Assembly (NCBI GenBank): GCA_018715805.1
Contig: DVKX01000047.1
Location: forward strand, 62,001-126,000
DNA: 64,000 nucleotides
Direction: 5' to 3'
Source: Candidatus Faecousia intestinigallinarum
GTDB lineage: Bacteria; Bacillota; Clostridia; Oscillospirales; Oscillospiraceae
Shown: positions 1 to 64,000 of the stretch, piece by piece
Layout: the number at the start of each line of letters is the position of its first letter
Position numbering within the stretch: position 1 is the stretch's first letter
The notes under the pieces: generated by a model
Seen by the model: only the letters and a program-made list of their open reading frames with translations
Database searches by the model: none
Told to the model about the DNA's origin: nothing
Translations under genes and position numbers: made by a program

Positions 1-2
1 CC

Positions 3-1640
3 GTGAAGAATCTGGAGGCCGCCGGCAACAAGAATCTGGTGCTGGATGTCACCGCCGCCACCGCCAAGGAGACCCTGGCCAACGCCGTTCTGGTGCGCCG
101 CACCGCCCTGAAGGACGGCGACCGCAGCTTCGGCTATCCCTCCATCGTGAACGTGGCCAAGCTGGCCAAGGGCGATCCTCGCCTCCAGACCGCTTACGCC
201 GCTATGTTCACCGAAAAGTACGGCTCCATCATCGTCATGGAAAACATGACCTACGCCGAGGCGCTGCCTCTGTACGGCCTGCGTCAGAACATTTTCACCG
301 ATCCCCAGAAGCCCATGAAGGTGGAAGCCAAGATCTATCCCCTGAACGGCGCCGACGAGAACAGCCCCTGCTGCCTGACTGTGGACTTTGCTCTGACCTA
401 CTTCCTGGTGTCCGGCGAACTGGAGCGGAGCAATCAGCCTGTGAACCTGCTGATCACCGACGCTTCCGGTATGTCCGTGCTCACCGCCTGGGCTGCCGGC
501 AAATTCTCCTCTTCCTCCATTAAGAAGTTCTTTGATGAGAACGATATTGAAAACAAGATCAAGTCTCGCACCCTGATCATCCCCGGTAAGGTGGCTGTGA
601 TGAAGGGCGAGATCCAGGAGAAGCTGCCCGGCTGGAATGTGGTGGTAGGCCCCATGGAGGCTGTGCAGCTGCCCAAGTACATGAAGGATAAGGAATACGA
701 GGCCGCCGCCAAGGCTGCCGCCGCTGAGAATGCCGCCAAGGTCACCACCACCGCCGAGGTGAAGGAGCTCTCCTTCGAGGAGCTGCTGGAGACCCGGGTT
801 CCCAAGATCGAAGTGGTGGATATGGGCGTGCAGTATAAGGGGCATAATCCCGAAGCCAAGACTTTCGTCACCATCGGCGAGCGCATCCACTGCATTGCGC
901 CCACCATCCGCAAGGCTATGGACGAGCGTGATCCCGAACCCATCCTGAAGCGTGCCGCCGAGCAGATCGCCGCCGGCGCTACTTACCTGGATGTGAACAT
1001 CGGTCCTGCTGAAAAGGATGGTCCGGAGCGCATGATGTGGGCTGTAAAGCTGCTGCAGGAGAACTTCAACAACGTGCCCCTGGCGCTGGATACCGCCAAC
1101 AAGAAGGCTATCGAGGCCGGTATCAAGGTATACAACCGCACCAACGGCAAGCCCATCGTGAACTCCGCCGACGCCGGTTCCCGTATCAGCTACATTGATC
1201 TGGCCGCCGCCAACGACGCCATCTGCATCGCCCTTTGCTCTGCCGACGGCATTGCCAAGGACAATGAGGAGCGGATGAAGCACTGCCACAATATGCTTGA
1301 GCGGGGCATGAGCCTGGGCATGACCTCCGACGATCTGTGGTTTGACCCCCTGTTCCTAGTGGTCAAGGGTATGCAGGACAAGCAGATGGAAGTGCTGGAG
1401 GCCATCAAGCTGTTTGCCGACGAGGGTCTGAAGTCCACCGGCGGCTTGAGCAACAACTCCAACGGCGCTCCCAAGCATGTCCGTCCCATCATGGACGCCA
1501 CCCTGGTAGCCATGGCCATGATGCAGGGTCTGACCTCCGCCATCGTGAACCCCAATGACCTGCGGCTGATGGAGACCATCAAATCCTGCGACATCTTCAA
1601 GAATCACGTGCTGTACTCCGACTCCTACCTGGAGCTGTAA
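3..1640 (+). CDS. acsC-acsE: Corrinoid iron-sulfur protein large subunit (AcsC, C-terminal part) fused to methyltetrahydrofolate:CFeSP methyltransferase (AcsE); 5' end truncated by window edge
   Basis: N-terminal part has AcsC-like C-terminal sequence (TDASGMSVLTAWAAGKF...LPGWNVVVGPMEAVQLPKYMKDK); after an Ala-rich linker it has the AcsE/pterin-binding fold (TFVTIGERIHCIAPTIRKAMDERDPEPIL...LDVNIGP...LDTANKKAIEAG...GGLSNNSNG). No stop codon between them. Confidence 0.85.
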   Translation: MKNLEAAGNKNLVLDVTAATAKETLANAVLVRRTALKDGDRSFGYPSIVNVAKLAKGDPRLQTAYAAMFTEKYGSIIVMENMTYAEALPLYGLRQNIFTDPQKPMKVEAKIYPLNGADENSPCCLTVDFALTYFLVSGELERSNQPVNLLITDASGMSVLTAWAAGKFSSSSIKKFFDENDIENKIKSRTLIIPGKVAVMKGEIQEKLPGWNVVVGPMEAVQLPKYMKDKEYEAAAKAAAAENAAKVTTTAEVKELSFEELLETRVPKIEVVDMGVQYKGHNPEAKTFVTIGERIHCIAPTIRKAMDERDPEPILKRAAEQIAAGATYLDVNIGPAEKDGPERMMWAVKLLQENFNNVPLALDTANKKAIEAGIKVYNRTNGKPIVNSADAGSRISYIDLAAANDAICIALCSADGIAKDNEERMKHCHNMLERGMSLGMTSDDLWFDPLFLVVKGMQDKQMEVLEAIKLFADEGLKSTGGLSNNSNGAPKHVRPIMDATLVAMAMMQGLTSAIVNPNDLRLMETIKSCDIFKNHVLYSDSYLEL

Positions 1641-1659
1641 TCAACCGTATTCCCATTGC

Positions 1660-1686
1660 CGGGAGGGGTTCTCCCTCCCGGCAAAA
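1660..1686 (+). promoter_or_regulatory. Intercistronic stem-loop between acsCE and acsB
   Basis: TGCCGGGAGGG-gttct-CCCTCCCGGCA, not followed by a T-tract. Confidence 0.6.
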
Positions 1687-1724
1687 GCGCATTTATCCCC
1701 AAAATTTCTAAAGGAGGAGAACTT

Positions 1725-3854
1725 ATGAGTGTACTAACCGATCTGATCTACGGCGGTTCCAACGCCGTAGCCGGTCTAACGGAAGGCGCTGTCAACGACG
1801 CCATTGCCAAGTATGGCGCGGACAAGGAGATCGCGTTCCCCGATACCGCCTACTACTTCCCCACCATCTATGCCGCCACCGGCGTGAAGGTGAAAACCCT
1901 GGGCGACCTGCCCGCCTGCGTGGGCGTGCTGAAAAGCCTGATTACCAACCAGGAGGATCTGGGACAGGCGCTGAATGCCGGTCTGGCTACTGCGGTGGGC
2001 GCGGAGATCCTGGAGGGTCTGAAATATGCAGAGGGCGGCAACCCCTATGAGAGCGACAGCGGCATCGGCTTCGTGCCCGACCCCATCATTCGTTCCCTGG
2101 GCGTGCCTCTGGTCACCGGCGATATCCCCGGCGTGGCCGTGGTACTGGGCAAAGCCAACGACCCCGCCGACGTGGTCAAGGTGGTCAAGGACTACCAGTC
2201 CAAGGGCATCCTCACTTTCCTGGTGGGTGATGTAATCGAGCAGTGTGCCGAGGGCGGCGTGAAGATGGGTCTGGAGCTGCGGGTCATCCCTCTGGGGCAT
2301 GATGTGACCTCCGTGATCCATGTGGTTACTGTGGCCATCCGGGCGGCGCTGATTTTCGGCAATGTGAAGCCCGGCGATCTGGCGGGGCTTCTGGATTACA
2401 CCAAGAACCGCGTACCTGCCTTTGTAAATACCTTCGGCGCCATTGACGCGGTGGTCGTCTCCGCCGGCGCAGGCGCCATCGCCCTGGGCTTCCCGGTGGT
2501 GGTGGATGTGGAGCTGGGTGAGAATCAGGTTCCCGGCGCACTGGAGTCCGTCACCGATCACAACGATACCGTCAAGCGCTCCCTGGAGATGCGGAATATT
2601 AAGATCAAGGTGAAGGAGCTGCCCATCCCCGTAGCCTTTGCCGCCGCTTTTGAGGGTGAGATCATCCGCAAGGCCGACATGAAGTGCGAATTTTATTCCG
2701 GCAAGAATCCCACCGCAGAGCTGGTGGTCATGCGGGATATGAGCCAGGTGGAGGATCACAAGATCACCATCATCGGCGATGATCTGGATTCCGGCAAAAA
2801 GGACTTTGCCCTGGCCACCTATGTGGAAGTGGCAGGCAGCAAGATGCAGCCGGACTTCGAATCTGTCATCGAGCGGAAGTTCCATACCTGGTTTAACTAT
2901 CTGGAGGGCGTCATGCACACCGGCCAGCGGAATCAGGTGCGTATCCGCGTTTCCAACGACGCCTACGACAAGGGTCTGCGGATGAAGGATTTTGCGGAAG
3001 TTCTGTACACCATGATTATGGATGAATTTGACACCGTTGTGGATAAGTGCCAGGTCACCCTGATTACCGACCCTGAAAAGGCTGCCGCCTTCCGGGACGA
3101 AGTGGCAATGCCCCGCTACAACCAGCGGGACGACCGCCTGGCCTCCATGACCGACGAGTCCGTGGATTGCTACTATACCTGCATTCTCTGCCAGTCCTTC
3201 GCCCCCGCCCACTGCTGCGTGGTAACCCCCGAGCGGCTGGGTCTGTGCGGCGCGGTGAGCTGGCTGGACGCAAAAGCCACCTATGAACTGAACCCCAACG
3301 GTCCCAGCCAGCCCATTTACAAGGAAGGCTGCATGGACGAAAAGACCGGCCGCTATGAATCCGTCAACAAGGCCGTGGCGGAAGCCACCCACGGCGCGGT
3401 GGAGAACATCACCCTGTACTCCATCCTGGAGGATCCCATGACCAGCTGCGGCTGCTTTGAATGCATCTGCGGCATCGAGCCTATGAGCAACGGCTTCATT
3501 GTGGTAAACCGGGAATTCAAGGGCATGACCCCTGCCGGCATGACCTTCGGCGAGCTGGCCAGCTGCACCGGCGGCGGCGTACAGACCCCCGGCTACATGG
3601 GTCACGGCCGCCACTTTATCTCCTCCAAGAAGTTCATCGCGGCGGAGGGCGGCATTGAGCGCATTGTATGGATGCCCAAGGAACTGAAAGACGATGTGGC
3701 CGAGCGGCTCAATAAGACCGCTATGGAGCTCTACGGCATTGAGAACTTCTCCGACTACATTGCCGATGAAACCGTTACCACCGACTGCGAGGAACTGCTG
3801 AACTGGCTCACCGAGAAGAATCACCCGGTATTGAGCATGGAACCTCTGATGTAA
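1725..3854 (+). CDS. acsB: Acetyl-CoA synthase, CODH/ACS beta subunit
   Basis: A-cluster cysteine motifs CILCQSFAPAHCCVVTPERLGLCGA and SCGCFECI; RBS aaggagga upstream of ATG 1725. Confidence 0.93.
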   Translation: MSVLTDLIYGGSNAVAGLTEGAVNDAIAKYGADKEIAFPDTAYYFPTIYAATGVKVKTLGDLPACVGVLKSLITNQEDLGQALNAGLATAVGAEILEGLKYAEGGNPYESDSGIGFVPDPIIRSLGVPLVTGDIPGVAVVLGKANDPADVVKVVKDYQSKGILTFLVGDVIEQCAEGGVKMGLELRVIPLGHDVTSVIHVVTVAIRAALIFGNVKPGDLAGLLDYTKNRVPAFVNTFGAIDAVVVSAGAGAIALGFPVVVDVELGENQVPGALESVTDHNDTVKRSLEMRNIKIKVKELPIPVAFAAAFEGEIIRKADMKCEFYSGKNPTAELVVMRDMSQVEDHKITIIGDDLDSGKKDFALATYVEVAGSKMQPDFESVIERKFHTWFNYLEGVMHTGQRNQVRIRVSNDAYDKGLRMKDFAEVLYTMIMDEFDTVVDKCQVTLITDPEKAAAFRDEVAMPRYNQRDDRLASMTDESVDCYYTCILCQSFAPAHCCVVTPERLGLCGAVSWLDAKATYELNPNGPSQPIYKEGCMDEKTGRYESVNKAVAEATHGAVENITLYSILEDPMTSCGCFECICGIEPMSNGFIVVNREFKGMTPAGMTFGELASCTGGGVQTPGYMGHGRHFISSKKFIAAEGGIERIVWMPKELKDDVAERLNKTAMELYGIENFSDYIADETVTTDCEELLNWLTEKNHPVLSMEPLM

Positions 3855-3873
3855 TTTTTTCTTTTCACAGCGT

Positions 3874-3936
3874 CCCGGCCGGCTGCCCGCGCGGCCGGCC
3901 GGGAAAATCGTTCGCCTCCGCCGGAAGGTTTCCGGC
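3874..3936 (+). promoter_or_regulatory. Tandem intercistronic stem-loops between acsB and the acsV-like gene
   Basis: CCCGGCCGGC...GCCGGCCGGG (3874-3903) and GCCGGAA-ggt-TTCCGGC (3920-3936). Confidence 0.6.
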
Positions 3937-4001
3937 GATTTGTTGGAAACATCGCAGCCGCTGGCTGTTTTACTATATTGATTTTGAAAGGGAAATGATT
4001 C

Positions 4002-5927
4002 ATGAAAGTAACCTTCCAGATCGAAGACGCCTCCCCAGTCGTCATGGAATGTAATGCAGGCGACAATCTGCTGGAACTGGCGCGCCGGGGCAATGTGGCC
4101 ATCGATGCTCCCTGCTCCGGCAACGGCTCCTGCGGAAAGTGCCGGGTAAAGCTGATATCCGGTCAGCTGGAGTGCCTTCCGTCCCGGCACATTTCCGACG
4201 AGGAGTGGGCGCAGGGCTGGCGGCTCAGCTGCAACTGCCGCGTGATGGGCGACGCTACGGTATTTGTGCCGGACATCGCCTCTGCTTATCAGTCCCGGAT
4301 GAAAACCGCAGATCTCTCCTCTCCCCAGGAGATCGCCATCTTCCAGGAGGCGCAGGACGCCCTTCGGGAGAGCGGCATCCATTTCCAGAACGCTTTCCGC
4401 TCTCTGGTTTTGGAAATGACCGCCCCCACCCTGGACGACACCATGCCGGACAACGAGCGCCTTACCCGCGCCATCCAGGAAGCCCTGGGCGTGGAGCAGG
4501 TGGAGATCCCCTATGCCGTCATGGTAAAACTGGCTGCTGCCCTTCGGAAATACAATTTCCGCTTGTGCGTCAAGGGCGAATTAGTGGGGAATACCTTCCG
4601 CTGCATGGAGCTGTCCAGCCCGGAGGATACTGTCATCGCCGCCTGTGCCATCGACATCGGCACTACCACGGTTTCCATGGTGCTGGCCGATCTGGAAAGC
4701 GGCAGGCTGCTGGCCAAGGGTTCCTCCGGCAACGGCCAGATCCGCTACGGCGCGGATGTCATTAACCGCATTATCCAGCAGAGCCGCCCCGGCGGGCGGA
4801 AAAAATTGCAGGACGCCATCATCCAGGAGACCCTGACCCCCATCCTGGCCAACCTGTGCCGGACTGCGGGCATCTCCGCCAAGAGCATCCTGCAGCTGTG
4901 CGTGGGCGCCAATACCACCATGAATCATCTGTTTGTGGGAGTGGACGCAGAGAGCGTGCGCATGGAGCCGTATATCCCCAGCTTCTTTCACTGGGATGGG
5001 CTGCTGGCCGGGGATCTGCATTTGCCCGCCAATCCCCTGGCGCCTGTACGCATCGCTCCCAATATCGGCTCGTATGTAGGCGGCGACATCACCGCCGGTA
5101 CCCTGGCCAGCATGATCTGGGACAAGGACGAGATGAGCCTGTTCATCGACCTGGGCACCAACGGCGAAATTGTCTTCGGCAACCGGGACTTCCTGATGAG
5201 CTGCGCCTGCTCCGCAGGCCCCGCCTTTGAAGGCGGCGACATTTCCTGCGGTATGCGCGCCACCGACGGCGCCATTGAAGCCTGCACCCTGGACAAGGAA
5301 ACTATGGAGCCTTCCCTGTCCATTGTGGGCGACGGAGACCAAAAGCCGGTGGGTATCTGCGGCTCCGGCATTATCGACATCATTTCCGAGCTGTTCCGCT
5401 GCAGCATTATCAACGCCAAGGGACTGTTCGTCCGGGAGGGACGGCGGGTGCGCCGGGACGCCCACGGTATGGGGAGGTTCGTGCTGGCAGAGGCAGAGGA
5501 ATCGGAGACCGGCCGGGAGATCTCCCTGAACGAAGTGGACATCGACAATTTTATCCGCGCCAAGGGCGCTATCTTCTCCGCCATTGACACGCTGCTCTCC
5601 TCCGTGGATATGACCGTGGACATGATCGACAAGGTATATGTGGCCGGCGGCATCGGCTCCGGCATCAACATGAAGAACGCCGTAAATATCGGTATGTTCC
5701 CAGATGTGGAGTTGGAGAAGTTTGCCTATATTGGCAACGCCTCCCTTACCGGCGCTTACGCCATGGTTATGAGCGACCAGGCCAATGCCAAGTGTGCCGA
5801 GGTGGCCGCCAACATGACGTATCTGGAGCTTTCCACCTACCCTGGATATATGGATGCTTTTGTTGCGGCCTGCTTCCTTCCCCACACCGACACCCGGCTG
5901 TTCCCCCACAGCCTCCAGGAAATGTGA
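4002..5927 (+). CDS. acsV: ASKHA-domain ferredoxin-type reductive activator of corrinoid protein (AcsV/RACo-like)
   Basis: N-terminal 2Fe-2S motif APCSGNGSCGKCR...LSCNC; ASKHA ATPase motifs (AIDIGTTTVS, IDLGTNGEIV, VAGGIGSGI); adjacent to acsB. Confidence 0.85.
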   Translation: MKVTFQIEDASPVVMECNAGDNLLELARRGNVAIDAPCSGNGSCGKCRVKLISGQLECLPSRHISDEEWAQGWRLSCNCRVMGDATVFVPDIASAYQSRMKTADLSSPQEIAIFQEAQDALRESGIHFQNAFRSLVLEMTAPTLDDTMPDNERLTRAIQEALGVEQVEIPYAVMVKLAAALRKYNFRLCVKGELVGNTFRCMELSSPEDTVIAACAIDIGTTTVSMVLADLESGRLLAKGSSGNGQIRYGADVINRIIQQSRPGGRKKLQDAIIQETLTPILANLCRTAGISAKSILQLCVGANTTMNHLFVGVDAESVRMEPYIPSFFHWDGLLAGDLHLPANPLAPVRIAPNIGSYVGGDITAGTLASMIWDKDEMSLFIDLGTNGEIVFGNRDFLMSCACSAGPAFEGGDISCGMRATDGAIEACTLDKETMEPSLSIVGDGDQKPVGICGSGIIDIISELFRCSIINAKGLFVREGRRVRRDAHGMGRFVLAEAEESETGREISLNEVDIDNFIRAKGAIFSAIDTLLSSVDMTVDMIDKVYVAGGIGSGINMKNAVNIGMFPDVELEKFAYIGNASLTGAYAMVMSDQANAKCAEVAANMTYLELSTYPGYMDAFVAACFLPHTDTRLFPHSLQEM

Positions 5928-5937
5928 GGGCTGCCGT

Positions 5938-6549
5938 ATGCAGGTAGAAAACCACAAGGAAGAGGTTCCTTTCGAGCATTATGTCAACCTGTTCCGCAGT
6001 CTTTCCCCGGAGGACGCTCAGCGGCGGCTGCCGGACGTTCCCTGGGACGGCCAATGCTACTGCCTGACCCTGCTGGGGCGGGAGTATCGCATTGCCTGGC
6101 CGGAATACGCCATGATCCCGGCGGAGGGCAATGCTGTGCCGCCCCTGCCCACGCAAACCTTCCTGCTGCGCTATCTGCTGGAGGGAAAGAGCCTGCCAGC
6201 AGGGGACGGCTGGAAAACCTTTCGAGAAATGCCTTGGGGAGAGCTGTACCACCAGCCCTACAATGGCCGGATTCTCACCCGAGCGGCGTTTACCTTTGGC
6301 ACAAGGCTGGCGGCGTTTCAGGCCGCAGCAGAGAAGCTGGGCGGGCAGCGCCTTCCCCACGGCGACGCCGGTTACCAGTTCCAGCTCATTGGCCTCTACC
6401 AGATGCAGCTGCTGCTGTGGGAGGGAGATGAGGAATTCCCCCCCAGCGCCCAAGTGCTCTACTCCGACAATTTCTCCCAGGGCTTTTCCCCGGAAGATCG
6501 TGTAGTGGCGGGCGATATTCTCATTTCCCACATCAAAAATCTTATGTAA
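5938..6549 (+). CDS. DUF3786 domain-containing protein
   Basis: Resembles the DUF3786 family often found beside CODH/ACS genes; GTG/ATG upstream region overlaps acsV, ATG 5938 preferred. Confidence 0.65.
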   Translation: MQVENHKEEVPFEHYVNLFRSLSPEDAQRRLPDVPWDGQCYCLTLLGREYRIAWPEYAMIPAEGNAVPPLPTQTFLLRYLLEGKSLPAGDGWKTFREMPWGELYHQPYNGRILTRAAFTFGTRLAAFQAAAEKLGGQRLPHGDAGYQFQLIGLYQMQLLLWEGDEEFPPSAQVLYSDNFSQGFSPEDRVVAGDILISHIKNLM

Positions 6550-6554
6550 ACTAA

Positions 6555-6579
6555 GCCCTCGAATTTCGAGGGCTTTTTT
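6555..6579 (+). terminator. Rho-independent terminator of the acs segment
   Basis: GCCCTCGAA-ttt..-TTCGAGGGC followed by TTTTTT. Confidence 0.85.
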
Positions 6580-6686
6580 CAAAGTTTTTCCCGGATAGCA
6601 TTGTTTTTTCTAAAAATTCTGCTATACTTATCCTTGGATTTTATCCAGGCAAATTGTACTGCCCGCAGCTCTTTTAGGAGGAAACC

Positions 6687-8042
6687 ATGAATATTATCAT
6701 TGCAGGCGACGGCAAGGTAGGCGTGACGCTGACCCGGCAGCTGTCCGCGGAAGGGCACGACCTGACGCTGATCGACTTGAACGGCGATACCCTCAGCTCC
6801 ACCATGGAGCAGTGCGACATTATGACGGTGCAGGGCAACTGCGCTTCCATGAGCATACTGGAGCAGGCTCGCGTAAAAAATGCTGATCTCCTGATCGCCG
6901 CCACCAACGCGGATGAGGTCAATCTTCTGTGCTGCATGACCGCGCGTACCATCAACGAAAAAATTCATACCATCGCCCGGATCCGCAACCCGGAGTATTC
7001 CGATCAGATCTACGCTATGCGCAGCGCCTTCGGCCTGTCCCTGACCGTGAACCCCGAGCGCCAGGCCGCCCAGGAGATCGAGCGCCTCTTGAAATATCCC
7101 GGCTTTCTGCGCCGGGATACCTTTGCCAAGGGGCGGGCAGAGATCGTGGAGCTGCGGGTGAAAGCCCAAAGCAAGCTGTGCAACATTTCGCTGGTAGAGA
7201 TGTACCGCATCATCAAGTGCAAGGTGCTGGTGTGCACCGTACTGCGAGACGGCAGCGCCATCATCCCCAGCGGCAATTTTGTCCTGCGGGAAGGCGACCG
7301 GATCTTTGTCACCGCCCCCACCGCCAACCTGACCGGACTTCTGAAGAGCCTAGGCATCATCACCCGCCGGGTGCGGCGGGTGATCCTGTGCGGCGGCAGC
7401 CGGGTATGCTACTATCTGGCAAAGCGTCTGGAGGGTGACGGCGTACATGTGCAGATCATCGAAAAAGATATGGAGCGCTGCCGCCAGCTGGCCGCCCTGC
7501 TGCCCCAGGCCTGCATTGTCCAGGGGGATTGCACCAGCCAGGCGCGGCTGGAGAGCGAGGGGATCGACGACTGCGATGCGCTGGTAAGCCTCACCGGCAT
7601 TGATGAAATGAACATGATCGTCTCTCTGTATGCCTCCTCCCGGGGCGTTCCCCAGGTGGTGACCAAACTGGGACGCAGCGAAAATACCGCGCTTATCAGT
7701 TCTCTGGAGCTGGGCAGCGTGGTGTGTCCCAAGGAGCTTTGCTGCAATACCATTGTTCGCTATGTTCGCGCCATGGAGAATCAGACCGGCGCGGCGGTTT
7801 CTGTGCACGCCATCGCCGACGGGCAGGCAGAGGCGGTGGAATTCCTGGTGGACGAAACCACCCGCCACTGCGGCGTGCCGCTGAAGGATATGAAGCTGCG
7901 CCCCAATGTGCTGATCTCCAGCATCACCCACGGCTCCACCACGGAAATCCCCAACGGCGAATCCATGTTCCAGCTGGGGGATACCGTGGTAGTCACCAGC
8001 CGCCGGGGTGTGCTGCAGCAGATCAACGACATCTTCGCCTGA
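6687..8042 (+). CDS. trkA: Trk system potassium transporter TrkA
   Basis: Two RCK-N NAD-binding motifs (MNIIIAGDGKVGVTLTRQL; RVILCGGSRVCYYLAKRL); RBS aggagg; next to trkH. Confidence 0.93.
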   Translation: MNIIIAGDGKVGVTLTRQLSAEGHDLTLIDLNGDTLSSTMEQCDIMTVQGNCASMSILEQARVKNADLLIAATNADEVNLLCCMTARTINEKIHTIARIRNPEYSDQIYAMRSAFGLSLTVNPERQAAQEIERLLKYPGFLRRDTFAKGRAEIVELRVKAQSKLCNISLVEMYRIIKCKVLVCTVLRDGSAIIPSGNFVLREGDRIFVTAPTANLTGLLKSLGIITRRVRRVILCGGSRVCYYLAKRLEGDGVHVQIIEKDMERCRQLAALLPQACIVQGDCTSQARLESEGIDDCDALVSLTGIDEMNMIVSLYASSRGVPQVVTKLGRSENTALISSLELGSVVCPKELCCNTIVRYVRAMENQTGAAVSVHAIADGQAEAVEFLVDETTRHCGVPLKDMKLRPNVLISSITHGSTTEIPNGESMFQLGDTVVVTSRRGVLQQINDIFA

Positions 8043-8055
8043 CGGGGGAAGCGCC

Positions 8056-9513
8056 ATGAATTATAAAATGATCGGTCGTTTTCTTGCCCAAATCGTCACC
8101 ATTGAAGCACTCTTCCTTCTCCCCCCTCTGTGCATCAGTCTGGTGGGCGGGGAGCAGAACGCCGTCCGGGGCTTTTTGCTGGCGTTGGCGGTGATGGCCG
8201 CGGCCGCCGGACTATTGTTCGCTCTATGCCGTGGGGGCGGCGGCAGACTTTTCGGTGCGAAGGAAGGTCTGGTCTGCGTCAGTGTGGGCTGGTTCTTCCT
8301 CAGCCTGCTGGGGGCGCTGCCTTTTTGGTTCTCCAGGGAGATCCCCAGATTTGTGGACGCTTTCTTTGAGACGGTTTCCGGCTTCACCACCACCGGCTCT
8401 TCCATTCTGCCGGCGGTGGAGCAGCTGTCCCGGGGAATCCTGTTCTGGCGCAGCTTTACCCATTGGATCGGCGGCATGGGCGTGCTGGTTTTCCTGCTGG
8501 CCGTTACTCCCAGCAGTAAAAACGGCAGCGGATTTACCATGCACCTGCTGCGGGCGGAAAGCCCCGGCCCGGACGTGGGCAAGCTGGTACCGCAAATACG
8601 CAAAACCGCCACCATCCTGTATCTGATCTATATTGGTCTGACCATTCTGAATATCTTCTTCCTCCTGGTGGGCGGGATGCCTCTGTTTGACGCACTCTGC
8701 ACCGCTTTCGGCACTGCCGGCACCGGCGGCTTCGGCATCAAAAACGATTCCATGGCCAGCTATTCCCCCTATTTGCAGAATGTGTGCACTGTGTTCATGG
8801 CGCTGTTCGGCGTCAACTTCAGCTGCTACTACCTGCTGCTGGTGGGCGGCGTGAAAAATGTGCTGAAGGACGAGGAGCTGCGGCTGTATGTGGGGATTAT
8901 CCTGGTGACTATCCTGCTGATCACATGGGATATTCGCGGTATGTACGCCTCTCTCTCCGAAGCCCTGCACCACGCCGCCTTTCAGGTGTCCAGCATCATC
9001 ACTACCACCGGCTTCGCCACCACAGATTTTGGCCTGTGGCCTGCTTTTTCCAGATCCATTCTGCTGGGGCTGATGGTGGTGGGCGCCTGCGCCGGCAGCA
9101 CCGGCGGAGGACTCAAATGCGCCCGGGTGCTGCTGCTCTTTAAGAGCCTGCGGCGGAATATTCATAAGGTGCTGCACCCCCAGAAGGTACAGGCCGTCCG
9201 CATCAACGGCAAAGTAGCTAACGAATCGGTGCTGGAAAACACCAACGCCTATCTGGCTGCGTATATCATCATTGTGGTTCTCAGCACCATCGCCATCTCC
9301 CTGGACAGCTACGACATCACCACAAACCTCTCCGCAGTTCTGTCCTGCTTCAACAACATCGGTCCAGGTCTGGAGGCCGTCGGCCCCCTCTATAATTTCG
9401 GCGGCTTCAGCGACATTTCCAAGCTGGTTCTTTCCCTGGATATGCTGGCCGGACGGCTGGAGATCTTCCCCATTCTCATCTTGTTCTCCCGGAGCACCTG
9501 GTTCCGAAAATAA
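8056..9513 (+). CDS. trkH: Potassium uptake protein TrkH
   Basis: Multi-pass membrane protein with TTTGSSIL, GTAGTGGFG, TTTGFATTDF filter-like repeats; directly downstream of trkA. Confidence 0.92.
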   Translation: MNYKMIGRFLAQIVTIEALFLLPPLCISLVGGEQNAVRGFLLALAVMAAAAGLLFALCRGGGGRLFGAKEGLVCVSVGWFFLSLLGALPFWFSREIPRFVDAFFETVSGFTTTGSSILPAVEQLSRGILFWRSFTHWIGGMGVLVFLLAVTPSSKNGSGFTMHLLRAESPGPDVGKLVPQIRKTATILYLIYIGLTILNIFFLLVGGMPLFDALCTAFGTAGTGGFGIKNDSMASYSPYLQNVCTVFMALFGVNFSCYYLLLVGGVKNVLKDEELRLYVGIILVTILLITWDIRGMYASLSEALHHAAFQVSSIITTTGFATTDFGLWPAFSRSILLGLMVVGACAGSTGGGLKCARVLLLFKSLRRNIHKVLHPQKVQAVRINGKVANESVLENTNAYLAAYIIIVVLSTIAISLDSYDITTNLSAVLSCFNNIGPGLEAVGPLYNFGGFSDISKLVLSLDMLAGRLEIFPILILFSRSTWFRK

Positions 9514-9528
9514 CCCCGCAATAAAAAG

Positions 9529-9559
9529 CCGCCCTGCCGGAAATTCTCCGGCAGGGCGG
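9529..9559. terminator. Bidirectional terminator between trkH and phoR
   Basis: CCGCCCTGCCGG-aaattct-CCGGCAGGGCGG between convergent genes. Confidence 0.8.
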
Positions 9560-9563
9560 TTCC

Positions 9564-11225
9564 TTATACTTTCTTTGGGAAATGCACCAGGATGGTGGTG
9601 CCTGTTCCCGGGGCGCTTTGCAGCTCTATGGTTCCCCCGTGGAGCATTACCGCGTGCTTTACAATGGACAGCCCCAGGCCGGTGCCGCCCACTTCCTTGG
9701 AGCGGCTTTTATCCACCCGGTAAAACCGTTCAAATACCCGGTTCTGACTTTCCTTGGGAATCCCAATGCCCGTATCCGCCACAGTAAGCACCGTCTCCTG
9801 GGGGGACGAGGCCACATGAACCGTCACTCTTCCCCCGGGATGATTGTACTTAATGGCATTGTCGCACAGGTTATACACGATGCCGGAGAGCAGCTGCGGC
9901 ACGCCGGACACCTGCGCCGCCTCGCCTGTGAGCTTCACCGTCACCTGCGCCTGTGCAGCGGCAGGCTCCAGGCTCTGCACCGCCTGTGCCGCCAGGGTAT
10001 AGAGATCCGTCTGCTCCCAGGCCATGGCCTGACTGCCTTCATCCAGCTGCGACAGCTTAATAATGTCCTCCACCAGGCGGATCATCCGCTGCGCCTCTGC
10101 GTAAATACTGGCCGCAAATTTGGCGGTATCCTCCGGCTTAGCAATGCCCCCGGCCATGAGTTCGGCATAGCCGGAAATGGCATGGAGGGGCGTTTTCAGC
10201 TCATGGGACACATTGGCCGTAAATTCCCGGCGCATCTGCTCCGCTTGGAGGCGCTCGGTCACATCAAACAGCAGCAGCGCGATTCCGCTCACTGTCCCTT
10301 CGCTCTCAACAGGGCTGGCTTCCAGCTGGTAGCTTCGGCCGGAAATGACAATGCCCGTGCTGCTTTGCTGCCCCAGATGGGCTTTGTGCAGCAGCTCCTG
10401 CAGCTCCGGGCTTCGGTTGACCGTAAGGATATCCCGGCCGATTACGCTGCGGTCTGTCTCTAAAAGCTTGGCAGCCGCCGGATTGATGCTCAAGACGGTG
10501 TCCTCCCGCCCCAACAGGATCAGCCCCTCGCTCATATTTCCCGTTACTGTGGCAAACTCCTCCTGTTTCCGCCGCAGATCCACAGATTTTGCCCGCAGTA
10601 GCTGCTGCTGGCTGTCAATGCGCCGCAGCAGGGGCGCCAGTTCGTCGTAGCCCTCGTTGGTCAGCGGCGCGTCCAGATTCAAACGGTTCAGCGGCGCTAC
10701 AATATTTCTGGACAGCCGGTGCGCCAGCACCAGCGAAAGCACCAGCGCCAGGGCGAACACTATGCAAATGGGCTGCGCCATACCCAGCACCAGGTTCAGC
10801 ACTGTGCTTTGCGCCATGGACATCCGCACCACCGTGCCATCTGCCAGCCGCCGGGCATAATAGAGCGTGCGCTGGGTGAGGGTGCTGGAATAGCGGGTAC
10901 TTTCCCCCCAGCCGTTCCGCAGCGCCTCCTGGAACTCCTCTCGATCCGCGTGGTTTTCCATCTGCGCCGCATCCTGCTCCGTGTCAAAGAGCACGGTGCC
11001 GTCGGCATCCAGCCAGGTAATCCGCCCCTCCAGCAAATTCATATTCTGAAAATAGTCCATGCCGGAAAGCTCCAGACCCTGGGCGGCCAGATCGATCTCA
11101 GACTTCAGCTGGCTCTGCTGGATGTTATTGAAGTAGCCATAAAGTACGCCCATAATCAGCACAACGCTGGCCAGAAACACGCCCAGCGCCACCAGCAAAA
11201 TGGAGCGAAAAATGCGTTTGGTCAT
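9564..11225 (-). CDS. phoR: Phosphate-regulon-type sensor histidine kinase
   Basis: HisKA FTANVSHELKTPLHAISGYAEL, HATPase DTGIGIPKESQNRVFERFYRVDKSRSKEVGGTGLGLSIVKH; PAS; beside pst genes. Confidence 0.88.
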   Translation of the reverse strand: MTKRIFRSILLVALGVFLASVVLIMGVLYGYFNNIQQSQLKSEIDLAAQGLELSGMDYFQNMNLLEGRITWLDADGTVLFDTEQDAAQMENHADREEFQEALRNGWGESTRYSSTLTQRTLYYARRLADGTVVRMSMAQSTVLNLVLGMAQPICIVFALALVLSLVLAHRLSRNIVAPLNRLNLDAPLTNEGYDELAPLLRRIDSQQQLLRAKSVDLRRKQEEFATVTGNMSEGLILLGREDTVLSINPAAAKLLETDRSVIGRDILTVNRSPELQELLHKAHLGQQSSTGIVISGRSYQLEASPVESEGTVSGIALLLFDVTERLQAEQMRREFTANVSHELKTPLHAISGYAELMAGGIAKPEDTAKFAASIYAEAQRMIRLVEDIIKLSQLDEGSQAMAWEQTDLYTLAAQAVQSLEPAAAQAQVTVKLTGEAAQVSGVPQLLSGIVYNLCDNAIKYNHPGGRVTVHVASSPQETVLTVADTGIGIPKESQNRVFERFYRVDKSRSKEVGGTGLGLSIVKHAVMLHGGTIELQSAPGTGTTILVHFPKKV

Positions 11226-11896
11226 GCTTCCCGCGCCTCCATTCGATAGCCCACGCCCCGCACGGTCTGTATATACTCGCCGCACTCCCCCAGCTTTGTC
11301 CGCAAGGTACCGATATGCACATCCACCGTCCGTGTCTCGCCTACATAATTCGTCTCCCAGATGGTGTTAATCAGCTGATCCCGGGTGAATACCCGGCCGG
11401 GATTGGACATAAACAGCCGCAGCAGCTCAAACTCCTTCAAGGTCAGCTGCACCCGCTGCCCCTTGGCAGTCACCGTATGAGATTCCAGCTCCATGCGCAG
11501 CTGTCCCACCGTCAGGCTCGACCCAGCGCCGGGGTTGCTCCGGCGCAGCACCGCCTTGATGCGGGACACCATCTCCATCATGCCAAAGGGCTTGGCCAGA
11601 TAATCGTCCGCTCCCAGATCCAGGCCGGTGACCTTATCAAACTCCGTTCCCTTGGCGGAGGCCATAATCACCGGAATGCGGCAGGTGGACGGCTCCGCGC
11701 GGAGAATTTTTAGGATCTCTATGCCGTCCTGCCCGGGCAGCATGATGTCCAGCAGCACCAAGTCGGGTTTTTCCGTCTCTACCGCCCGAAAAAAGGATGC
11801 GCCGTCCGCAAATCCTTGGGCATGGAAGCCGGAATTTTCCAGGGCATAGACCATCAAATTGCGGATATTGCCATCGTCCTCCACACAGTAGATCAT
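11222..11896 (-). CDS. phoP: PhoB/PhoP-type winged-helix response regulator
   Basis: MIYCVEDDGNIRNLMVYALE receiver, LVLLDIMLPGQDGIE, Trans_reg_C DNA-binding C-terminus. Confidence 0.88.
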   Translation of the reverse strand: MIYCVEDDGNIRNLMVYALENSGFHAQGFADGASFFRAVETEKPDLVLLDIMLPGQDGIEILKILRAEPSTCRIPVIMASAKGTEFDKVTGLDLGADDYLAKPFGMMEMVSRIKAVLRRSNPGAGSSLTVGQLRMELESHTVTAKGQRVQLTLKEFELLRLFMSNPGRVFTRDQLINTIWETNYVGETRTVDVHIGTLRTKLGECGEYIQTVRGVGYRMEAREA

Positions 11897-12543
11897 CCTT
11901 CCCACTCCTCTCGGCTGCCGCTGATGGAGAAGCAGACCCATCCGGCGATGTTTACCGCATGGTCGCCGATGCGCTCAAAATATTTGGCAATCATCAATAG
12001 ATCCACAGCGTATTCCGCTTCCAATTCCGGATTCTGCAAATGGCGGATGATATTCTTCTTGATTTTATCAAAGTAGCCGTCCACCACATCGTCGTAAGCC
12101 ATCACCGCCTTGGCTCCCGCCACATCCTGATGTACAAAAGCGTCAATGGCATTGGTAACCATCTGTATGGTGGCCTGCGCCATATCGTGGATGTCCTGCG
12201 TTTCCTCCTGGGGAGACAGCTTTGCCACGCGGATGATCTCCGCAATATCCGCAGACTGGTGGCCGATCCGCTCCATGTCCGTGACCATTTTCAGCGCCGA
12301 GGAAACCACCCGCAGATCCCGAGCCACCGGCTGCTGCTGCAGCAGCAGCTTCAGGCACATATTTTCAATTTCCCGCTCCTTCTGGGATATTTCCGCAGAA
12401 ATTTCCGTGGCCTGATCGGCCAGCGCCAGATCCCCCAGCAGCAGCGCCTGGGAGGACTTGGCGATGGCGCTCTCGCAAAGAGAGCCCATGGTGATCATGG
12501 CTCTGTTCAGCATTTGTAATTGCTGGTCGTACTGTACCCGCAT
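11893..12543 (-). CDS. phoU: Phosphate signaling complex protein PhoU
   Basis: PhoU repeats ([42 protein letters not shown]). Confidence 0.92.
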   Translation of the reverse strand: MRVQYDQQLQMLNRAMITMGSLCESAIAKSSQALLLGDLALADQATEISAEISQKEREIENMCLKLLLQQQPVARDLRVVSSALKMVTDMERIGHQSADIAEIIRVAKLSPQEETQDIHDMAQATIQMVTNAIDAFVHQDVAGAKAVMAYDDVVDGYFDKIKKNIIRHLQNPELEAEYAVDLLMIAKYFERIGDHAVNIAGWVCFSISGSREEWEG

Positions 12544-13295
12544 TATCCAAACCTCCCGGTAATATAATCCTCTGTCCGTTTGTCCCGGGGCGTGGAGAAG
12601 AGCGTCTCCGTGTCCCCGTATTCAATCAGTTCCCCCAGCAGAAAGAACGCCGTCTGATCGGAAATACGCACCGCCTGCTGCATATTGTGGGTAACGATAA
12701 CAATAGTATACTGCTTTTTCAGTTCCAATGCAAGGTCTTCAATCTTGGCTGTGGAGATGGGATCCAGGGCGGAGGTGGGTTCGTCCATCAGCAGCACCTC
12801 CGGCTCCACCGCCAATGCCCGGGCAATACACAGCCGCTGCTGCTGCCCGCCGGAAAGCCCCAGCGCCGACTTCTTCAGTTTATCCTTTGTTTCCTCCCAG
12901 ATGGCCGCCTGACGCAGGGAACGCTCCACAATGTCATCCAGCTTCACCCGGGAGCGGATGCCATGGATGCGGGGGCCATAGGCGATATTGTCGTAAATGC
13001 TCATGGGAAAGGGGTTGGGCTTCTGGAACACCATGCCCACCCGCTTGCGCAGCAGATTCACGTCCATATTGCCGTAAATGTCCTGTCCCTCCAGGGTGAC
13101 GCTCCCCTGGATGCGGCAGCCTTCCACCAGGTCGTTCATACGGTTCAGGGTCTTGAGATATGTGGATTTTCCGCAGCCGGACGGCCCGATGAGGGCGGTG
13201 ATCTTTTTCTGGGGGATCCCCATGGTGATCCCCTTCAGCGCCTCAAAATTGCCGTACCACAGGTGCAGATCCTTGGTTTCCATGATGCTTGCCAT
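12543..13295 (-). CDS. pstB: Phosphate ABC transporter ATP-binding protein PstB
   Basis: Walker [42 protein letters not shown]. Confidence 0.96.
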
Positions 13296-13306
13296 AGCAG
13301 CCTCCG

Positions 13307-14161
13307 TTATTTTTTCAGTTTTTTGCCGGCGCGATTGGCGGCGAAATTGATGAGGAACGTCAGCAGCAGCAAAATCGCCGCGATGGCGAAAGCCACGTCA
13401 AAGTTCCCCCGTTCCTTGGCGTAGACGTACATGGCCACCGTCAGAGTAGCGCCCTGGTTATTGGGCAGCAGTGCCTGCACCGGGCTCATCAGTACGTGCG
13501 CCATGCCGGCGGTGTACAGTAAGGCGGCGGATTCGCCTACAATCCGCCCCACCGCCAGAATACAGCCGGTAACGATGCCGTCCACCGAGGAGGGCAGCAC
13601 CACCGTGCGGATCATATGCCATTTCCCCGCGCCCAGCCCCAGAGCGCCCTCCCGATAGCTTTGGGGTACGGTTTTCAGGCTCTCCTGGGTGGTGCGGATG
13701 ATGGTGGGCATGGTCATGATTACCAGCGTCAGTGCGCCGGCCAGCAGACTGCTTTTCAAGCGGCAGAATTCCGCGAAAAAGAGCATGCCCACCAGGCCAT
13801 AGATGATGGAGGGGATGCCGGAAAGCGTCTCCGTTGCAAATTCGATCACCCGTACCAGGCACTTGTTGGCGGCATACTCCGTAAGATAAATGGCCGCGCC
13901 CACCCCCAGGGGCAGTACCAGAATCAGGGTCATAACGACAATGTACAGCGTATTCAGCAAATTCGGCAGAATACCCACGGTACCCCGCAGAGCGCTGGGG
14001 CTGGTGGAGAGCAGCTCCCAGGAAATATGCCCCAGACCCCGGTAGAAGATATAGCCGATGACGCCCAGAAGCAGGGCGCAGGTCAGCCCCATGGCCAGGT
14101 ACATGGCCGCGCGCAGCGCGGCGGCATAGACCCGCCGTCCAAAGGAAATCGTTTCTTCCAT
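13307..14161 (-). CDS. pstA: Phosphate ABC transporter permease PstA
   Basis: [14 protein letters not shown] and pst permease context. Confidence 0.94.
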
Positions 14162-14170
14162 CCCCTGTCC

Positions 14171-15046
14171 TCACTTTCTGTTTTTCTTCAAAAGCGCATT
14201 CAGCACCAGATTGATCACCATAATGAAACCAAAGAGTACCAGCGCAATGGAGAACAGCGCCTGACGCTGCAGGCCGGAGGAGTAAGACATCTCGCTGGCC
14301 ACCGCTGTGGTCAAAAAGCGCACGCTGGTAAACAGCCCCGGCATATTGGCCACATTGCCGGAAACCATCATAATGGCCATCGCCTCGCCCACGGCGCGTC
14401 CGATGCCCATGACCACCGCAGTGGCGATCCCGCTGGAGGCGGCGGGCACCGTTACCTTGAATACCGTCTCGATCTTGGTGGCGCCCAGCGCCAGGCTGGC
14501 CTCCTCGTATTCTCTGGGGACGGCCTGAAGCGCCGTCTCCGACACGCTGATTACCGTAGGCAGGATCATAACCGCCAGCACGATGATGGCGGAAAACAGA
14601 TTTGCTCCGTCGGGAAGGCCGAAGGCCTCCCGCACAAAGGGAACCAGCACCATCATGCCCACCAGACCATAGACCACAGACGGGATGCCCGCCAGCAGAT
14701 CCACCGCCGGACGCAGCAGCCCGCGCACCTTGGGCGGCGCCATCTTCCCCAGGAAGATGGCCGTCAGCAGTCCCACCGGCACGCCGATCACAATGGCGCC
14801 GAAGGTACCGTAGACAGAAGTCAGAATGAAGGGCAGGATACCATACTGTGGCTCCGCCGCCGTAGAGGCCCACACGCTTCCCGTCAGAAACGGGATAAGG
14901 CCAATCTCCCGAATGGCGGGAAGCCCTGCGGCAATCAGGTACCCCGTGATGAACAGTACAAAGCCAATAGCCGCCAGGCCGCACACCAGGAACAGCCCGC
15001 GCATGACGCGCTCTACCCAGGCAAAAATCCCGGTCTTTTTCTGCAT
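14171..15046 (-). CDS. pstC: Phosphate ABC transporter permease PstC
   Basis: LLAGIPSVVYGLVGMM, GRAVGEAMAIMMVSGN. Confidence 0.94.
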   Translation of the reverse strand: MQKKTGIFAWVERVMRGLFLVCGLAAIGFVLFITGYLIAAGLPAIREIGLIPFLTGSVWASTAAEPQYGILPFILTSVYGTFGAIVIGVPVGLLTAIFLGKMAPPKVRGLLRPAVDLLAGIPSVVYGLVGMMVLVPFVREAFGLPDGANLFSAIIVLAVMILPTVISVSETALQAVPREYEEASLALGATKIETVFKVTVPAASSGIATAVVMGIGRAVGEAMAIMMVSGNVANMPGLFTSVRFLTTAVASEMSYSSGLQRQALFSIALVLFGFIMVINLVLNALLKKNRK

Positions 15047-15089
15047 AACATATCTCCTTTTGCCCATTCCGGGCGCAGCGTCTCAACGC

Positions 15090-15126
15090 AAGCGGCCTGT
15101 ATGGCGTTGAAACCACACAGGCGCTT
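15090..15126 (-). promoter_or_regulatory. Intercistronic stem-loop pstS-pstC
   Basis: AAGCGCCTGTGTGG...CCATACAGGCCGCTT on the minus strand, no T-tract. Confidence 0.55.
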
Positions 15127-15141
15127 CACGCAAGGGATAAA

Positions 15142-15948
15142 TCAGCGGATCACGGGCACCGCGCCGGCTTGCAGAATGTATTCATCCGCAGCGGCGGAGG
15201 TGGCGAACTCGAAGAACTTCTGCGCCGCCTCGCTCAAAGAGCCGTCCGCCTTGGTCACCAGCACAAAGTTGCGCTGCACCGCGTAAGTACCGTTCTGAAC
15301 GGTTTCATTGCTGGGCGCCACACCGTTCACGCTGATGGCCTTGATCTTCTCGTCCACAGCGGACAGGGAGGCATAGCCGATGGCGTTGGGGTTGCCGGCC
15401 ACCGTGGCAATTACGTCGCCGGTGGAGGTCAGCTCCTGGTTATACTTGCAGGCGTCCTCGGTGCCGGTGATGGATTCAAAACCGTCCCGGGTGCCGGAAG
15501 CGGCTTCCCGTCCGATGAGAACCACCGGGGCGTCGTTGCCGCCCACCTCGCTCCAGTTGGTGATCTCGCCGGTGTACAGCTTCGCGATCTGCTCTACCGT
15601 CAGATCGGACACCGGGTTCTCCGGATTTACCACCACCGCGATGCCGTCGATGGCCACCACAGTGCCCTGCAGGCCGGATTCTTCCTCCTCCGGCTTCAGG
15701 TCGCGGCTGGCCAAACCAATGTCACAACGGCCGGACTGAACGGCCTCAATGCCGGCGCCGGAACCGGTGGGATTGTAAGTCACTTCTACGCCGGTTTCTT
15801 CTTTGTACACTTCTCTCAGGATCTCCATGAGCTTTTCCATGGAAGTGGAGCCGTCGGTGGAGACCTTTTCCGCCTCCTTCGGGGCACAGGCCGCCAGCAG
15901 CCCCACCAGCAGAATGGCGCTCAATGCCAGGGCAAGGATTTTTTTCAT
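15142..15948 (-). CDS. pstS: Phosphate ABC transporter substrate-binding lipoprotein PstS
   Basis: Lipobox LLAACAP; VSTDGSTSMEKLMEIL, IGREAASGTRDGFE. Confidence 0.95.
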   Translation of the reverse strand: MKKILALALSAILLVGLLAACAPKEAEKVSTDGSTSMEKLMEILREVYKEETGVEVTYNPTGSGAGIEAVQSGRCDIGLASRDLKPEEEESGLQGTVVAIDGIAVVVNPENPVSDLTVEQIAKLYTGEITNWSEVGGNDAPVVLIGREAASGTRDGFESITGTEDACKYNQELTSTGDVIATVAGNPNAIGYASLSAVDEKIKAISVNGVAPSNETVQNGTYAVQRNFVLVTKADGSLSEAAQKFFEFATSAAADEYILQAGAVPVIR

Positions 15949-16082
15949 AATTTCGTTTCTCCTTTAAGGTAGTTTTCGTTTGGTACATCCTTTGTACGCT
16001 ACCCAGCATACCGCACCGTTGTAAGGAAAACTATCATACTACGGTAAAGATCCTGTAAAACCGGGAAAACACGCGGATAAAA

Positions 16083-16122
16083 AATCGCGGCTGCGCGTTT
16101 GCGCAGCCGCAGAGCATTTTTT
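16083..16122. terminator. Terminator between the TraX-like gene and pst operon
   Basis: aaaaaTCGCGGCTGCGC-gttt-GCGCAGCCGCAGagcattttt. Confidence 0.65.
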
Positions 16123-16927
16123 ACTGAATGAACAGTGACAGCACCATGGGCAGTACCCAGGAGATCACCGCAAAGACCGCCAGCAGCACCGGATAACTCA
16201 AGTAACGGAAATAGCGGTTGGGATAGCCCCATTCCTCGTTATACGCCAGAACCAGCAGACAGCCCGCCGCGCCCAGCACATTGTATACAGAGAATACCAC
16301 GCAGGCAAACATGGCAATCGCCCCCGCCAGCGCCCGACCCTTGGGCTTGTCATAGAAAAGCCAGAATACTGCGGCCATCACGATCAGTTCCGCGCCATGA
16401 TCTACCCGCAGCAGCATCACCCATACCAGCGCCGCCAGGATCACCGCCGCCTTCAGCGCCGCGTTTCTAACGCCGCCGCCCTGGTACTGCATCATAAACA
16501 TCAGCATCACCAGGCCAAATACCAGGCCGAATACCGGATTGCGGCTGCTCAGCACCAGCCAGCTTCCGCCCATGGCCAGGTTATAGGGTATCTCGCACAG
16601 CACGGCCAGCCCCAGCAGCCGAAGGAAATACTTCTTGCTGTCGCTGGTATTCCATATGCCCTCCACCAGCAGGAACGCAAATATGGGCGTAGCAACAGTT
16701 TGTATGCTCCGGAAAATGATGGCCATGGACACCGAATGGGCGCTCAAGGGGCTGCTTTCCACAATGGCCGCCAGCGACTCCAGCGTACCGTCGCCGCGCC
16801 CTTCCAGCAGCACATTCTCCACGATCGCTCGCCCGGCAATGCCCAGCGCCACAAACAGCATACCCCAAAACTGGAGATCTCTGCTGGGCAGAAAGCCGGA
16901 GCGCCGGATTTTTTGTTCTTTCCCCAT
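16121..16927 (-). CDS. TraX family membrane protein
   Basis: TraX-like pattern (RSIQTVATPIFAFLLVEGIWNTSDSKKYFLRLLGLAVLCEIPYNLA). Confidence 0.75.
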   Translation of the reverse strand: MGKEQKIRRSGFLPSRDLQFWGMLFVALGIAGRAIVENVLLEGRGDGTLESLAAIVESSPLSAHSVSMAIIFRSIQTVATPIFAFLLVEGIWNTSDSKKYFLRLLGLAVLCEIPYNLAMGGSWLVLSSRNPVFGLVFGLVMLMFMMQYQGGGVRNAALKAAVILAALVWVMLLRVDHGAELIVMAAVFWLFYDKPKGRALAGAIAMFACVVFSVYNVLGAAGCLLVLAYNEEWGYPNRYFRYLSYPVLLAVFAVISWVLPMVLSLFIQ

Positions 16928-17170
16928 ACGCGCCTCCTCAAACCATCGGCCTCCCCCCAGGCAGGAGGAGGCCGGAATATTCTGAAAACATAGGAACCAA
17001 AAAAGTTCCATAATTTTTTATATTATACCAAGCCTTTTCAGGGACTGTCAATGGGCGAAACCCACAAAAAAGCAGGCGGAATTTATACACTCTGCACAAA
17101 TTTGCAGGCGTTATCCCCAGGCATCCGCCTGCAAAAGACCATGTTCTTTTGGTTTCCTCAGAAAATCGCC

Positions 17171-17199
17171 TTGACTTGCCCCAGCGGCAATGTTATACT
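17171..17199 (+). promoter_or_regulatory. SigmaA-type promoter for the downstream lipoprotein
   Basis: TTGACT-17 bp-TATACT. Confidence 0.7.
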
Positions 17200-17228
17200 A
17201 AAAGTACCATAAATAAAGGAGATTCCCT

Positions 17229-17825
17229 ATGAAAAAATTTGTATCCCTGCTGCTGGTGCTGGCCATGGCGCTGACATTCACCGCCTGCAAAATTAGCCTG
17301 GGTTCTCCCACCGATACCAGTACGCTGCCCTCCTCCGCGCCGGAAAGCCCCGCTCCAGACACACAGGAGCCAACGCAAGCGCCCACGGAGCCTGTGATCC
17401 TGGACGCTCCCACTGTTTTTGAAGACGCTTTGAAGGACGCCAAGCTGATCTATACCAACGAGGGGATCGCCGAGGATGGTTCCCATCACTTCTCCTTGAG
17501 TTATGAGTCCTCCTATGTGGATCAGATCGTGGTGGAGTGCTTTGTCTCCGACGAGTATCTGGATCTCTACGCCTGGTATCTGGTAGAAGTGCCTGCGGAA
17601 AACACCAGCAAAGCGCTGGAAGTGCTGAATGAGCTGAACAGCAGCTACCGCTATGCCGTTTTCTCTCTGGACACCGCAGACAGCACCGTGACCGCCTCCT
17701 ACAATGTCTGGTTCAGCGGCGATGAGAGCTTCGGCGTGTACGCCCTGGACGCAATTGACGGTCTGGTTTCTGTGGTAGACGCCGTCTATCCCCAGCTGCT
17801 GTCGCTGGAAGAAACAGGCGCATAA
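17229..17825 (+). CDS. Small secreted lipoprotein, unknown function
   Basis: Signal peptide and lipobox MKKFVSLLLVLAMALTFTACK, Pro/Thr-rich linker. Confidence 0.75.
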   Translation: MKKFVSLLLVLAMALTFTACKISLGSPTDTSTLPSSAPESPAPDTQEPTQAPTEPVILDAPTVFEDALKDAKLIYTNEGIAEDGSHHFSLSYESSYVDQIVVECFVSDEYLDLYAWYLVEVPAENTSKALEVLNELNSSYRYAVFSLDTADSTVTASYNVWFSGDESFGVYALDAIDGLVSVVDAVYPQLLSLEETGA

Positions 17826-17894
17826 CATTGCCGCCGGAAAAATTGCATCAGCAGGCCGGGTATCCCGTTGGAATACCCGGCCTTTTGCTATTTT

Positions 17895-18782
17895 TTACCG
17901 CGCCGTAAGCTCCCAGGCCATCTGTGCCGCGCCCCACAGGGCGTCATGGGCAGGCGCCACAGGCGTCCCCAGGGCGGCCAATTTCTTTACCGTCAGACGG
18001 CGGTAGACGTTCTCCTGCGTGAGCAGTCCTCCCAGCAGGGCAATGGGGCAGCCTCTCAGTCCCAGCCGATTCTGTACCGCCCGCGTCAGGCGGCACAGTT
18101 CCTCTGCCTCCCAGTCCAGAATTTCCTGCGCCTGCTCGTCTCCCGCCGCAGCCAGTTCCAGCGCCAAAGCGGAGAGCCGGGCGATGGCGGACTTGTCCGT
18201 TTGCGGCGAATAGACAAAGGCGATCAGCTCCGCCGGGGATGAGATTCCCAGGCAGTCATACACGGCGCATCGCATGGCCGTCCCCGGGCTTCTGCCGTCC
18301 AGCTGCCGCACCGCCAGGCTCAATACATCCCGCCCCAGGGCATAGCCGCTGCCCCCGTCGTCGATCAAATGACCATAGCCGCCTGTCCGGGCGGTTTCCC
18401 CGGAAGTGTTCTTGCCGAAGCAGATAGAGCCTGTCCCGGCAATCAGCGCAACGCCAGGGGCATCCATGGCTCCCCGCAGTGCGATCTCCTGGTCGCCGCA
18501 CAGCTTCCAGCGCCCGGAAAAATGGTGTGCTTCCAGTGTTTCTTCCAAAATTTCTCCCATCCGGGGGTTGGAGATCCCCGCCGCGCCAACACACAGCGCC
18601 CCGCAGTCTCTCAATCCGCCGCAGGTGGAAAACACCTCCTCCAGCAGCGCCCGGAATGCTTCCGCGCCAATGCTGTTGATGTTAAAGGGGCCAAATTCCA
18701 GCCGCCGGAGCAGATGGTTTTCCTCATCCCGCATTTCCAGTCGGGTATGGGTTCCGCCGCCGTCAATGCCTGCCACAAACAT
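17895..18782 (-). CDS. BadF/BadG/BcrA/BcrD-family N-acetyl amino-sugar kinase (GlcNAc and/or MurNAc kinase)
   Basis: FVAGIDGGGTHTRLEM, ALIAGTGSICFGKN, GGYGHLIDDGGSGYALGRD; operonic with peptidoglycan glycosidases. Confidence 0.82.
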   Translation of the reverse strand: MFVAGIDGGGTHTRLEMRDEENHLLRRLEFGPFNINSIGAEAFRALLEEVFSTCGGLRDCGALCVGAAGISNPRMGEILEETLEAHHFSGRWKLCGDQEIALRGAMDAPGVALIAGTGSICFGKNTSGETARTGGYGHLIDDGGSGYALGRDVLSLAVRQLDGRSPGTAMRCAVYDCLGISSPAELIAFVYSPQTDKSAIARLSALALELAAAGDEQAQEILDWEAEELCRLTRAVQNRLGLRGCPIALLGGLLTQENVYRRLTVKKLAALGTPVAPAHDALWGAAQMAWELTAR

Positions 18783-18791
18783 AAGCGTTCC

Positions 18792-20327
18792 TCACAGCTT
18801 CACCGGGAGCATCCCCGTCATAGCTTCCCCCCGGAAGACCCTGCACAGCGCCTTGAACGCGGGCAGCGCGTAATCATAAGCCGCGATCTTGCACTGGCAC
18901 GCCGGCAGCAGCGGAATATCGTAGGGATTTCGCAGCGCCGCCACTGTCACCGGTCTGCCCGTGGACACCAGCGCCTCCGCCAAGGCGATCTGCCCCGGGA
19001 ACAGATGCGCATTGCAGGTGCCCAGTACCACGCGGCTATACTGCCGCGCCTGGGCGACCGCCGCAGCGATCTCTTCGGACGCGGGGTTCTTGTCCGTCAC
19101 CAGATAGCCGCCGCCAAATTCCTGCGCCATATATGCCGGGAAGGTGGCGGCGTAGCCATTTTCATTGGCGGCTCCCGATACCCGGTAGTCCGCGCAGCCC
19201 ACAAAAAAGGTATCCGCATCCAGCAGGGGGGCTTCCCCAGCGCAGCAGGTCAGCGCCTCCATGGCCATCCGCTCTGCCTCCGCCCGATCCTCCGGCCGGT
19301 TGCACAGGGCTTCCTCCACAGGATACGCCGCCACCTGCCGCTTATAGGCCAGGATCTTCTCCACCGAGGCGCGCAGCTCCGCCAGATCCAGTTCGCCTTG
19401 TTCCGCCGCCGCGTTCAGCGCCTGAGCAGAAGCCCGCTCCAGATCCAGGGAACTGGAAATCTCCGCGATGTCCACCCCCGCCCGGATGGCCGCCACCACG
19501 CCATTAGGCGTGCCGTAGTGCGCCTGGATGGCGCCCATTTCCATGCAGTCGGTGAGCACCAATCCCTGGTATCCCATTTTTTCTTTCAGCAGCCCCGTCA
19601 CGATCTGCCGGGACATGGTGCTGGGCACAGCCTCCTCCATGATGCTGGGAAACATCACATGGCTGATCATGATGGAATGGATGCCGTTTTCCACCGCCTG
19701 CCGAAAGGGGATCAGTTCCAGCCGCTCCAACGCTTCCAACGTCTTGTCCAGACGGGGAATGCCCAGATGGCTGTCCACCGCTGTATCCCCATGCCCCGGG
19801 AAGTGTTTGCCGCAGCACAGCACGCCGCTGTCCCGGTAAGCATTGGCCGAGGCCGCGCCCAACCGCGCTACCTGCTCCGGATCATCCCCAAAGCTGCGAA
19901 TCCCGATCACCGGATTTTGGGGATTGTTGTTCACATCCAGGTCAGGCGCCATATTGAAATTGGCTCCCAACCCCCGCAGCTGCCGAATGGTGATCTGGGC
20001 AGCTTTTTCCACGTTTTTCACCTTGCCGGTGGCTGCCAGCGCCATGGCGCAGGGCACATTCACCGCATCCGCGGGCAGGCGGCTCACCATGCCCCCCTCC
20101 TGGTCGATGATAATAAACGCCGGATGTCCCGTCTCCGCCTGAATAAGCTCCTGAATCTCCCGGCACAGCCGGCGCATCTGGGCCGCGCTCTCAATATTGC
20201 GCAGGAACAAGATCACATTGCCCACCTTATATTCCCGCAGCAGGTCAATAAACTCCTGGGGCAGCGCCGTGCCATGGAAGCCGAACGCCAGCTTCTGCCC
20301 CAGCATTTCCCGGATGGTCATTTCCAT
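18792..20327 (-). CDS. nagZ: Glycoside hydrolase family 3 beta-N-acetylglucosaminidase (NagZ-like)
   Basis: FIIIDQEGGMVSRL, CCGKHFPGHGDTAVDSHLGIP (KHFPGHGDT), LVLTDCMEMGAI. Confidence 0.88.
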   Translation of the reverse strand: MEMTIREMLGQKLAFGFHGTALPQEFIDLLREYKVGNVILFLRNIESAAQMRRLCREIQELIQAETGHPAFIIIDQEGGMVSRLPADAVNVPCAMALAATGKVKNVEKAAQITIRQLRGLGANFNMAPDLDVNNNPQNPVIGIRSFGDDPEQVARLGAASANAYRDSGVLCCGKHFPGHGDTAVDSHLGIPRLDKTLEALERLELIPFRQAVENGIHSIMISHVMFPSIMEEAVPSTMSRQIVTGLLKEKMGYQGLVLTDCMEMGAIQAHYGTPNGVVAAIRAGVDIAEISSSLDLERASAQALNAAAEQGELDLAELRASVEKILAYKRQVAAYPVEEALCNRPEDRAEAERMAMEALTCCAGEAPLLDADTFFVGCADYRVSGAANENGYAATFPAYMAQEFGGGYLVTDKNPASEEIAAAVAQARQYSRVVLGTCNAHLFPGQIALAEALVSTGRPVTVAALRNPYDIPLLPACQCKIAAYDYALPAFKALCRVFRGEAMTGMLPVKL

Positions 20328-20328
20328 A

Positions 20329-21477
20329 TCAAAGACTCCTTGTATACAATTCATAGGGTTTCTTTCTCTCCCGGAAGGCTGCCGATTCCCGGGCATACCG
20401 GTTCAGGATCGTTTCCAGCTCCCAGTGGGGATCTTCCAGTTCCCGGTGCCCCGCCAGGAGCGAGAGAAAGGGTTTCCCGTCCGGCCGCACCGGGTCCAGG
20501 AAGCGGAAGTCCGCCGGATACATCCGCCGCAGCAGATCCAGCAGGCGCATTCCCAGCGCCACCGGCTCCAGCGCCCCCTCCTCCACGATATGCAGATGGA
20601 CGCCCCCGCACAGCGTCCCCTGGTGCTTGGAGGCGGTGGGGGTAAAATACACGGGCGTGGCCAGCACCCCTGGGCAGCCCAGGCCGTTGAACGCCCTGGC
20701 AAAGTCCTCCGCCCGGATAAAGGGCGCGCCGATGATGGCGAAGGGGTCCGCCGTGCCCCGCCCCTCCGAGCAGTTGGTGCCCTCGATCAGGCAGGTGCCA
20801 GGATAGAGCAGCGCCGTCTCATAGCGGGGGATCCCTAAACTGGGCATGACCCAGGGCAGGCCCCAGTCCCGGAAGGTCATCTCCCGGGTAAGTCCGGCGC
20901 AGGGCACGATGGTCAGATCGCAGCCCGCCCCCAGCTCCGCGTTCATCATGCCCGCCAGCTCGCCGCAGGTGAGCCCATAGCAAACCGGCATGGGGTAGCC
21001 CCCCACAAAGCTGGCCGTTTCCTCCCGAAGGAGCCCCCCGGCCACACGCTCCCCCAGGGGGTTGGGGCGGTCCAGCACCACCAGCTTTTTCCCCGCCCGG
21101 GCGCAGTCCTCGACGCAGTAGCGCAGGGTGGTGAGGAAGGTGTAATACCGGCAGCCCACATCGGCGATGTCATAGACCAGGGTGTCGAATTTCGTCAAGG
21201 TTTCCGCCGTCAAGCGCTTGGAATCCTTGGTATACAGGCTGCGCACCGGCAGGCCGCTCTCCTGATCCATGGAATCGGAAAACAACGCCCCCGCCGCCTT
21301 GTCACCCCGGACGCCATGCTCCGGCGCCAGCAGCAGCACCAAATCGCAGCAATCCTTTAATACATCTATGGTAGCGCGGTTATCCCGGGTACGCCCAGAG
21401 GGAGCGGTAACCAGCGCCACCCGGCCGGAGAAGGCCTGGGCAAATTCCGATACCCGGTCTGCGCCAAACAAAATCAT
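20329..21477 (-). CDS. namZ: DUF1343 exo-beta-N-acetylmuramidase NamZ-like
   Basis: DUF1343/YbbC pattern (LLLAPEHGVRGDKAAG, DTLVYDIADVGCRYYTFLTTL, LDRPNPLG, YPGTCLIEGTNCSEGRGTADPF). Confidence 0.88.
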   Translation of the reverse strand: MILFGADRVSEFAQAFSGRVALVTAPSGRTRDNRATIDVLKDCCDLVLLLAPEHGVRGDKAAGALFSDSMDQESGLPVRSLYTKDSKRLTAETLTKFDTLVYDIADVGCRYYTFLTTLRYCVEDCARAGKKLVVLDRPNPLGERVAGGLLREETASFVGGYPMPVCYGLTCGELAGMMNAELGAGCDLTIVPCAGLTREMTFRDWGLPWVMPSLGIPRYETALLYPGTCLIEGTNCSEGRGTADPFAIIGAPFIRAEDFARAFNGLGCPGVLATPVYFTPTASKHQGTLCGGVHLHIVEEGALEPVALGMRLLDLLRRMYPADFRFLDPVRPDGKPFLSLLAGHRELEDPHWELETILNRYARESAAFRERKKPYELYTRSL

Positions 21478-21489
21478 GAGAAAACCTCC

Positions 21490-21518
21490 TTGACAATCGG
21501 TATTTCTTGGGATACACT
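21490..21518 (+). promoter_or_regulatory. SigmaA-type promoter for anmK within the 64-bp divergent gap
   Basis: TTGACA-17 bp-TACACT. Confidence 0.65.
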
Positions 21519-21541
21519 GAACAAAAAAGGGGGATACGCTT

Positions 21542-22714
21542 ATGGAACATCCGTTGCAGTCACTTTGGAAGAAGCCCGCCCGGCTGGTGGTGGGGCTGAT
21601 GAGCGGCACCTCCGCCGATGGAGTGGACGCCGCCCTCACCCGCATCACCGGCTGGGGGCTGGATACCCGGGTGGAGCCTCTTGGCTTCCATTTTCTGCCT
21701 TTCTCTCCGGAGACACGGCAGCGCATACTGACCCTGTGCGGCGGGGAGGTCGGCGGCAGCCGGGAAATTTGCCTGATGGCGGTGCACCTGGGCAAATTAT
21801 ACGCCCAGGCCGTGGGAGAACTGCTCCAAAAAACCGGCGCCGCCTCTATCGATCTCATCGGCGTCCACGGACAGACCGTCTACCATATCCCCGAGGAGAC
21901 TCCCTATCTGGGAACTTCCCTCCGGGGAACGCTGCAAATCGGCGACCCCTCCTATCTGGCGGAGGAATTTCGCTGCCCGGTGGTCAGCGATTTCCGCATC
22001 CGGGACATGGCCGCCGGCGGTCTGGGCGCGCCGCTGGTGCCGTACACAGAATTTCTGCTCTACCGCAGCGAGCGGGAGGATGTGGCGCTGCAAAATATCG
22101 GCGGCATCGGCAACATCACTTTTTTGCCCGCCGGAGGGCGGCTGGAGGATGTGGTCGCCTTTGACACCGGCCCGGGGAACATGGTGATGGACGCCCTGGC
22201 CAGCCGCCTGACCCATGGCGAGGCGGCCTACGACGACGGCGGCAGGCTGGCCGCCGCCGGGAAAGTCATCCCAGAGATGCTTGCCTGGATGCTGGAAGAC
22301 CCATATCTTGCCAAGCAGCCGCCCAAAACCACCGGGCGGGAATACTATGGGGCGGAGTATGTGGAGAAGCTCCTGCGCTTTGGCGACTATCCCATGCAGG
22401 ACGTGCTGGCCACCGCCACCCGCTTTACTGCGGAATCCATCGCTCTAAGCCTGCGGCGGTTCGCCCCGCGCCTGCCTGCCCGGCTGGTGGTGGGCGGCGG
22501 CGGCAGCCGGAACCCCACGCTGCTGCGTTTCCTGCAGCAGGCGCTGCCCGCCTGCAAGATCCAGACCCAGGAGGATCTGGGGCTGGACAGCGACGCTAAG
22601 GAGGCTGTAGCCTTTGCTATTCTGGCCAACGAGGCGCTGTTTGCCAGCTGCAACAACGCCCCCGCCGCCACCGGCGCCCGCCACGGCGTGGTGATGGGTC
22701 GCATCAATCTATGA
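21542..22714 (+). CDS. anmK: Anhydro-N-acetylmuramic acid kinase
   Basis: VGLMSGTSADGVDAALTRI, GVHGQTVYHIP, LQNIGGIGNITFLP, FDTGPGNMVMD. Confidence 0.95.
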   Translation: MEHPLQSLWKKPARLVVGLMSGTSADGVDAALTRITGWGLDTRVEPLGFHFLPFSPETRQRILTLCGGEVGGSREICLMAVHLGKLYAQAVGELLQKTGAASIDLIGVHGQTVYHIPEETPYLGTSLRGTLQIGDPSYLAEEFRCPVVSDFRIRDMAAGGLGAPLVPYTEFLLYRSEREDVALQNIGGIGNITFLPAGGRLEDVVAFDTGPGNMVMDALASRLTHGEAAYDDGGRLAAAGKVIPEMLAWMLEDPYLAKQPPKTTGREYYGAEYVEKLLRFGDYPMQDVLATATRFTAESIALSLRRFAPRLPARLVVGGGGSRNPTLLRFLQQALPACKIQTQEDLGLDSDAKEAVAFAILANEALFASCNNAPAATGARHGVVMGRINL

Positions 22715-22719
22715 ATTCC

Positions 22720-23481
22720 TTACCCCCGCGGCGAAACTGCCGCGGGGACTTTTTCACCGAAATGGTAAGCAAAACAATCCTCCAACGAGCGATCCCAAAA
22801 ATCCCAGCTATGGCCGCCGGGGCGGTGGTCGAAGCGGTATACTGCCCCCTTGGCCGCCAGTTTTTCCGCGAAAGCGCAGTTCATGGGATAGAGCCTATCC
22901 TGCTCGCCGCAGGAAAGGTAAATAGGAGGCAGGTTTTCCGCCCGCGCCAGCAGCGACGCCAGGTCGTTTTCCGGAGCCACCTCCTGCGCTCCGCCAAAGA
23001 GACCCACCACCTCCCTGTCCCGCAGGGAGCCGCCGGTCTTGAAGATCTCCGCATCTGTGACGCCGGAGAAGCTGCCCACCCCGGCGAACCGCTCCGGGTA
23101 GTTCAGGGCGCACTTCAGCGCGCCGTAACCGCCCATGGAAAGACCCATCACATAGTTCTTTTCCCGCTCCAGGCTCAGGCCAAAGAAGCGGTGCATGGCC
23201 TGGGGCAGCTCCTGGGAAACATAGGTGAAATAGTTCAGGCCGTAGGCGCAGTCCGCGTAGAAGCTGCGCTGCACCTCCGGGATCACCAGGGCAATGCCCC
23301 GCTCCCGGGCGTACCGCTCACAGGCAGAGAATCGCGTCCAGCCCGTGCAGTTGTCGCTGAGGCCGTGGAACAAGTATACTACCTTCGCCTGAGCCATGTC
23401 CCCCTCGTCGGGGAGCACCACTTGCAGGCTGGTGCACATCTCCAGCGCCCTGGAAGAAAACTCCATTCGTAAAAATGCCAT
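22720..23481 (-). CDS. Esterase-D-type alpha/beta hydrolase (putative carbohydrate acetylesterase)
   Basis: YLFHGLSDNCTGWTR, nucleophile elbow GLSMGGYGAL, catalytic His GGHSWDFW. Confidence 0.82.
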   Translation of the reverse strand: MAFLRMEFSSRALEMCTSLQVVLPDEGDMAQAKVVYLFHGLSDNCTGWTRFSACERYARERGIALVIPEVQRSFYADCAYGLNYFTYVSQELPQAMHRFFGLSLEREKNYVMGLSMGGYGALKCALNYPERFAGVGSFSGVTDAEIFKTGGSLRDREVVGLFGGAQEVAPENDLASLLARAENLPPIYLSCGEQDRLYPMNCAFAEKLAAKGAVYRFDHRPGGHSWDFWDRSLEDCFAYHFGEKVPAAVSPRG

Positions 23482-23482
23482 A

Positions 23483-24379
23483 TTAGCCCTCCAGCGCCTT
23501 GGCCACCCTGCCGTCCGCCTTGGCCAGCAGCGCTTTGGCCTGCTCTGCGTCTACGTGGCACAGAATCATCACAATGGCGATTTTAGGACGGTAGCCGCAG
23601 GCCTCCAACGCGGCAACGGCGGCAGCTTCCTCACACTCCGTGGCGGAGCAGACGATGGTGACGCACCGGCGCACCAGCTTCTCGTTGGAGGGCTTCACAT
23701 CCACCATCAGATTGCCGTACACCTTGCCCAGCTTGATCATCGCCCCAGTGGAGAGCATATTCAGCACCATTTTCTGGGCGGTGCCGCTCTTCATCCGGGT
23801 GGAGCCGGTGACCACCTCCGGGCCGGGAGCGGGAGAAATGGCGATGTCCGCCGCCTGGTGTATCTGGGAACCGGGGCAGCAGGTCACGGCGATCACCGGC
23901 GCGCCCAGCCCCTTGGCGTATTCCATGGCTCCCAGCACATAGGGGGTTCGGCCGCTGGCGGCAATGCCCACCAGCACATCCTTACTGGAAAAGGAAATCC
24001 CCTCCAGATCCTGCTTCCCAAGTTCCCGGTCGTCCTCCGCGCCCTCCACTGCCTTGAAAATGGCGGGATAGCCCCCGGCAATCAGCCCCTGTACCATCTC
24101 CGGGTCTGTGGAATAGGTGGGCGGGCACTCTACTGCGTCCAAAATACCCAGCCGCCCGGACGTGCCGCAGCCGGAATAGATCAGCCGTCCGCCCTGCTGC
24201 AGCTTCTCTGCAATCACATCGATGGCGGCGGCGATCTGCTCCGCCACCGCTCCCACAGCCTCCGCCACCCGGTGATCCTCCCGGTTGATGAGCCGCACCA
24301 TGTCCAGGGTGGGCAGCGTATCAATGTGCATGGTATTGGGGTTACGCTGCTCGGTGGCGATGGACTTCAGTTCTACCAT
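23483..24379 (-). CDS. murQ: N-acetylmuramic acid 6-phosphate etherase
   Basis: SIS-domain etherase: IYSGCGTSGRLGILDAVECPPTY, STRMKSGTAQKMVLNMLST. Confidence 0.95.
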   Translation of the reverse strand: MVELKSIATEQRNPNTMHIDTLPTLDMVRLINREDHRVAEAVGAVAEQIAAAIDVIAEKLQQGGRLIYSGCGTSGRLGILDAVECPPTYSTDPEMVQGLIAGGYPAIFKAVEGAEDDRELGKQDLEGISFSSKDVLVGIAASGRTPYVLGAMEYAKGLGAPVIAVTCCPGSQIHQAADIAISPAPGPEVVTGSTRMKSGTAQKMVLNMLSTGAMIKLGKVYGNLMVDVKPSNEKLVRRCVTIVCSATECEEAAAVAALEACGYRPKIAIVMILCHVDAEQAKALLAKADGRVAKALEG

Positions 24380-24380
24380 A

Positions 24381-25088
24381 TCAGATTTCCTCCATATCGT
24401 ACACCAGTTTATACTGCTCCTTGGGCAGCATGAAGCACTCGCAGTAGCCCTTCCGTCCCTGGATGCCCCGCAGCCGCTTCAGATGGGAATAGTATTCCTT
24501 ATAGGGAAAGCTGGCGGAGTGAACGGCAAACCAGTGATGGTCAATGGCCTTCTCCCAGAGGGCATAGCCATCGGATACGTCCAGGTATACATAAGGGGTG
24601 AAGCCCGGGGCGTCTTCCCAGTTTTCCGCAAAATAGAGGTGCCGGGCAAAATGCCGGGGCAGCTCTCGCTGGAAGCCCTCAATGGCCGCGTAGAACCAAG
24701 CGTCCAGCACAATCCGGTGACAGGCCTCGTGATCCTTGTGCATACTCTGGGCATGGTGGGTGACGATGATGTCCGGCTTTACCCTGCGGATAACGTCGCA
24801 CACGGCGAAACGCACCGCATCGTTGTCCGGCAGCAGACCGTCCACATAGTCCAGCACATAGGCCTCGCCGCCCAATTCCCGAGCGAAAGCTTCCGCCTCC
24901 GCCACCTTGCTCCGGCGGTATTCGGCAATGTCCGCCCCGGCGGGGGCGCCCTTCTCCCCGGCGGTAAGGGCAAGGGTGACCGCCTTACCCCCGTGGACGG
25001 CGCAGGTGGCCAGCAGCGCCCCGGCGGTAAGCTCCGCGTCGCCGATATGCGCGCCGATGGCCAGCACGGTGTGTCGTTTGTGTTCCAT
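24381..25088 (-). CDS. PIG-L/LmbE family deacetylase
   Basis: AIGAHIGDAELTAGA (HxGD-type variant of HPDD), ALTAGEKG, IIVTHHAQSMHKDHEA. Confidence 0.85.
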   Translation of the reverse strand: MEHKRHTVLAIGAHIGDAELTAGALLATCAVHGGKAVTLALTAGEKGAPAGADIAEYRRSKVAEAEAFARELGGEAYVLDYVDGLLPDNDAVRFAVCDVIRRVKPDIIVTHHAQSMHKDHEACHRIVLDAWFYAAIEGFQRELPRHFARHLYFAENWEDAPGFTPYVYLDVSDGYALWEKAIDHHWFAVHSASFPYKEYYSHLKRLRGIQGRKGYCECFMLPKEQYKLVYDMEEI

Positions 25089-25090
25089 AA

Positions 25091-26056
25091 TCAAATCTCC
25101 TTCAGCATAACGCCAAATCTTCTCACAATGGTAAAACCAGCGCCCAGATAAATCTTCTGCGCAGGATTCTCTTCCCCAGTGAACAGGGACATATACTTCG
25201 CGCCCGCCGCCTTCTCCTGCCGGCAGAGCCGGTAGAAAAGCAGACTGCCCAGACCATGGCGTTCGAACTGCGGTGCAACGCCAATGCCTGCAAAGTAGCC
25301 CCGCCCGGTCGCCTCCGGGTAGATGGGGCCGGTAAAGCCCGCTACGGTATCGCCGCAAAGTCCCACCAGCAACTCCATGCCCGTCTCCCCCGCCATGGTA
25401 ATTTCCGAGATCCACATGGGGTTTTCCAGAGCCTCCAGCATTTCCCGCAGGCCGTGGTGCTTTTTGGGGTCATAGGGGGCGACGGTATAGCCCTCCTGCG
25501 CCATTTTTTCCGCCTTTTTCTCCACCCAGGCAGGCGTTTCGTACTGCGCCAAGTCCAGGTGCATGGCCATTTCCCCGGCAGCCTCCCGGTAGCCCAAGTC
25601 CAGCATTCTGCCGTAGAGCGGCAAATCCCGGGCTATGCCGGGGGCGTTGTTGTGCTGGTGCCCCGGCGTACCGGGAAGAATCCAAGGCAGACGGATGGGG
25701 TTGAAGAACGTCACTGCGCTGCAGCTTCTGCCCGCCCGGCGAAAAGCGTCCTCCAGCGCCGAGAGCAGAGCGGCGGTATTCTCCTGCGTATCATAGTCCT
25801 CGGACAGGAGCAGGCAGCTCACATAGCCCCGCACATCCCCCCGGGGAATGTGATCCCCGGTACAGCCGTTGACAAAGCCCACCGCCTTTCCTTCCTCCTC
25901 CAGAACAAAGGTGAATTCCGGGGAAAAGTCCGGGTGCTCCAGCAGCAATTCCCGGAATTTTTTCTCCTCCAGGGGGGCATAGCCCATGGAAACGCCCGCG
26001 CTGTTCCACAGCCGCAGCAGCGCGGCGCCGTCCTGGGGCAAATAATTTCGGATCAT
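25091..26056 (-). CDS. GNAT family N-acetyltransferase
   Basis: YFAGIGVAPQFERHGLGSLLFYRL acetyl-CoA-binding motif; about 320 aa, suggests two GNAT-like halves. Confidence 0.75.
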   Translation of the reverse strand: MIRNYLPQDGAALLRLWNSAGVSMGYAPLEEKKFRELLLEHPDFSPEFTFVLEEEGKAVGFVNGCTGDHIPRGDVRGYVSCLLLSEDYDTQENTAALLSALEDAFRRAGRSCSAVTFFNPIRLPWILPGTPGHQHNNAPGIARDLPLYGRMLDLGYREAAGEMAMHLDLAQYETPAWVEKKAEKMAQEGYTVAPYDPKKHHGLREMLEALENPMWISEITMAGETGMELLVGLCGDTVAGFTGPIYPEATGRGYFAGIGVAPQFERHGLGSLLFYRLCRQEKAAGAKYMSLFTGEENPAQKIYLGAGFTIVRRFGVMLKEI

Positions 26057-26116
26057 AATTTCCTCCTTGCATACAAGCAGCCCCCACCGGTAAGTGGAGG
26101 CTGCAAAAAAGCGGCG

Positions 26117-26986
26117 TCAGCCCTTGACGGCTCCGATGGTAACGCCCTCCATAAAGTACTTCTGCAACGTGAAGAACAGAATGAACATAGGCAGCGCCGA
26201 AAGTGTTGCGCCTGCCATCATGGGCGCAAAAAGCGTCTCGTTGGCAAACTTAAACTGCTTCAGACCCACCTGGATGGTGTACATAGCCGGATCGCTGGTC
26301 ACCAGGAACGGCCAGAAGAAATTGTTCCAGGAGGACATGAATGTGTTAATAGCCATCACCGCCAGCACCGTCTTGCTCAAAGGCAGGACAATTTTCAGGA
26401 AAATCTGCATTTGGTTGCAGCCTTCCATCTTGGCGCTTTCGATCAGCGGCGTGGGCAATCCCGAGAAGAACTGTTTGCACAGGAAAATATTGTAAGCGGT
26501 ACATATGCTGGGCAGAATCATGGCCGCATAGGTATTGGTCATCTTAAATTCCTTCACGACCAGGATGTACAGCGGCACCTGGGTCACCTGGTAGGGGATC
26601 ATCATGGCCACCAGGATCAGGCCGAAAAGGAATGTACTGCCCTTAAAACGAATCTTTGCAAAGGCATAGCCTGCCATGGAGGCAAACACCACATTACCCA
26701 GGACGGTAAACACTGCCACCACCACGCTGTTCCAGATCCAGCGCACGGTGTGCTCGTTGAAGTCGAAGAACGCCTGGTAGGACTCCAGCGTCCAGCGGCT
26801 TGGGAAGATGGAGCGCATATTGCCCGCCGTTTTCACATTGGGACCGAAGCTGGAAAGGATCATGTACACAATGGGAAACAGCGTCGCCACCGCCAGCAGC
26901 ACCAGAATGATGGTGACGATGGTATTGCGCAGGTGCAGCACCGCTTTGTTGTCCAGGTGCTGGGAGTAAAGACCGGTTGTCGCCAT
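26117..26986 (-). CDS. Carbohydrate ABC transporter permease (MalG/LacG type)
   Basis: ESAKMEGCNQMQIFLKIVLPLSKTVLAVMAI (EAA motif), SWNNFFWPFLV. Confidence 0.92.
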   Translation of the reverse strand: MATTGLYSQHLDNKAVLHLRNTIVTIILVLLAVATLFPIVYMILSSFGPNVKTAGNMRSIFPSRWTLESYQAFFDFNEHTVRWIWNSVVVAVFTVLGNVVFASMAGYAFAKIRFKGSTFLFGLILVAMMIPYQVTQVPLYILVVKEFKMTNTYAAMILPSICTAYNIFLCKQFFSGLPTPLIESAKMEGCNQMQIFLKIVLPLSKTVLAVMAINTFMSSWNNFFWPFLVTSDPAMYTIQVGLKQFKFANETLFAPMMAGATLSALPMFILFFTLQKYFMEGVTIGAVKG

Positions 26987-26998
26987 AACGCTACCTCC

Positions 26999-27922
26999 TT
27001 AATATTCCACGTCCACGCCCATCAGCTTGAACTGGAACAGCGAGACGAAAGCAATGACGATGGTGAGCAAAATGGCCTGGGCGCAGGCTAAGCCGTACTT
27101 GGCGTAGACAAAGGCATTGTTGTAAATCAGCAGGCCGATCATAGTGGTGGAGTTATCCGGTCCGCCGCCGGTCATCATGTAGGCGTTCATGAATACCTGG
27201 AAAGAACCGATCACGCCCGTGACCAGCAGGAACAGCGTGGTAGGCTTCACCAGCGGCCAGACGATGCTCCGCACCTTCTGGAAGAAAGTGGCGCCGTCCA
27301 GCTCGGCGGCCTCGAAGTAGCTGTTGTCAATGCCGTGCAGTGCGGCCATATAGGTGATAATATTGACGCCGTGGCCGGAAAGCAGCGCCATAATCATCAA
27401 CGAGAGCATAGACGTTTTTGTTGAAGACAGCCAGTTCTGGGTGGGAATATGGAGAAACGTCAAAAGCTGGTTGAACAGGCCGTCGGGAGAGGAGTCATAG
27501 ATCCACAGCCACACCACAGACAGCGCCACGCCGGAGGCAACGCCGGGCAGATAATAGAGCGCCTTAAAAACGGACTGGGTTTTCTTTTTGAACGGCAGGA
27601 TCATGACCGCAATGGCAAAGGCCAGCAGCAGCGACAGGGGCACCACCACTACGGTATAGAGCAGCGTGTTCCAGGCTGCCTTATAAAACAGATTCCGCTT
27701 GGAGAATTCCAGCGTTTCCGCGTAATTCTGCAGGCCTACAAATTCTGAGCCGAAAGGCTTGTACTCAAAGAAGCTGGTATAAACCGCACTGATCACAGGA
27801 TACAGGGTAAATACGCAGAAAATGATCATTGCCGCCGCAATAAAAAGGTATCCCCACAGATCCTCGTTATTGAATCTGAATTTTCTGCGTGGTTTTAGCC
27901 GAGGGGCCGTGGTTTTCTTCAT
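26999..27922 (-). CDS. Carbohydrate ABC transporter permease (MalF/LacF type)
   Basis: EAAELDGATFFQKVRSIVWPLVKPTTLFLLVTGVIGSFQVF; paired with second permease. Confidence 0.92.
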   Translation of the reverse strand: MKKTTAPRLKPRRKFRFNNEDLWGYLFIAAAMIIFCVFTLYPVISAVYTSFFEYKPFGSEFVGLQNYAETLEFSKRNLFYKAAWNTLLYTVVVVPLSLLLAFAIAVMILPFKKKTQSVFKALYYLPGVASGVALSVVWLWIYDSSPDGLFNQLLTFLHIPTQNWLSSTKTSMLSLMIMALLSGHGVNIITYMAALHGIDNSYFEAAELDGATFFQKVRSIVWPLVKPTTLFLLVTGVIGSFQVFMNAYMMTGGGPDNSTTMIGLLIYNNAFVYAKYGLACAQAILLTIVIAFVSLFQFKLMGVDVEY

Positions 27923-27948
27923 AGCGATCCTCCCTGAATAATAAGATA

Positions 27949-27972
27949 CCCACCCCACCGAGGTGGGGTGGG
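27949..27972 (-). promoter_or_regulatory. Intercistronic hairpin between solute-binding protein and permease genes
   Basis: CCCACCCCACC-ga-GGTGGGGTGGG. Confidence 0.6.
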
Positions 27973-27986
27973 CGCAAGGGTTTTGA

Positions 27987-29429
27987 TTATCCGAGTCTGC
28001 CGGTGACGCAGTTCTCTTCGCCAAAGGCGTCGATACCCGCTTCCACGATCTCCTGGTAGACCTCTTCCGCAGTGGTCTCACCAGCCAGCAGCAGCTGGAA
28101 CTTAGGCACGATTACTTCGTTCATCAGGCTCTGGGCAGTGGCGGTCATTTCCGCAGTAACGCCGGAAGGAGGCGCTACCACCAGGCTCATGCAGCGGCTG
28201 GCAGTATCCAGGTTGGCCTGGTCGCGGCCTTCCTCCAGAACCAGCGCATCCCGGCCGGTCTGGCACACAGGATCCAGGTAAAGCTCATTCATGCAGGCGG
28301 CGATCCGCTCGCCGGAGCAGATGTAATCCATGAACAGCATCACGTTGGCCAAGTGCTCGTCGGTGGTATTGTTGTTGCGCATGGCGATCAGGCCGTCCAC
28401 CGTGCCGTAGCAGGCTTCCGCCGCACCGTCAATGGTGGGGGAGGGCAGGAATACATAGTCCATTTTCATGGAGCCTTCCACCGCGGTGCCGTCGTTGGCA
28501 TCCAGGGCGGCGTTGTTGGTCTTGAAGTTGCTCTCGAACAGAGGCATGGCCTTGCCGAAGATCATGGCGTTGCCGGTCTGGCACATTACCATACGCTGAC
28601 CAGCTTCCACCGCGTAGTTGGGCATATAGCCGGACTGGGTCATTTCCTCAATGGCTTTCAGCAGGCTGAGCATATTCTCGGAGGTGAAGACGTACTTCAT
28701 ATCCTCGGTGAAGGTATTGCCCAAGCCGGCGCCTGCGCCAAAGATGTACATCATGTCGGAAGCGGTGACGCCGGAGTTGGCGAACACGAAGCCGAAGGTA
28801 TTCTCGGTGGTGCCGTTCTTAATGATCTCCAGGAACTCCTCATAGGTCCAGCCTTCCTGCTGGATCTTGGCCACGTCCGCGCCGGCAGCTTCCAGCATTT
28901 CCTTGTTGGCGCCCAGCGCCTGAATGGTCAGGTACAGGGGCAGGCCGTACACGGTGTTGTCCAGGGTCATGTAGTTCAGGGCGTTGGTGTCATAGTCTGC
29001 CAGACGCTCGGCGGACAGATACTTGGACACATCCACAACTACGCCCATATCCACGTAGGTACCGATGGCATTGGAGGAGACTTCCGCAATATCGGGAGCC
29101 TCGCCGGCCTGCGCCATGGTGGACAGCTTATCGTTGTGATCGCCCCAGGAGGTCTCGATGATCTCCACAGTGAGGTTGGGGTACAGGTTATGGAAGTCCT
29201 CCGCCCAGACCTTCAGGTTGGCAATATAGTTGCCGGTAACGGGGGGCGCCATAATGACAATGGTGTCGGGTTCGGCATTAGCGCCGGGTTCCGTGTTGGT
29301 GCTGGGTTCCGTGCTGGTGCCAGGCTCGGTGTTGGAGCCTCCGGTGGGCTGCGTCTCCGCAGGAGCGCAGGCCGCGAACAGGCAGCCGACCATCGCCAGG
29401 CACAATAGCAAAGCAATAATCTTTTTCAT
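27987..29429 (-). CDS. Extracellular sugar-binding lipoprotein of ABC transporter
   Basis: Lipobox CLFAACAP; solute-binding protein family 1 pattern; operonic with two permeases. Confidence 0.92.
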   Translation of the reverse strand: MKKIIALLLCLAMVGCLFAACAPAETQPTGGSNTEPGTSTEPSTNTEPGANAEPDTIVIMAPPVTGNYIANLKVWAEDFHNLYPNLTVEIIETSWGDHNDKLSTMAQAGEAPDIAEVSSNAIGTYVDMGVVVDVSKYLSAERLADYDTNALNYMTLDNTVYGLPLYLTIQALGANKEMLEAAGADVAKIQQEGWTYEEFLEIIKNGTTENTFGFVFANSGVTASDMMYIFGAGAGLGNTFTEDMKYVFTSENMLSLLKAIEEMTQSGYMPNYAVEAGQRMVMCQTGNAMIFGKAMPLFESNFKTNNAALDANDGTAVEGSMKMDYVFLPSPTIDGAAEACYGTVDGLIAMRNNNTTDEHLANVMLFMDYICSGERIAACMNELYLDPVCQTGRDALVLEEGRDQANLDTASRCMSLVVAPPSGVTAEMTATAQSLMNEVIVPKFQLLLAGETTAEEVYQEIVEAGIDAFGEENCVTGRLG

Positions 29430-29453
29430 TTCTTTTTCCTCCAAATGGTATTT

Positions 29454-29508
29454 AAGGTGCGGCTTTTCACCGCACCTTTATCTTATACCCTTTTTGCACA
29501 AAAGTCAA
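29454..29508 (-). promoter_or_regulatory. Promoter plus operator-like dyad for the sugar ABC operon
   Basis: Minus strand TTGACT-17 bp-TAAGAT; perfect 9-bp-arm dyad AAGGTGCGG-cttttca-CCGCACCTT overlapping the predicted start site. Confidence 0.65.
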
Positions 29509-29636
29509 GAGCGTTTCCCCAACTCCCTTATGTAGTTTTCCACAAATTTTAGGAATATTGCACAGTTGCATTCCGGCGCTTTTTCTGCTATTATGTATAT
29601 TATCTGATTGATTTCAGCAAATATGGGGGATAAACT

Positions 29637-30265
29637 ATGAAAAATCAAGACGATTTTACGGAATCTGGATTGCTATACTGGTGCGGAAAATTTCTTCACT
29701 GGTTGTCACGAATTTGCTCTGGATCTTGTGCTGCCTGCCGGTGATCACCGCGGGTGCCGCAACAAAGGCCATGTATGCCAATCTTTTCGCCCTGCGCGCC
29801 GGGGAACCCTGTTCTGCGGGCTGCTTTTTTCGCGCCTTTGCCAAGGACTTCCGGCGGGTCACCGGGTTATGGACGCTCCTTCTGGCGGCAGGGGCAGCGC
29901 TGGGCGTGGACTACTATATTATCGCCTATCTGGACTTTCCGGGGCGGATGGCGGTGATCGCCCTGATCTTCTTCCTGGCGTTCCTGCTGCTGTTCTTCTC
30001 CAGTCTGGCGCTGCCTATGCTCAGTCAATTCCCCATGTCCATCAAGGACGCGGTGGTAAACGGCGTGCTGCTCTGTCTGGCGCATCTGCCGAAAATGCTT
30101 CTGATCACCGCCATGAACCTGCTGCCTTGGGCGCTGCTGCTGATCTCCACCAAACTGTTCCTGATATTGGGCTTTGTATGGATTACCTGCGGCTTCGGCC
30201 TCATCGGGCTGTACAATATCCGCTTTCTGGAAAAAATTTTCGCGCCCTACCGGGAGCAGGTCTAA
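29637..30265 (+). pseudogene. YesL/DUF624 family membrane protein with apparent single-base frameshift near 29705-29708
   Basis: RBS-supported ATG 29637 frame gives MKNQDDFTESGLLYWCGKFLHWL; the -1 frame gives VTNLLWILCCLPVITAGAATKAMYANL...; joined they match YesL spacing. Confidence 0.65.
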
Positions 30266-30344
30266 ACTCCTCTCCGGCAGGACGGAAATCATCGGAGGAT
30301 CTGGCGAAAAGCCATTTCCCCCGGCCAGATTTCCAAGAAAGGGC

Positions 30345-30373
30345 TTGACATCCGTGGGAAAAAATGCTATAAT
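30345..30373 (+). promoter_or_regulatory. Consensus sigmaA promoter upstream of tRNA genes
   Basis: TTGACA-17 bp-TATAAT. Confidence 0.85.
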
Positions 30374-30408
30374 GCGGCTTGCGGTTAGGCATTTCGCCCA
30401 ACGCCCAC

Positions 30409-30485
30409 GGGCCTTTAGCTCAGTTGGTTAGAGCCTCCGGCTCATAACCGGATCGTCCCGGGTTCGAATCCCTGAAGGCCCACCA
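30409..30485 (+). tRNA. tRNA with CAT anticodon (Met-type)
   Basis: Cloverleaf GGGCCTT...CTCATAA...GGTTCGAATCC...AAGGCCC-A-CCA. Confidence 0.93.
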
Positions 30486-30527
30486 GCCATTTTAAGGCTT
30501 CCGCCTTTGGATATATAGAAAATATAT

Positions 30528-30603
<76 letters not shown>

Positions 30604-30606
30604 AAA

Positions 30607-30642
30607 AAGCACCGAGTTTCAGCGCGAAACTCGGTGCTTTTT
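30607..30642 (+). terminator. Terminator after tRNA-Trp
   Basis: AGCACCGAGTTT-cagcgcg-AAACTCGGTGCT-TTTT. Confidence 0.85.
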
Positions 30643-30698
30643 GAACTTTTAGGAACTTTTTCAAATCCTAGAAAATTAATTTGTCCGTTATTTGTCCG

Positions 30699-30788
30699 TT
30701 ACGCCTGTTTTTTCACGGGATTTAGGAGGTTGTCCATCATTTCAGCGGATGCGCAAGCGCTTTGGATTGCGTGGGCGTAAACCTTTGT
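30699..30788 (-). pseudogene. Relic of the C-terminus of a tyrosine recombinase/integrase
   Basis: Minus-strand translation TKVYAHAIQSACASAEMMDNLLNPVKKQA-stop; integrases commonly end with a YAHAI...A...A..L..ILNP-like tail. Confidence 0.6.
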
Positions 30789-31091
30789 TTACAATAGACG
30801 CTCCAAAGGGACAACAAAGAGGCCGCCCGATAAGTCGCCCTCATAGCAAGGATTGCAACAGCGGTGGAAATCAAAACGCAGGAGGAACACCAAAAGTTTA
30901 TTTCGGCGAATATCATGGGGATTCAGCTGGGCTGGCGGCTCAGATAAAATTCCAGCGGAATCCATAACTTGGAATACTACAGGGACGCGGAGATAATTAT
31001 GATTGATGCACTTCCCTAGGATGAAATCATGCATCCCGGCGATATGCCGGGTGCAGCAAAGCTTTGCCGCCTATCGCGCAGGCGGCGCGGT

Positions 31092-31874
31092 TCATTGTCC
31101 CAAGGGCACCTGCACCTCATAATTCCACTGCAGGATCCCCGACACCACTATGCGCTGCACTGTGAATCCCGGCTCCGCAGCGTAGTCCGCCCTTGCCATA
31201 TGCAGCAGCCGCTGCAATGTAGCCGCTCTGTTTTCCTCCGTACAGTCGGCGCAGAGGTACTTCCCCGCCGGCAGCACTTTCAGTCCGTCTATATCCACAT
31301 AGCGGATACACACGGCAAAGAGCCTGGACAGCCCATTTTCCGTATAGATGCCCGCCAAATCCTCAAAAGAGAACTGCTCCCGCAGCGACGGCGCTACCTT
31401 ATCATAAAAGTGGCTGAGATAATTCCAGAGGTTGTCCAGCGTGGGCGTTTCCAGAGTATCCGAAAGCAGAATGACGCGCGCGGGAAAATCCTTGGTGAAA
31501 GCGCCGCTGCGGTGCTGCTGACCCTGCAGCTTCTTTTCATAGTCCGCCTTTGCCGACTGGATCTTCGCCTTGCTGTATTGGAGCGCCGCGATCTTCTCAT
31601 CGGCCTTTCTTTCCGCCTGGGACAAAAAGGCGACAATCTTCTCCAGGTCGTCATAGGAAAGCACCTGGCGGATCTCCCGCAGCGGCAAATCCATCATCTG
31701 CAAGGCCTTCACTGTATTCAGCCGTACAATATCCTGCTCCGTATAATAGCGGTAATTTGTCCACGCATCCTTTTTGCTGGGCTTCACCAATCCGATCCGG
31801 TCATAATGGCGCAGCGTCTCGCTGGTCATATGCACGGCTTTTGCCGCTTCCCCCACGGAAAAAAATTTTTTCAT
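31092..31874 (-). CDS. MerR family transcriptional regulator with C-terminal effector-binding domain
   Basis: FFSVGEAAKAVHMTSETLRHYDRIGLVKPSKKDAWTNYRYYTEQDI winged-helix N-terminus. Confidence 0.9.
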   Translation of the reverse strand: MKKFFSVGEAAKAVHMTSETLRHYDRIGLVKPSKKDAWTNYRYYTEQDIVRLNTVKALQMMDLPLREIRQVLSYDDLEKIVAFLSQAERKADEKIAALQYSKAKIQSAKADYEKKLQGQQHRSGAFTKDFPARVILLSDTLETPTLDNLWNYLSHFYDKVAPSLREQFSFEDLAGIYTENGLSRLFAVCIRYVDIDGLKVLPAGKYLCADCTEENRAATLQRLLHMARADYAAEPGFTVQRIVVSGILQWNYEVQVPLGQ

Positions 31875-31890
31875 TTTTCCATTTCTCCTA

Positions 31891-31921
31891 TTGACTTTTG
31901 TGTTACACAAAGGATTATAAT
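31891..31921 (+). promoter_or_regulatory. MerR-type promoter/operator driving the DUF4097 lipoprotein gene
   Basis: TTGACT-19 bp-TATAAT with dyad TTTGTGT-t-ACACAAA inside the spacer. Confidence 0.75.
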
Positions 31922-31982
31922 GCATTTTAGCATAAAGCGCCGCGAAAATCAATCGCGGACAGAATGATCAGGAGGACTGAAT

Positions 31983-32645
31983 ATGAAAAAAATAATGGCG
32001 CTTGTTTTGTGCATCGTCTTTGTGGTTTCCCTTATGGCAGGCTGCTCCAGCAGCGGCGAAGCGTTCTCGCAGCGAGCGTATACAGCGGACGGCGCACAGA
32101 TCCGCGGGATCCATATGGACGTGCGGGATCGGGAGATCACCGTTTCCCCATCCCCGGACGATCAAATCCATCTCGTTTATTTTGAGAACAGCAAAGAGTA
32201 CTATGACATTTCGGTTTCCGCCGACAAGGTGCTGACCATCACCAGCGAGAGCAGCAAGGAGTGGACAGATTTCATCGGCGGCAAGCCTGCGGCGGAGGAT
32301 CGGAAAATATCGCTGCAGATACCCGACGCACTGATTGGATATCTGATTCTGTCCACCACCAACGAAGACATCACCCTCTCCGCACTGCGTATTGAAGACA
32401 CCGTTTCCCTTTCTGCCAACGGAGGAAATATTATCTTTGATACGCTGGACGTGGGAAAAGCGCTTGCCCTCACCGCGAAAAACGGAAATATATCCGGTAC
32501 GGTGGCTGGCAGCTACGACGACTTCTCCATTGTCACGGAGATCAAAAAGGGCGAGAGCAATTTGCCCGAGAAGAAAGAAAACGGCGAGAAAACCCTGACC
32601 GTTTCCTGCAATAACGGAGATGTGGACATTGCCATCGGCCAATAA
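31983..32645 (+). CDS. DUF4097 beta-repeat lipoprotein
   Basis: Lipobox SLMAGCSS; DUF4097-like repeats (LILSTTNEDITLSALRIEDTVSLSANGGNIIFDTLD). Confidence 0.8.
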   Translation: MKKIMALVLCIVFVVSLMAGCSSSGEAFSQRAYTADGAQIRGIHMDVRDREITVSPSPDDQIHLVYFENSKEYYDISVSADKVLTITSESSKEWTDFIGGKPAAEDRKISLQIPDALIGYLILSTTNEDITLSALRIEDTVSLSANGGNIIFDTLDVGKALALTAKNGNISGTVAGSYDDFSIVTEIKKGESNLPEKKENGEKTLTVSCNNGDVDIAIGQ

Positions 32646-32660
32646 AGCGCCCCTATAGAA

Positions 32661-32699
32661 AAATGCCGGCAGAAGCGCGCAAGGCTTCTGCCGGCATTT
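32661..32699. terminator. Bidirectional terminator
   Basis: AAATGCCGGCAGAAGC...GCTTCTGCCGGCATTT between convergent genes. Confidence 0.85.
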
Positions 32700-32702
32700 T
32701 CT

Positions 32703-34082
32703 TTATGGAATCTCTATTTGTTCCAAAGCGCGCGCCAGGAGGGAAAGCTGCTCCGGCTGGAGGCCGGAGTAATTCACCACCAGGCAATGCCGGTCGCTTT
32801 CCGGAGCCTGACCATGGTAGAAGCTGCTCAGCGCCCGCACCCGGACGCCCGCCGCCTCCCACCGGGCGCACAGCGCCGCATCCTCCTCCCGGGTATCCAC
32901 CCGCAGCAGGAAGTGCAGTCCCGCATCCTGCTCCCGGACGGCAAACCGCCCGGCATGGGGACAATTCTTCAGTGTGGCAAGGATCTGGTTCCGCCGGGTC
33001 TTATAGATCTTGCGCATACGGTTCAGATGCTTTTCAAAATATCCCTCTCCCAGGAAACGCGCCAGGGTATACTGCTCGAAGCTGGGTACCGTGCCGCTGT
33101 AAAACCCCAGCTCCCGCTGGAATTTTTCCATCAGCCCTCCGGGCAGCACCAGATAACTGATGCGGATGGAGGGCGCCAGGGTCTTGGAAAAGGTATTCAT
33201 GTAGATGACCCGCCCCGCATCATCCAGGCTGGCCATGGCGGGCATGGGATGGGCGGCAAAGCGGAACTCGCTGTCATAGTCGTCCTCAATGATATAGCGC
33301 TCCGGCGCTTCCTTTGCCCAGGCCAGCAGCGCCAGACGGCGGTGCATCGGCGTAATAATGCCTGTGGGAAAATGATGGGAAGGGGAAATGTGCAGCACCT
33401 GAACGCCCTTCAGCCCCTCCGGCGCCACTCCCTGGCCGTCCATGCCCGCATGAACGCAGGGCACAGCATTGGCGGCATAGATTCTGTGGATCTTACCGTA
33501 GCCCGGCTCCTCCAACGCATAGGTCTTATCCCTGCCCAGCAGCTGGATCAGCAGATTGTACAGGAAGTCCGTACCCGCGCCGATCAGGATATGCTCCGGC
33601 TCCACATGCAGCCCCCGAAACTGGGACAAATGCGCGGCGATGGCCTGCCGCAGCTCCCATACGCCCTGATTGGGCATGGGCTGGAGCAGGCGCTCCCCCA
33701 TATCCAGCAAGGTCTGCCGCTGCAGCCGGCTCCACACGGAGAATGGAAATCCGTCCGGCGCCTGCCCTGTCAAATCGATCAGCGGCGCCCGCGCCTCCGG
33801 CGCAGGATGGACAGGGGACGGAACCGACCGCCGCCGGACATCCACCGCCTCTACAAAATATCCCCGCCGCCGCTCGGCGCGCACATAGCCCTCTGCCAGA
33901 AGCTGGCCGTAAGCGGCCTCCACAGTGATCTTGCTCACCTCCAGATGGGCGGCAAAGCTGCGCTGGGAGGGCAGCTTCTGCCCCGGCGGCAGCGTCCCTG
34001 ACAGAATATCCTCCCGGATACAGCGGTACAACGCTTCATACAGCGGCATACCGGGGGCTTTTTTCAGGGTATAGGTAAGCAT
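32703..34082 (-). CDS. MocR/PdxR-like GntR-HTH aminotransferase-type regulator
   Basis: GntR wHTH (REDILSGTLPPGQKLPSQRSFAAHLEVSKITVEAAYGQL) plus PLP aminotransferase domain (SPSHHFPTGIITP, EDDYDSEFR). Confidence 0.9.
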   Translation of the reverse strand: MLTYTLKKAPGMPLYEALYRCIREDILSGTLPPGQKLPSQRSFAAHLEVSKITVEAAYGQLLAEGYVRAERRRGYFVEAVDVRRRSVPSPVHPAPEARAPLIDLTGQAPDGFPFSVWSRLQRQTLLDMGERLLQPMPNQGVWELRQAIAAHLSQFRGLHVEPEHILIGAGTDFLYNLLIQLLGRDKTYALEEPGYGKIHRIYAANAVPCVHAGMDGQGVAPEGLKGVQVLHISPSHHFPTGIITPMHRRLALLAWAKEAPERYIIEDDYDSEFRFAAHPMPAMASLDDAGRVIYMNTFSKTLAPSIRISYLVLPGGLMEKFQRELGFYSGTVPSFEQYTLARFLGEGYFEKHLNRMRKIYKTRRNQILATLKNCPHAGRFAVREQDAGLHFLLRVDTREEDAALCARWEAAGVRVRALSSFYHGQAPESDRHCLVVNYSGLQPEQLSLLARALEQIEIP

Positions 34083-34083
34083 T

Positions 34084-36570
34084 TTACTTCCTCCACCAGG
34101 CAAAGTTCCGCCCCAGCTCCTGGGCGTCCCGGAGGATGCGCCGGGGATACTGCCGCAGGAAAACCCAGAGGCTCCCGTCCCGGATTCCCAGAACCACACG
34201 ATCCCCCCAGTCGAAGACGCGCTGCAAGGCAAAGAATACTGTGGGCGTCATAATCAGCAGCGCCACCATCACCAGCACCACAGAACTGCTCCACACTTGC
34301 AGCTCAAACAGCCATCCCAGCACGGTAAAGCACCCTGCCAGCCCCAAGGCCATCAGCCACCACAGCAGCTTGCGGAAAAAGTCGAAGGGCTTACATACCT
34401 GAAACAGCACCAGCAGTCCTACAATGCTGAGGATCGCCGCGCATACTGCGGAAACCTGCTCCTGGGGCAGATGGAATGTGGCGCGGAAATTCTGCGCCAT
34501 AAGCACCACAAAAATATTGGTAAGTCCCCCCGGAAACGCCCGCCGGAGCACCGTGGGCAGAAAGCGCCCGGAAACCCGCTCGTAATTCGGCTCCATCGCC
34601 AGGAAGAAAGAAGGCACGCCGATGGTCAGGCTGGAGATCACCGTCAGGTGCAGGGGGATCAGCGGATACGGCCAGGCGGTGAAAATAGACAGCAGAGAAA
34701 GTCCCAGGGAGAAAATATTCTTCACCAGGAACAGCGTAGCCGCCCGCTGGATATTGTTGATAACCCTTCTGCCCTCTCCCACGATGCCGGGCATGGCGGA
34801 AAAATCGGAATCCAGCAGCACCAGCCGCGCCACCTGGCTGGCAGCCTGGGCGCCGGAGGCCATGGCGATGCCGCAGTCCGACTGCTTCATGGCCAATACA
34901 TCGTTCACGCCGTCGCCGGTCATGGCCACAGTGTGCCCCAGCTTCTTCAACGCCAGGATCAGGGACTTCTTTTTGTCCGGCGTCACCCGGCCAAAGACCG
35001 TATAGCGCTCCGCCGCCTGCAGGAAATCCTCCTCCGTTTCCAGCTCCGCCGCGTCGATGTAGCGTTCCGATCCCGGGATCCCCGCCCGCAGCGCCACATC
35101 GGATACCGTGGCAGGATTATCGCCGGAGATAACCTTGACGGTAACGCCCTGCCGGGCGAAATAACGAAATGTTTCCGGCGCTTCCGGACGGATGCGGTTG
35201 GTGAGCAGGATCAGCACCAGGGGAGTGAGCTTTGCTTCCTCCAACTGGCCGGGCTGGGGATCGCCGTCGTATTTTGCCGCCAGCAGTACCCGGTAGCCCG
35301 TTTTGACCCATGGCTCCGCCTGCTCCCGGATCTCCGCATACCGGCCTCCCAGGATAAATTCCGGCGCGCCCACCAGATACGCGCCCTTGTCCGCGAATAC
35401 GCCGCCCGTCCATTTGGCGGCAGAGGTGAAGGGAATCCGGCGGGTACATTCCCAGGTATTTTCTCCGGAAAACAGCTCTTTCAACGCCCGAGCGGTATCA
35501 TTTTCCGGCTCCTCCCCGCCGTACAAAGCGGTGAGCGCCGCTTCCAGCTCCTCCGGGGGATCCTGGGTCAGGGGGAGAATATTCTCCACCTCCATTTTCG
35601 GTTCGGTGATGGTGCCGGTCTTGTCCACGCACAGCACATCCACCCGTGCCAGAGTCTCGATACAGTTCATATCCTGCACCAGCACCCGGTCTCGGGTCAG
35701 CTTCAGGGCAGAGGCCGCCATGGCAACGCTGGTAAGCAGATACAGCCCCTCCGGGATCATGCCCACCAGAGCGGCCACCGTATGCTCTACGCTGTCCGTC
35801 AGCGGGAGCTTCAGATGCTGAAACTCCTGCCAGAAGAGAATCAAGCCGATGGGTACCAGCGCCACGCCCACCGCCCGGATGAGCCTGTCCAGGGAGCGCA
35901 TCATCTCCGACTTGGCCGCCGCCGGATTGGCCTTGGCCTCGGCGGCCAGCCTGGCCGCAAAGGAATCCCCGCCTACGGCCGTAAGCTGCGCCCGCCCCCG
36001 GCCTGCCACCACGAAGCTGCCGGATTTCAGCTCCGCTCCGGGGCGCTTAACGACGGCGTCCGCTTCGCCGGTAATCAGGGATTCATTCACCTGCAATTCC
36101 CCTGTACGGAGGACGGCGTCCGCGCAGATCTGATCTCCTGGGGCAAACTCCACAATATCGTCCCGCACCAGCAAATCGCTGCGCACCCGGATCATCTGCC
36201 CATCCCGGAGGGTGGGCACTACCTGAGCCGCCACCAGCGCCAGCTTATCCACCGCACGCTTCGCCCGGATCTCTTGAAAGCAGCCGATGACGGTGTTTAC
36301 AATCACCACCACCAGAAACGTCATATTCAAAATGCCGGAGCCTGCCAAGGCCAGCACCGCCGCCAGCACCAGAAACACCAGGTTGAAGAAGGTGAGGCAG
36401 TTATGGAGAATAATTTCACTCTCCGTGCGGCCGGCGCCCTCCGGCGCGGCGTTGCCCCAGCCGGAGGCCAGGCGCAGCTGCGCCTCCTGGGAGGTAAGCC
36501 CCACATTGGGGTCAGCCTGTACCGGCGGCACCTCCAGGCGTTGAACGGGCATTGTTGTTCTCTTTTTCAT
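34084..36570 (-). CDS. Cation-translocating P-type ATPase
   Basis: DKTGTITEPK, TGEADAV, TGDGVNDVLAMKQSDCGIAM. Confidence 0.92.
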   Translation of the reverse strand: MKKRTTMPVQRLEVPPVQADPNVGLTSQEAQLRLASGWGNAAPEGAGRTESEIILHNCLTFFNLVFLVLAAVLALAGSGILNMTFLVVVIVNTVIGCFQEIRAKRAVDKLALVAAQVVPTLRDGQMIRVRSDLLVRDDIVEFAPGDQICADAVLRTGELQVNESLITGEADAVVKRPGAELKSGSFVVAGRGRAQLTAVGGDSFAARLAAEAKANPAAAKSEMMRSLDRLIRAVGVALVPIGLILFWQEFQHLKLPLTDSVEHTVAALVGMIPEGLYLLTSVAMAASALKLTRDRVLVQDMNCIETLARVDVLCVDKTGTITEPKMEVENILPLTQDPPEELEAALTALYGGEEPENDTARALKELFSGENTWECTRRIPFTSAAKWTGGVFADKGAYLVGAPEFILGGRYAEIREQAEPWVKTGYRVLLAAKYDGDPQPGQLEEAKLTPLVLILLTNRIRPEAPETFRYFARQGVTVKVISGDNPATVSDVALRAGIPGSERYIDAAELETEEDFLQAAERYTVFGRVTPDKKKSLILALKKLGHTVAMTGDGVNDVLAMKQSDCGIAMASGAQAASQVARLVLLDSDFSAMPGIVGEGRRVINNIQRAATLFLVKNIFSLGLSLLSIFTAWPYPLIPLHLTVISSLTIGVPSFFLAMEPNYERVSGRFLPTVLRRAFPGGLTNIFVVLMAQNFRATFHLPQEQVSAVCAAILSIVGLLVLFQVCKPFDFFRKLLWWLMALGLAGCFTVLGWLFELQVWSSSVVLVMVALLIMTPTVFFALQRVFDWGDRVVLGIRDGSLWVFLRQYPRRILRDAQELGRNFAWWRK

Positions 36571-36590
36571 GGCGATCCCTCTTTCGTCTG

Positions 36591-37283
36591 TCAGTGCGCC
36601 GGCGGCGCGTCCCGCCGGGGAAATCCGTTCTCCCGGTCATAAATGGCGGTAAGGCTGCCGTCTTTCACAATAATATGGGCTTCCGCTCCAATAAAGTGGT
36701 TGCTTACCCCCAGGGGAAAGCCGCAGGTGAGGACGGCGTCCGTCAATGGGTATTGCAGCCCCCGAAGGGTCACGCCCCGCGCCTCGCGTCCCAGGCAGAA
36801 CAGGGAAAGAATCCCTTTTGCCTCCTGCGGAAAGGAGATGGCGCTGTTTTCCACCACCGTGGCCATCTGCGTCAGCCCCACCAGGCATCCCACAGCCCCA
36901 TGGTCGGACAAAAACTGCAGGCTCTGGAGATTGGCCACCGTGTGATCCAGCCGCGGACCGTCCAGCGCCCCATAGAGCACAAAACGGCGACAGCCCCGCT
37001 CCAGTCCATGCCGGATGGCCAGCATGGCGTCGGTGTCGTCCTTCTCCACCGGAAACACTGCGGCGCCCTTGGGGGTATACCCCAGGGAATCAAAATCCCC
37101 CAGCACTACATCCGGGACAATCCCCAGCCTTTCCATATGGCGCGCGCCGCCGTCCGCCGCAATCACCAGGTCGCCGGATCCGATCGGCTCCGCCAGGCGG
37201 TCAAATCCCCCGGCGCAGAAGATCACACAGGTGTCCAAAGCACGCTCCCTCCCCAAAAACGATTTGAAAAAATTATACCACAC
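36591..37283 (-). CDS. thiN: Thiamine diphosphokinase (start may be TTG 37235)
   Basis: VIAADGGARHMERLGIVPDVVLGDFDSLG, DDTDAMLAIRHGLERG, GALDGPRLDHTVANLQSL. Confidence 0.9.
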   Translation of the reverse strand: MWYNFFKSFLGRERALDTCVIFCAGGFDRLAEPIGSGDLVIAADGGARHMERLGIVPDVVLGDFDSLGYTPKGAAVFPVEKDDTDAMLAIRHGLERGCRRFVLYGALDGPRLDHTVANLQSLQFLSDHGAVGCLVGLTQMATVVENSAISFPQEAKGILSLFCLGREARGVTLRGLQYPLTDAVLTCGFPLGVSNHFIGAEAHIIVKDGSLTAIYDRENGFPRRDAPPAH

Positions 37284-37718
37284 GGCCGAAAAAAACGAAA
37301 CCGGTCAGAGATTAATTTTTCCTTAATTTTGCGGCAGTTTTTCCGAACAGCGCCGGAAGAAAATCCAAAAACAGCGCGCAGCGGAAAATTTCACCGGCCG
37401 CGCCCGGGTTTATAAAAAGTATTATGTAACCTTATCGATTTTGGGAAAAGCGGCGGCAAAAATTAGAAGTTCGCCGGCTGCTGCGGCATATAGTCCGGTA
37501 ATCCAAAAGATTTCCCCCTGCAGCCTGTGGAAAAAACTGTGGATAGTGTGGAAAACTCCTGTGGAAAAATTCGCCCATAACCCGCAAATTACGCGCTTAT
37601 GTAAACCAAATTTCCGACAGTCTTTCCCAAAAAAATCCCCGGCGGCAAAAGCCGCCGGGGAAAACGCTGGGAGACGAACCGCATTCGCCGCCTGCGCGCC
37701 GCCTGGAGAGCAGGCGGT

Positions 37719-38897
37719 TTACTCCATATTAAACGCCACCGGGTCGAAGGTGATGACGGCGTAATAAATTCCGCCCCGGCGGGCGGCCATCCCCGCCTCC
37801 ACCGCGCCGCGAATTTCTTTCTCCCGTCCTGATAAGTCGCTGGGCAGCGCCACGTCAAAAATCAGATTGGTATGTCCGTTTCCCGCCACCATACGGAAGT
37901 CGTGGATATGCAGCCGGGCGTCCATTTCCTGCAAAATCTCCGTCACCTGTCGGCGGCAGGTATCCACCACTGGATCGTCCACTACCACCGGGTCATAATG
38001 GATTACCAGATGGACATTGTGCTTTTCCAGGCAGGCGCGCTCCAGATTGTCGATGATCTCGTGGCACGCCATGGGGTCTTCCCGCCGATCCATCTCCACA
38101 TGGAGGCTGCCAAAGCGCTGACCAGGGCCGTAATCGTGCACCATCAGGTCATGATAGCCCAGCACCTTGGGATGGCTGCGCACCGTCTCCACAATCAAAT
38201 CCCGCAGCTCCGGGCTGGCAGCCTCCCCCAGCAGGGGACTGATGGTCTCCCGCGCCAGCGTCCAGCCGCTGTACAGGATGAACAGCGCCACCACCAGACC
38301 CATCACTCCGTCGATCTGCCAGCTGCTCAGCGCCTCCACCACCCCGGCAAACAGCACGGCGGCAGTGGAAATGGCGTCGTTGCGGCTGTCGGCGGCGGTG
38401 GCCAGCAGCGCCTGGGATTGGATATGCCTGCCCAGATAGCGATTGAATAGGTACATCCACAGCTTTACGGCAATGGAAGCCAGCAGCACCACCGCCACAG
38501 GAACAGAAAAAACCACCGGAGCGGGGTTAAGGATCTTTTCCAGGGAGGTGCGCGCCAGCTCAAAGCCAATAACGACGATCATGGCGGCCACGGCCAGACC
38601 GGACAGGTACTCAAACCTGGCGTGGCCATAGGGGTGATCCTCGTCCGCCGGCCGCTCCGCCAGCTTGAAGCCCGCCAGCGTAACGATGGAGCTGGAAGCG
38701 TCGGAGAGGTTGTTCATAGCGTCGGCCGTGATGGCAACAGAGCCGGACAAGGTGCCCACTAGCAGCTTCCCCGCGAAAAGCAGCAGGTTGCACACAATGC
38801 CCACAATGCCGGAGAGCTTGCCGACCCGTCCCCGTACAGCGGGGGCGTCAGCCGCCTGCGCGTCGGGCACGAACAGGCGCAGAAGCAATTTTGTCAT
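37719..38897 (-). CDS. Cation diffusion facilitator family transporter
   Basis: SVAITADAMNNLSDASSSIVTLAGFKLAERPADEDHPYGHARFEY. Confidence 0.92.
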   Translation of the reverse strand: MTKLLLRLFVPDAQAADAPAVRGRVGKLSGIVGIVCNLLLFAGKLLVGTLSGSVAITADAMNNLSDASSSIVTLAGFKLAERPADEDHPYGHARFEYLSGLAVAAMIVVIGFELARTSLEKILNPAPVVFSVPVAVVLLASIAVKLWMYLFNRYLGRHIQSQALLATAADSRNDAISTAAVLFAGVVEALSSWQIDGVMGLVVALFILYSGWTLARETISPLLGEAASPELRDLIVETVRSHPKVLGYHDLMVHDYGPGQRFGSLHVEMDRREDPMACHEIIDNLERACLEKHNVHLVIHYDPVVVDDPVVDTCRRQVTEILQEMDARLHIHDFRMVAGNGHTNLIFDVALPSDLSGREKEIRGAVEAGMAARRGGIYYAVITFDPVAFNME

Positions 38898-39096
38898 GAA
38901 ATCCTCCTATAAATACCCGCTCTCCTGTCGGTAGAATCGGAATTCCACGCAAGGGGGAGCATTTTCTACAGCCTTTCTCAAAAAACGCGTGACATTTGCA
39001 GCTTGCTGCGGTATGATATAGACATACAGCGGCTTCTCCATTATATCCCAGGGGGACGCGTCTGTCCAGCATTTTTATTTTAAGGAGCGAAACGCC

Positions 39097-39957
39097 ATGT
39101 CTTATCAGATCATTACAGATTCCTGCTGCGATTACCCCCAGGAAATGTACGCCCAGCTGGGCTTAAAGGAAGTGGCTCTCACCGTCACTTTCCGGGGCGA
39201 GGAAACCAATCACTATACCGAGCGCTGGCTGAAGGATATGTTCGACGGCCTGCGGGGCGGTGAAGTCGCCACCACCGCCGCCGTAAACCCGGAAACCTGG
39301 GCCGGCGCCATGGAGCCGGTGCTGGCCGGGGGCGAGGATGTGCTGGTGCTGGCCTTTTCCTCCGGCCTGAGCACCACCTATCAGTCCGCCTGCATCGCCG
39401 CCAATGAATTGCGGGAAAAATATCCCCACCGGAAAATCCATGTGGTGGACACCCTCTGCGCCTCTTTGGGGCAGGGACTGTTCGTATATTACGCCGCCAA
39501 AAAGCGGCAGGAGGGCATGGAGCTGGAGGAACTCACCAACTGGTGCCTGGAGAACCGGCTGAAGCTGTGCCATTGGTTCACGGTGGACGACCTGATGTAT
39601 CTGAAGCGGGGCGGACGGGTAAGCGCCGCCACGGCGCTGGTAGGCACCATGCTGAACATCAAGCCGGTGCTCCATGTGGATGACGAGGGGCATCTCATCA
39701 ACGTGTCCAAAACCCGGGGGCGGAAGGCCTCCATCCAGGCGCTGGCCAAAAAAATGGGCGAGCTGGGAATCCCCGGCGCCAACGATACCGTGTTCATCTG
39801 CCACGGCGACTGCCTGGAGGACGCGCAGTACCTGGAAAGCCTGGTGCGGGAGCAGTACGGCGTAAAGGATGTGCTCATCTATTATGTGGGCGCGGTGATT
39901 GGCTCCCACTCCGGCCCCGGCACCCTGGCGCTGTTCTTCCTGGGAGAGCACCGCTGA
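39097..39957 (+). CDS. DegV family fatty-acid-binding protein
   Basis: MSYQIITDSCCDYPQ, VLAFSSGLSTTYQSA, IHVVDTLCASLGQGL, GSHSGPGTLALFFLG. Confidence 0.93.
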   Translation: MSYQIITDSCCDYPQEMYAQLGLKEVALTVTFRGEETNHYTERWLKDMFDGLRGGEVATTAAVNPETWAGAMEPVLAGGEDVLVLAFSSGLSTTYQSACIAANELREKYPHRKIHVVDTLCASLGQGLFVYYAAKKRQEGMELEELTNWCLENRLKLCHWFTVDDLMYLKRGGRVSAATALVGTMLNIKPVLHVDDEGHLINVSKTRGRKASIQALAKKMGELGIPGANDTVFICHGDCLEDAQYLESLVREQYGVKDVLIYYVGAVIGSHSGPGTLALFFLGEHR

Positions 39958-39980
39958 TTCCCCGCGACAAAAGTCCATAA

Positions 39981-40011
39981 AAATGCCTTCTCCTATTGGG
40001 AGAAGGCATTT
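39981..40011 (+). terminator. degV terminator
   Basis: AAATGCCTTCTCC...GGAGAAGGCATTT. Confidence 0.75.
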
Positions 40012-40144
40012 GGCCTTTTCAGGAGAAAACAGGGAAATTGGCACCGGGGGATTGTGTTTGCCTGGTTGGGATGCTATATGGTAATCGATATTTTATCGGC
40101 AGTCAAGCATCCCAGGTCTTTCGGGGCACGGTGTGCCGTCAGAG

Positions 40145-40177
40145 AAAACGTCCTCTCCCACAGGAGAGGACGTTTTT
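40145..40177 (-). terminator. bioY terminator
   Basis: AAAACGTCCTCTCC-caca-GGAGAGGACGTTTTT. Confidence 0.8.
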
Positions 40178-40721
40178 ATACGCCGTCCGCAAACCGCTTC
40201 AGGCGTTGGCTCAGAACCATTGCCAGCGCCACCTTCAGCGCATCAGGAATCAGATAGGGCACTACGCAGGTCATCAGCACCGTACCCAATCCCATGACTG
40301 TTCCCTGCTGCAAATACAGGATCATAAACCAAGCGGAGCCAAAGGCATAGCAGGCCAGCAGCGCCAATACCATTCCCAGCAGCTTCCCCCGCTCGCCCAG
40401 CCAAGCCGTTACCGCCCAATACACCGGACCGGACGCCAGGAAGCCGAGAATATAGCCGCCGGTGACGCCCAGCAGCACGCCTACGCCCCCCCGGAACCCG
40501 GCAAACACCGGCACGCCCACAGCGCCCAGCAGAATATAGCAGATAATCGCCAGCGTTCCCCGCTTTCCCCCCAGCACGCCCAGGGTCAGGCACACTGCAA
40601 AGGTCTGCATGGTAAAGGCGATTTCCAGTACGGGAATGGAAATCCAGGCGCAGATGGCGATAATGGCGGCAAACAACGCGCAGAGGATGTAGTCCCGCAG
40701 ATTCAGTTTTCTTGTGTTCAT
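40176..40721 (-). CDS. bioY: BioY family biotin transporter component
   Basis: BioY pattern: FTMQTFAVCLTLGVLGGKRGTLAIICYILLGAVGVPVFAGFRGGVGVLLGVTGGYILGF. Confidence 0.92.
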   Translation of the reverse strand: MNTRKLNLRDYILCALFAAIIAICAWISIPVLEIAFTMQTFAVCLTLGVLGGKRGTLAIICYILLGAVGVPVFAGFRGGVGVLLGVTGGYILGFLASGPVYWAVTAWLGERGKLLGMVLALLACYAFGSAWFMILYLQQGTVMGLGTVLMTCVVPYLIPDALKVALAMVLSQRLKRFADGV

Positions 40722-40863
40722 AGCGTTTCCCTACCTTTCGGCAACAGAATACCATAAGCGGGAATAATTGTCAACCGCTATTTGCTTAATATGGTTGACA
40801 ATTCACGCGGCCGCAGCAAAAACCCGGCGGCGAGGCATCGCCGCCGGGTTTTCCCAGAAACCA

Positions 40864-41877
40864 TTAAATCTTCACGCCAATGTCCCGGATCTGCTTGAGC
40901 AGCCCCACGTGCTCCCTGCCCTCGTCGGGAAGCTGGGGAAAATCGTAGGCAGCGTAGTTGTTGCCCTCCACGATGGCGGGACCGGTGGGGGTAATGCACA
41001 CATCCCAGCCGATGTAGCGTACCTGGGGCACCACCAGGGCAGCTTTCTTCACCATCTCCATAGCCTCCCGGACAAAGGGCACCTGGAAGCCCTGGAAGCG
41101 CACACCAGTGGCCGGGTGTACCTCTGCAATGGCGGTGGTGGCAGTGTGGGCAGGTCCGCTGATCTCCCCCTTTTCCAGGTCGAAATGGCAGGCAAAGCCG
41201 CCGTTTTCCAGGTTGTCCACAAAATTGCCGTTATTCCCGGTTTTCAGCACCGCGTAAAGCACATGGGGAACCCCCTGGTGTACCAGAGTTACCATACGAA
41301 AGCAATTCACGGAGTAGGGATAGAGTTGGTTCATTTTTTCATGCTGGACGATCACATCCTCCACCACTCCAAAGCGGTTGGCCGGATCCATGAGGTATTT
41401 GCAGGCGTCCTCCACCGTGTCGAACTGGGACAGCCGCACTTTCTCAATGCCCTTGCCGCACTCCCCCACCGAGGGCTTGGCAATCACCGTATCCCGGCTG
41501 CGGAGAAAATCCGCCAATTCCTCCTGGGAGCATTGGCTCAAATCCAGAAACGCCCGCCCCAGGAACTCCCGGAATAGATGGTAAAACTCGTTCTTATGGG
41601 AGAACAGGTGGGTATAAGCCGGGTCGTTCATCATGCCCATGAGCTTCTTGTTCTTCATGCGGGTCATATAGGTAGCGCGCTCTTTGGCGGTCATGTCATA
41701 GAAGGCGAAGATCATATAGTCGTAATATCCCGCGCCGTAGCGGGCGGCGCAGCCTGCCATGTCCAGGAAAATGGCCGCCTTGGCCTTTCCGGAGCGCTGG
41801 TGGACAATGTCGATGCAGCGCTGGAGCTTCTCCAGACGCATCCCCTTCAGCACCCGGGTCAAATATTTCAGATCCAT
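40864..41877 (-). CDS. Sugar-transfer-associated ATP-grasp domain protein
   Basis: ATP-grasp motifs (VIAKPSVGECGKGIEKV, IGWDVCITPTGPAIVEGNNYA). Confidence 0.8.
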   Translation of the reverse strand: MDLKYLTRVLKGMRLEKLQRCIDIVHQRSGKAKAAIFLDMAGCAARYGAGYYDYMIFAFYDMTAKERATYMTRMKNKKLMGMMNDPAYTHLFSHKNEFYHLFREFLGRAFLDLSQCSQEELADFLRSRDTVIAKPSVGECGKGIEKVRLSQFDTVEDACKYLMDPANRFGVVEDVIVQHEKMNQLYPYSVNCFRMVTLVHQGVPHVLYAVLKTGNNGNFVDNLENGGFACHFDLEKGEISGPAHTATTAIAEVHPATGVRFQGFQVPFVREAMEMVKKAALVVPQVRYIGWDVCITPTGPAIVEGNNYAAYDFPQLPDEGREHVGLLKQIRDIGVKI

Positions 41878-42012
41878 AAATATAGACCTCACTTCCTTGA
41901 TTTCCTTGGGATTATACATAGTTTCCCGGCGCAAGTCAATAACATCCTGCCGCTTTTCCGGAGAATAACCCGCCCATTTTCGGAAAAACTATCCCACGAA
42001 AGAGGTGGGAAC

Positions 42013-42687
42013 ATGATACTATCCTATTTGCGGACAATTTTCTTGTATCTGGTACTCATTCTGGCGGTGCGCCTCATGGGCAAGCGCCAAATCGGCCAAA
42101 TGGAGCCGGCGGAATTCGTGGTCACCATGCTGGTGGCCAACCTGGCGGCCATTCCCATGCAGGACGGCGGGATCCCCATGCTCTCCGGGCTGCTGCCTAT
42201 TCTGACAGTACTGGGGATGGAGCTGATCCTCTCGGTGGCGGCGCTGCGGAGCATCCGGCTGCGTCAGGCGCTTTGCGGCAAGCCGGTGATCCTCATTGAA
42301 AACGGCAATATCCTGCAGGAAAATCTGCGCAGGACGCGCATCACTCTGGATGAATTGACCGGACATCTGCGGGAAAAGGACGTCCTCGACCCCCGCACCG
42401 TGCAGTACGCCATTCTGGAGACCAATGGCAATCTGTCCGTATTTCCCTATCCCAAGGAAAAGCCCGCTTCCGCCAAGGACGCAGGCATCCAGGCCGCCCC
42501 GCAATATCTGCCGGTGACCATCGTATCCGACGGCAAAATCCTTTACGAAAATTTAGAGAAAGCCGGAAAAGATCCCGCCTGGATACAGCGGACGCTTTCC
42601 GGACGGAACGCCCAGCTGGAAAATACCTGGCTGCTCACCGTAGACGCTGGGGATAACATCATTTATTATCCCAAGGAGGTGGTATAA
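42013..42687 (+). CDS. DUF421 (YetF-like) membrane protein
   Basis: LVLILAVRLMGKRQIGQMEPAEFVVTMLVANLAAIPMQ. Confidence 0.88.
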   Translation: MILSYLRTIFLYLVLILAVRLMGKRQIGQMEPAEFVVTMLVANLAAIPMQDGGIPMLSGLLPILTVLGMELILSVAALRSIRLRQALCGKPVILIENGNILQENLRRTRITLDELTGHLREKDVLDPRTVQYAILETNGNLSVFPYPKEKPASAKDAGIQAAPQYLPVTIVSDGKILYENLEKAGKDPAWIQRTLSGRNAQLENTWLLTVDAGDNIIYYPKEVV

Positions 42688-43068
42688 ATGGGACGGCTTT
42701 GGCTCGGTATTGGGCTGATGGCGGCGCTGCTGCTGGGAACCGCCGGCATTGCCCTGGGCATGGACGCCATCCATCAGCCGGTGGCGGCGCAGCTGGAACA
42801 GGCCGGAACCGCAGCGCTGGAAGGGGACTGGGCGCAGGCCGACGCCCAATGGCAGGCGGCGCAGCGATCCTGGGAGCGCCACTGGGCATTGAGCGCCTCG
42901 GTGGCCGACCACAGCCCCATGGACGATATTGACCGGCTCTACGCGCAGCTGGCCGTGTTCGCCCAGGAGCGGGAAACGGTGCATTTTGCCGCCACCTGCA
43001 TGGAACTTTCGGAGCTGACCCAGGCTATGAGCGACGCCCACAGTCCCGACTGGTGGAATCTGCTGTGA
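42688..43068 (+). CDS. DUF4363-like protein downstream of the DUF421 gene
   Basis: Signal anchor plus short helical domain; immediately follows the yetF-like gene as commonly seen. Confidence 0.6.
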   Translation: MGRLWLGIGLMAALLLGTAGIALGMDAIHQPVAAQLEQAGTAALEGDWAQADAQWQAAQRSWERHWALSASVADHSPMDDIDRLYAQLAVFAQERETVHFAATCMELSELTQAMSDAHSPDWWNLL

Positions 43069-43147
43069 TGCCGCCGCCAGCAGCAGATTCTCCCGCAAAT
43101 CTTTTCCGCCAGGCGCGTGCCTGGCGGAAAATACGTTGAAAATGCCG

Positions 43148-45256
43148 TTATGCCTCCGGCGCTTCCGGGGCGATGGGGAAATAGAGGGTGGCCTTGAACA
43201 GATCGCCGTCCACCAGCAGCTTCAGCTGCCCGTGCTGCAGCTCCATCAGGCTCTTGGCAATGTTCAGACCCAGGCCGCTGCCCTCGGTATTCCGGGAGGC
43301 GTCCCCCCGGACGAACCGCTCCATCAGCTCCTCCGCATCCACGCCCAGCGCCTCCCGGGAGATGTTTTTCAGGGAAATGGTCACCGCCAGCTCCAGCTGC
43401 ACCACATCGATATACAGCCGGGTATCCGGCATGGCGTATTTCACCGCGTTATTCAGCAGGTTGCTCAGCACCCGCCACAGCAGCCGTCCGTCCGCCAGCA
43501 CCCTGGCCGGTTCCTCCGGCATCCGAAGCACCGGCGTCAGCCGCGCCGCTTTCAGCTTGTCGGAAAACTCTCCCAGCGCCTGGTTCACCGCCTCCGCCGC
43601 GTCCACAGGCTGGATATCCGCCTGGATATTGCCTGTGGCGGCCTTGCTCATCTCCATGAGATCCTCGATGAGCTTCTTCATCCGCTGGGACTGACGGGAC
43701 AGCACCTCCAGGTACTGCTCCGCTTCCTCCCGGGTCTGCGCCTTTTGCAGCAGATCCACATAATTGATAATGGAGGTCAGCGGCGTTTTGATGTCGTGGG
43801 ACACATTGGTAATCAGTTCCGTCTTCATCCGCTCCGATTTCATCTGGCGCTGGGCAGCCACCATAGCCGCCTCGCCCAGGGCGTTCAGATCCCCGGCAAA
43901 ATCCCGGAAGCTCCCCATCAGATGCTTCGGAGAGATTTTCGCTCCCAGGTTTCCCCGGCTCATGGCTTTGGCGCCCTTATGCAGCTTGCCGAAGCAGTAC
44001 ACACCGTAAATCACCACCGCAAAATCCAGCAGCGCCGCCAGGATGATCCAGTCCGCCCGGTAGGAGGCCATGGCCAGCACCAGCGCCAGGAGCATCCCCG
44101 CGCCCACCAGCAGCCACTGCCAGCTCAGGGGCAGCAGGCAGTACAGCCGCGCCGCACAGCGTCCCAGCCAGCCAACCGCCCGGCCGCACAGCCGCAGTAT
44201 CCAGCCAAATACGCTGTGCCGCCACCAGTGTCCGCCGCCCATTTTGATCTGCGCCGCCAGGGCAAACAGGAATCCCACCAGCAGCAAACAGCCGCAAAAA
44301 ACAGCCAGGCCGGCCAGCAGCACCGGGAAAAAATATCCATCCGTGGGCGGAACATCATTCAGCCCCTCCAGCAGACGCAGCGCCACCCAGCCCAGCAGGA
44401 ACACGCCCCAGCCGGCCAGCCAGGCATACAGATCCAGGGGCATGGCATTTAGGGCAGCCGCCTCCGCCTCTTCCCGTCCCGCCTTGCGTCCTGCCGCGCA
44501 GCACAAAAAGACCAGCAGCCCCGCAAAGAGCAGCAAACTCACTGCGCCGCCCGCCGCCAGGCAGCTCCAATAGGGCTGAAGATCCCCCGCCAGCTGCCAG
44601 AGTATGCTGTCCTGGAACGTATACGCCCCCGCATAGGCATACAGGCTCACAGTATAGCCCTCAGTCTGCTGAACATCCCCGTAATAGGTATAATCGTTTC
44701 CATCATAGCCCGTTATCCCCCAGGCAAATTGGTAGTTGGCCGGGATCACATTATCCTTTGCAATCTCCAGTTCCCCGGGATAGCGCTCCTGGAGCGCCCC
44801 GTCTGTATCCAACCGGAGCTCGGCGGCGGAGGAAGCCACGCCGGTGATCTGGGGATAAAACGCTACCACAGAATAGTCCAGGGTCTCCGCACCCTCCGGG
44901 ATCAGCCCATAGGCGCTTACCCGGGTGTCCCCCAGCCAAATGATGTAGCTCCACTTTTCCGGCGTAAAGGAAATCCCGCTTGTACTCGGCGGAAGATCCC
45001 ACGGATCCCCCCAATACATTTCCAGCAGTTCCTCGGGGCAGTTGCTCAGCGTCCGATAAGCATATTCGTCCAGCACGCTGCTGGCCACCATCTCCGCCTC
45101 CTGCTCCAGCAGCGCCTGATGCGCTTCCTCCACGGTGCCGTCCAGAAGTCCCATATACCCCAGCGCCACCAGCGCGCCGCCGCAGCCCAGCGCCAGCGCC
45201 AGAAACACAGCGCACAATATGACGGCGGTCATCTTGGCCGCAATGGAATATTTCAT
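43148..45256 (-). CDS. Membrane sensor histidine kinase
   Basis: HisKA TNVSHDIKTPLTSIINYVDLL; HATPase GSGLGLNIAKSLMELQHG; N-terminal extracytoplasmic domain. Confidence 0.9.
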   Translation of the reverse strand: MKYSIAAKMTAVILCAVFLALALGCGGALVALGYMGLLDGTVEEAHQALLEQEAEMVASSVLDEYAYRTLSNCPEELLEMYWGDPWDLPPSTSGISFTPEKWSYIIWLGDTRVSAYGLIPEGAETLDYSVVAFYPQITGVASSAAELRLDTDGALQERYPGELEIAKDNVIPANYQFAWGITGYDGNDYTYYGDVQQTEGYTVSLYAYAGAYTFQDSILWQLAGDLQPYWSCLAAGGAVSLLLFAGLLVFLCCAAGRKAGREEAEAAALNAMPLDLYAWLAGWGVFLLGWVALRLLEGLNDVPPTDGYFFPVLLAGLAVFCGCLLLVGFLFALAAQIKMGGGHWWRHSVFGWILRLCGRAVGWLGRCAARLYCLLPLSWQWLLVGAGMLLALVLAMASYRADWIILAALLDFAVVIYGVYCFGKLHKGAKAMSRGNLGAKISPKHLMGSFRDFAGDLNALGEAAMVAAQRQMKSERMKTELITNVSHDIKTPLTSIINYVDLLQKAQTREEAEQYLEVLSRQSQRMKKLIEDLMEMSKAATGNIQADIQPVDAAEAVNQALGEFSDKLKAARLTPVLRMPEEPARVLADGRLLWRVLSNLLNNAVKYAMPDTRLYIDVVQLELAVTISLKNISREALGVDAEELMERFVRGDASRNTEGSGLGLNIAKSLMELQHGQLKLLVDGDLFKATLYFPIAPEAPEA

Positions 45257-45951
45257 CTATTCTGGCCTCCTTCCAGTTTGTACCCCTGCCCCCAGACCAC
45301 CTTTAGATACCGGGGGTTGGAGGGGTCGATTTCCAGCTTTTCCCGCAGATGGCGAATGTGCACCGCCACGCTGCCCTCGCTGCCCACAGCGGTCTCCTGC
45401 CACACCGCCTCATAAATGGCCTTGGTGGAGAACACCTTGCCGGGATTCTTCATCAGCAGCCGCAGGATGCTGTATTCCGTGGGCGTCAGGTAGACCGCTT
45501 CTCCGTCCACAGAGGCAGTCTTGGTGGCATCGTTGATGGCGATGGCGCCCACCGTCAGCTCCCCCGTCTCCTCCCGCTTGCTTCCCAAGCGCGCATACCG
45601 CCGCAGGTGGGAGCGCACCCTTGCCAGCACCTCCACCGGCACAAAGGGCTTGGTGATATAATCGTCCGCTCCCACGTTCAGCCCCAGCACCATATCCTCC
45701 GTCTCGGATTTGGCGGTGAGGAACAGAATGGGCGCGTTGGAGATCTCCCGGATTTTGGCGGTGGCGGCGATGCCGTCCATCCCCGGCATCATTACATCCA
45801 TGAGAATCAGATGGATCTCCTCCCGCGCAACCACTTCCAGCGCCTCCAGACCGCTGAAGGCTTCATAAAGCTGATATCCCTCCGGAGCAAGGTATATTTT
45901 CAAGGCGTTTACAATGTCCGGCTGGTCATCGCAGATCAGCACATTGTACAT
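45253..45951 (-). CDS. OmpR/PhoB-type response regulator
   Basis: NVLICDDQPDIVNALKIYL, LILMDVMMPGMDGIA, winged-helix C-terminus; 4-bp overlap with kinase. Confidence 0.92.
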   Translation of the reverse strand: MYNVLICDDQPDIVNALKIYLAPEGYQLYEAFSGLEALEVVAREEIHLILMDVMMPGMDGIAATAKIREISNAPILFLTAKSETEDMVLGLNVGADDYITKPFVPVEVLARVRSHLRRYARLGSKREETGELTVGAIAINDATKTASVDGEAVYLTPTEYSILRLLMKNPGKVFSTKAIYEAVWQETAVGSEGSVAVHIRHLREKLEIDPSNPRYLKVVWGQGYKLEGGQNR

Positions 45952-46120
45952 GGCGGTTTCCTCCCTTTCGATTTGTGCTTTTATTATACCAGCCCATGGC
46001 GGCGGATGGTAGTAGGATACCCTTAAGAATCCTTTAATTTTCCCTTTGCTTTTCTTTAAGAATATGGTAGAATAAGGAAAATACCTTCTGCATCGCGCGC
46101 TTGCAGGAGAGGAGGCTCCT

Positions 46121-46924
46121 ATGGATTGGCAGCCAATTTTGCGTTACGTTACCAATACCCTTATACCGGTGCTGCTTCTGGCCGCCGCAGGTCTTGCCGT
46201 TATCCGCCTGGTTCAAAGCCTCATTGGCAAGGCTCTGCAAAAATCCAGGCTGGAGCACGCCGCCTACAGGCTTATCCATTCCCTGACAAACGCCGTGCTC
46301 TATCTTCTCCTGGGGCTGATTCTGGCCTCCCGGCTGGGCATTGACGTTTCCGGCATCGTGGCGCTGGCCAGCGTACTGACTCTGGCCGTTTCTCTGGCGG
46401 TGCAGAACGCCATCGGCAATGTGATCGGCGGCTTTACCCTGCTCTATACCAAGCCCTTCAAAACCGATGATTTTGTGGAGATCGCCGGAAACGCCGGCAC
46501 TGTGACGGAAATTTCCATGACCTACACCAAGCTGGTGACGCCGGATAACCGCACCATCTCTATTCCCAACAGCGCCGTCACCGCCGGGCAGATCATCAAT
46601 TACACGGCGCTGGGCAAACGCCGGGCGGAGGTGACCGTCTTCGCTTCCTATGAAGCCCCCGTGGAGCGGGTGCTTTCCGCCCTGCTGCAGGCTGCAAAGG
46701 TGCCCACTGCGCTGGATGACCCCGCTCCATTCGCCGCTGTGAAAAGCTATGACAGCAGCGCGATCACCTATCTGCTCCATGTCTGGTCCGTCTCCGGGGA
46801 TTATTGGACCACCCTGTGCGATGTGCGGAAAAACGTCAAAGCGGTTTTCGACCGGGAAGGCATTCCAATGACCTATCCGCACCTGAACGTTCATGTGGCG
46901 CCGCGCGATAACGAAAGCAAATAA
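46121..46924 (+). CDS. MscS family mechanosensitive channel
   Basis: LAVQNAIGNVIGGFTLLYTKPFKTDDFVEIAGNAGTVTEISMTYTKLVTPDNRTISIPNS. Confidence 0.93.
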   Translation: MDWQPILRYVTNTLIPVLLLAAAGLAVIRLVQSLIGKALQKSRLEHAAYRLIHSLTNAVLYLLLGLILASRLGIDVSGIVALASVLTLAVSLAVQNAIGNVIGGFTLLYTKPFKTDDFVEIAGNAGTVTEISMTYTKLVTPDNRTISIPNSAVTAGQIINYTALGKRRAEVTVFASYEAPVERVLSALLQAAKVPTALDDPAPFAAVKSYDSSAITYLLHVWSVSGDYWTTLCDVRKNVKAVFDREGIPMTYPHLNVHVAPRDNESK

Positions 46925-47196
46925 TTCCAAAAATTACCCGGTATTCTTTTGCGGATACCGGGTATTCTATGGTTGGGCAAAAAAGAAACGACGCGAAACG
47001 CCATGACGATGGAATTGTGCTCTCGTTACATTTTTTGTCAAGTGTATCGCCGCAAGCGCAGTGGTAAGATGCGAAAAAGGCGGGGCAGGCCACCCCGCCG
47101 GTACATAACCGCGCCCCGCCGGAATTCCCCGGCGGGGCGGAATCCTATCCCTGCGTCTTATGGATCGCCTGCGCAGAATTTCCATACTTCACCCCA

Positions 47197-47225
47197 TTGC
47201 CTCCGGGGGAAAAATATGCTATACT
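47197..47225 (+). promoter_or_regulatory. SigmaA-type promoter for GH25 gene
   Basis: TTGCCT-17 bp-TATACT. Confidence 0.55.
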
Positions 47226-47291
47226 ATAGAAGCTTGCGGGGGGAATCCCGCGAAATTTCCCTTCAAGAAATCACATATTATGGAGAAGCTT

Positions 47292-48131
47292 ATGGATAAA
47301 GAAAAGAGAGGCCTGCTCATCAAGATCATCGCCCTGGGCGTCAGTCTGGCGCTGCTGGTGCTGGTGGCCGTCATCTTCAGCAGCGGCGTGACCCCGCCCC
47401 CGCCGGAGGAATTTACATACCCGGAAATTACCCAGGCCACCGTCGCCCCCACTCTGCCGCCTCCCCCCCGCAACCCGTACATGGTGGGGGACTTCGCCCA
47501 AGACGAAAACGGCTACCTGCAGCTGATGATCGGCGAAAGCTGGCTGGGCATCGATGTGTCCGAGCATCAGGAGGACATCGACTGGAACGCCGTGGCGGAA
47601 GCGGGCGTGGAATTTGTGATGATCCGCGTAGGCTACCGGGGGTATGAATCGGGTATGCTGATGCCGGACTCCATGGCGCAAAGCCATTATGAGGGCGCGA
47701 AAGCCGCCGGGCTGAAAGTGGGCGCATACTTCTTCTCCCAGGCCGTCAGCGCTCAGGAGGCGGAGCAGGAGGCCGCTTTCACCCTGGAGCAGATCTCCTC
47801 CTGGCAGGTAGATATGCCCGTGGTATTCGACTGGGAGTATGTGGCCGGCAGCGCACGCACCGGCGAACTCACCCGGGAGGCGCTGACCCATATCACCGCC
47901 GTGTTCTGCCAAAAGGTGCAGGACAGCGGCTATACCCCTATGTTCTATTTTAACCAAAGCCAGGGCGAAGATATGCTGAATCTGTCCGAACTGGTGGACT
48001 ATCCCTTCTGGCTGGCGCTGTACGGCGACATGGACTACCCCTACCAGGTGAAGATGTGGCAGTATACCAACGCCGGCACGGTGCCGGGCATTCCGGGAGA
48101 CGTGGATCTGAACCTGTACTTCCCGGGGTAA
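47292..48131 (+). CDS. Membrane-anchored glycoside hydrolase family 25 (lysozyme-like)
   Basis: LGIDVSEHQEDIDWNAVAEAGVEFVMIRVGYRGY; VVFDWEYV; N-terminal TM and Pro-rich linker. Confidence 0.9.
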   Translation: MDKEKRGLLIKIIALGVSLALLVLVAVIFSSGVTPPPPEEFTYPEITQATVAPTLPPPPRNPYMVGDFAQDENGYLQLMIGESWLGIDVSEHQEDIDWNAVAEAGVEFVMIRVGYRGYESGMLMPDSMAQSHYEGAKAAGLKVGAYFFSQAVSAQEAEQEAAFTLEQISSWQVDMPVVFDWEYVAGSARTGELTREALTHITAVFCQKVQDSGYTPMFYFNQSQGEDMLNLSELVDYPFWLALYGDMDYPYQVKMWQYTNAGTVPGIPGDVDLNLYFPG

Positions 48132-48143
48132 GAAAGGAAGCAT

Positions 48144-48842
48144 ATGGCAACTACTGTGATCACCGGCGGCTCCCGGGGCATCGGAGCCGCCGCCGTGGAG
48201 CGCTTTTCCCGGCAGGGGGACCGCGTCTGGTTCCTCTATGAAAAGGAGCACGCCGCCGCCCAGGACGTGGCCGCGCGAACCGGGGCGATCCCCCTCTGCT
48301 GCGATGTGGCGGACGGCCGCGCCGTCCAGGCGGCGTTCGCGGAAATCGGCGCTGTGGATACGCTGATCCTTTGCGCCGGCGTATGCCACTACGGACTTTT
48401 GCAGGATACGCCGGAGGCAGTCTGGGACAGGCTCTTTGATGTGAACGTTAAGGGCATTTACCATTGTGTCCGCGCCGCCATGCCCGCCTTTCTGCGGCAG
48501 CATCGTGGGAATATCATCACCGTCAGCTCCATGTGGGGGCAGGTGGGCGCTTCCTGCGAGGCCGCCTACTCCGCCAGCAAAGGGGCGGTGATTGCCCTGA
48601 CCAAAGCGCTGGCCAAGGAACTTGGCTCCAGCGGCATCCGGGTAAACTGCGTGGCGCCCGGGGTCATTCTAACGGATATGTGCGCGGCTGTGTCGCCGGA
48701 AACGCTGGCGGAGCTGGCGCGGGAGACGCCCGCAGGCAGGAACGGCGCGCCCGAGGACGTGGCCGCCGCCATGGCGTATTTGTCCCAGGCGGAATTTGTA
48801 ACCGGAGAAATTTTGGCCGTAAACGGCGGCTATGTAATTTAG
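48144..48842 (+). CDS. SDR family oxidoreductase (FabG-like)
   Basis: VITGGSRGIGAAAVERF, YSASKGAVIALTKALAKEL, GEILAVNGGYVI. Confidence 0.88.
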   Translation: MATTVITGGSRGIGAAAVERFSRQGDRVWFLYEKEHAAAQDVAARTGAIPLCCDVADGRAVQAAFAEIGAVDTLILCAGVCHYGLLQDTPEAVWDRLFDVNVKGIYHCVRAAMPAFLRQHRGNIITVSSMWGQVGASCEAAYSASKGAVIALTKALAKELGSSGIRVNCVAPGVILTDMCAAVSPETLAELARETPAGRNGAPEDVAAAMAYLSQAEFVTGEILAVNGGYVI

Positions 48843-48851
48843 GAGAAGTTT

Positions 48852-49289
48852 ATGAAAATTGCCATCGGATGCGACCACGGAGCGCTGGCGCTGAAAAACA
48901 CCCTGGTGGAGCACCTGCAAAAGGGAGGCCATACGGTGACGGATTTCGGCACCTATACCCCGGATTCCTGCGACTATCCCGACTTTGCCGCTGCGGCAGC
49001 CCGCGCCGTGGCCGCCGGGGAATGTGAGCGGGGCATCGTGCTGTGCACCACCGGCATCGGCGTGTCCATTGCCGCCAACAAGGTGCAGGGCATCCGCTGC
49101 GCGCTGCTGTCAGACGTGCTTTCCGCCAGGATGACCCGGCTGCACAACGACACCAATATGATGGCGCTGGGGGCGGGCATTGTGGGTCCCAGCCTGGCGC
49201 TGGAGATCGCGGACACCTGGCTGTCCACTCCCTTCTCCGGGGAAGCGCGCCACCAGCGGCGCATCAAGAAGCTGATGGAGTTGGAATAA
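48852..49289 (+). CDS. rpiB: Ribose-5-phosphate isomerase B
   Basis: KIAIGCDHGALALKNTL, ERGIVLCTTGIGVSIAANKVQGIRCAL, HNDTNMMALGAGI. Confidence 0.94.
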   Translation: MKIAIGCDHGALALKNTLVEHLQKGGHTVTDFGTYTPDSCDYPDFAAAAARAVAAGECERGIVLCTTGIGVSIAANKVQGIRCALLSDVLSARMTRLHNDTNMMALGAGIVGPSLALEIADTWLSTPFSGEARHQRRIKKLMELE

Positions 49290-49305
49290 TGGTCTTTTGA
49301 ACGTC

Positions 49306-49337
49306 CCCCCGGTTTCCATAGGAATGGAAACCGGGGG
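49306..49337. terminator. Terminator after rpiB
   Basis: CCCCCGGTTTCCAT...ATGGAAACCGGGGG-TTT. Confidence 0.8.
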
Positions 49338-49366
49338 TTTGTCTGTCATGCGGATCTTTCGCAATT

Positions 49367-49561
49367 TCAGTTCCTTCGAATACTTTCCAGCAATTGAATG
49401 GCTTGGTCAATCTGTCCATCGCGCTCCTGTGTTTTCTCTATGGCAAATACAAACACCTCCCAATTGGGAAAGACTTCTGGATAACGACGCAAAACCGCTT
49501 TTAAGACGGCCTCACATTCCGTCGCTGTGGCTTTTTGAATCCTTTTAAGAAAGCGAACCAT
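49367..49561 (-). CDS. Small hypothetical protein (64 aa)
   Basis: Compact acidic/aromatic ORF YPEVFPNWEVFVFAIEKTQERDGQIDQAIQLLESIRRN. Confidence 0.55.
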   Translation of the reverse strand: MVRFLKRIQKATATECEAVLKAVLRRYPEVFPNWEVFVFAIEKTQERDGQIDQAIQLLESIRRN

Positions 49562-49670
49562 AGGTACCTCCAGTCTGGAATATTATGCTAACTATATGAT
49601 AACACAATGATTGTATATTTTCAAGGCGCTTGTTGGTAAAATACTACCAAATAAGAAACGAGGTGTTATC

Positions 49671-49862
49671 ATGGCGGTGAACAGAATCCAGACCGGCATC
49701 CGCTTCGAGCCAGAGCTGCTGTATAAGATTACCTATGTGGCCAAATGCAACTGCCGTTCTCTCAACGCCCAGATGGAGTTTCTGGCTCGCCAATGCGTGG
49801 AGGAATTTGAGTCCGCCCGGGAACCCATCCCGGTGGATGAGGAGGAACTCTACCGGAAATAG
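49671..49862 (+). CDS. Arc-like ribbon-helix-helix small protein
   Basis: IQTGIRFEPELLYKITYVAKCNCRSLNAQMEFLARQCVEEFE; RBS gaggtg. Confidence 0.7.
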   Translation: MAVNRIQTGIRFEPELLYKITYVAKCNCRSLNAQMEFLARQCVEEFESAREPIPVDEEELYRK

Positions 49863-49871
49863 CCAAGCCCC

Positions 49872-49899
49872 CGCCCCCGGCAGCAACCGGGGGCGTTTT
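49872..49899 (+). terminator. Terminator after RHH gene
   Basis: CGCCCCCGG-cagcaa-CCGGGGGCG-TTTT. Confidence 0.8.
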
Positions 49900-49987
49900 G
49901 CATGGACGCAGGGGGAATCGCATACGCTGACAAACGGATAAAACGGAAAATTGTCTGACAAATCTGTGAAATTCCGCGGATTCTTTG

Positions 49988-50016
49988 TTGACAGTCCAAT
50001 ACATATCTGCTATTAT
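49988..50016 (+). promoter_or_regulatory. SigmaA promoter of ncRNA candidate
   Basis: TTGACA-17 bp-TATTAT. Confidence 0.8.
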
Positions 50017-50022
50017 TTATGA

Positions 50023-50172
50023 TATAAAGAATCCCCAATTGTATGGTACGCAAGCATTCCCCCAGCGGGCAACTGCGCACCCCGGCTTCCTCAATGGGAG
50101 GTGCCGGCTTCTGGCGATTTCCCTGCGCGCATAGTCCGTACCCCCGTTCCGGGGCGGATTGTGCGCTTTTTT
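50023..50172 (+). ncRNA. Structured ncRNA or leader candidate (possible 6S-like RNA or attenuator)
   Basis: Closing stem GGTACG/CGTACC, apical hairpin CCGGC..GCCGG, long unpaired central region, overlapping strong terminator ending in T6. Confidence 0.45.
50127..50172 (+). terminator. Intrinsic terminator overlapping the ncRNA 3' stem
   Basis: GCGCATAGTCCG...CGGATTGTGCGC (12 bp including G-U pairs) plus inner CCCC/GGGG, then TTTTTT. Confidence 0.7.
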
Positions 50173-50202
50173 GTCCCCAAAACAGAAAGGAGGAAACTGA
50201 AT

Positions 50203-51312
50203 ATGCAAAGCAAACGGAATATTCCCGCCGCCATGTTACTGCTGCTGGCGTTCGCTCTGGCGCTCGCCGCCTGCGCCCCGGCGGAAGCGCCCACACCCAC
50301 CGCCGACGCGACCCAACCCACCACGCTGGGCACCGAAGCCCCTACGCAAACCCCTACAGAGATCCCCACGGAGCCGGAGGCGCTGGACTATGATGCCTAT
50401 TTCTCCCAGATCCGGGGGAAGGAATACCTGGAGACGGGCTTCAAAGTCCTGTCCAATCCCGATTACCTCCAGGATCGGGACTGGCGGCTGGACATTGCCG
50501 ATGAAGAAATGCTGGAGGAGCGGAAATGGGAGGATGCTTGGCGGAACTATCCGGTAATCCTCAGCGCCAGCAACAAAGCCTTGGTGAAGGTATTATCGGA
50601 GCTCCCGGTGCGCAGCCTCTCGGCGGAGCCGGACTTCGCCGTGGCCGTCAACGCCGACGGCACGGAGCTATGGAAGCTGGACTATGACACCGGCGAGGCG
50701 GAAACGCTGTATACCGACCCCTCCGGCCAGCTGTGCGACCCCATTGAATACTATGACGGCTGCGTGTTCTTCCTGGCAGGCAACGGGGCGGACGGACGGG
50801 GGCTGTACCGGCTGTATCTGCCGGAAATGAAGCTGGACTTGATGGCGGAGGATCTGCCCGCAGAGCGCCCGGACGGCTATCGGTTCCAGGGCTTCCAGGT
50901 GATCTCCAACCACGAGGTAGCCTGGGTCTATACCTACCCGGTGTTTGAACACTATGCCCAGGAATACTGGGACGAGCCGGTGCTGGGTCAGGAGGGCGAT
51001 CGCTATACCCCCAAGGAAGCCTTTGGGGAAATTTATGCGGAAGACCCTCCGGAAACGGTAGACGATCTAAGCAAGACGGGTCAGTGGCAGTACGCCGAAC
51101 AGCTGGACTGGGTCTTCCTGGAGAAAACCGGCCAGTATTCTGCGGATCATTGGTACCGCAACACCCTCACTGGAGAGGAGCGGATGTGCTACAGCTTTGT
51201 GATCCACAACAGCAAAATGCCAGTCTACTACCCAGACGGCACCATGCGGCCGGAGGCGGAGTGGGAGAACGGCTCCCTCTGGTGGTTGGACAGCTACTAT
51301 ACCGCCGGATAA
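50203..51312 (+). CDS. Lipoprotein of unknown function
   Basis: Signal peptide and lipobox LALAACAP, Thr/Pro-rich linker; RBS aggagg. Confidence 0.75.
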   Translation: MQSKRNIPAAMLLLLAFALALAACAPAEAPTPTADATQPTTLGTEAPTQTPTEIPTEPEALDYDAYFSQIRGKEYLETGFKVLSNPDYLQDRDWRLDIADEEMLEERKWEDAWRNYPVILSASNKALVKVLSELPVRSLSAEPDFAVAVNADGTELWKLDYDTGEAETLYTDPSGQLCDPIEYYDGCVFFLAGNGADGRGLYRLYLPEMKLDLMAEDLPAERPDGYRFQGFQVISNHEVAWVYTYPVFEHYAQEYWDEPVLGQEGDRYTPKEAFGEIYAEDPPETVDDLSKTGQWQYAEQLDWVFLEKTGQYSADHWYRNTLTGEERMCYSFVIHNSKMPVYYPDGTMRPEAEWENGSLWWLDSYYTAG

Positions 51313-51571
51313 ATTGTCTGGACGCCCTGCGCCGGGAGGGACGGGAGCACGATCTCCCTCCGCCGCGCCGGAACAAGCCCCGGCTCGCGATCTTCATAAA
51401 TCCAGCGGCCGCCCCCAATGGGGGCGGCTGTTTTCTCTGCTCCGCGCCGACGGCGCGTCTCCTTTCTGCGGCGGTATTCGGTAAAAATTTGCTGAAAAAA
51501 CGGTGGACATTCTTGCCTTCCTATGCTAAAATGTAATTGGTGGAGGTTGGGGATTTTTCCAGCCGACATCC

Positions 51572-51609
51572 GTTATGTTAAAACAGCGGCGCAGCCGCAT
51601 AACATTTTT
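51572..51609 (+). promoter_or_regulatory. Stem-loop immediately upstream of pckA RBS
   Basis: GTTATG...GCGGC-gca-GCCGC-ATAAC followed by ATTTTT and RBS. Confidence 0.5.
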
Positions 51610-51624
51610 AGGAGGAAAACAAGT

Positions 51625-53232
51625 ATGGAAACCTACGGCATTGAAAAGTACGGCATCACCGGCGTCAAAGAAGTAGTGTACAACCCTTCCTACGAGCTTC
51701 TGTTTGAAGAGGAGACGAAGGAGGGTCTTTCCGGCTATGAAGTCGGTCAGGTCACTGAGCTGGACGCTGTGAACGTGATGACCGGTATCTATACCGGCCG
51801 CTCCCCCAAAGACAAGTACATCGTCATGGACGAGAACTCCAAGGACACCGTGTGGTGGACCTCCGACACCTTCAAGAACGACAACCACCCCATGAGCGAG
51901 AGCACCTGGGCCACCGTGAAGGACATCGCCCTGAAGGAGCTGTCCAACAAGCGGCTGTTTGTGGTGGACGCTTTCTGCGGCGCCAACGCCGACACCCGCA
52001 TGGCCATCCGCTTCATCGTGGAGGTGGCATGGCAGGCGCACTTCGTGAAGAATATGTTCATCCGTCCCACTGAAGAGGAATTGAAGAACTTCACCCCCGA
52101 CTTCGTGGTGTACAACGCTTCCAAGGCCAAGGTGGAGAACTACAAGGAGCTGGGCATGAACTCCGAGACCTGCGCTGCCTTCAACATCACCTCCCGGGAG
52201 CAGGTCATCATCAACACCTGGTACGGCGGCGAGATGAAGAAGGGTATGTTCTCCATGATGAACTACTACCTGCCCCTGAAGGGCATCGCCTCCATGCACT
52301 GCTCCGCCAACACCGACATGAACGGCGAGAATACCGCCATTTTCTTCGGTCTGTCCGGCACCGGTAAGACCACCCTCTCCACCGACCCCAAGCGTCTGCT
52401 CATCGGCGACGACGAGCACGGCTGGGACGACAACGGCGTGTTCAACTTTGAGGGCGGCTGCTACGCCAAGGTCATCAACCTGGACAAGGATTCCGAACCC
52501 GACATCTACAACGCCATCCGCCGCAACGCGCTGCTGGAAAACGTGACTGTAGACAAGGACGGCAAGATCGACTTCAACGATAAGTCCGTGACGGAGAACA
52601 CCCGCGTGTCCTACCCCATCGACCACATTGAGAAGATCGTCCGCCCCGTGTCCACCGCTCCTGCCGCCAAGAATGTGATCTTCCTGTCCGCAGACGCTTT
52701 TGGCGTGCTGCCCCCTGTTTCCATCCTGACTCCGGAGCAGACCCAGTACTACTTCCTCTCCGGCTTCACGGCAAAGCTGGCGGGCACCGAGCGGGGCATC
52801 ACCGAGCCCACCCCCACCTTCTCCGCCTGCTTCGGTCAGGCTTTCCTGGAGCTGCATCCCACCAAGTACGCCGAGGAGCTGGTAAAGCGCATGGAGATGT
52901 CCGGCGCCAAGGCTTATCTGGTGAACACCGGCTGGAACGGCACCGGCAAGCGCATCTCGATTAAGGATACCCGGGGCATCATCGACGCCATCCTGAACGG
53001 CGACATCCTGAACGCCCCCACTAAGAAGATTCCCATGTTCGATCTGGAGGTGCCCACCGCTCTGCCCGGCGTGGACAGCGCCATCCTGGATCCCCGGGAT
53101 ACCTATGCCGACCCCTCCGCATGGGAGGAGAAGGCCAAGGATCTGGCCAACCGCTTCGTGAAGAACTTCGCCAAGTATACTTCCAACGAAGCCGGCAAGG
53201 CGCTGGTGGCCGCAGGCCCCAAGGCGGAATAA
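51625..53232 (+). CDS. pckA: Phosphoenolpyruvate carboxykinase (ATP)
   Basis: [56 protein letters not shown]. Confidence 0.97.
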
Positions 53233-53245
53233 TGAACGTCGGATA

Positions 53246-53266
53246 GCCGGGGATCTTTCCCCGGCT
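53246..53266 (+). promoter_or_regulatory. Intercistronic stem-loop between pckA and oadA
   Basis: AGCCGGGGA-tct-TTCCCCGGCT type inverted repeat with no long T-tract. Confidence 0.5.
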
Positions 53267-53375
53267 GTCTGAGCGCAAATAACGCTCCCGCAGGGTACGG
53301 CATGGCCGCCCCCGGCTGCCGCGCTGCCCTGCATCCGGTTATGTATTCCCAATTTTAATGGAGGTTAATAACAAT

Positions 53376-54758
53376 ATGGCTCAAAAGGTTCAATTTGTAG
53401 AGACGGTTCTGCGGGACGCGAACCAGTCTCTGATTGCCACCCGCCTGCCCTACGATAAGTTCGAGCCCATGCTGGAAACCATCGACAAGGTGGGCTACTA
53501 TGCCTGCGAATGCTGGGGCGGCGCCACTTTCGACGTGTGCCTGCGCTACCTGCACGAGGATCCCTGGGAGCGGCTGCGGAAGATCCGCGCCAAGATGCCC
53601 AACACCAAGCTGCAGATGCTGCTGCGGGGTCAGAACGTTCTGGGTTACTCCCACTACCCCGATGATTTCGTGAAGCTGTTCGTGGCCAAGGCCGTGGAGA
53701 ACGGCATCGACGTCATCCGTATCTTCGACGCGCTGAACGATGTGAACAATCTGAAGGTGGCTATGGAGGCCACCGTCAAGGCCGGCGCCATCGCCTCCGG
53801 CACCATTTCCTACACCACCTCCCCGGTGCATACTCTGAGCAAATATGTGGAGATGGTGAAGGAGCTGAAGGAAATGGGCGCTTCCACCATCTGCATTAAG
53901 GATATGGCCGGCATCATGGGTCCCAAGGAGGCCTATGACCTGGTGTCCGCCATCAAGGACGCAGTGGATCTGCCCGTGGACCTGCACACCCACTGCACCA
54001 CCGGCCTGGCGTTCATGACCTACCTGAAGGCTGTGGAAGCCGGCGTGGACATCATCGACACCGCCATTTCCCCCTTCTCCGGCGGCACCTCCCAGCCCGC
54101 CACCGAAACCCTGGCCTACGCCCTGCGGCAGCTGGGCTATCAGGTGGATCTGGACGACAGCCAGACCAAGATCATGGCCGACTACTTCAAGGGCGTGCGG
54201 GACGAGTTCATTAAGGACGGCACCATGATGCCCAAGTCCATGGCCACGGACACCCAGTGCCTGACCTACCAGGTGCCCGGCGGTATGCTCTCCAACCTGC
54301 TCAGCCAGCTGAAGCAGATGAACGCCCTGGATCGTTTTGACGAAGCCCTGGTGGAAACCCCCAAGGTTCGTAAGGATATGGGCTATCCTCCCCTGGTCAC
54401 CCCCACTTCTCAGATGGTGGGCGTACAGGCCGTGCGCAACGTGCTGGACGGCCAGCGCTACAAGACCGTCTCCAAGGAGATCAAGGCTTACTGCCGCGGC
54501 GAGTATGGCCGCACCCCCGCTCCCATCGACAAAGACATTCAGAAGATGATTCTGGGGGACGAGCAGCCCCTGGCCGGCCGCTATGCCGATTCCCTGGAGC
54601 CCATTGTGGAGCCTACCCGGAAGAAGCTGGAGGGCGTCGCCCGCTGCGACGAGGATGTGCTCAGCTATATCGCCTTCCCCAACCTGGCGGAGAAGTTCTT
54701 TGAAGATCGCCGGGAGAAGGAAGAGAATGAAGTCACCTACACCATCACCGAGGCGTAA
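53376..54758 (+). CDS. oadA: Oxaloacetate decarboxylase alpha / pyruvate carboxylase subunit B-type carboxyltransferase lacking a biotin domain
   Basis: FVETVLRDANQSLIATRLPYDKFEPMLETIDKVGYYACECWGGATFDVCLRYL; ends without biotinyl motif. Confidence 0.92.
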   Translation: MAQKVQFVETVLRDANQSLIATRLPYDKFEPMLETIDKVGYYACECWGGATFDVCLRYLHEDPWERLRKIRAKMPNTKLQMLLRGQNVLGYSHYPDDFVKLFVAKAVENGIDVIRIFDALNDVNNLKVAMEATVKAGAIASGTISYTTSPVHTLSKYVEMVKELKEMGASTICIKDMAGIMGPKEAYDLVSAIKDAVDLPVDLHTHCTTGLAFMTYLKAVEAGVDIIDTAISPFSGGTSQPATETLAYALRQLGYQVDLDDSQTKIMADYFKGVRDEFIKDGTMMPKSMATDTQCLTYQVPGGMLSNLLSQLKQMNALDRFDEALVETPKVRKDMGYPPLVTPTSQMVGVQAVRNVLDGQRYKTVSKEIKAYCRGEYGRTPAPIDKDIQKMILGDEQPLAGRYADSLEPIVEPTRKKLEGVARCDEDVLSYIAFPNLAEKFFEDRREKEENEVTYTITEA

Positions 54759-54770
54759 GGAGGGCTTGCC

Positions 54771-55130
54771 ATGCAACTGTTAGCCAATACCCTGGGGCAA
54801 AGCCATCTCTCCATTGGGGATGCGGGCATTGTCGCCCTGCTGGGCTACATCGTGGTGTTCTTCGGTCTGGTGCTGCTGCTGGCAGTGCTGGTCATTGTAG
54901 GCAAGATCTTTGCCGCCAAGGACGCCAAGGCCAAGGCGAACACCCCTGCGCCCGCCGCCGCCCCCGCAGCAGCGGAAGCCCCCAAGCCCACCGCCCCCGG
55001 CGCCGCCGGTTCCCTGAAGCTCTACGATGTAGAGCCAAAAACCGCCGCTATGCTCATGGCCATTGTGGCCGATAAGATGGGCAAGCCCCTGAACGAACTG
55101 CGCTTCATTTCCATCAAGGAGGTCAAATAA
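54771..55130 (+). CDS. OadG-family (gamma-like) small membrane subunit
   Basis: Single [18 protein letters not shown], Ala/Pro linker; sits between oadA and the biotin carrier. Confidence 0.75.
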
Positions 55131-55132
55131 TC

Positions 55133-55531
55133 ATGAAGTACAAAGTGACCCTGAACGGCCGCACCTATGAGGTGGAGGTCGAGGCAGGCAAGGCCATGCT
55201 CCTGGATGAGTATGAGGCCATTGCTCCCGCCGCGCCTGCGGCAGCCCCCGCGCCCGCAGCAGCCCCTGCTCCCGCCGCGCCTGCGGCAGCTCCTGCGGCT
55301 CCCGCCGTGACCGGCGCCGGCGAGCCGGTGGCCGCCCCCATGCCCGGCAACATCCTCAAGGTGAACGTCTCCGCCGGACAGGCCGTAAAAGCCGGCACCG
55401 TGCTGTGCATCCTGGAGGCTATGAAGATGGAGAACGAGATCATGGCGCCCAAGGACGGTACTGTGACCCAGGTCCTTGTCAGCAAAGGCTCCACTGTGGA
55501 CACCGGCGCTCCTCTGGTCGTGATCGGCTAA
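55133..55531 (+). CDS. Biotin/lipoyl carrier protein of Na+-pumping decarboxylase
   Basis: Biotinylation motif [10 protein letters not shown]; Ala-Pro linker; [10 protein letters not shown]. Confidence 0.93.
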
Positions 55532-55543
55532 GGAGGGTTCCCA

Positions 55544-56749
55544 ATGGTCATCAATATTGGTGAAATTCTCCTGAAGCTGTGGAACGATTCCGGCTTTGCG
55601 GCGATTTCCTCCGGCTTTATGGACGGAGGCTGGCAGAACTTGCTGATGATCGCCATTGCCTGCGTTCTGCTGTACCTGGGCATCGTGAAGAAGTTCGAGC
55701 CGCTGCTGCTGGTGGGCATCGCTTTCGGCTGCCTGCTCACCAACCTGCCCAACGGCAATCTGTACCACCCCGAGCTGTGGGACGCATTTATGAACGGCGA
55801 AATTGGCTATGGAACCGTTCTCCATGACGGCGGACTGCTGGACATCTTCTACATCGGCGTGAAAGCGGGTATCTATCCCTGCCTGATCTTCATGGGCGTG
55901 GGCGCGATGACGGACTTCGGCCCGCTGCTCTCCAACCCCAAGAGTTTGCTCATGGGCGCTTCCGCGCAGCTGGGCGTGTTTGCCGCGTTCTTCGGCGCTA
56001 CCCTGCTGGGCTTCACTGCGGCAGAGGCCGCTTCCATCGGCATCATTGGCGGCGCGGACGGCCCCACCGCCATCCTGCTGACCACCCGTCTGGCTCCCCG
56101 GCTGCTGGGCGCCATCGCCATCGCGGCTTACTCCTACATGGCGCTGATCCCCCTGATCCAGCCCCCCTTCATGCGTCTGCTGACCACGCCCAAGGAGCGG
56201 CAGATCAAGATGATGCAGACGCGGCAGGTATCCAAGACGGAGAAGATCATGTTCCCCATTATCGTCACCATCTTCGTAATCCTGCTGCTGCCGGATACCG
56301 CCCCCCTGATCGGCAGCCTGATGCTGGGCAATCTGTTCAAGGAAACCGGCCTCACCGACCGCCTTGCGGACACCGCGCAGAACGCCTTGATGAACATCAT
56401 CACCATCATGCTTTCCACAGCCGTAGGCGCTACCATGGTTGGCTCCAACTTCCTGACGGTGGAGACGCTGTCCATCGTGGTGCTGGGCGTGATTTCCTTT
56501 ATCCTGTCCACCGTGGGCGGCCTGCTGGGCGGCAAGGTAATGTGCTGGCTCACCAAGGGCAAGGTCAACCCCCTGATTGGCTCCGCCGGTGTGTCTGCGG
56601 TGCCTATGGCAGCCCGGGTTTCCAATGTGGAAGGCCAGAAGGCCAACCCCTCCAACTTCCTGTTGATGCACGCCATGGGTCCCAATGTGGCAGGCGTCAT
56701 CGGCTCCGCCATCGCCGCCGGTTTCCTGCTGAAGGTTTTCGGCGCGTAA
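55544..56749 (+). CDS. oadB: Sodium ion-translocating decarboxylase beta subunit
   Basis: IGIIGGADGPTAILLTTRLAP; VSNVEGQKANPSNFLLMHAMGPNVAGVIGSAIAAG. Confidence 0.95.
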   Translation: MVINIGEILLKLWNDSGFAAISSGFMDGGWQNLLMIAIACVLLYLGIVKKFEPLLLVGIAFGCLLTNLPNGNLYHPELWDAFMNGEIGYGTVLHDGGLLDIFYIGVKAGIYPCLIFMGVGAMTDFGPLLSNPKSLLMGASAQLGVFAAFFGATLLGFTAAEAASIGIIGGADGPTAILLTTRLAPRLLGAIAIAAYSYMALIPLIQPPFMRLLTTPKERQIKMMQTRQVSKTEKIMFPIIVTIFVILLLPDTAPLIGSLMLGNLFKETGLTDRLADTAQNALMNIITIMLSTAVGATMVGSNFLTVETLSIVVLGVISFILSTVGGLLGGKVMCWLTKGKVNPLIGSAGVSAVPMAARVSNVEGQKANPSNFLLMHAMGPNVAGVIGSAIAAGFLLKVFGA

Positions 56750-56762
56750 GCAGCACATATCA

Positions 56763-56794
56763 AACCGCACCTGGATTGCCGGGTGCGGTTTTTT
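56763..56794 (+). terminator. oad operon terminator
   Basis: AACCGCACC...GGTGCGGTT-TTTT. Confidence 0.85.
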
Positions 56795-56964
56795 ATTGGG
56801 AACTGCCGGGCTTCCTGGCGGCGGTCATGTGAAAATACCCCTCCATACCGGGTTCGGCTGTCGATTTGTCCATCCCCGCAGAAACAAGAAAAGCCGCCCG
56901 CCCTGGAGTGCGCCGCCGCGATTCTTTTCTTATTTCAGAAGTTCTCTCTATCTTAAAAAAAGAT

Positions 56965-56992
56965 TGCCAAGCCTAAGGGCTTGGCAATCCAG
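56965..56992 (-). terminator. Terminator of the glycosidase-like gene
   Basis: GATTGCCAAGCC-taag-GGCTTGGCAATC with A-tract on + strand (T-tract on -). Confidence 0.8.
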
Positions 56993-56995
56993 TTT

Positions 56996-58033
56996 CTATT
57001 GCTGCGGTATGGTGGAGAGCACCATATTCACCGGCCGCAGAACGCTGTAGGCATCGTAGCGGGTATCGTTGGACTCGGAAAGAAATACCAGACGGGATAC
57101 CGCGTTTTCTCCCAGGCCGCTTTCCTCCGCTGTCCGCTGCACGTTTACCGCCGACACACCGCTGACATACTGCCGCACCCGCCCTTCCGGCATGGTGATG
57201 GCGCCCAATTCCGTTTCAAAGGATACGGCAAAGGTGCTGCTGGCGCAGGCGGCCACCAGCTTTTCCGCCGCCGTGTTCAGCACGCCGGTGAGATCGCTGG
57301 TATCATAAACGATGCTGGACATATCCGGGAAACAGAACTGCCGAAACACCACCTCCCGGAATCCCAGACCCTTCAGCTCCGCCACCGTCTGCACCAGCTG
57401 GTTGATGGTGCCGGAGGCGGCAGGATCCAGCCAATAGCAGCCTTCTCCATCCATCCACAGGTAGCCGCCCTCCACCGGCAGGCCGCAGTCTACGTTGTTC
57501 AGACCGAATACAAAGTTCTGGAAAGCGGGCATCCGGGCGATTAGGTACATATTCCGGCTTTTCAGCTGGGCGATCAGGCTGTCCACCCCGGCAACATCCA
57601 CAGAATCCGCCGTGGTGCCCGACTGCGTGGTGTAGAAGCAATACCCGTAGATGCTCTTCACATCCAGCATCACCGCAGAGCCGTTGGGGATGGCCGCCAC
57701 CTGCTCTTCCAGGGCTTCCAAATCCGTCAGCGCCTGGGCGTCAATATAATAGCCGTAGAGCTGTGCCAGCTCCGTGGAGGTATTCACCGCGTTCTCCCCC
57801 TCGTTATAGACCACGTCCACTGACTCCTCCGTGGGCGGCGCTGCCGCCGCCTGCCCCTGGGACACCTCCGGAGACAGCGAAAAGTCCAGCCGCGCGCCTT
57901 CCCGGCTAAAAATCAAAAAACGATCCAGCCATAAAAACCAAACCAGCAGCGCCGCAACAGCCGCCAGCAGCAGTATCAGCGCCGCGATGCCCACCCGCCG
58001 CCAGATGCGGCGGGCTTTATAGGATAAGGTCAT
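56996..58033 (-). CDS. Membrane-anchored putative glycoside hydrolase-like protein
   Basis: N-terminal TM; TIM-barrel-like segments (VMLDVKSIYGYCFY, YLIARMPAFQNF, LGFREVVFRQFCFP). Confidence 0.65.
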   Translation of the reverse strand: MTLSYKARRIWRRVGIAALILLLAAVAALLVWFLWLDRFLIFSREGARLDFSLSPEVSQGQAAAAPPTEESVDVVYNEGENAVNTSTELAQLYGYYIDAQALTDLEALEEQVAAIPNGSAVMLDVKSIYGYCFYTTQSGTTADSVDVAGVDSLIAQLKSRNMYLIARMPAFQNFVFGLNNVDCGLPVEGGYLWMDGEGCYWLDPAASGTINQLVQTVAELKGLGFREVVFRQFCFPDMSSIVYDTSDLTGVLNTAAEKLVAACASSTFAVSFETELGAITMPEGRVRQYVSGVSAVNVQRTAEESGLGENAVSRLVFLSESNDTRYDAYSVLRPVNMVLSTIPQQ

Positions 58034-58965
58034 TCCGTCCTCCTTCTGGCGCAGACGCAGCGCCATTCTTCTTTCGCAAGGGTTTCCGTTATCTGCAGAC
58101 CCGCCCGCTCCAGGGCGGCTGTCACCTCCGGCAGCCGGGTATCCAAAATCCCGGAGCAGATCACCGTTTCCCCTGCCAGCTTTGGCAGCACCGGCGCCAG
58201 CCGGATGATCACATCTGCCACAATGTTTACCAGCACTACGTCATATTCCCGGGCGCATAGCCGGGACATCAGCGCCTCGTCCTCCGTTATATTGCCGGTC
58301 ACCGCCGTAAATTCCGGCGCGGCAAAGCCGTTGAGGGCGGCGTTTTCCCGGGCGGCCTTCTCCGCTTTCGGGTCAATATCCACGCCCACGGCGCTTCCCG
58401 CCCCCAGGCGCAGGGCGGCAATGGACAAAATGCCGCTGCCGCTGCCCAAGTCCAGGCAGGCGTCCCCCGGCTTCACCCGCCGCTCCATCTCCTCCAGAAC
58501 CATCTGCGTGGAGGGGTGGTAGCCTGTGCCGAAAGCGATCCCCGGATCCAAAAGGATGGGCTTTCGCCCTCCGGCATAGCTCTCCGCCAGCCAAACGGGC
58601 AATACCACCAAGGTATCCCCCACCTCCTGGGGCGGATAATGCTCCATGCCGCTCTGCTCCCACTGCTCCTCCGCCAGGGGCTTTGCCGTTACCGCCATAT
58701 CCATTTCCTCTGCCACGGCGCTCAGCCGAGCCAGCGCTGCCGTGTCTGCCGCATCCAGGTACAGCCGGATGCGGGACAGCCCCTGCAGCTGCTTTTGCAG
58801 CGCCTCGTCAATATAATCCCACTGGCTTCGGTTCTCCTCCAGAAATGCCTCCAGTTCTCCCTGATCCTCCAGCACCAGCTCGGAAAAGCCCTGGGCAGTC
58901 AGAGCAGCCGCCGCTTCCTCTACGCTTTTCCCCCCGGTGTCGATGGTGATTTCCAGCCAATCCAT
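58030..58965 (-). CDS. prmA: Ribosomal protein L11 methyltransferase
   Basis: DPGIAFGTGYHPSTQMVLEEMERRVKPGDACLDLGSGSGILSIAALRLGA; VLVNIVADVI. Confidence 0.94.
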   Translation of the reverse strand: MDWLEITIDTGGKSVEEAAAALTAQGFSELVLEDQGELEAFLEENRSQWDYIDEALQKQLQGLSRIRLYLDAADTAALARLSAVAEEMDMAVTAKPLAEEQWEQSGMEHYPPQEVGDTLVVLPVWLAESYAGGRKPILLDPGIAFGTGYHPSTQMVLEEMERRVKPGDACLDLGSGSGILSIAALRLGAGSAVGVDIDPKAEKAARENAALNGFAAPEFTAVTGNITEDEALMSRLCAREYDVVLVNIVADVIIRLAPVLPKLAGETVICSGILDTRLPEVTAALERAGLQITETLAKEEWRCVCARRRTE

Positions 58966-59194
58966 ACACATTCCTCTTATCTTTGGATATATTTTCTCTA
59001 TTCTACCCCAGGAACAAAAAAATCGCAACTGAAAACTCTTTAATTTTTTGTGTTCTACTTCCTATTTTTCCGATTCTGATGTATAATAACCAAGTATCGC
59101 CATTTTGCCGCAACGCCGGATATGGCGGCTGTGGACGGCGCGGCGCTTTGAACGCGCCGGATTCAACGCCCTATAAAAGTTTAGGAGACACCGC

Positions 59195-60460
59195 ATGATT
59201 ACCCTTATCCAATTACAGCCCGGAATCACTCTGCGCTGCTGCCAGGATTCCCGCTTTAAGCAAGGGCTGCTTTCTTTTCAGTTCCTGCGTCCCATGCAGC
59301 GGCAGGAGGCCGCCGCCAACGCGCTGCTTCCTGCGGTGCTGCTGCGGGGCAGTCAGGAGTACCCAGACCTGCGCGCCATCACCCTGGGGTTAGACGCGCT
59401 ATACGGCGCGGGCATCGGCGCTGCCGTCCGCCGTGTGGGGGATTGCCAGGCCAGCGGGCTGAGCATGACCTTTCTGGAAGACCGCTTCGCCCTGCCCGGG
59501 GAGCAGGTATTCGCCCCCATGGTGGATTTCTTCCAGTCGCTGCTGCTGCATCCCCTGCTGCAAGACGGCGTTTTTCGGGAGGACTATGTGGAGAGCGAGA
59601 AGCGCAACCTGATCGCCGCCATGGAGTCCCGCCGGAATGACAAGACCGTTTATGCCATGGATCGTCTGCTGCAAAATATGTGCCGCCAGGACAGCTACGG
59701 CATCCCCCGGCTGGGAGAACCTGCTCAGGTGCGGGAAATCACCCCCCAGAGCCTCACCGCCCACTATCAGGCGCTGCTGGCGGAAAGTCCTGTGGAGCTG
59801 CTCTATGTAGGCGCTTGTTCTCCGGAGCAGGCCGCCGCCCGCCTGTCGCCCCTGGCGGAGGCGCTGGGCAGCCGCAGCGGGCAGCCGCCGGTACAGCGTC
59901 CCTTTCAGGACGCCGGCGGCGGTCAGTGGCAGGAAGCCATGGAAATTTCCCAGTCCCGCCTGTGTCTGGCCTTCGCCACTCCCGTCACCCTGGGGCATAC
60001 GCTGGCCGTGCCCATGCGGCTTATGAATTTGGTGTTCGGCGGGGGCATGATGAACAAGCTGTTTCAGAACCTCCGGGAAAAAATGAGCCTGTGCTACGAT
60101 ATTTCCTCCGCCTATCATGCCGGCAAGGGCATCCTTACCGTCACCGCAGGCATCGACGCCCAGAACGCGGAGCTTGCCCGCCGGGAGATCCTGGCGCAGC
60201 TGGAAGCCTGCTGCCGGGGGGACATCTCGGAGCTGGAGCTGACCGGCGCCAAGGAAGCCATGTGTTCCTCCCTCCGCGCTGCCTTTGACGCTCCGGAATC
60301 CATGGAGAGCTATTATTTCTCCGCCGCCCTCAGCAGCATGGATATGGATGTGCCGGAGTATACCCAGGCCATTCTCGCCGCGAATATCGGCCAGCTGTCT
60401 CAGGCCGCCCGCACCCTGCGCCTCCATTCCGAATTTTTACTCAAGGGGGAACCCAAATGA
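59195..60460 (+). CDS. M16 family peptidase-like protein (YfmF-like)
   Basis: M16 fold; lacks canonical HXXEH; paired with second M16 gene. Confidence 0.82.
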   Translation: MITLIQLQPGITLRCCQDSRFKQGLLSFQFLRPMQRQEAAANALLPAVLLRGSQEYPDLRAITLGLDALYGAGIGAAVRRVGDCQASGLSMTFLEDRFALPGEQVFAPMVDFFQSLLLHPLLQDGVFREDYVESEKRNLIAAMESRRNDKTVYAMDRLLQNMCRQDSYGIPRLGEPAQVREITPQSLTAHYQALLAESPVELLYVGACSPEQAAARLSPLAEALGSRSGQPPVQRPFQDAGGGQWQEAMEISQSRLCLAFATPVTLGHTLAVPMRLMNLVFGGGMMNKLFQNLREKMSLCYDISSAYHAGKGILTVTAGIDAQNAELARREILAQLEACCRGDISELELTGAKEAMCSSLRAAFDAPESMESYYFSAALSSMDMDVPEYTQAILAANIGQLSQAARTLRLHSEFLLKGEPK

Positions 60461-61743
60461 CCCTGACCCACTACCCCCGCTTGGATGAGGCGGCGTATGT
60501 CCGCCGCCTGGACAACGGCCTGACGGTGATCGTATCCCCCAAGCCGGGTTTTTCCAAAAAGGTCGCCTATTTTGCCGCTAATTACGGGGCGATCCACACG
60601 GATTTTCTCCTGGACGGGGAAGATTTCCATACTCCCAGCGGCGTAGCCCATTACCTGGAGCATAAGCTGTTCGACCTGCCCGGCCGGGATGTCTCCGAGG
60701 AATTTGCCGCGCTGGGGGCGACGGTGAACGCGTTCACCAGCTACGACATGACCGCCTACTATTTCTCCACCACGGAGAACTTCAGCGCCTGCCTGGAAAA
60801 GCTGCTCTCCTTTGTCTCCACCCCCTACTTTACCCAGGAGACGGTGGCAAAGGAACAGGGCATCATCGGCCAGGAGATCGACATGACCGCCGATCTGCCG
60901 GACGCCAAAAGCTTTGAAATGCTGGCGGAGGCCATGTATGCCAAGCATCCTCTTCGTGTCCCCATTTTGGGCACCCGGGACTCCATCGCCGAAATCACCC
61001 CGGAGATGCTGACGCTCTGCCACCGCGCCTTCTACGCCCCCAGCAATATGGTGCTGTGCGTGGTGGGGGATGTGGAGCCGGAAACGGTCTGCCGGCTTGC
61101 AGAGACGGTGCTGGGCAGCGCTTACCGCGCGCCCGGAACAAAGCAGACCGACTGGCGGGAGGAAATGACCTGCCCCGCTTCGCAGGCGCACGCCTCCATG
61201 GAAGTGGCCATGCCGTTGTTCCAGCTGGGCTTCAAGGCGGAGCCGCTGGGCAGCGGCGAGGAGGCCATCCGGCAGGAGCTATTAGGGGATCTGGCGGCGG
61301 AAGCCCTGTTCGGAGAATCCTCGCCGCTATACCTGCAGCTTTATCAGGAGGGCGTTATCGACGCCTCCTTCGGCGGGGGCTTTGAGGCTCTGGACGGAGC
61401 CGCCCTGCTGGTCTGTTCCGGAGATTCCTGGGAACCGGAGAAAGTCCGCCAGGCCATTTTGCAGGAGGCGCGGCGGCTCCGTGCCGCCGGTATCCCCGAA
61501 AAGGATTTCGCGCGCATGAAGCGAAGCGCTCTGGGTCGCCGCATCCGGGATTTAGACAGCTTTGACAGCACCTGCTTCCGCCTGTGCGCCTGCTTCTTTT
61601 CCGGGTTTGACTATTTCCGCTTCCCGGAAATGTATCAGCAGATCACCCCCCAGGACGTGCAGACCTTTCTCCGCCGGGTGGTGCAGCCGGAGCGCTGCGC
61701 CATGTCCGTGATTTTTCCCATTGAACAGGAGGATTTCCAATGA
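60457..61743 (+). CDS. M16 family zinc peptidase (YfmH-like)
   Basis: HYLEHKLFDLPGRDVSEEFAALGATVNAFTSYDMTAYYFSTT (HXXEH motif). Confidence 0.9.
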   Translation: MTLTHYPRLDEAAYVRRLDNGLTVIVSPKPGFSKKVAYFAANYGAIHTDFLLDGEDFHTPSGVAHYLEHKLFDLPGRDVSEEFAALGATVNAFTSYDMTAYYFSTTENFSACLEKLLSFVSTPYFTQETVAKEQGIIGQEIDMTADLPDAKSFEMLAEAMYAKHPLRVPILGTRDSIAEITPEMLTLCHRAFYAPSNMVLCVVGDVEPETVCRLAETVLGSAYRAPGTKQTDWREEMTCPASQAHASMEVAMPLFQLGFKAEPLGSGEEAIRQELLGDLAAEALFGESSPLYLQLYQEGVIDASFGGGFEALDGAALLVCSGDSWEPEKVRQAILQEARRLRAAGIPEKDFARMKRSALGRRIRDLDSFDSTCFRLCACFFSGFDYFRFPEMYQQITPQDVQTFLRRVVQPERCAMSVIFPIEQEDFQ

Positions 61744-62612
61744 ACGGCTTTACCACCATTTCTTTCCCCGGTTTGGGGATCGAGCTGAACCCCGGGCGCG
61801 TGCTGACCATCGGATCGCTGAATATCCACTATTACGGCTTAATCATCGCTTTCGGCCTGGTGCTGGCTGTGATCTACGCCGGCCGCCGGTGCAGGCAATT
61901 CGGCTTCACCCAGGACGATCTGCTGGACGGCGTGCTGTGGGTCACACCCTTTGCCATTCTCTGCGCCCGCGCGTATTATTGCATTTTTGAATGGGAGCAG
62001 TACGCCGACAACCCCATCTCCGTGCTGTATATCTGGAACGGCGGTCTGGCCATTTACGGCGGCGTACTGGGCGCCATCGTCGGGATCCTGGTATTCTGCC
62101 GGGTCAAGAAGCTCAAAACAGCCGCCGTGCTGGACTTGGTGGCGCTGGGCTTCCTCATTGGCCAGGGCATTGGCCGCTGGGGAAATTTCTTCAACCGAGA
62201 GGCTTTCGGCGCGCCCACGGACTCCTTCCTGCGCATGGGGCTGCTGGACGCCGCCACCGGGGAAGTCACTTACTATCATCCCACCTTCCTCTATGAATCC
62301 CTTTGGAATCTGGCGGGCTTTGTGCTGCTGCATTTTCTCTCCAAGAAGCGGAAATACGACGGGCAAATCGCCTTGGGCTATGCGGCCTGGTACGGCCTTG
62401 GCCGGGCGTTTATCGAGGGTCTGCGCATGGACAGCCTCTATTGGGGGCAGTTCCGGGTCAGCCAGGTGCTGGCGGCAGTCAGCTGCCTAGCTGCCGTGGC
62501 CGCGCTGCTGGCGCTCTCTTTCCGTCCCCACAGCCCGGAGAAGCTGTTTGTGAACCAGGTAGCCGCCAGAGAAGCCGCAGACAGCGGCGCGGAAGCCCAG
62601 GAAAGCGAATAA
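61740..62612 (+). CDS. lgt: Prolipoprotein diacylglyceryl transferase
   Basis: IHYYGLIIAFGLVLAVIYA, GQGIGRWGNFFNREAFG, HPTFLYESLWNL. Confidence 0.96.
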   Translation: MNGFTTISFPGLGIELNPGRVLTIGSLNIHYYGLIIAFGLVLAVIYAGRRCRQFGFTQDDLLDGVLWVTPFAILCARAYYCIFEWEQYADNPISVLYIWNGGLAIYGGVLGAIVGILVFCRVKKLKTAAVLDLVALGFLIGQGIGRWGNFFNREAFGAPTDSFLRMGLLDAATGEVTYYHPTFLYESLWNLAGFVLLHFLSKKRKYDGQIALGYAAWYGLGRAFIEGLRMDSLYWGQFRVSQVLAAVSCLAAVAALLALSFRPHSPEKLFVNQVAAREAADSGAEAQESE

Positions 62613-62652
62613 CAAAGCATGGGCGGCGCAAAAGCGCCGCCCATGTCCTATT

Positions 62653-63114
62653 TTACCGCCGGCACAGCTCCCCCAGCAGCTCCAGGATCGCTTGGCACTG
62701 CTCCCGCAGCTGCTGCGCCAGGCATTGAAATACCCCGCCGTATTCCCGGTCGCTGACCCGGCTGCTGTACTCCGTAAGACCCTCCAGGCTCCGCCCATAG
62801 CATCGCCCCAGAATGGCCGCCAGCGGCCGCTCCTCCAGGCGTTGGGGCGGCGCGGGAGGGATTTCCTCCTCCCGCAGCAGCGCTATCCCCCGCAGGCAGG
62901 CCGCCCGTCCCCGGCACCGCCGGTGCAGCCGCAGCAGCGCCTCTTGGTGCCCGGGAAAGCGGGCAGAAAGCTCCCGGAATACCTCCGCCAGCTGATATTC
63001 CCTGGCGATCAGCGCCGCCAAAGGCGCAGGCGGCGTTTCCGCCACCGGCGGCTCCTCCCCTGGACGCACCCGCTGCCATACCCTTGCCGCCATCTGCGGA
63101 TCGATTGTTTCCAT
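62653..63114 (-). CDS. Hypothetical helical protein
   Basis: ORF with plausible ATG (METIDPQMAARVWQRV...); Arg/Glu-rich helices. Confidence 0.5.
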   Translation of the reverse strand: METIDPQMAARVWQRVRPGEEPPVAETPPAPLAALIAREYQLAEVFRELSARFPGHQEALLRLHRRCRGRAACLRGIALLREEEIPPAPPQRLEERPLAAILGRCYGRSLEGLTEYSSRVSDREYGGVFQCLAQQLREQCQAILELLGELCRR

Positions 63115-63268
63115 ATCCGTCCCCCCAGCATGAGATTCTCTTACAGTATACGGGGGGCTCGGAAAACTTTTCCCCATTTTTTGGTGCGGGAATTGAAAAA
63201 AATGCTTCCCTTTTTCGTCCATTTGTGCTATTATAAATGAAAGTACAACTGCCCTGGGAGGAACTGCT

Positions 63269-63847
63269 ATGCCTAGAACCACCGATAAAGCAGAGAAGAT
63301 CCTGGAATTTGTCAACGACTTTGTGATGGAGAACGGCTACGCTCCCTCTGTGCGGGAGATCGGCAAGGCGGTGGGTCTGCGCTCCACCGCCTCCGTCAGC
63401 TACCATTTGCAGAATTTGCAGCAGTCCGGCCGTCTGCGCTCCACCGGCGTAAAGGGCGCAAAGCGCGCCACTGTGACCGCCGCCCGGCCGGGGCAGATCC
63501 CCATTATCGGCGCGGTGCGGGCGGGTCTGCCCAACCTGGCGGTGGAGGACTACGAGGGCACCGTAGCCTGGAGCGGCGCTCCCGGCTGCTTCGCCCTGCG
63601 GGTGGTGGGAGACAGCATGATCGGCGCCCACATTCTGGAGGACGATCTGGTGATCGTGCGCCCCCAGCCCACGGCAGAGGACGGACAGATCGTAGTCGCC
63701 CGGTTCGAGGGCAACGCCACCGTAAAAACCCTGCGGCGAAAAAACGGGGAGGTCTGGCTGATGCCGGAAAACGACAGCTACCCTCCCATCGACGGCCGAG
63801 AGGCCACCATCATCGGCATTGTAAAGGCTGTAGTGCGGGAATACTGA
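63269..63847 (+). CDS. lexA: LexA repressor
   Basis: PSVREIGKAVGLRSTASVSYHLQNL wHTH; Ala-Gly cleavage site AVRAGLP; VVGDSMIGAHILEDDLVIV; TVKTLRR. Confidence 0.96.
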   Translation: MPRTTDKAEKILEFVNDFVMENGYAPSVREIGKAVGLRSTASVSYHLQNLQQSGRLRSTGVKGAKRATVTAARPGQIPIIGAVRAGLPNLAVEDYEGTVAWSGAPGCFALRVVGDSMIGAHILEDDLVIVRPQPTAEDGQIVVARFEGNATVKTLRRKNGEVWLMPENDSYPPIDGREATIIGIVKAVVREY

Positions 63848-63890
63848 CGGAAACACCACCGCCCGCCTTGCAGAACGCTTTCCACAGTCC

Positions 63891-63917
63891 AAACGCCCCG
63901 CTTACTGCGGGGCGTTT
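63891..63917 (+). terminator. lexA terminator
   Basis: AAACGCCCCG-cttactg-CGGGGCGTTT then T-rich. Confidence 0.8.
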
Positions 63918-64000
63918 GCTTTTTGCCCGCTTTTTTGGGAAAACACTGAAGTCTGTGCCATCCATTCGCAAAATGTTTAAAAAGTTTTACAAAAACGCTT

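Follow-up and report, generated by a model that had tools for sequence, protein, structure and literature searches.

The closest described counterpart of the locus analysed here is the Moorella CFeSP-MeTr system (AcsCD plus AcsE; structures 4djd, 4dje and 4djf), in which AcsC and the methyltransferase AcsE are two separate chains. An acetogen methyltransferase joined to its corrinoid protein has been described in the Moorella MtaA-MtaC fusion (Mothe_c14370; PMC13391211), although that protein belongs to a methanol system, serves another reaction step and is built from other families than AcsC and AcsE. In the open papers searched we found no earlier description of an AcsC-AcsE fusion. In a 64,000-nucleotide stretch of DNA from Candidatus Faecousia intestinigallinarum (hereafter the window), by contrast with Moorella, AcsC and AcsE are encoded as one chain, joined by a 56-aa linker that contains a conserved module.

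Positions 3-1640 of the window (+ strand) form a single open frame, which constitutes the last 545 codons of a longer gene. The GTG at window position 3, considered as a start, is a window-edge artefact; the true ATG lies 639 nt upstream of the window in the genome (G000), behind a strong ribosome-binding site (GGAAGGAGG). The full ORF (L003:9361-11640, corresponding to window -639 to 1640) ends with a TAA at window 1638-1640 and encodes 759 residues, of which the first in the window is residue 215, within the AcsC TIM-barrel domain. AcsC occupies residues 1-444 and AcsE residues 501-759, and both domains are complete. The uninterrupted AcsC-to-AcsE frame that a prior sequence-only reading of the window had reported is thus an intact ORF in the genome, while its computed mass of 82.7 kDa lies above the ~75-80 kDa which that reading had expected. 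An apparent open frame of 1114 aa raised the prospect of a triple AcsD-AcsC-AcsE fusion, which we rejected: AcsD is a separate ORF just upstream, and its TAA at L003:9337-9339, followed by a Shine-Dalgarno (SD) sequence and ATG, divides it from AcsC. Open-frame lengths from the genome search may read across stops, as in this frame and likewise in L235.

AcsC residues 1-214 (L003:9361-10002) lie upstream of the window, which opens with residues 215-444 (window 1-692, +), comprising the rest of the TIM barrel and the C-terminal corrinoid-binding domain. The supposition that the upstream part would prove to be AcsC was correct: residues 1-444 match NF003195 (E 1e-157, 525 bits against a cut-off of 306, model positions 1-446 of 450), the full ORF matches PF03599 (E 2.5e-78), and phmmer matches to 9fzy_F (E 9e-144) and 4djd_C extend across residues 1-443. 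The N-terminal [4Fe-4S] domain (PF04060, E 5.7e-12) has all four Fe-S cysteines (C17, C20, C25 and C42), invariant in the 51 fused sequences aligned. Also invariant in this alignment is T375, the threonine of the SVLTAW motif in the corrinoid domain, which we take to be the threonine near cobalt. The predicted role of the AcsC part is corrinoid binding and methyl delivery to acetyl-CoA synthase.

The AcsE part (residues 501-759 plus the TAA stop; window 861-1640, +) is a methyl-tetrahydrofolate:corrinoid/Fe-S protein methyltransferase domain, and its completeness, also claimed previously, is evident from a match to NF040758 that covers model positions 3-261 of 261 (E 2.4e-140, 466 bits, cut-off 370). 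The proposed family-model scan for both domains on one ORF returned matches for all of PF03599, NF003195 and NF040758. Alignment with 1f6y/2e7f equates D75, N96, D160 and N199 of Moorella MeTr with D577, N601, D662 and N698 here, each invariant among the 51 aligned fused sequences; the Moorella residues are those of the folate site, 2ogy being the N199A mutant. AcsE is encoded solely as the C-terminal domain of the fusion and not as a separate homodimeric protein. A separate homodimer is usual for the family and does not define it, and on sequence grounds the C-terminal domain is AcsE.

The linker (window 693-860) lies where the earlier reading had placed it, although it has 56 residues instead of about 50 and is Ala-rich in its first half only. 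Residues 445-478 (window 693-794, +) are rich in Ala, Glu and Lys, vary between genera and are modelled as a helix. Residues 479-500 (RVPKIEVVDMGVQYKGHNPEAK; window 795-860, +) form a conserved module that adjoins the AcsE domain and is not found in unfused AcsE, whose start lies two codons ahead of position 501 in 50 of 51 unfused relatives. Among 64 representatives the linker is 39-63 aa long (median 57), and over its last ~22 residues the clade shares the conserved motif P-x-I-x-V-V-D-M-G-V-x-Y-K-G-x-N-P-E-S-K, with the Y kept in 63, the V in 62, the P and the D in 58 each and the I in 57. Comparison within the genus gives the linker pN/pS ratios of 0.25 (residues 445-470) and 0.33 (residues 471-500), near the 0.32 of the AcsC barrel (corrinoid domain, 0.17; AcsE, 0.14), and the junction is therefore translated and constrained. 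These ratios indicate purifying selection on linker residues before as well as after the ATG that the linker contains. The module has no match in any solved structure, MetH included, and we set aside its interpretation as a MetH-like barrel cap. AlphaFold models of the whole fusion and of the module with AcsE (pTM 0.44 and 0.63, respectively) are too weak to place the domains and linker or to judge linker reach; at this modest confidence they contain a helix running out of AcsC and have fair local confidence at the module, and structural matches to them confirm the two halves only. The conserved linker end probably lies against the surface of a domain and sets the orientation of the two domains.

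A scripted check of the junctions in the fetched loci gave 150 fused loci with 106 distinct junctions. In the genus Faecousia, 96 of 101 sampled genomes match, and the junction is read through in 69 of the 70 genus genomes that cover it, the exception (G053) having a TAG. The TAG in the linker of one genus MAG (L031/L113) occurs amid a patch of clustered differences that suggest a sequence error, which is the probable explanation; a recent split is possible, and we did not retain these records as a secondary split. In a sample of the GTDB family, 13 genus groups have the fusion, and about 20 others have the two genes side by side but unfused. One fused record is not a MAG (Pseudoflavonifractor sp. 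MSJ-30, L088, RefSeq), and we take this strain to be an isolate. No fused gene was found outside the family, adjacent acsC and acsE being separate in all such loci; apparent same-frame pairs there have a stop between the genes where checked, and of the loci numbered L201 and higher, the only one to continue past AcsC is L201 itself, which belongs to the family. The wider samples comprise 297 genomes for the order and 398 for the phylum, and therefore leave room for rare fusions elsewhere. The suggested survey of Oscillospiraceae thus found a fusion that recurs but is not general for the family, being restricted to a single clade of some 13 genera.

A tree of AcsC plus AcsE with 92 rows places the fused genes in one group, at 100% support, together with a single unfused sister (L166); L031 is the only unfused row inside the fused genus. 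A careful 40-row tree also groups the fused genes with their unfused sister (support 100/100); constraining all fused rows to a single group raises the log-likelihood by 3.08 over the free tree (p-AU 0.56, 40 rows). A single origin is compatible with the tree and preferred by likelihood, if unproven. The AcsC of unfused relatives ends a median of 2 residues beyond position 444, and the acsC-acsE spacer has a median of 39 nt. With a median of 57 aa, the linker of the fused proteins is too long to be explained by simple read-through of such a spacer. One unfused genus (L194, L195) has the stop of acsC overlapping the start of acsE (GGCTAA over ATGGCTAAG), and the two genes are translationally coupled.

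Several readings compete with that of a genuine one-chain protein. Most records are MAGs, as would suit an assembly artefact or a frameshift merging two genes, the explanation that the sequence-only reading had named as its own refutation; we give it practically no credence, because the same junction occurs in dozens of independent assemblies and in one non-MAG record, across 13 genera and with a conserved linker. Another reading accepts the fused ORF as translated and has the product cut, or translation re-initiated, within the linker, so that AcsC and AcsE would be separate as in Moorella and the fusion would be a co-expression device only. Free AcsE might arise by internal initiation, by proteolytic cleavage or by RNA processing. 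For initiation, the sole in-frame ATG in the linker (window 822-824, +) is a candidate start, which we judge non-functional; it has a 3-nt SD match, in agreement with the earlier remark that no clear Shine-Dalgarno sequence plus start is present at the junction. Of the 64 representatives, 48 retain its Met (linker position -13), and in a few relatives GAGGT(G) precedes the ATG by 6-7 nt (GAGGTG by 6 nt), as re-initiation would predict. However, the ATG is missing in the other 16, the amino acids on both of its sides are under purifying selection, and SD matches of at least 5 nt accompany 17% of linker ATGs versus 11% of other internal ATGs (48 genomes), which is near background, whereas the real acsC and acsE starts in acs operons mostly have matches of 5-7 nt. 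No conserved internal start exists, and we regard cutting or re-initiation within the linker as very unlikely.

A neutral accident, in which the stop codon between neighbouring genes was lost and drift kept the fusion although nothing was gained in function, would require only a small mutational change, given that acsC and acsE of relatives are adjacent, with a median spacer of 39 nt, and can overlap. Yet the linker exceeds in length the spacer whose place it took, it contains a motif kept throughout the clade, and reversal is almost absent; this account is unlikely. Tethering that would fix a 1:1 stoichiometry and raise the local concentration, as the sequence-only reading had proposed, is a likely mechanism and the most economical reading, and agrees with selection on the linker and with long retention of the fusion.

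We therefore favour, with considerable confidence, a one-chain AcsC-AcsE that together with AcsD makes a CFeSP bearing a permanently attached methyltransferase. Translated in vivo as one chain, the fusion would combine with AcsD into a CFeSP with the methyltransferase built in, whose AcsE barrel would bind methyl-tetrahydrofolate. The AcsC corrinoid domain would then dock on AcsE in cis, or on that of a neighbouring chain if AcsE is dimeric as in Moorella, and its Co(I) would take the methyl group, after which the domain would move to AcsB and deliver it. The linker would hold the methyltransferase close by and at 1:1 yet leave the corrinoid domain free to swing out, possibly with a kinetic benefit. 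Such a natural tethered CFeSP-methyltransferase makes it possible to ask if the methyl branch of the Wood-Ljungdahl pathway is limited by docking or by stoichiometry.

The gene order in this genome is metF-cooC-acsD-acsCE-acsB-acsV, and cooC-acsD-acsCE-acsB is common to many fused loci. AcsB, the acetyl-CoA synthase alpha/beta (window 1725-3854, +; NF040764, E 1e-302), has its own SD and ATG (AAAGGAGGAGAACTTATG) and is followed by AcsV, the corrinoid reductive activator (window 4002-5927, +; NF040756, E 4e-277). A DUF3786 protein (PF12654; window about 5938-6549) is encoded behind acsV and is kept there in many fused loci, and a gene for an ARMT1-like damage-control phosphatase (L003:5455-6342) lies upstream of metF, near the Wood-Ljungdahl operon. 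The genome (2.09 Mb, 98.8% complete) encodes cooS and fhs elsewhere. A second Pterin_bind domain or a separate acsE was not found in this 98.8% complete genome. As the AcsE domain is its sole Pterin_bind match, folP (dihydropteroate synthase) appears to be absent too, and the bacterium probably takes up folate.

The fusion also bears on gene surveys. A 2024 survey based on KO labels scored acsE as 'not detected' for 78% of the Oscillospirales genomes that have CODH/ACS (7 of 9 genera), and in that order Faecousia supplied the most CODH genomes (PMC11338639); the acsE KO also serves as a criterion for calling a genome acetogenic (PMC12449052). Among NCBIfam models the fused protein scores best against acsC, with 525 bits compared with 466 bits for acsE, so annotation with one label would print acsC only. 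Extrapolating from these scores on the window's protein, the fusion probably explains the missing acsE in the Oscillospirales survey (PMC11338639). Under one-label-per-protein annotation the acsC name would mask the fused acsE, and gut bacteria that are abundant, Faecousia among them, may be wrongly counted as being without the step.

A genome profile search of G000 found no MetE (PF01717), no MetH and no canonical B12-binding domain (PF02310). The genome does encode a stand-alone MetH-type homocysteine methyltransferase domain of 291 aa (L252:7911-8786; G000:C3), with matches in 42 of 43 near-complete genus genomes, one of them lying within a frame of 935 aa and the others within fragments or frames of ~290-360 aa. 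By analogy with MetH, the AcsC-AcsE chain, with its pterin and corrinoid modules, might supply methyl groups to this lone domain and so form a split methionine synthase on the acetyl-CoA pathway, an idea we consider distinctly unlikely. As a candidate alternative for the methyl donor, the lone domain may be an enzyme that uses SAM or S-methylmethionine.

Compared with Moorella CFeSP-MeTr, the fusion shares the protein families, the Fe-S cysteines and the folate-site residues, and both halves match full-length. Unfused acsC-acsE pairs of related Oscillospiraceae (~20 genera) have the same gene order and are ~57-69% identical in AcsC and 68-80% in AcsE, but contain a stop, spacer, SD and ATG between the genes and lack the linker module. 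The fusion resembles MetH in that one chain combines a pterin-binding barrel with a corrinoid domain for methyl transfer from methyl-tetrahydrofolate to cob(I)alamin. It differs in the fold of the corrinoid domain (PMC13331322), in domain order and in the acceptor, which is homocysteine for MetH and acetyl-CoA synthase for the fusion; MetH carries homocysteine, pterin, B12-cap and activation domains in a single polypeptide, but only the pterin domain of the fusion matches the metH model (TIGR02082, 89 bits against a cut-off of 1011), and the protein falls outside the MetH family. The AcsC-AcsE chain would thus be a case in which nature repeats the single-chain logic of MetH with different folds.
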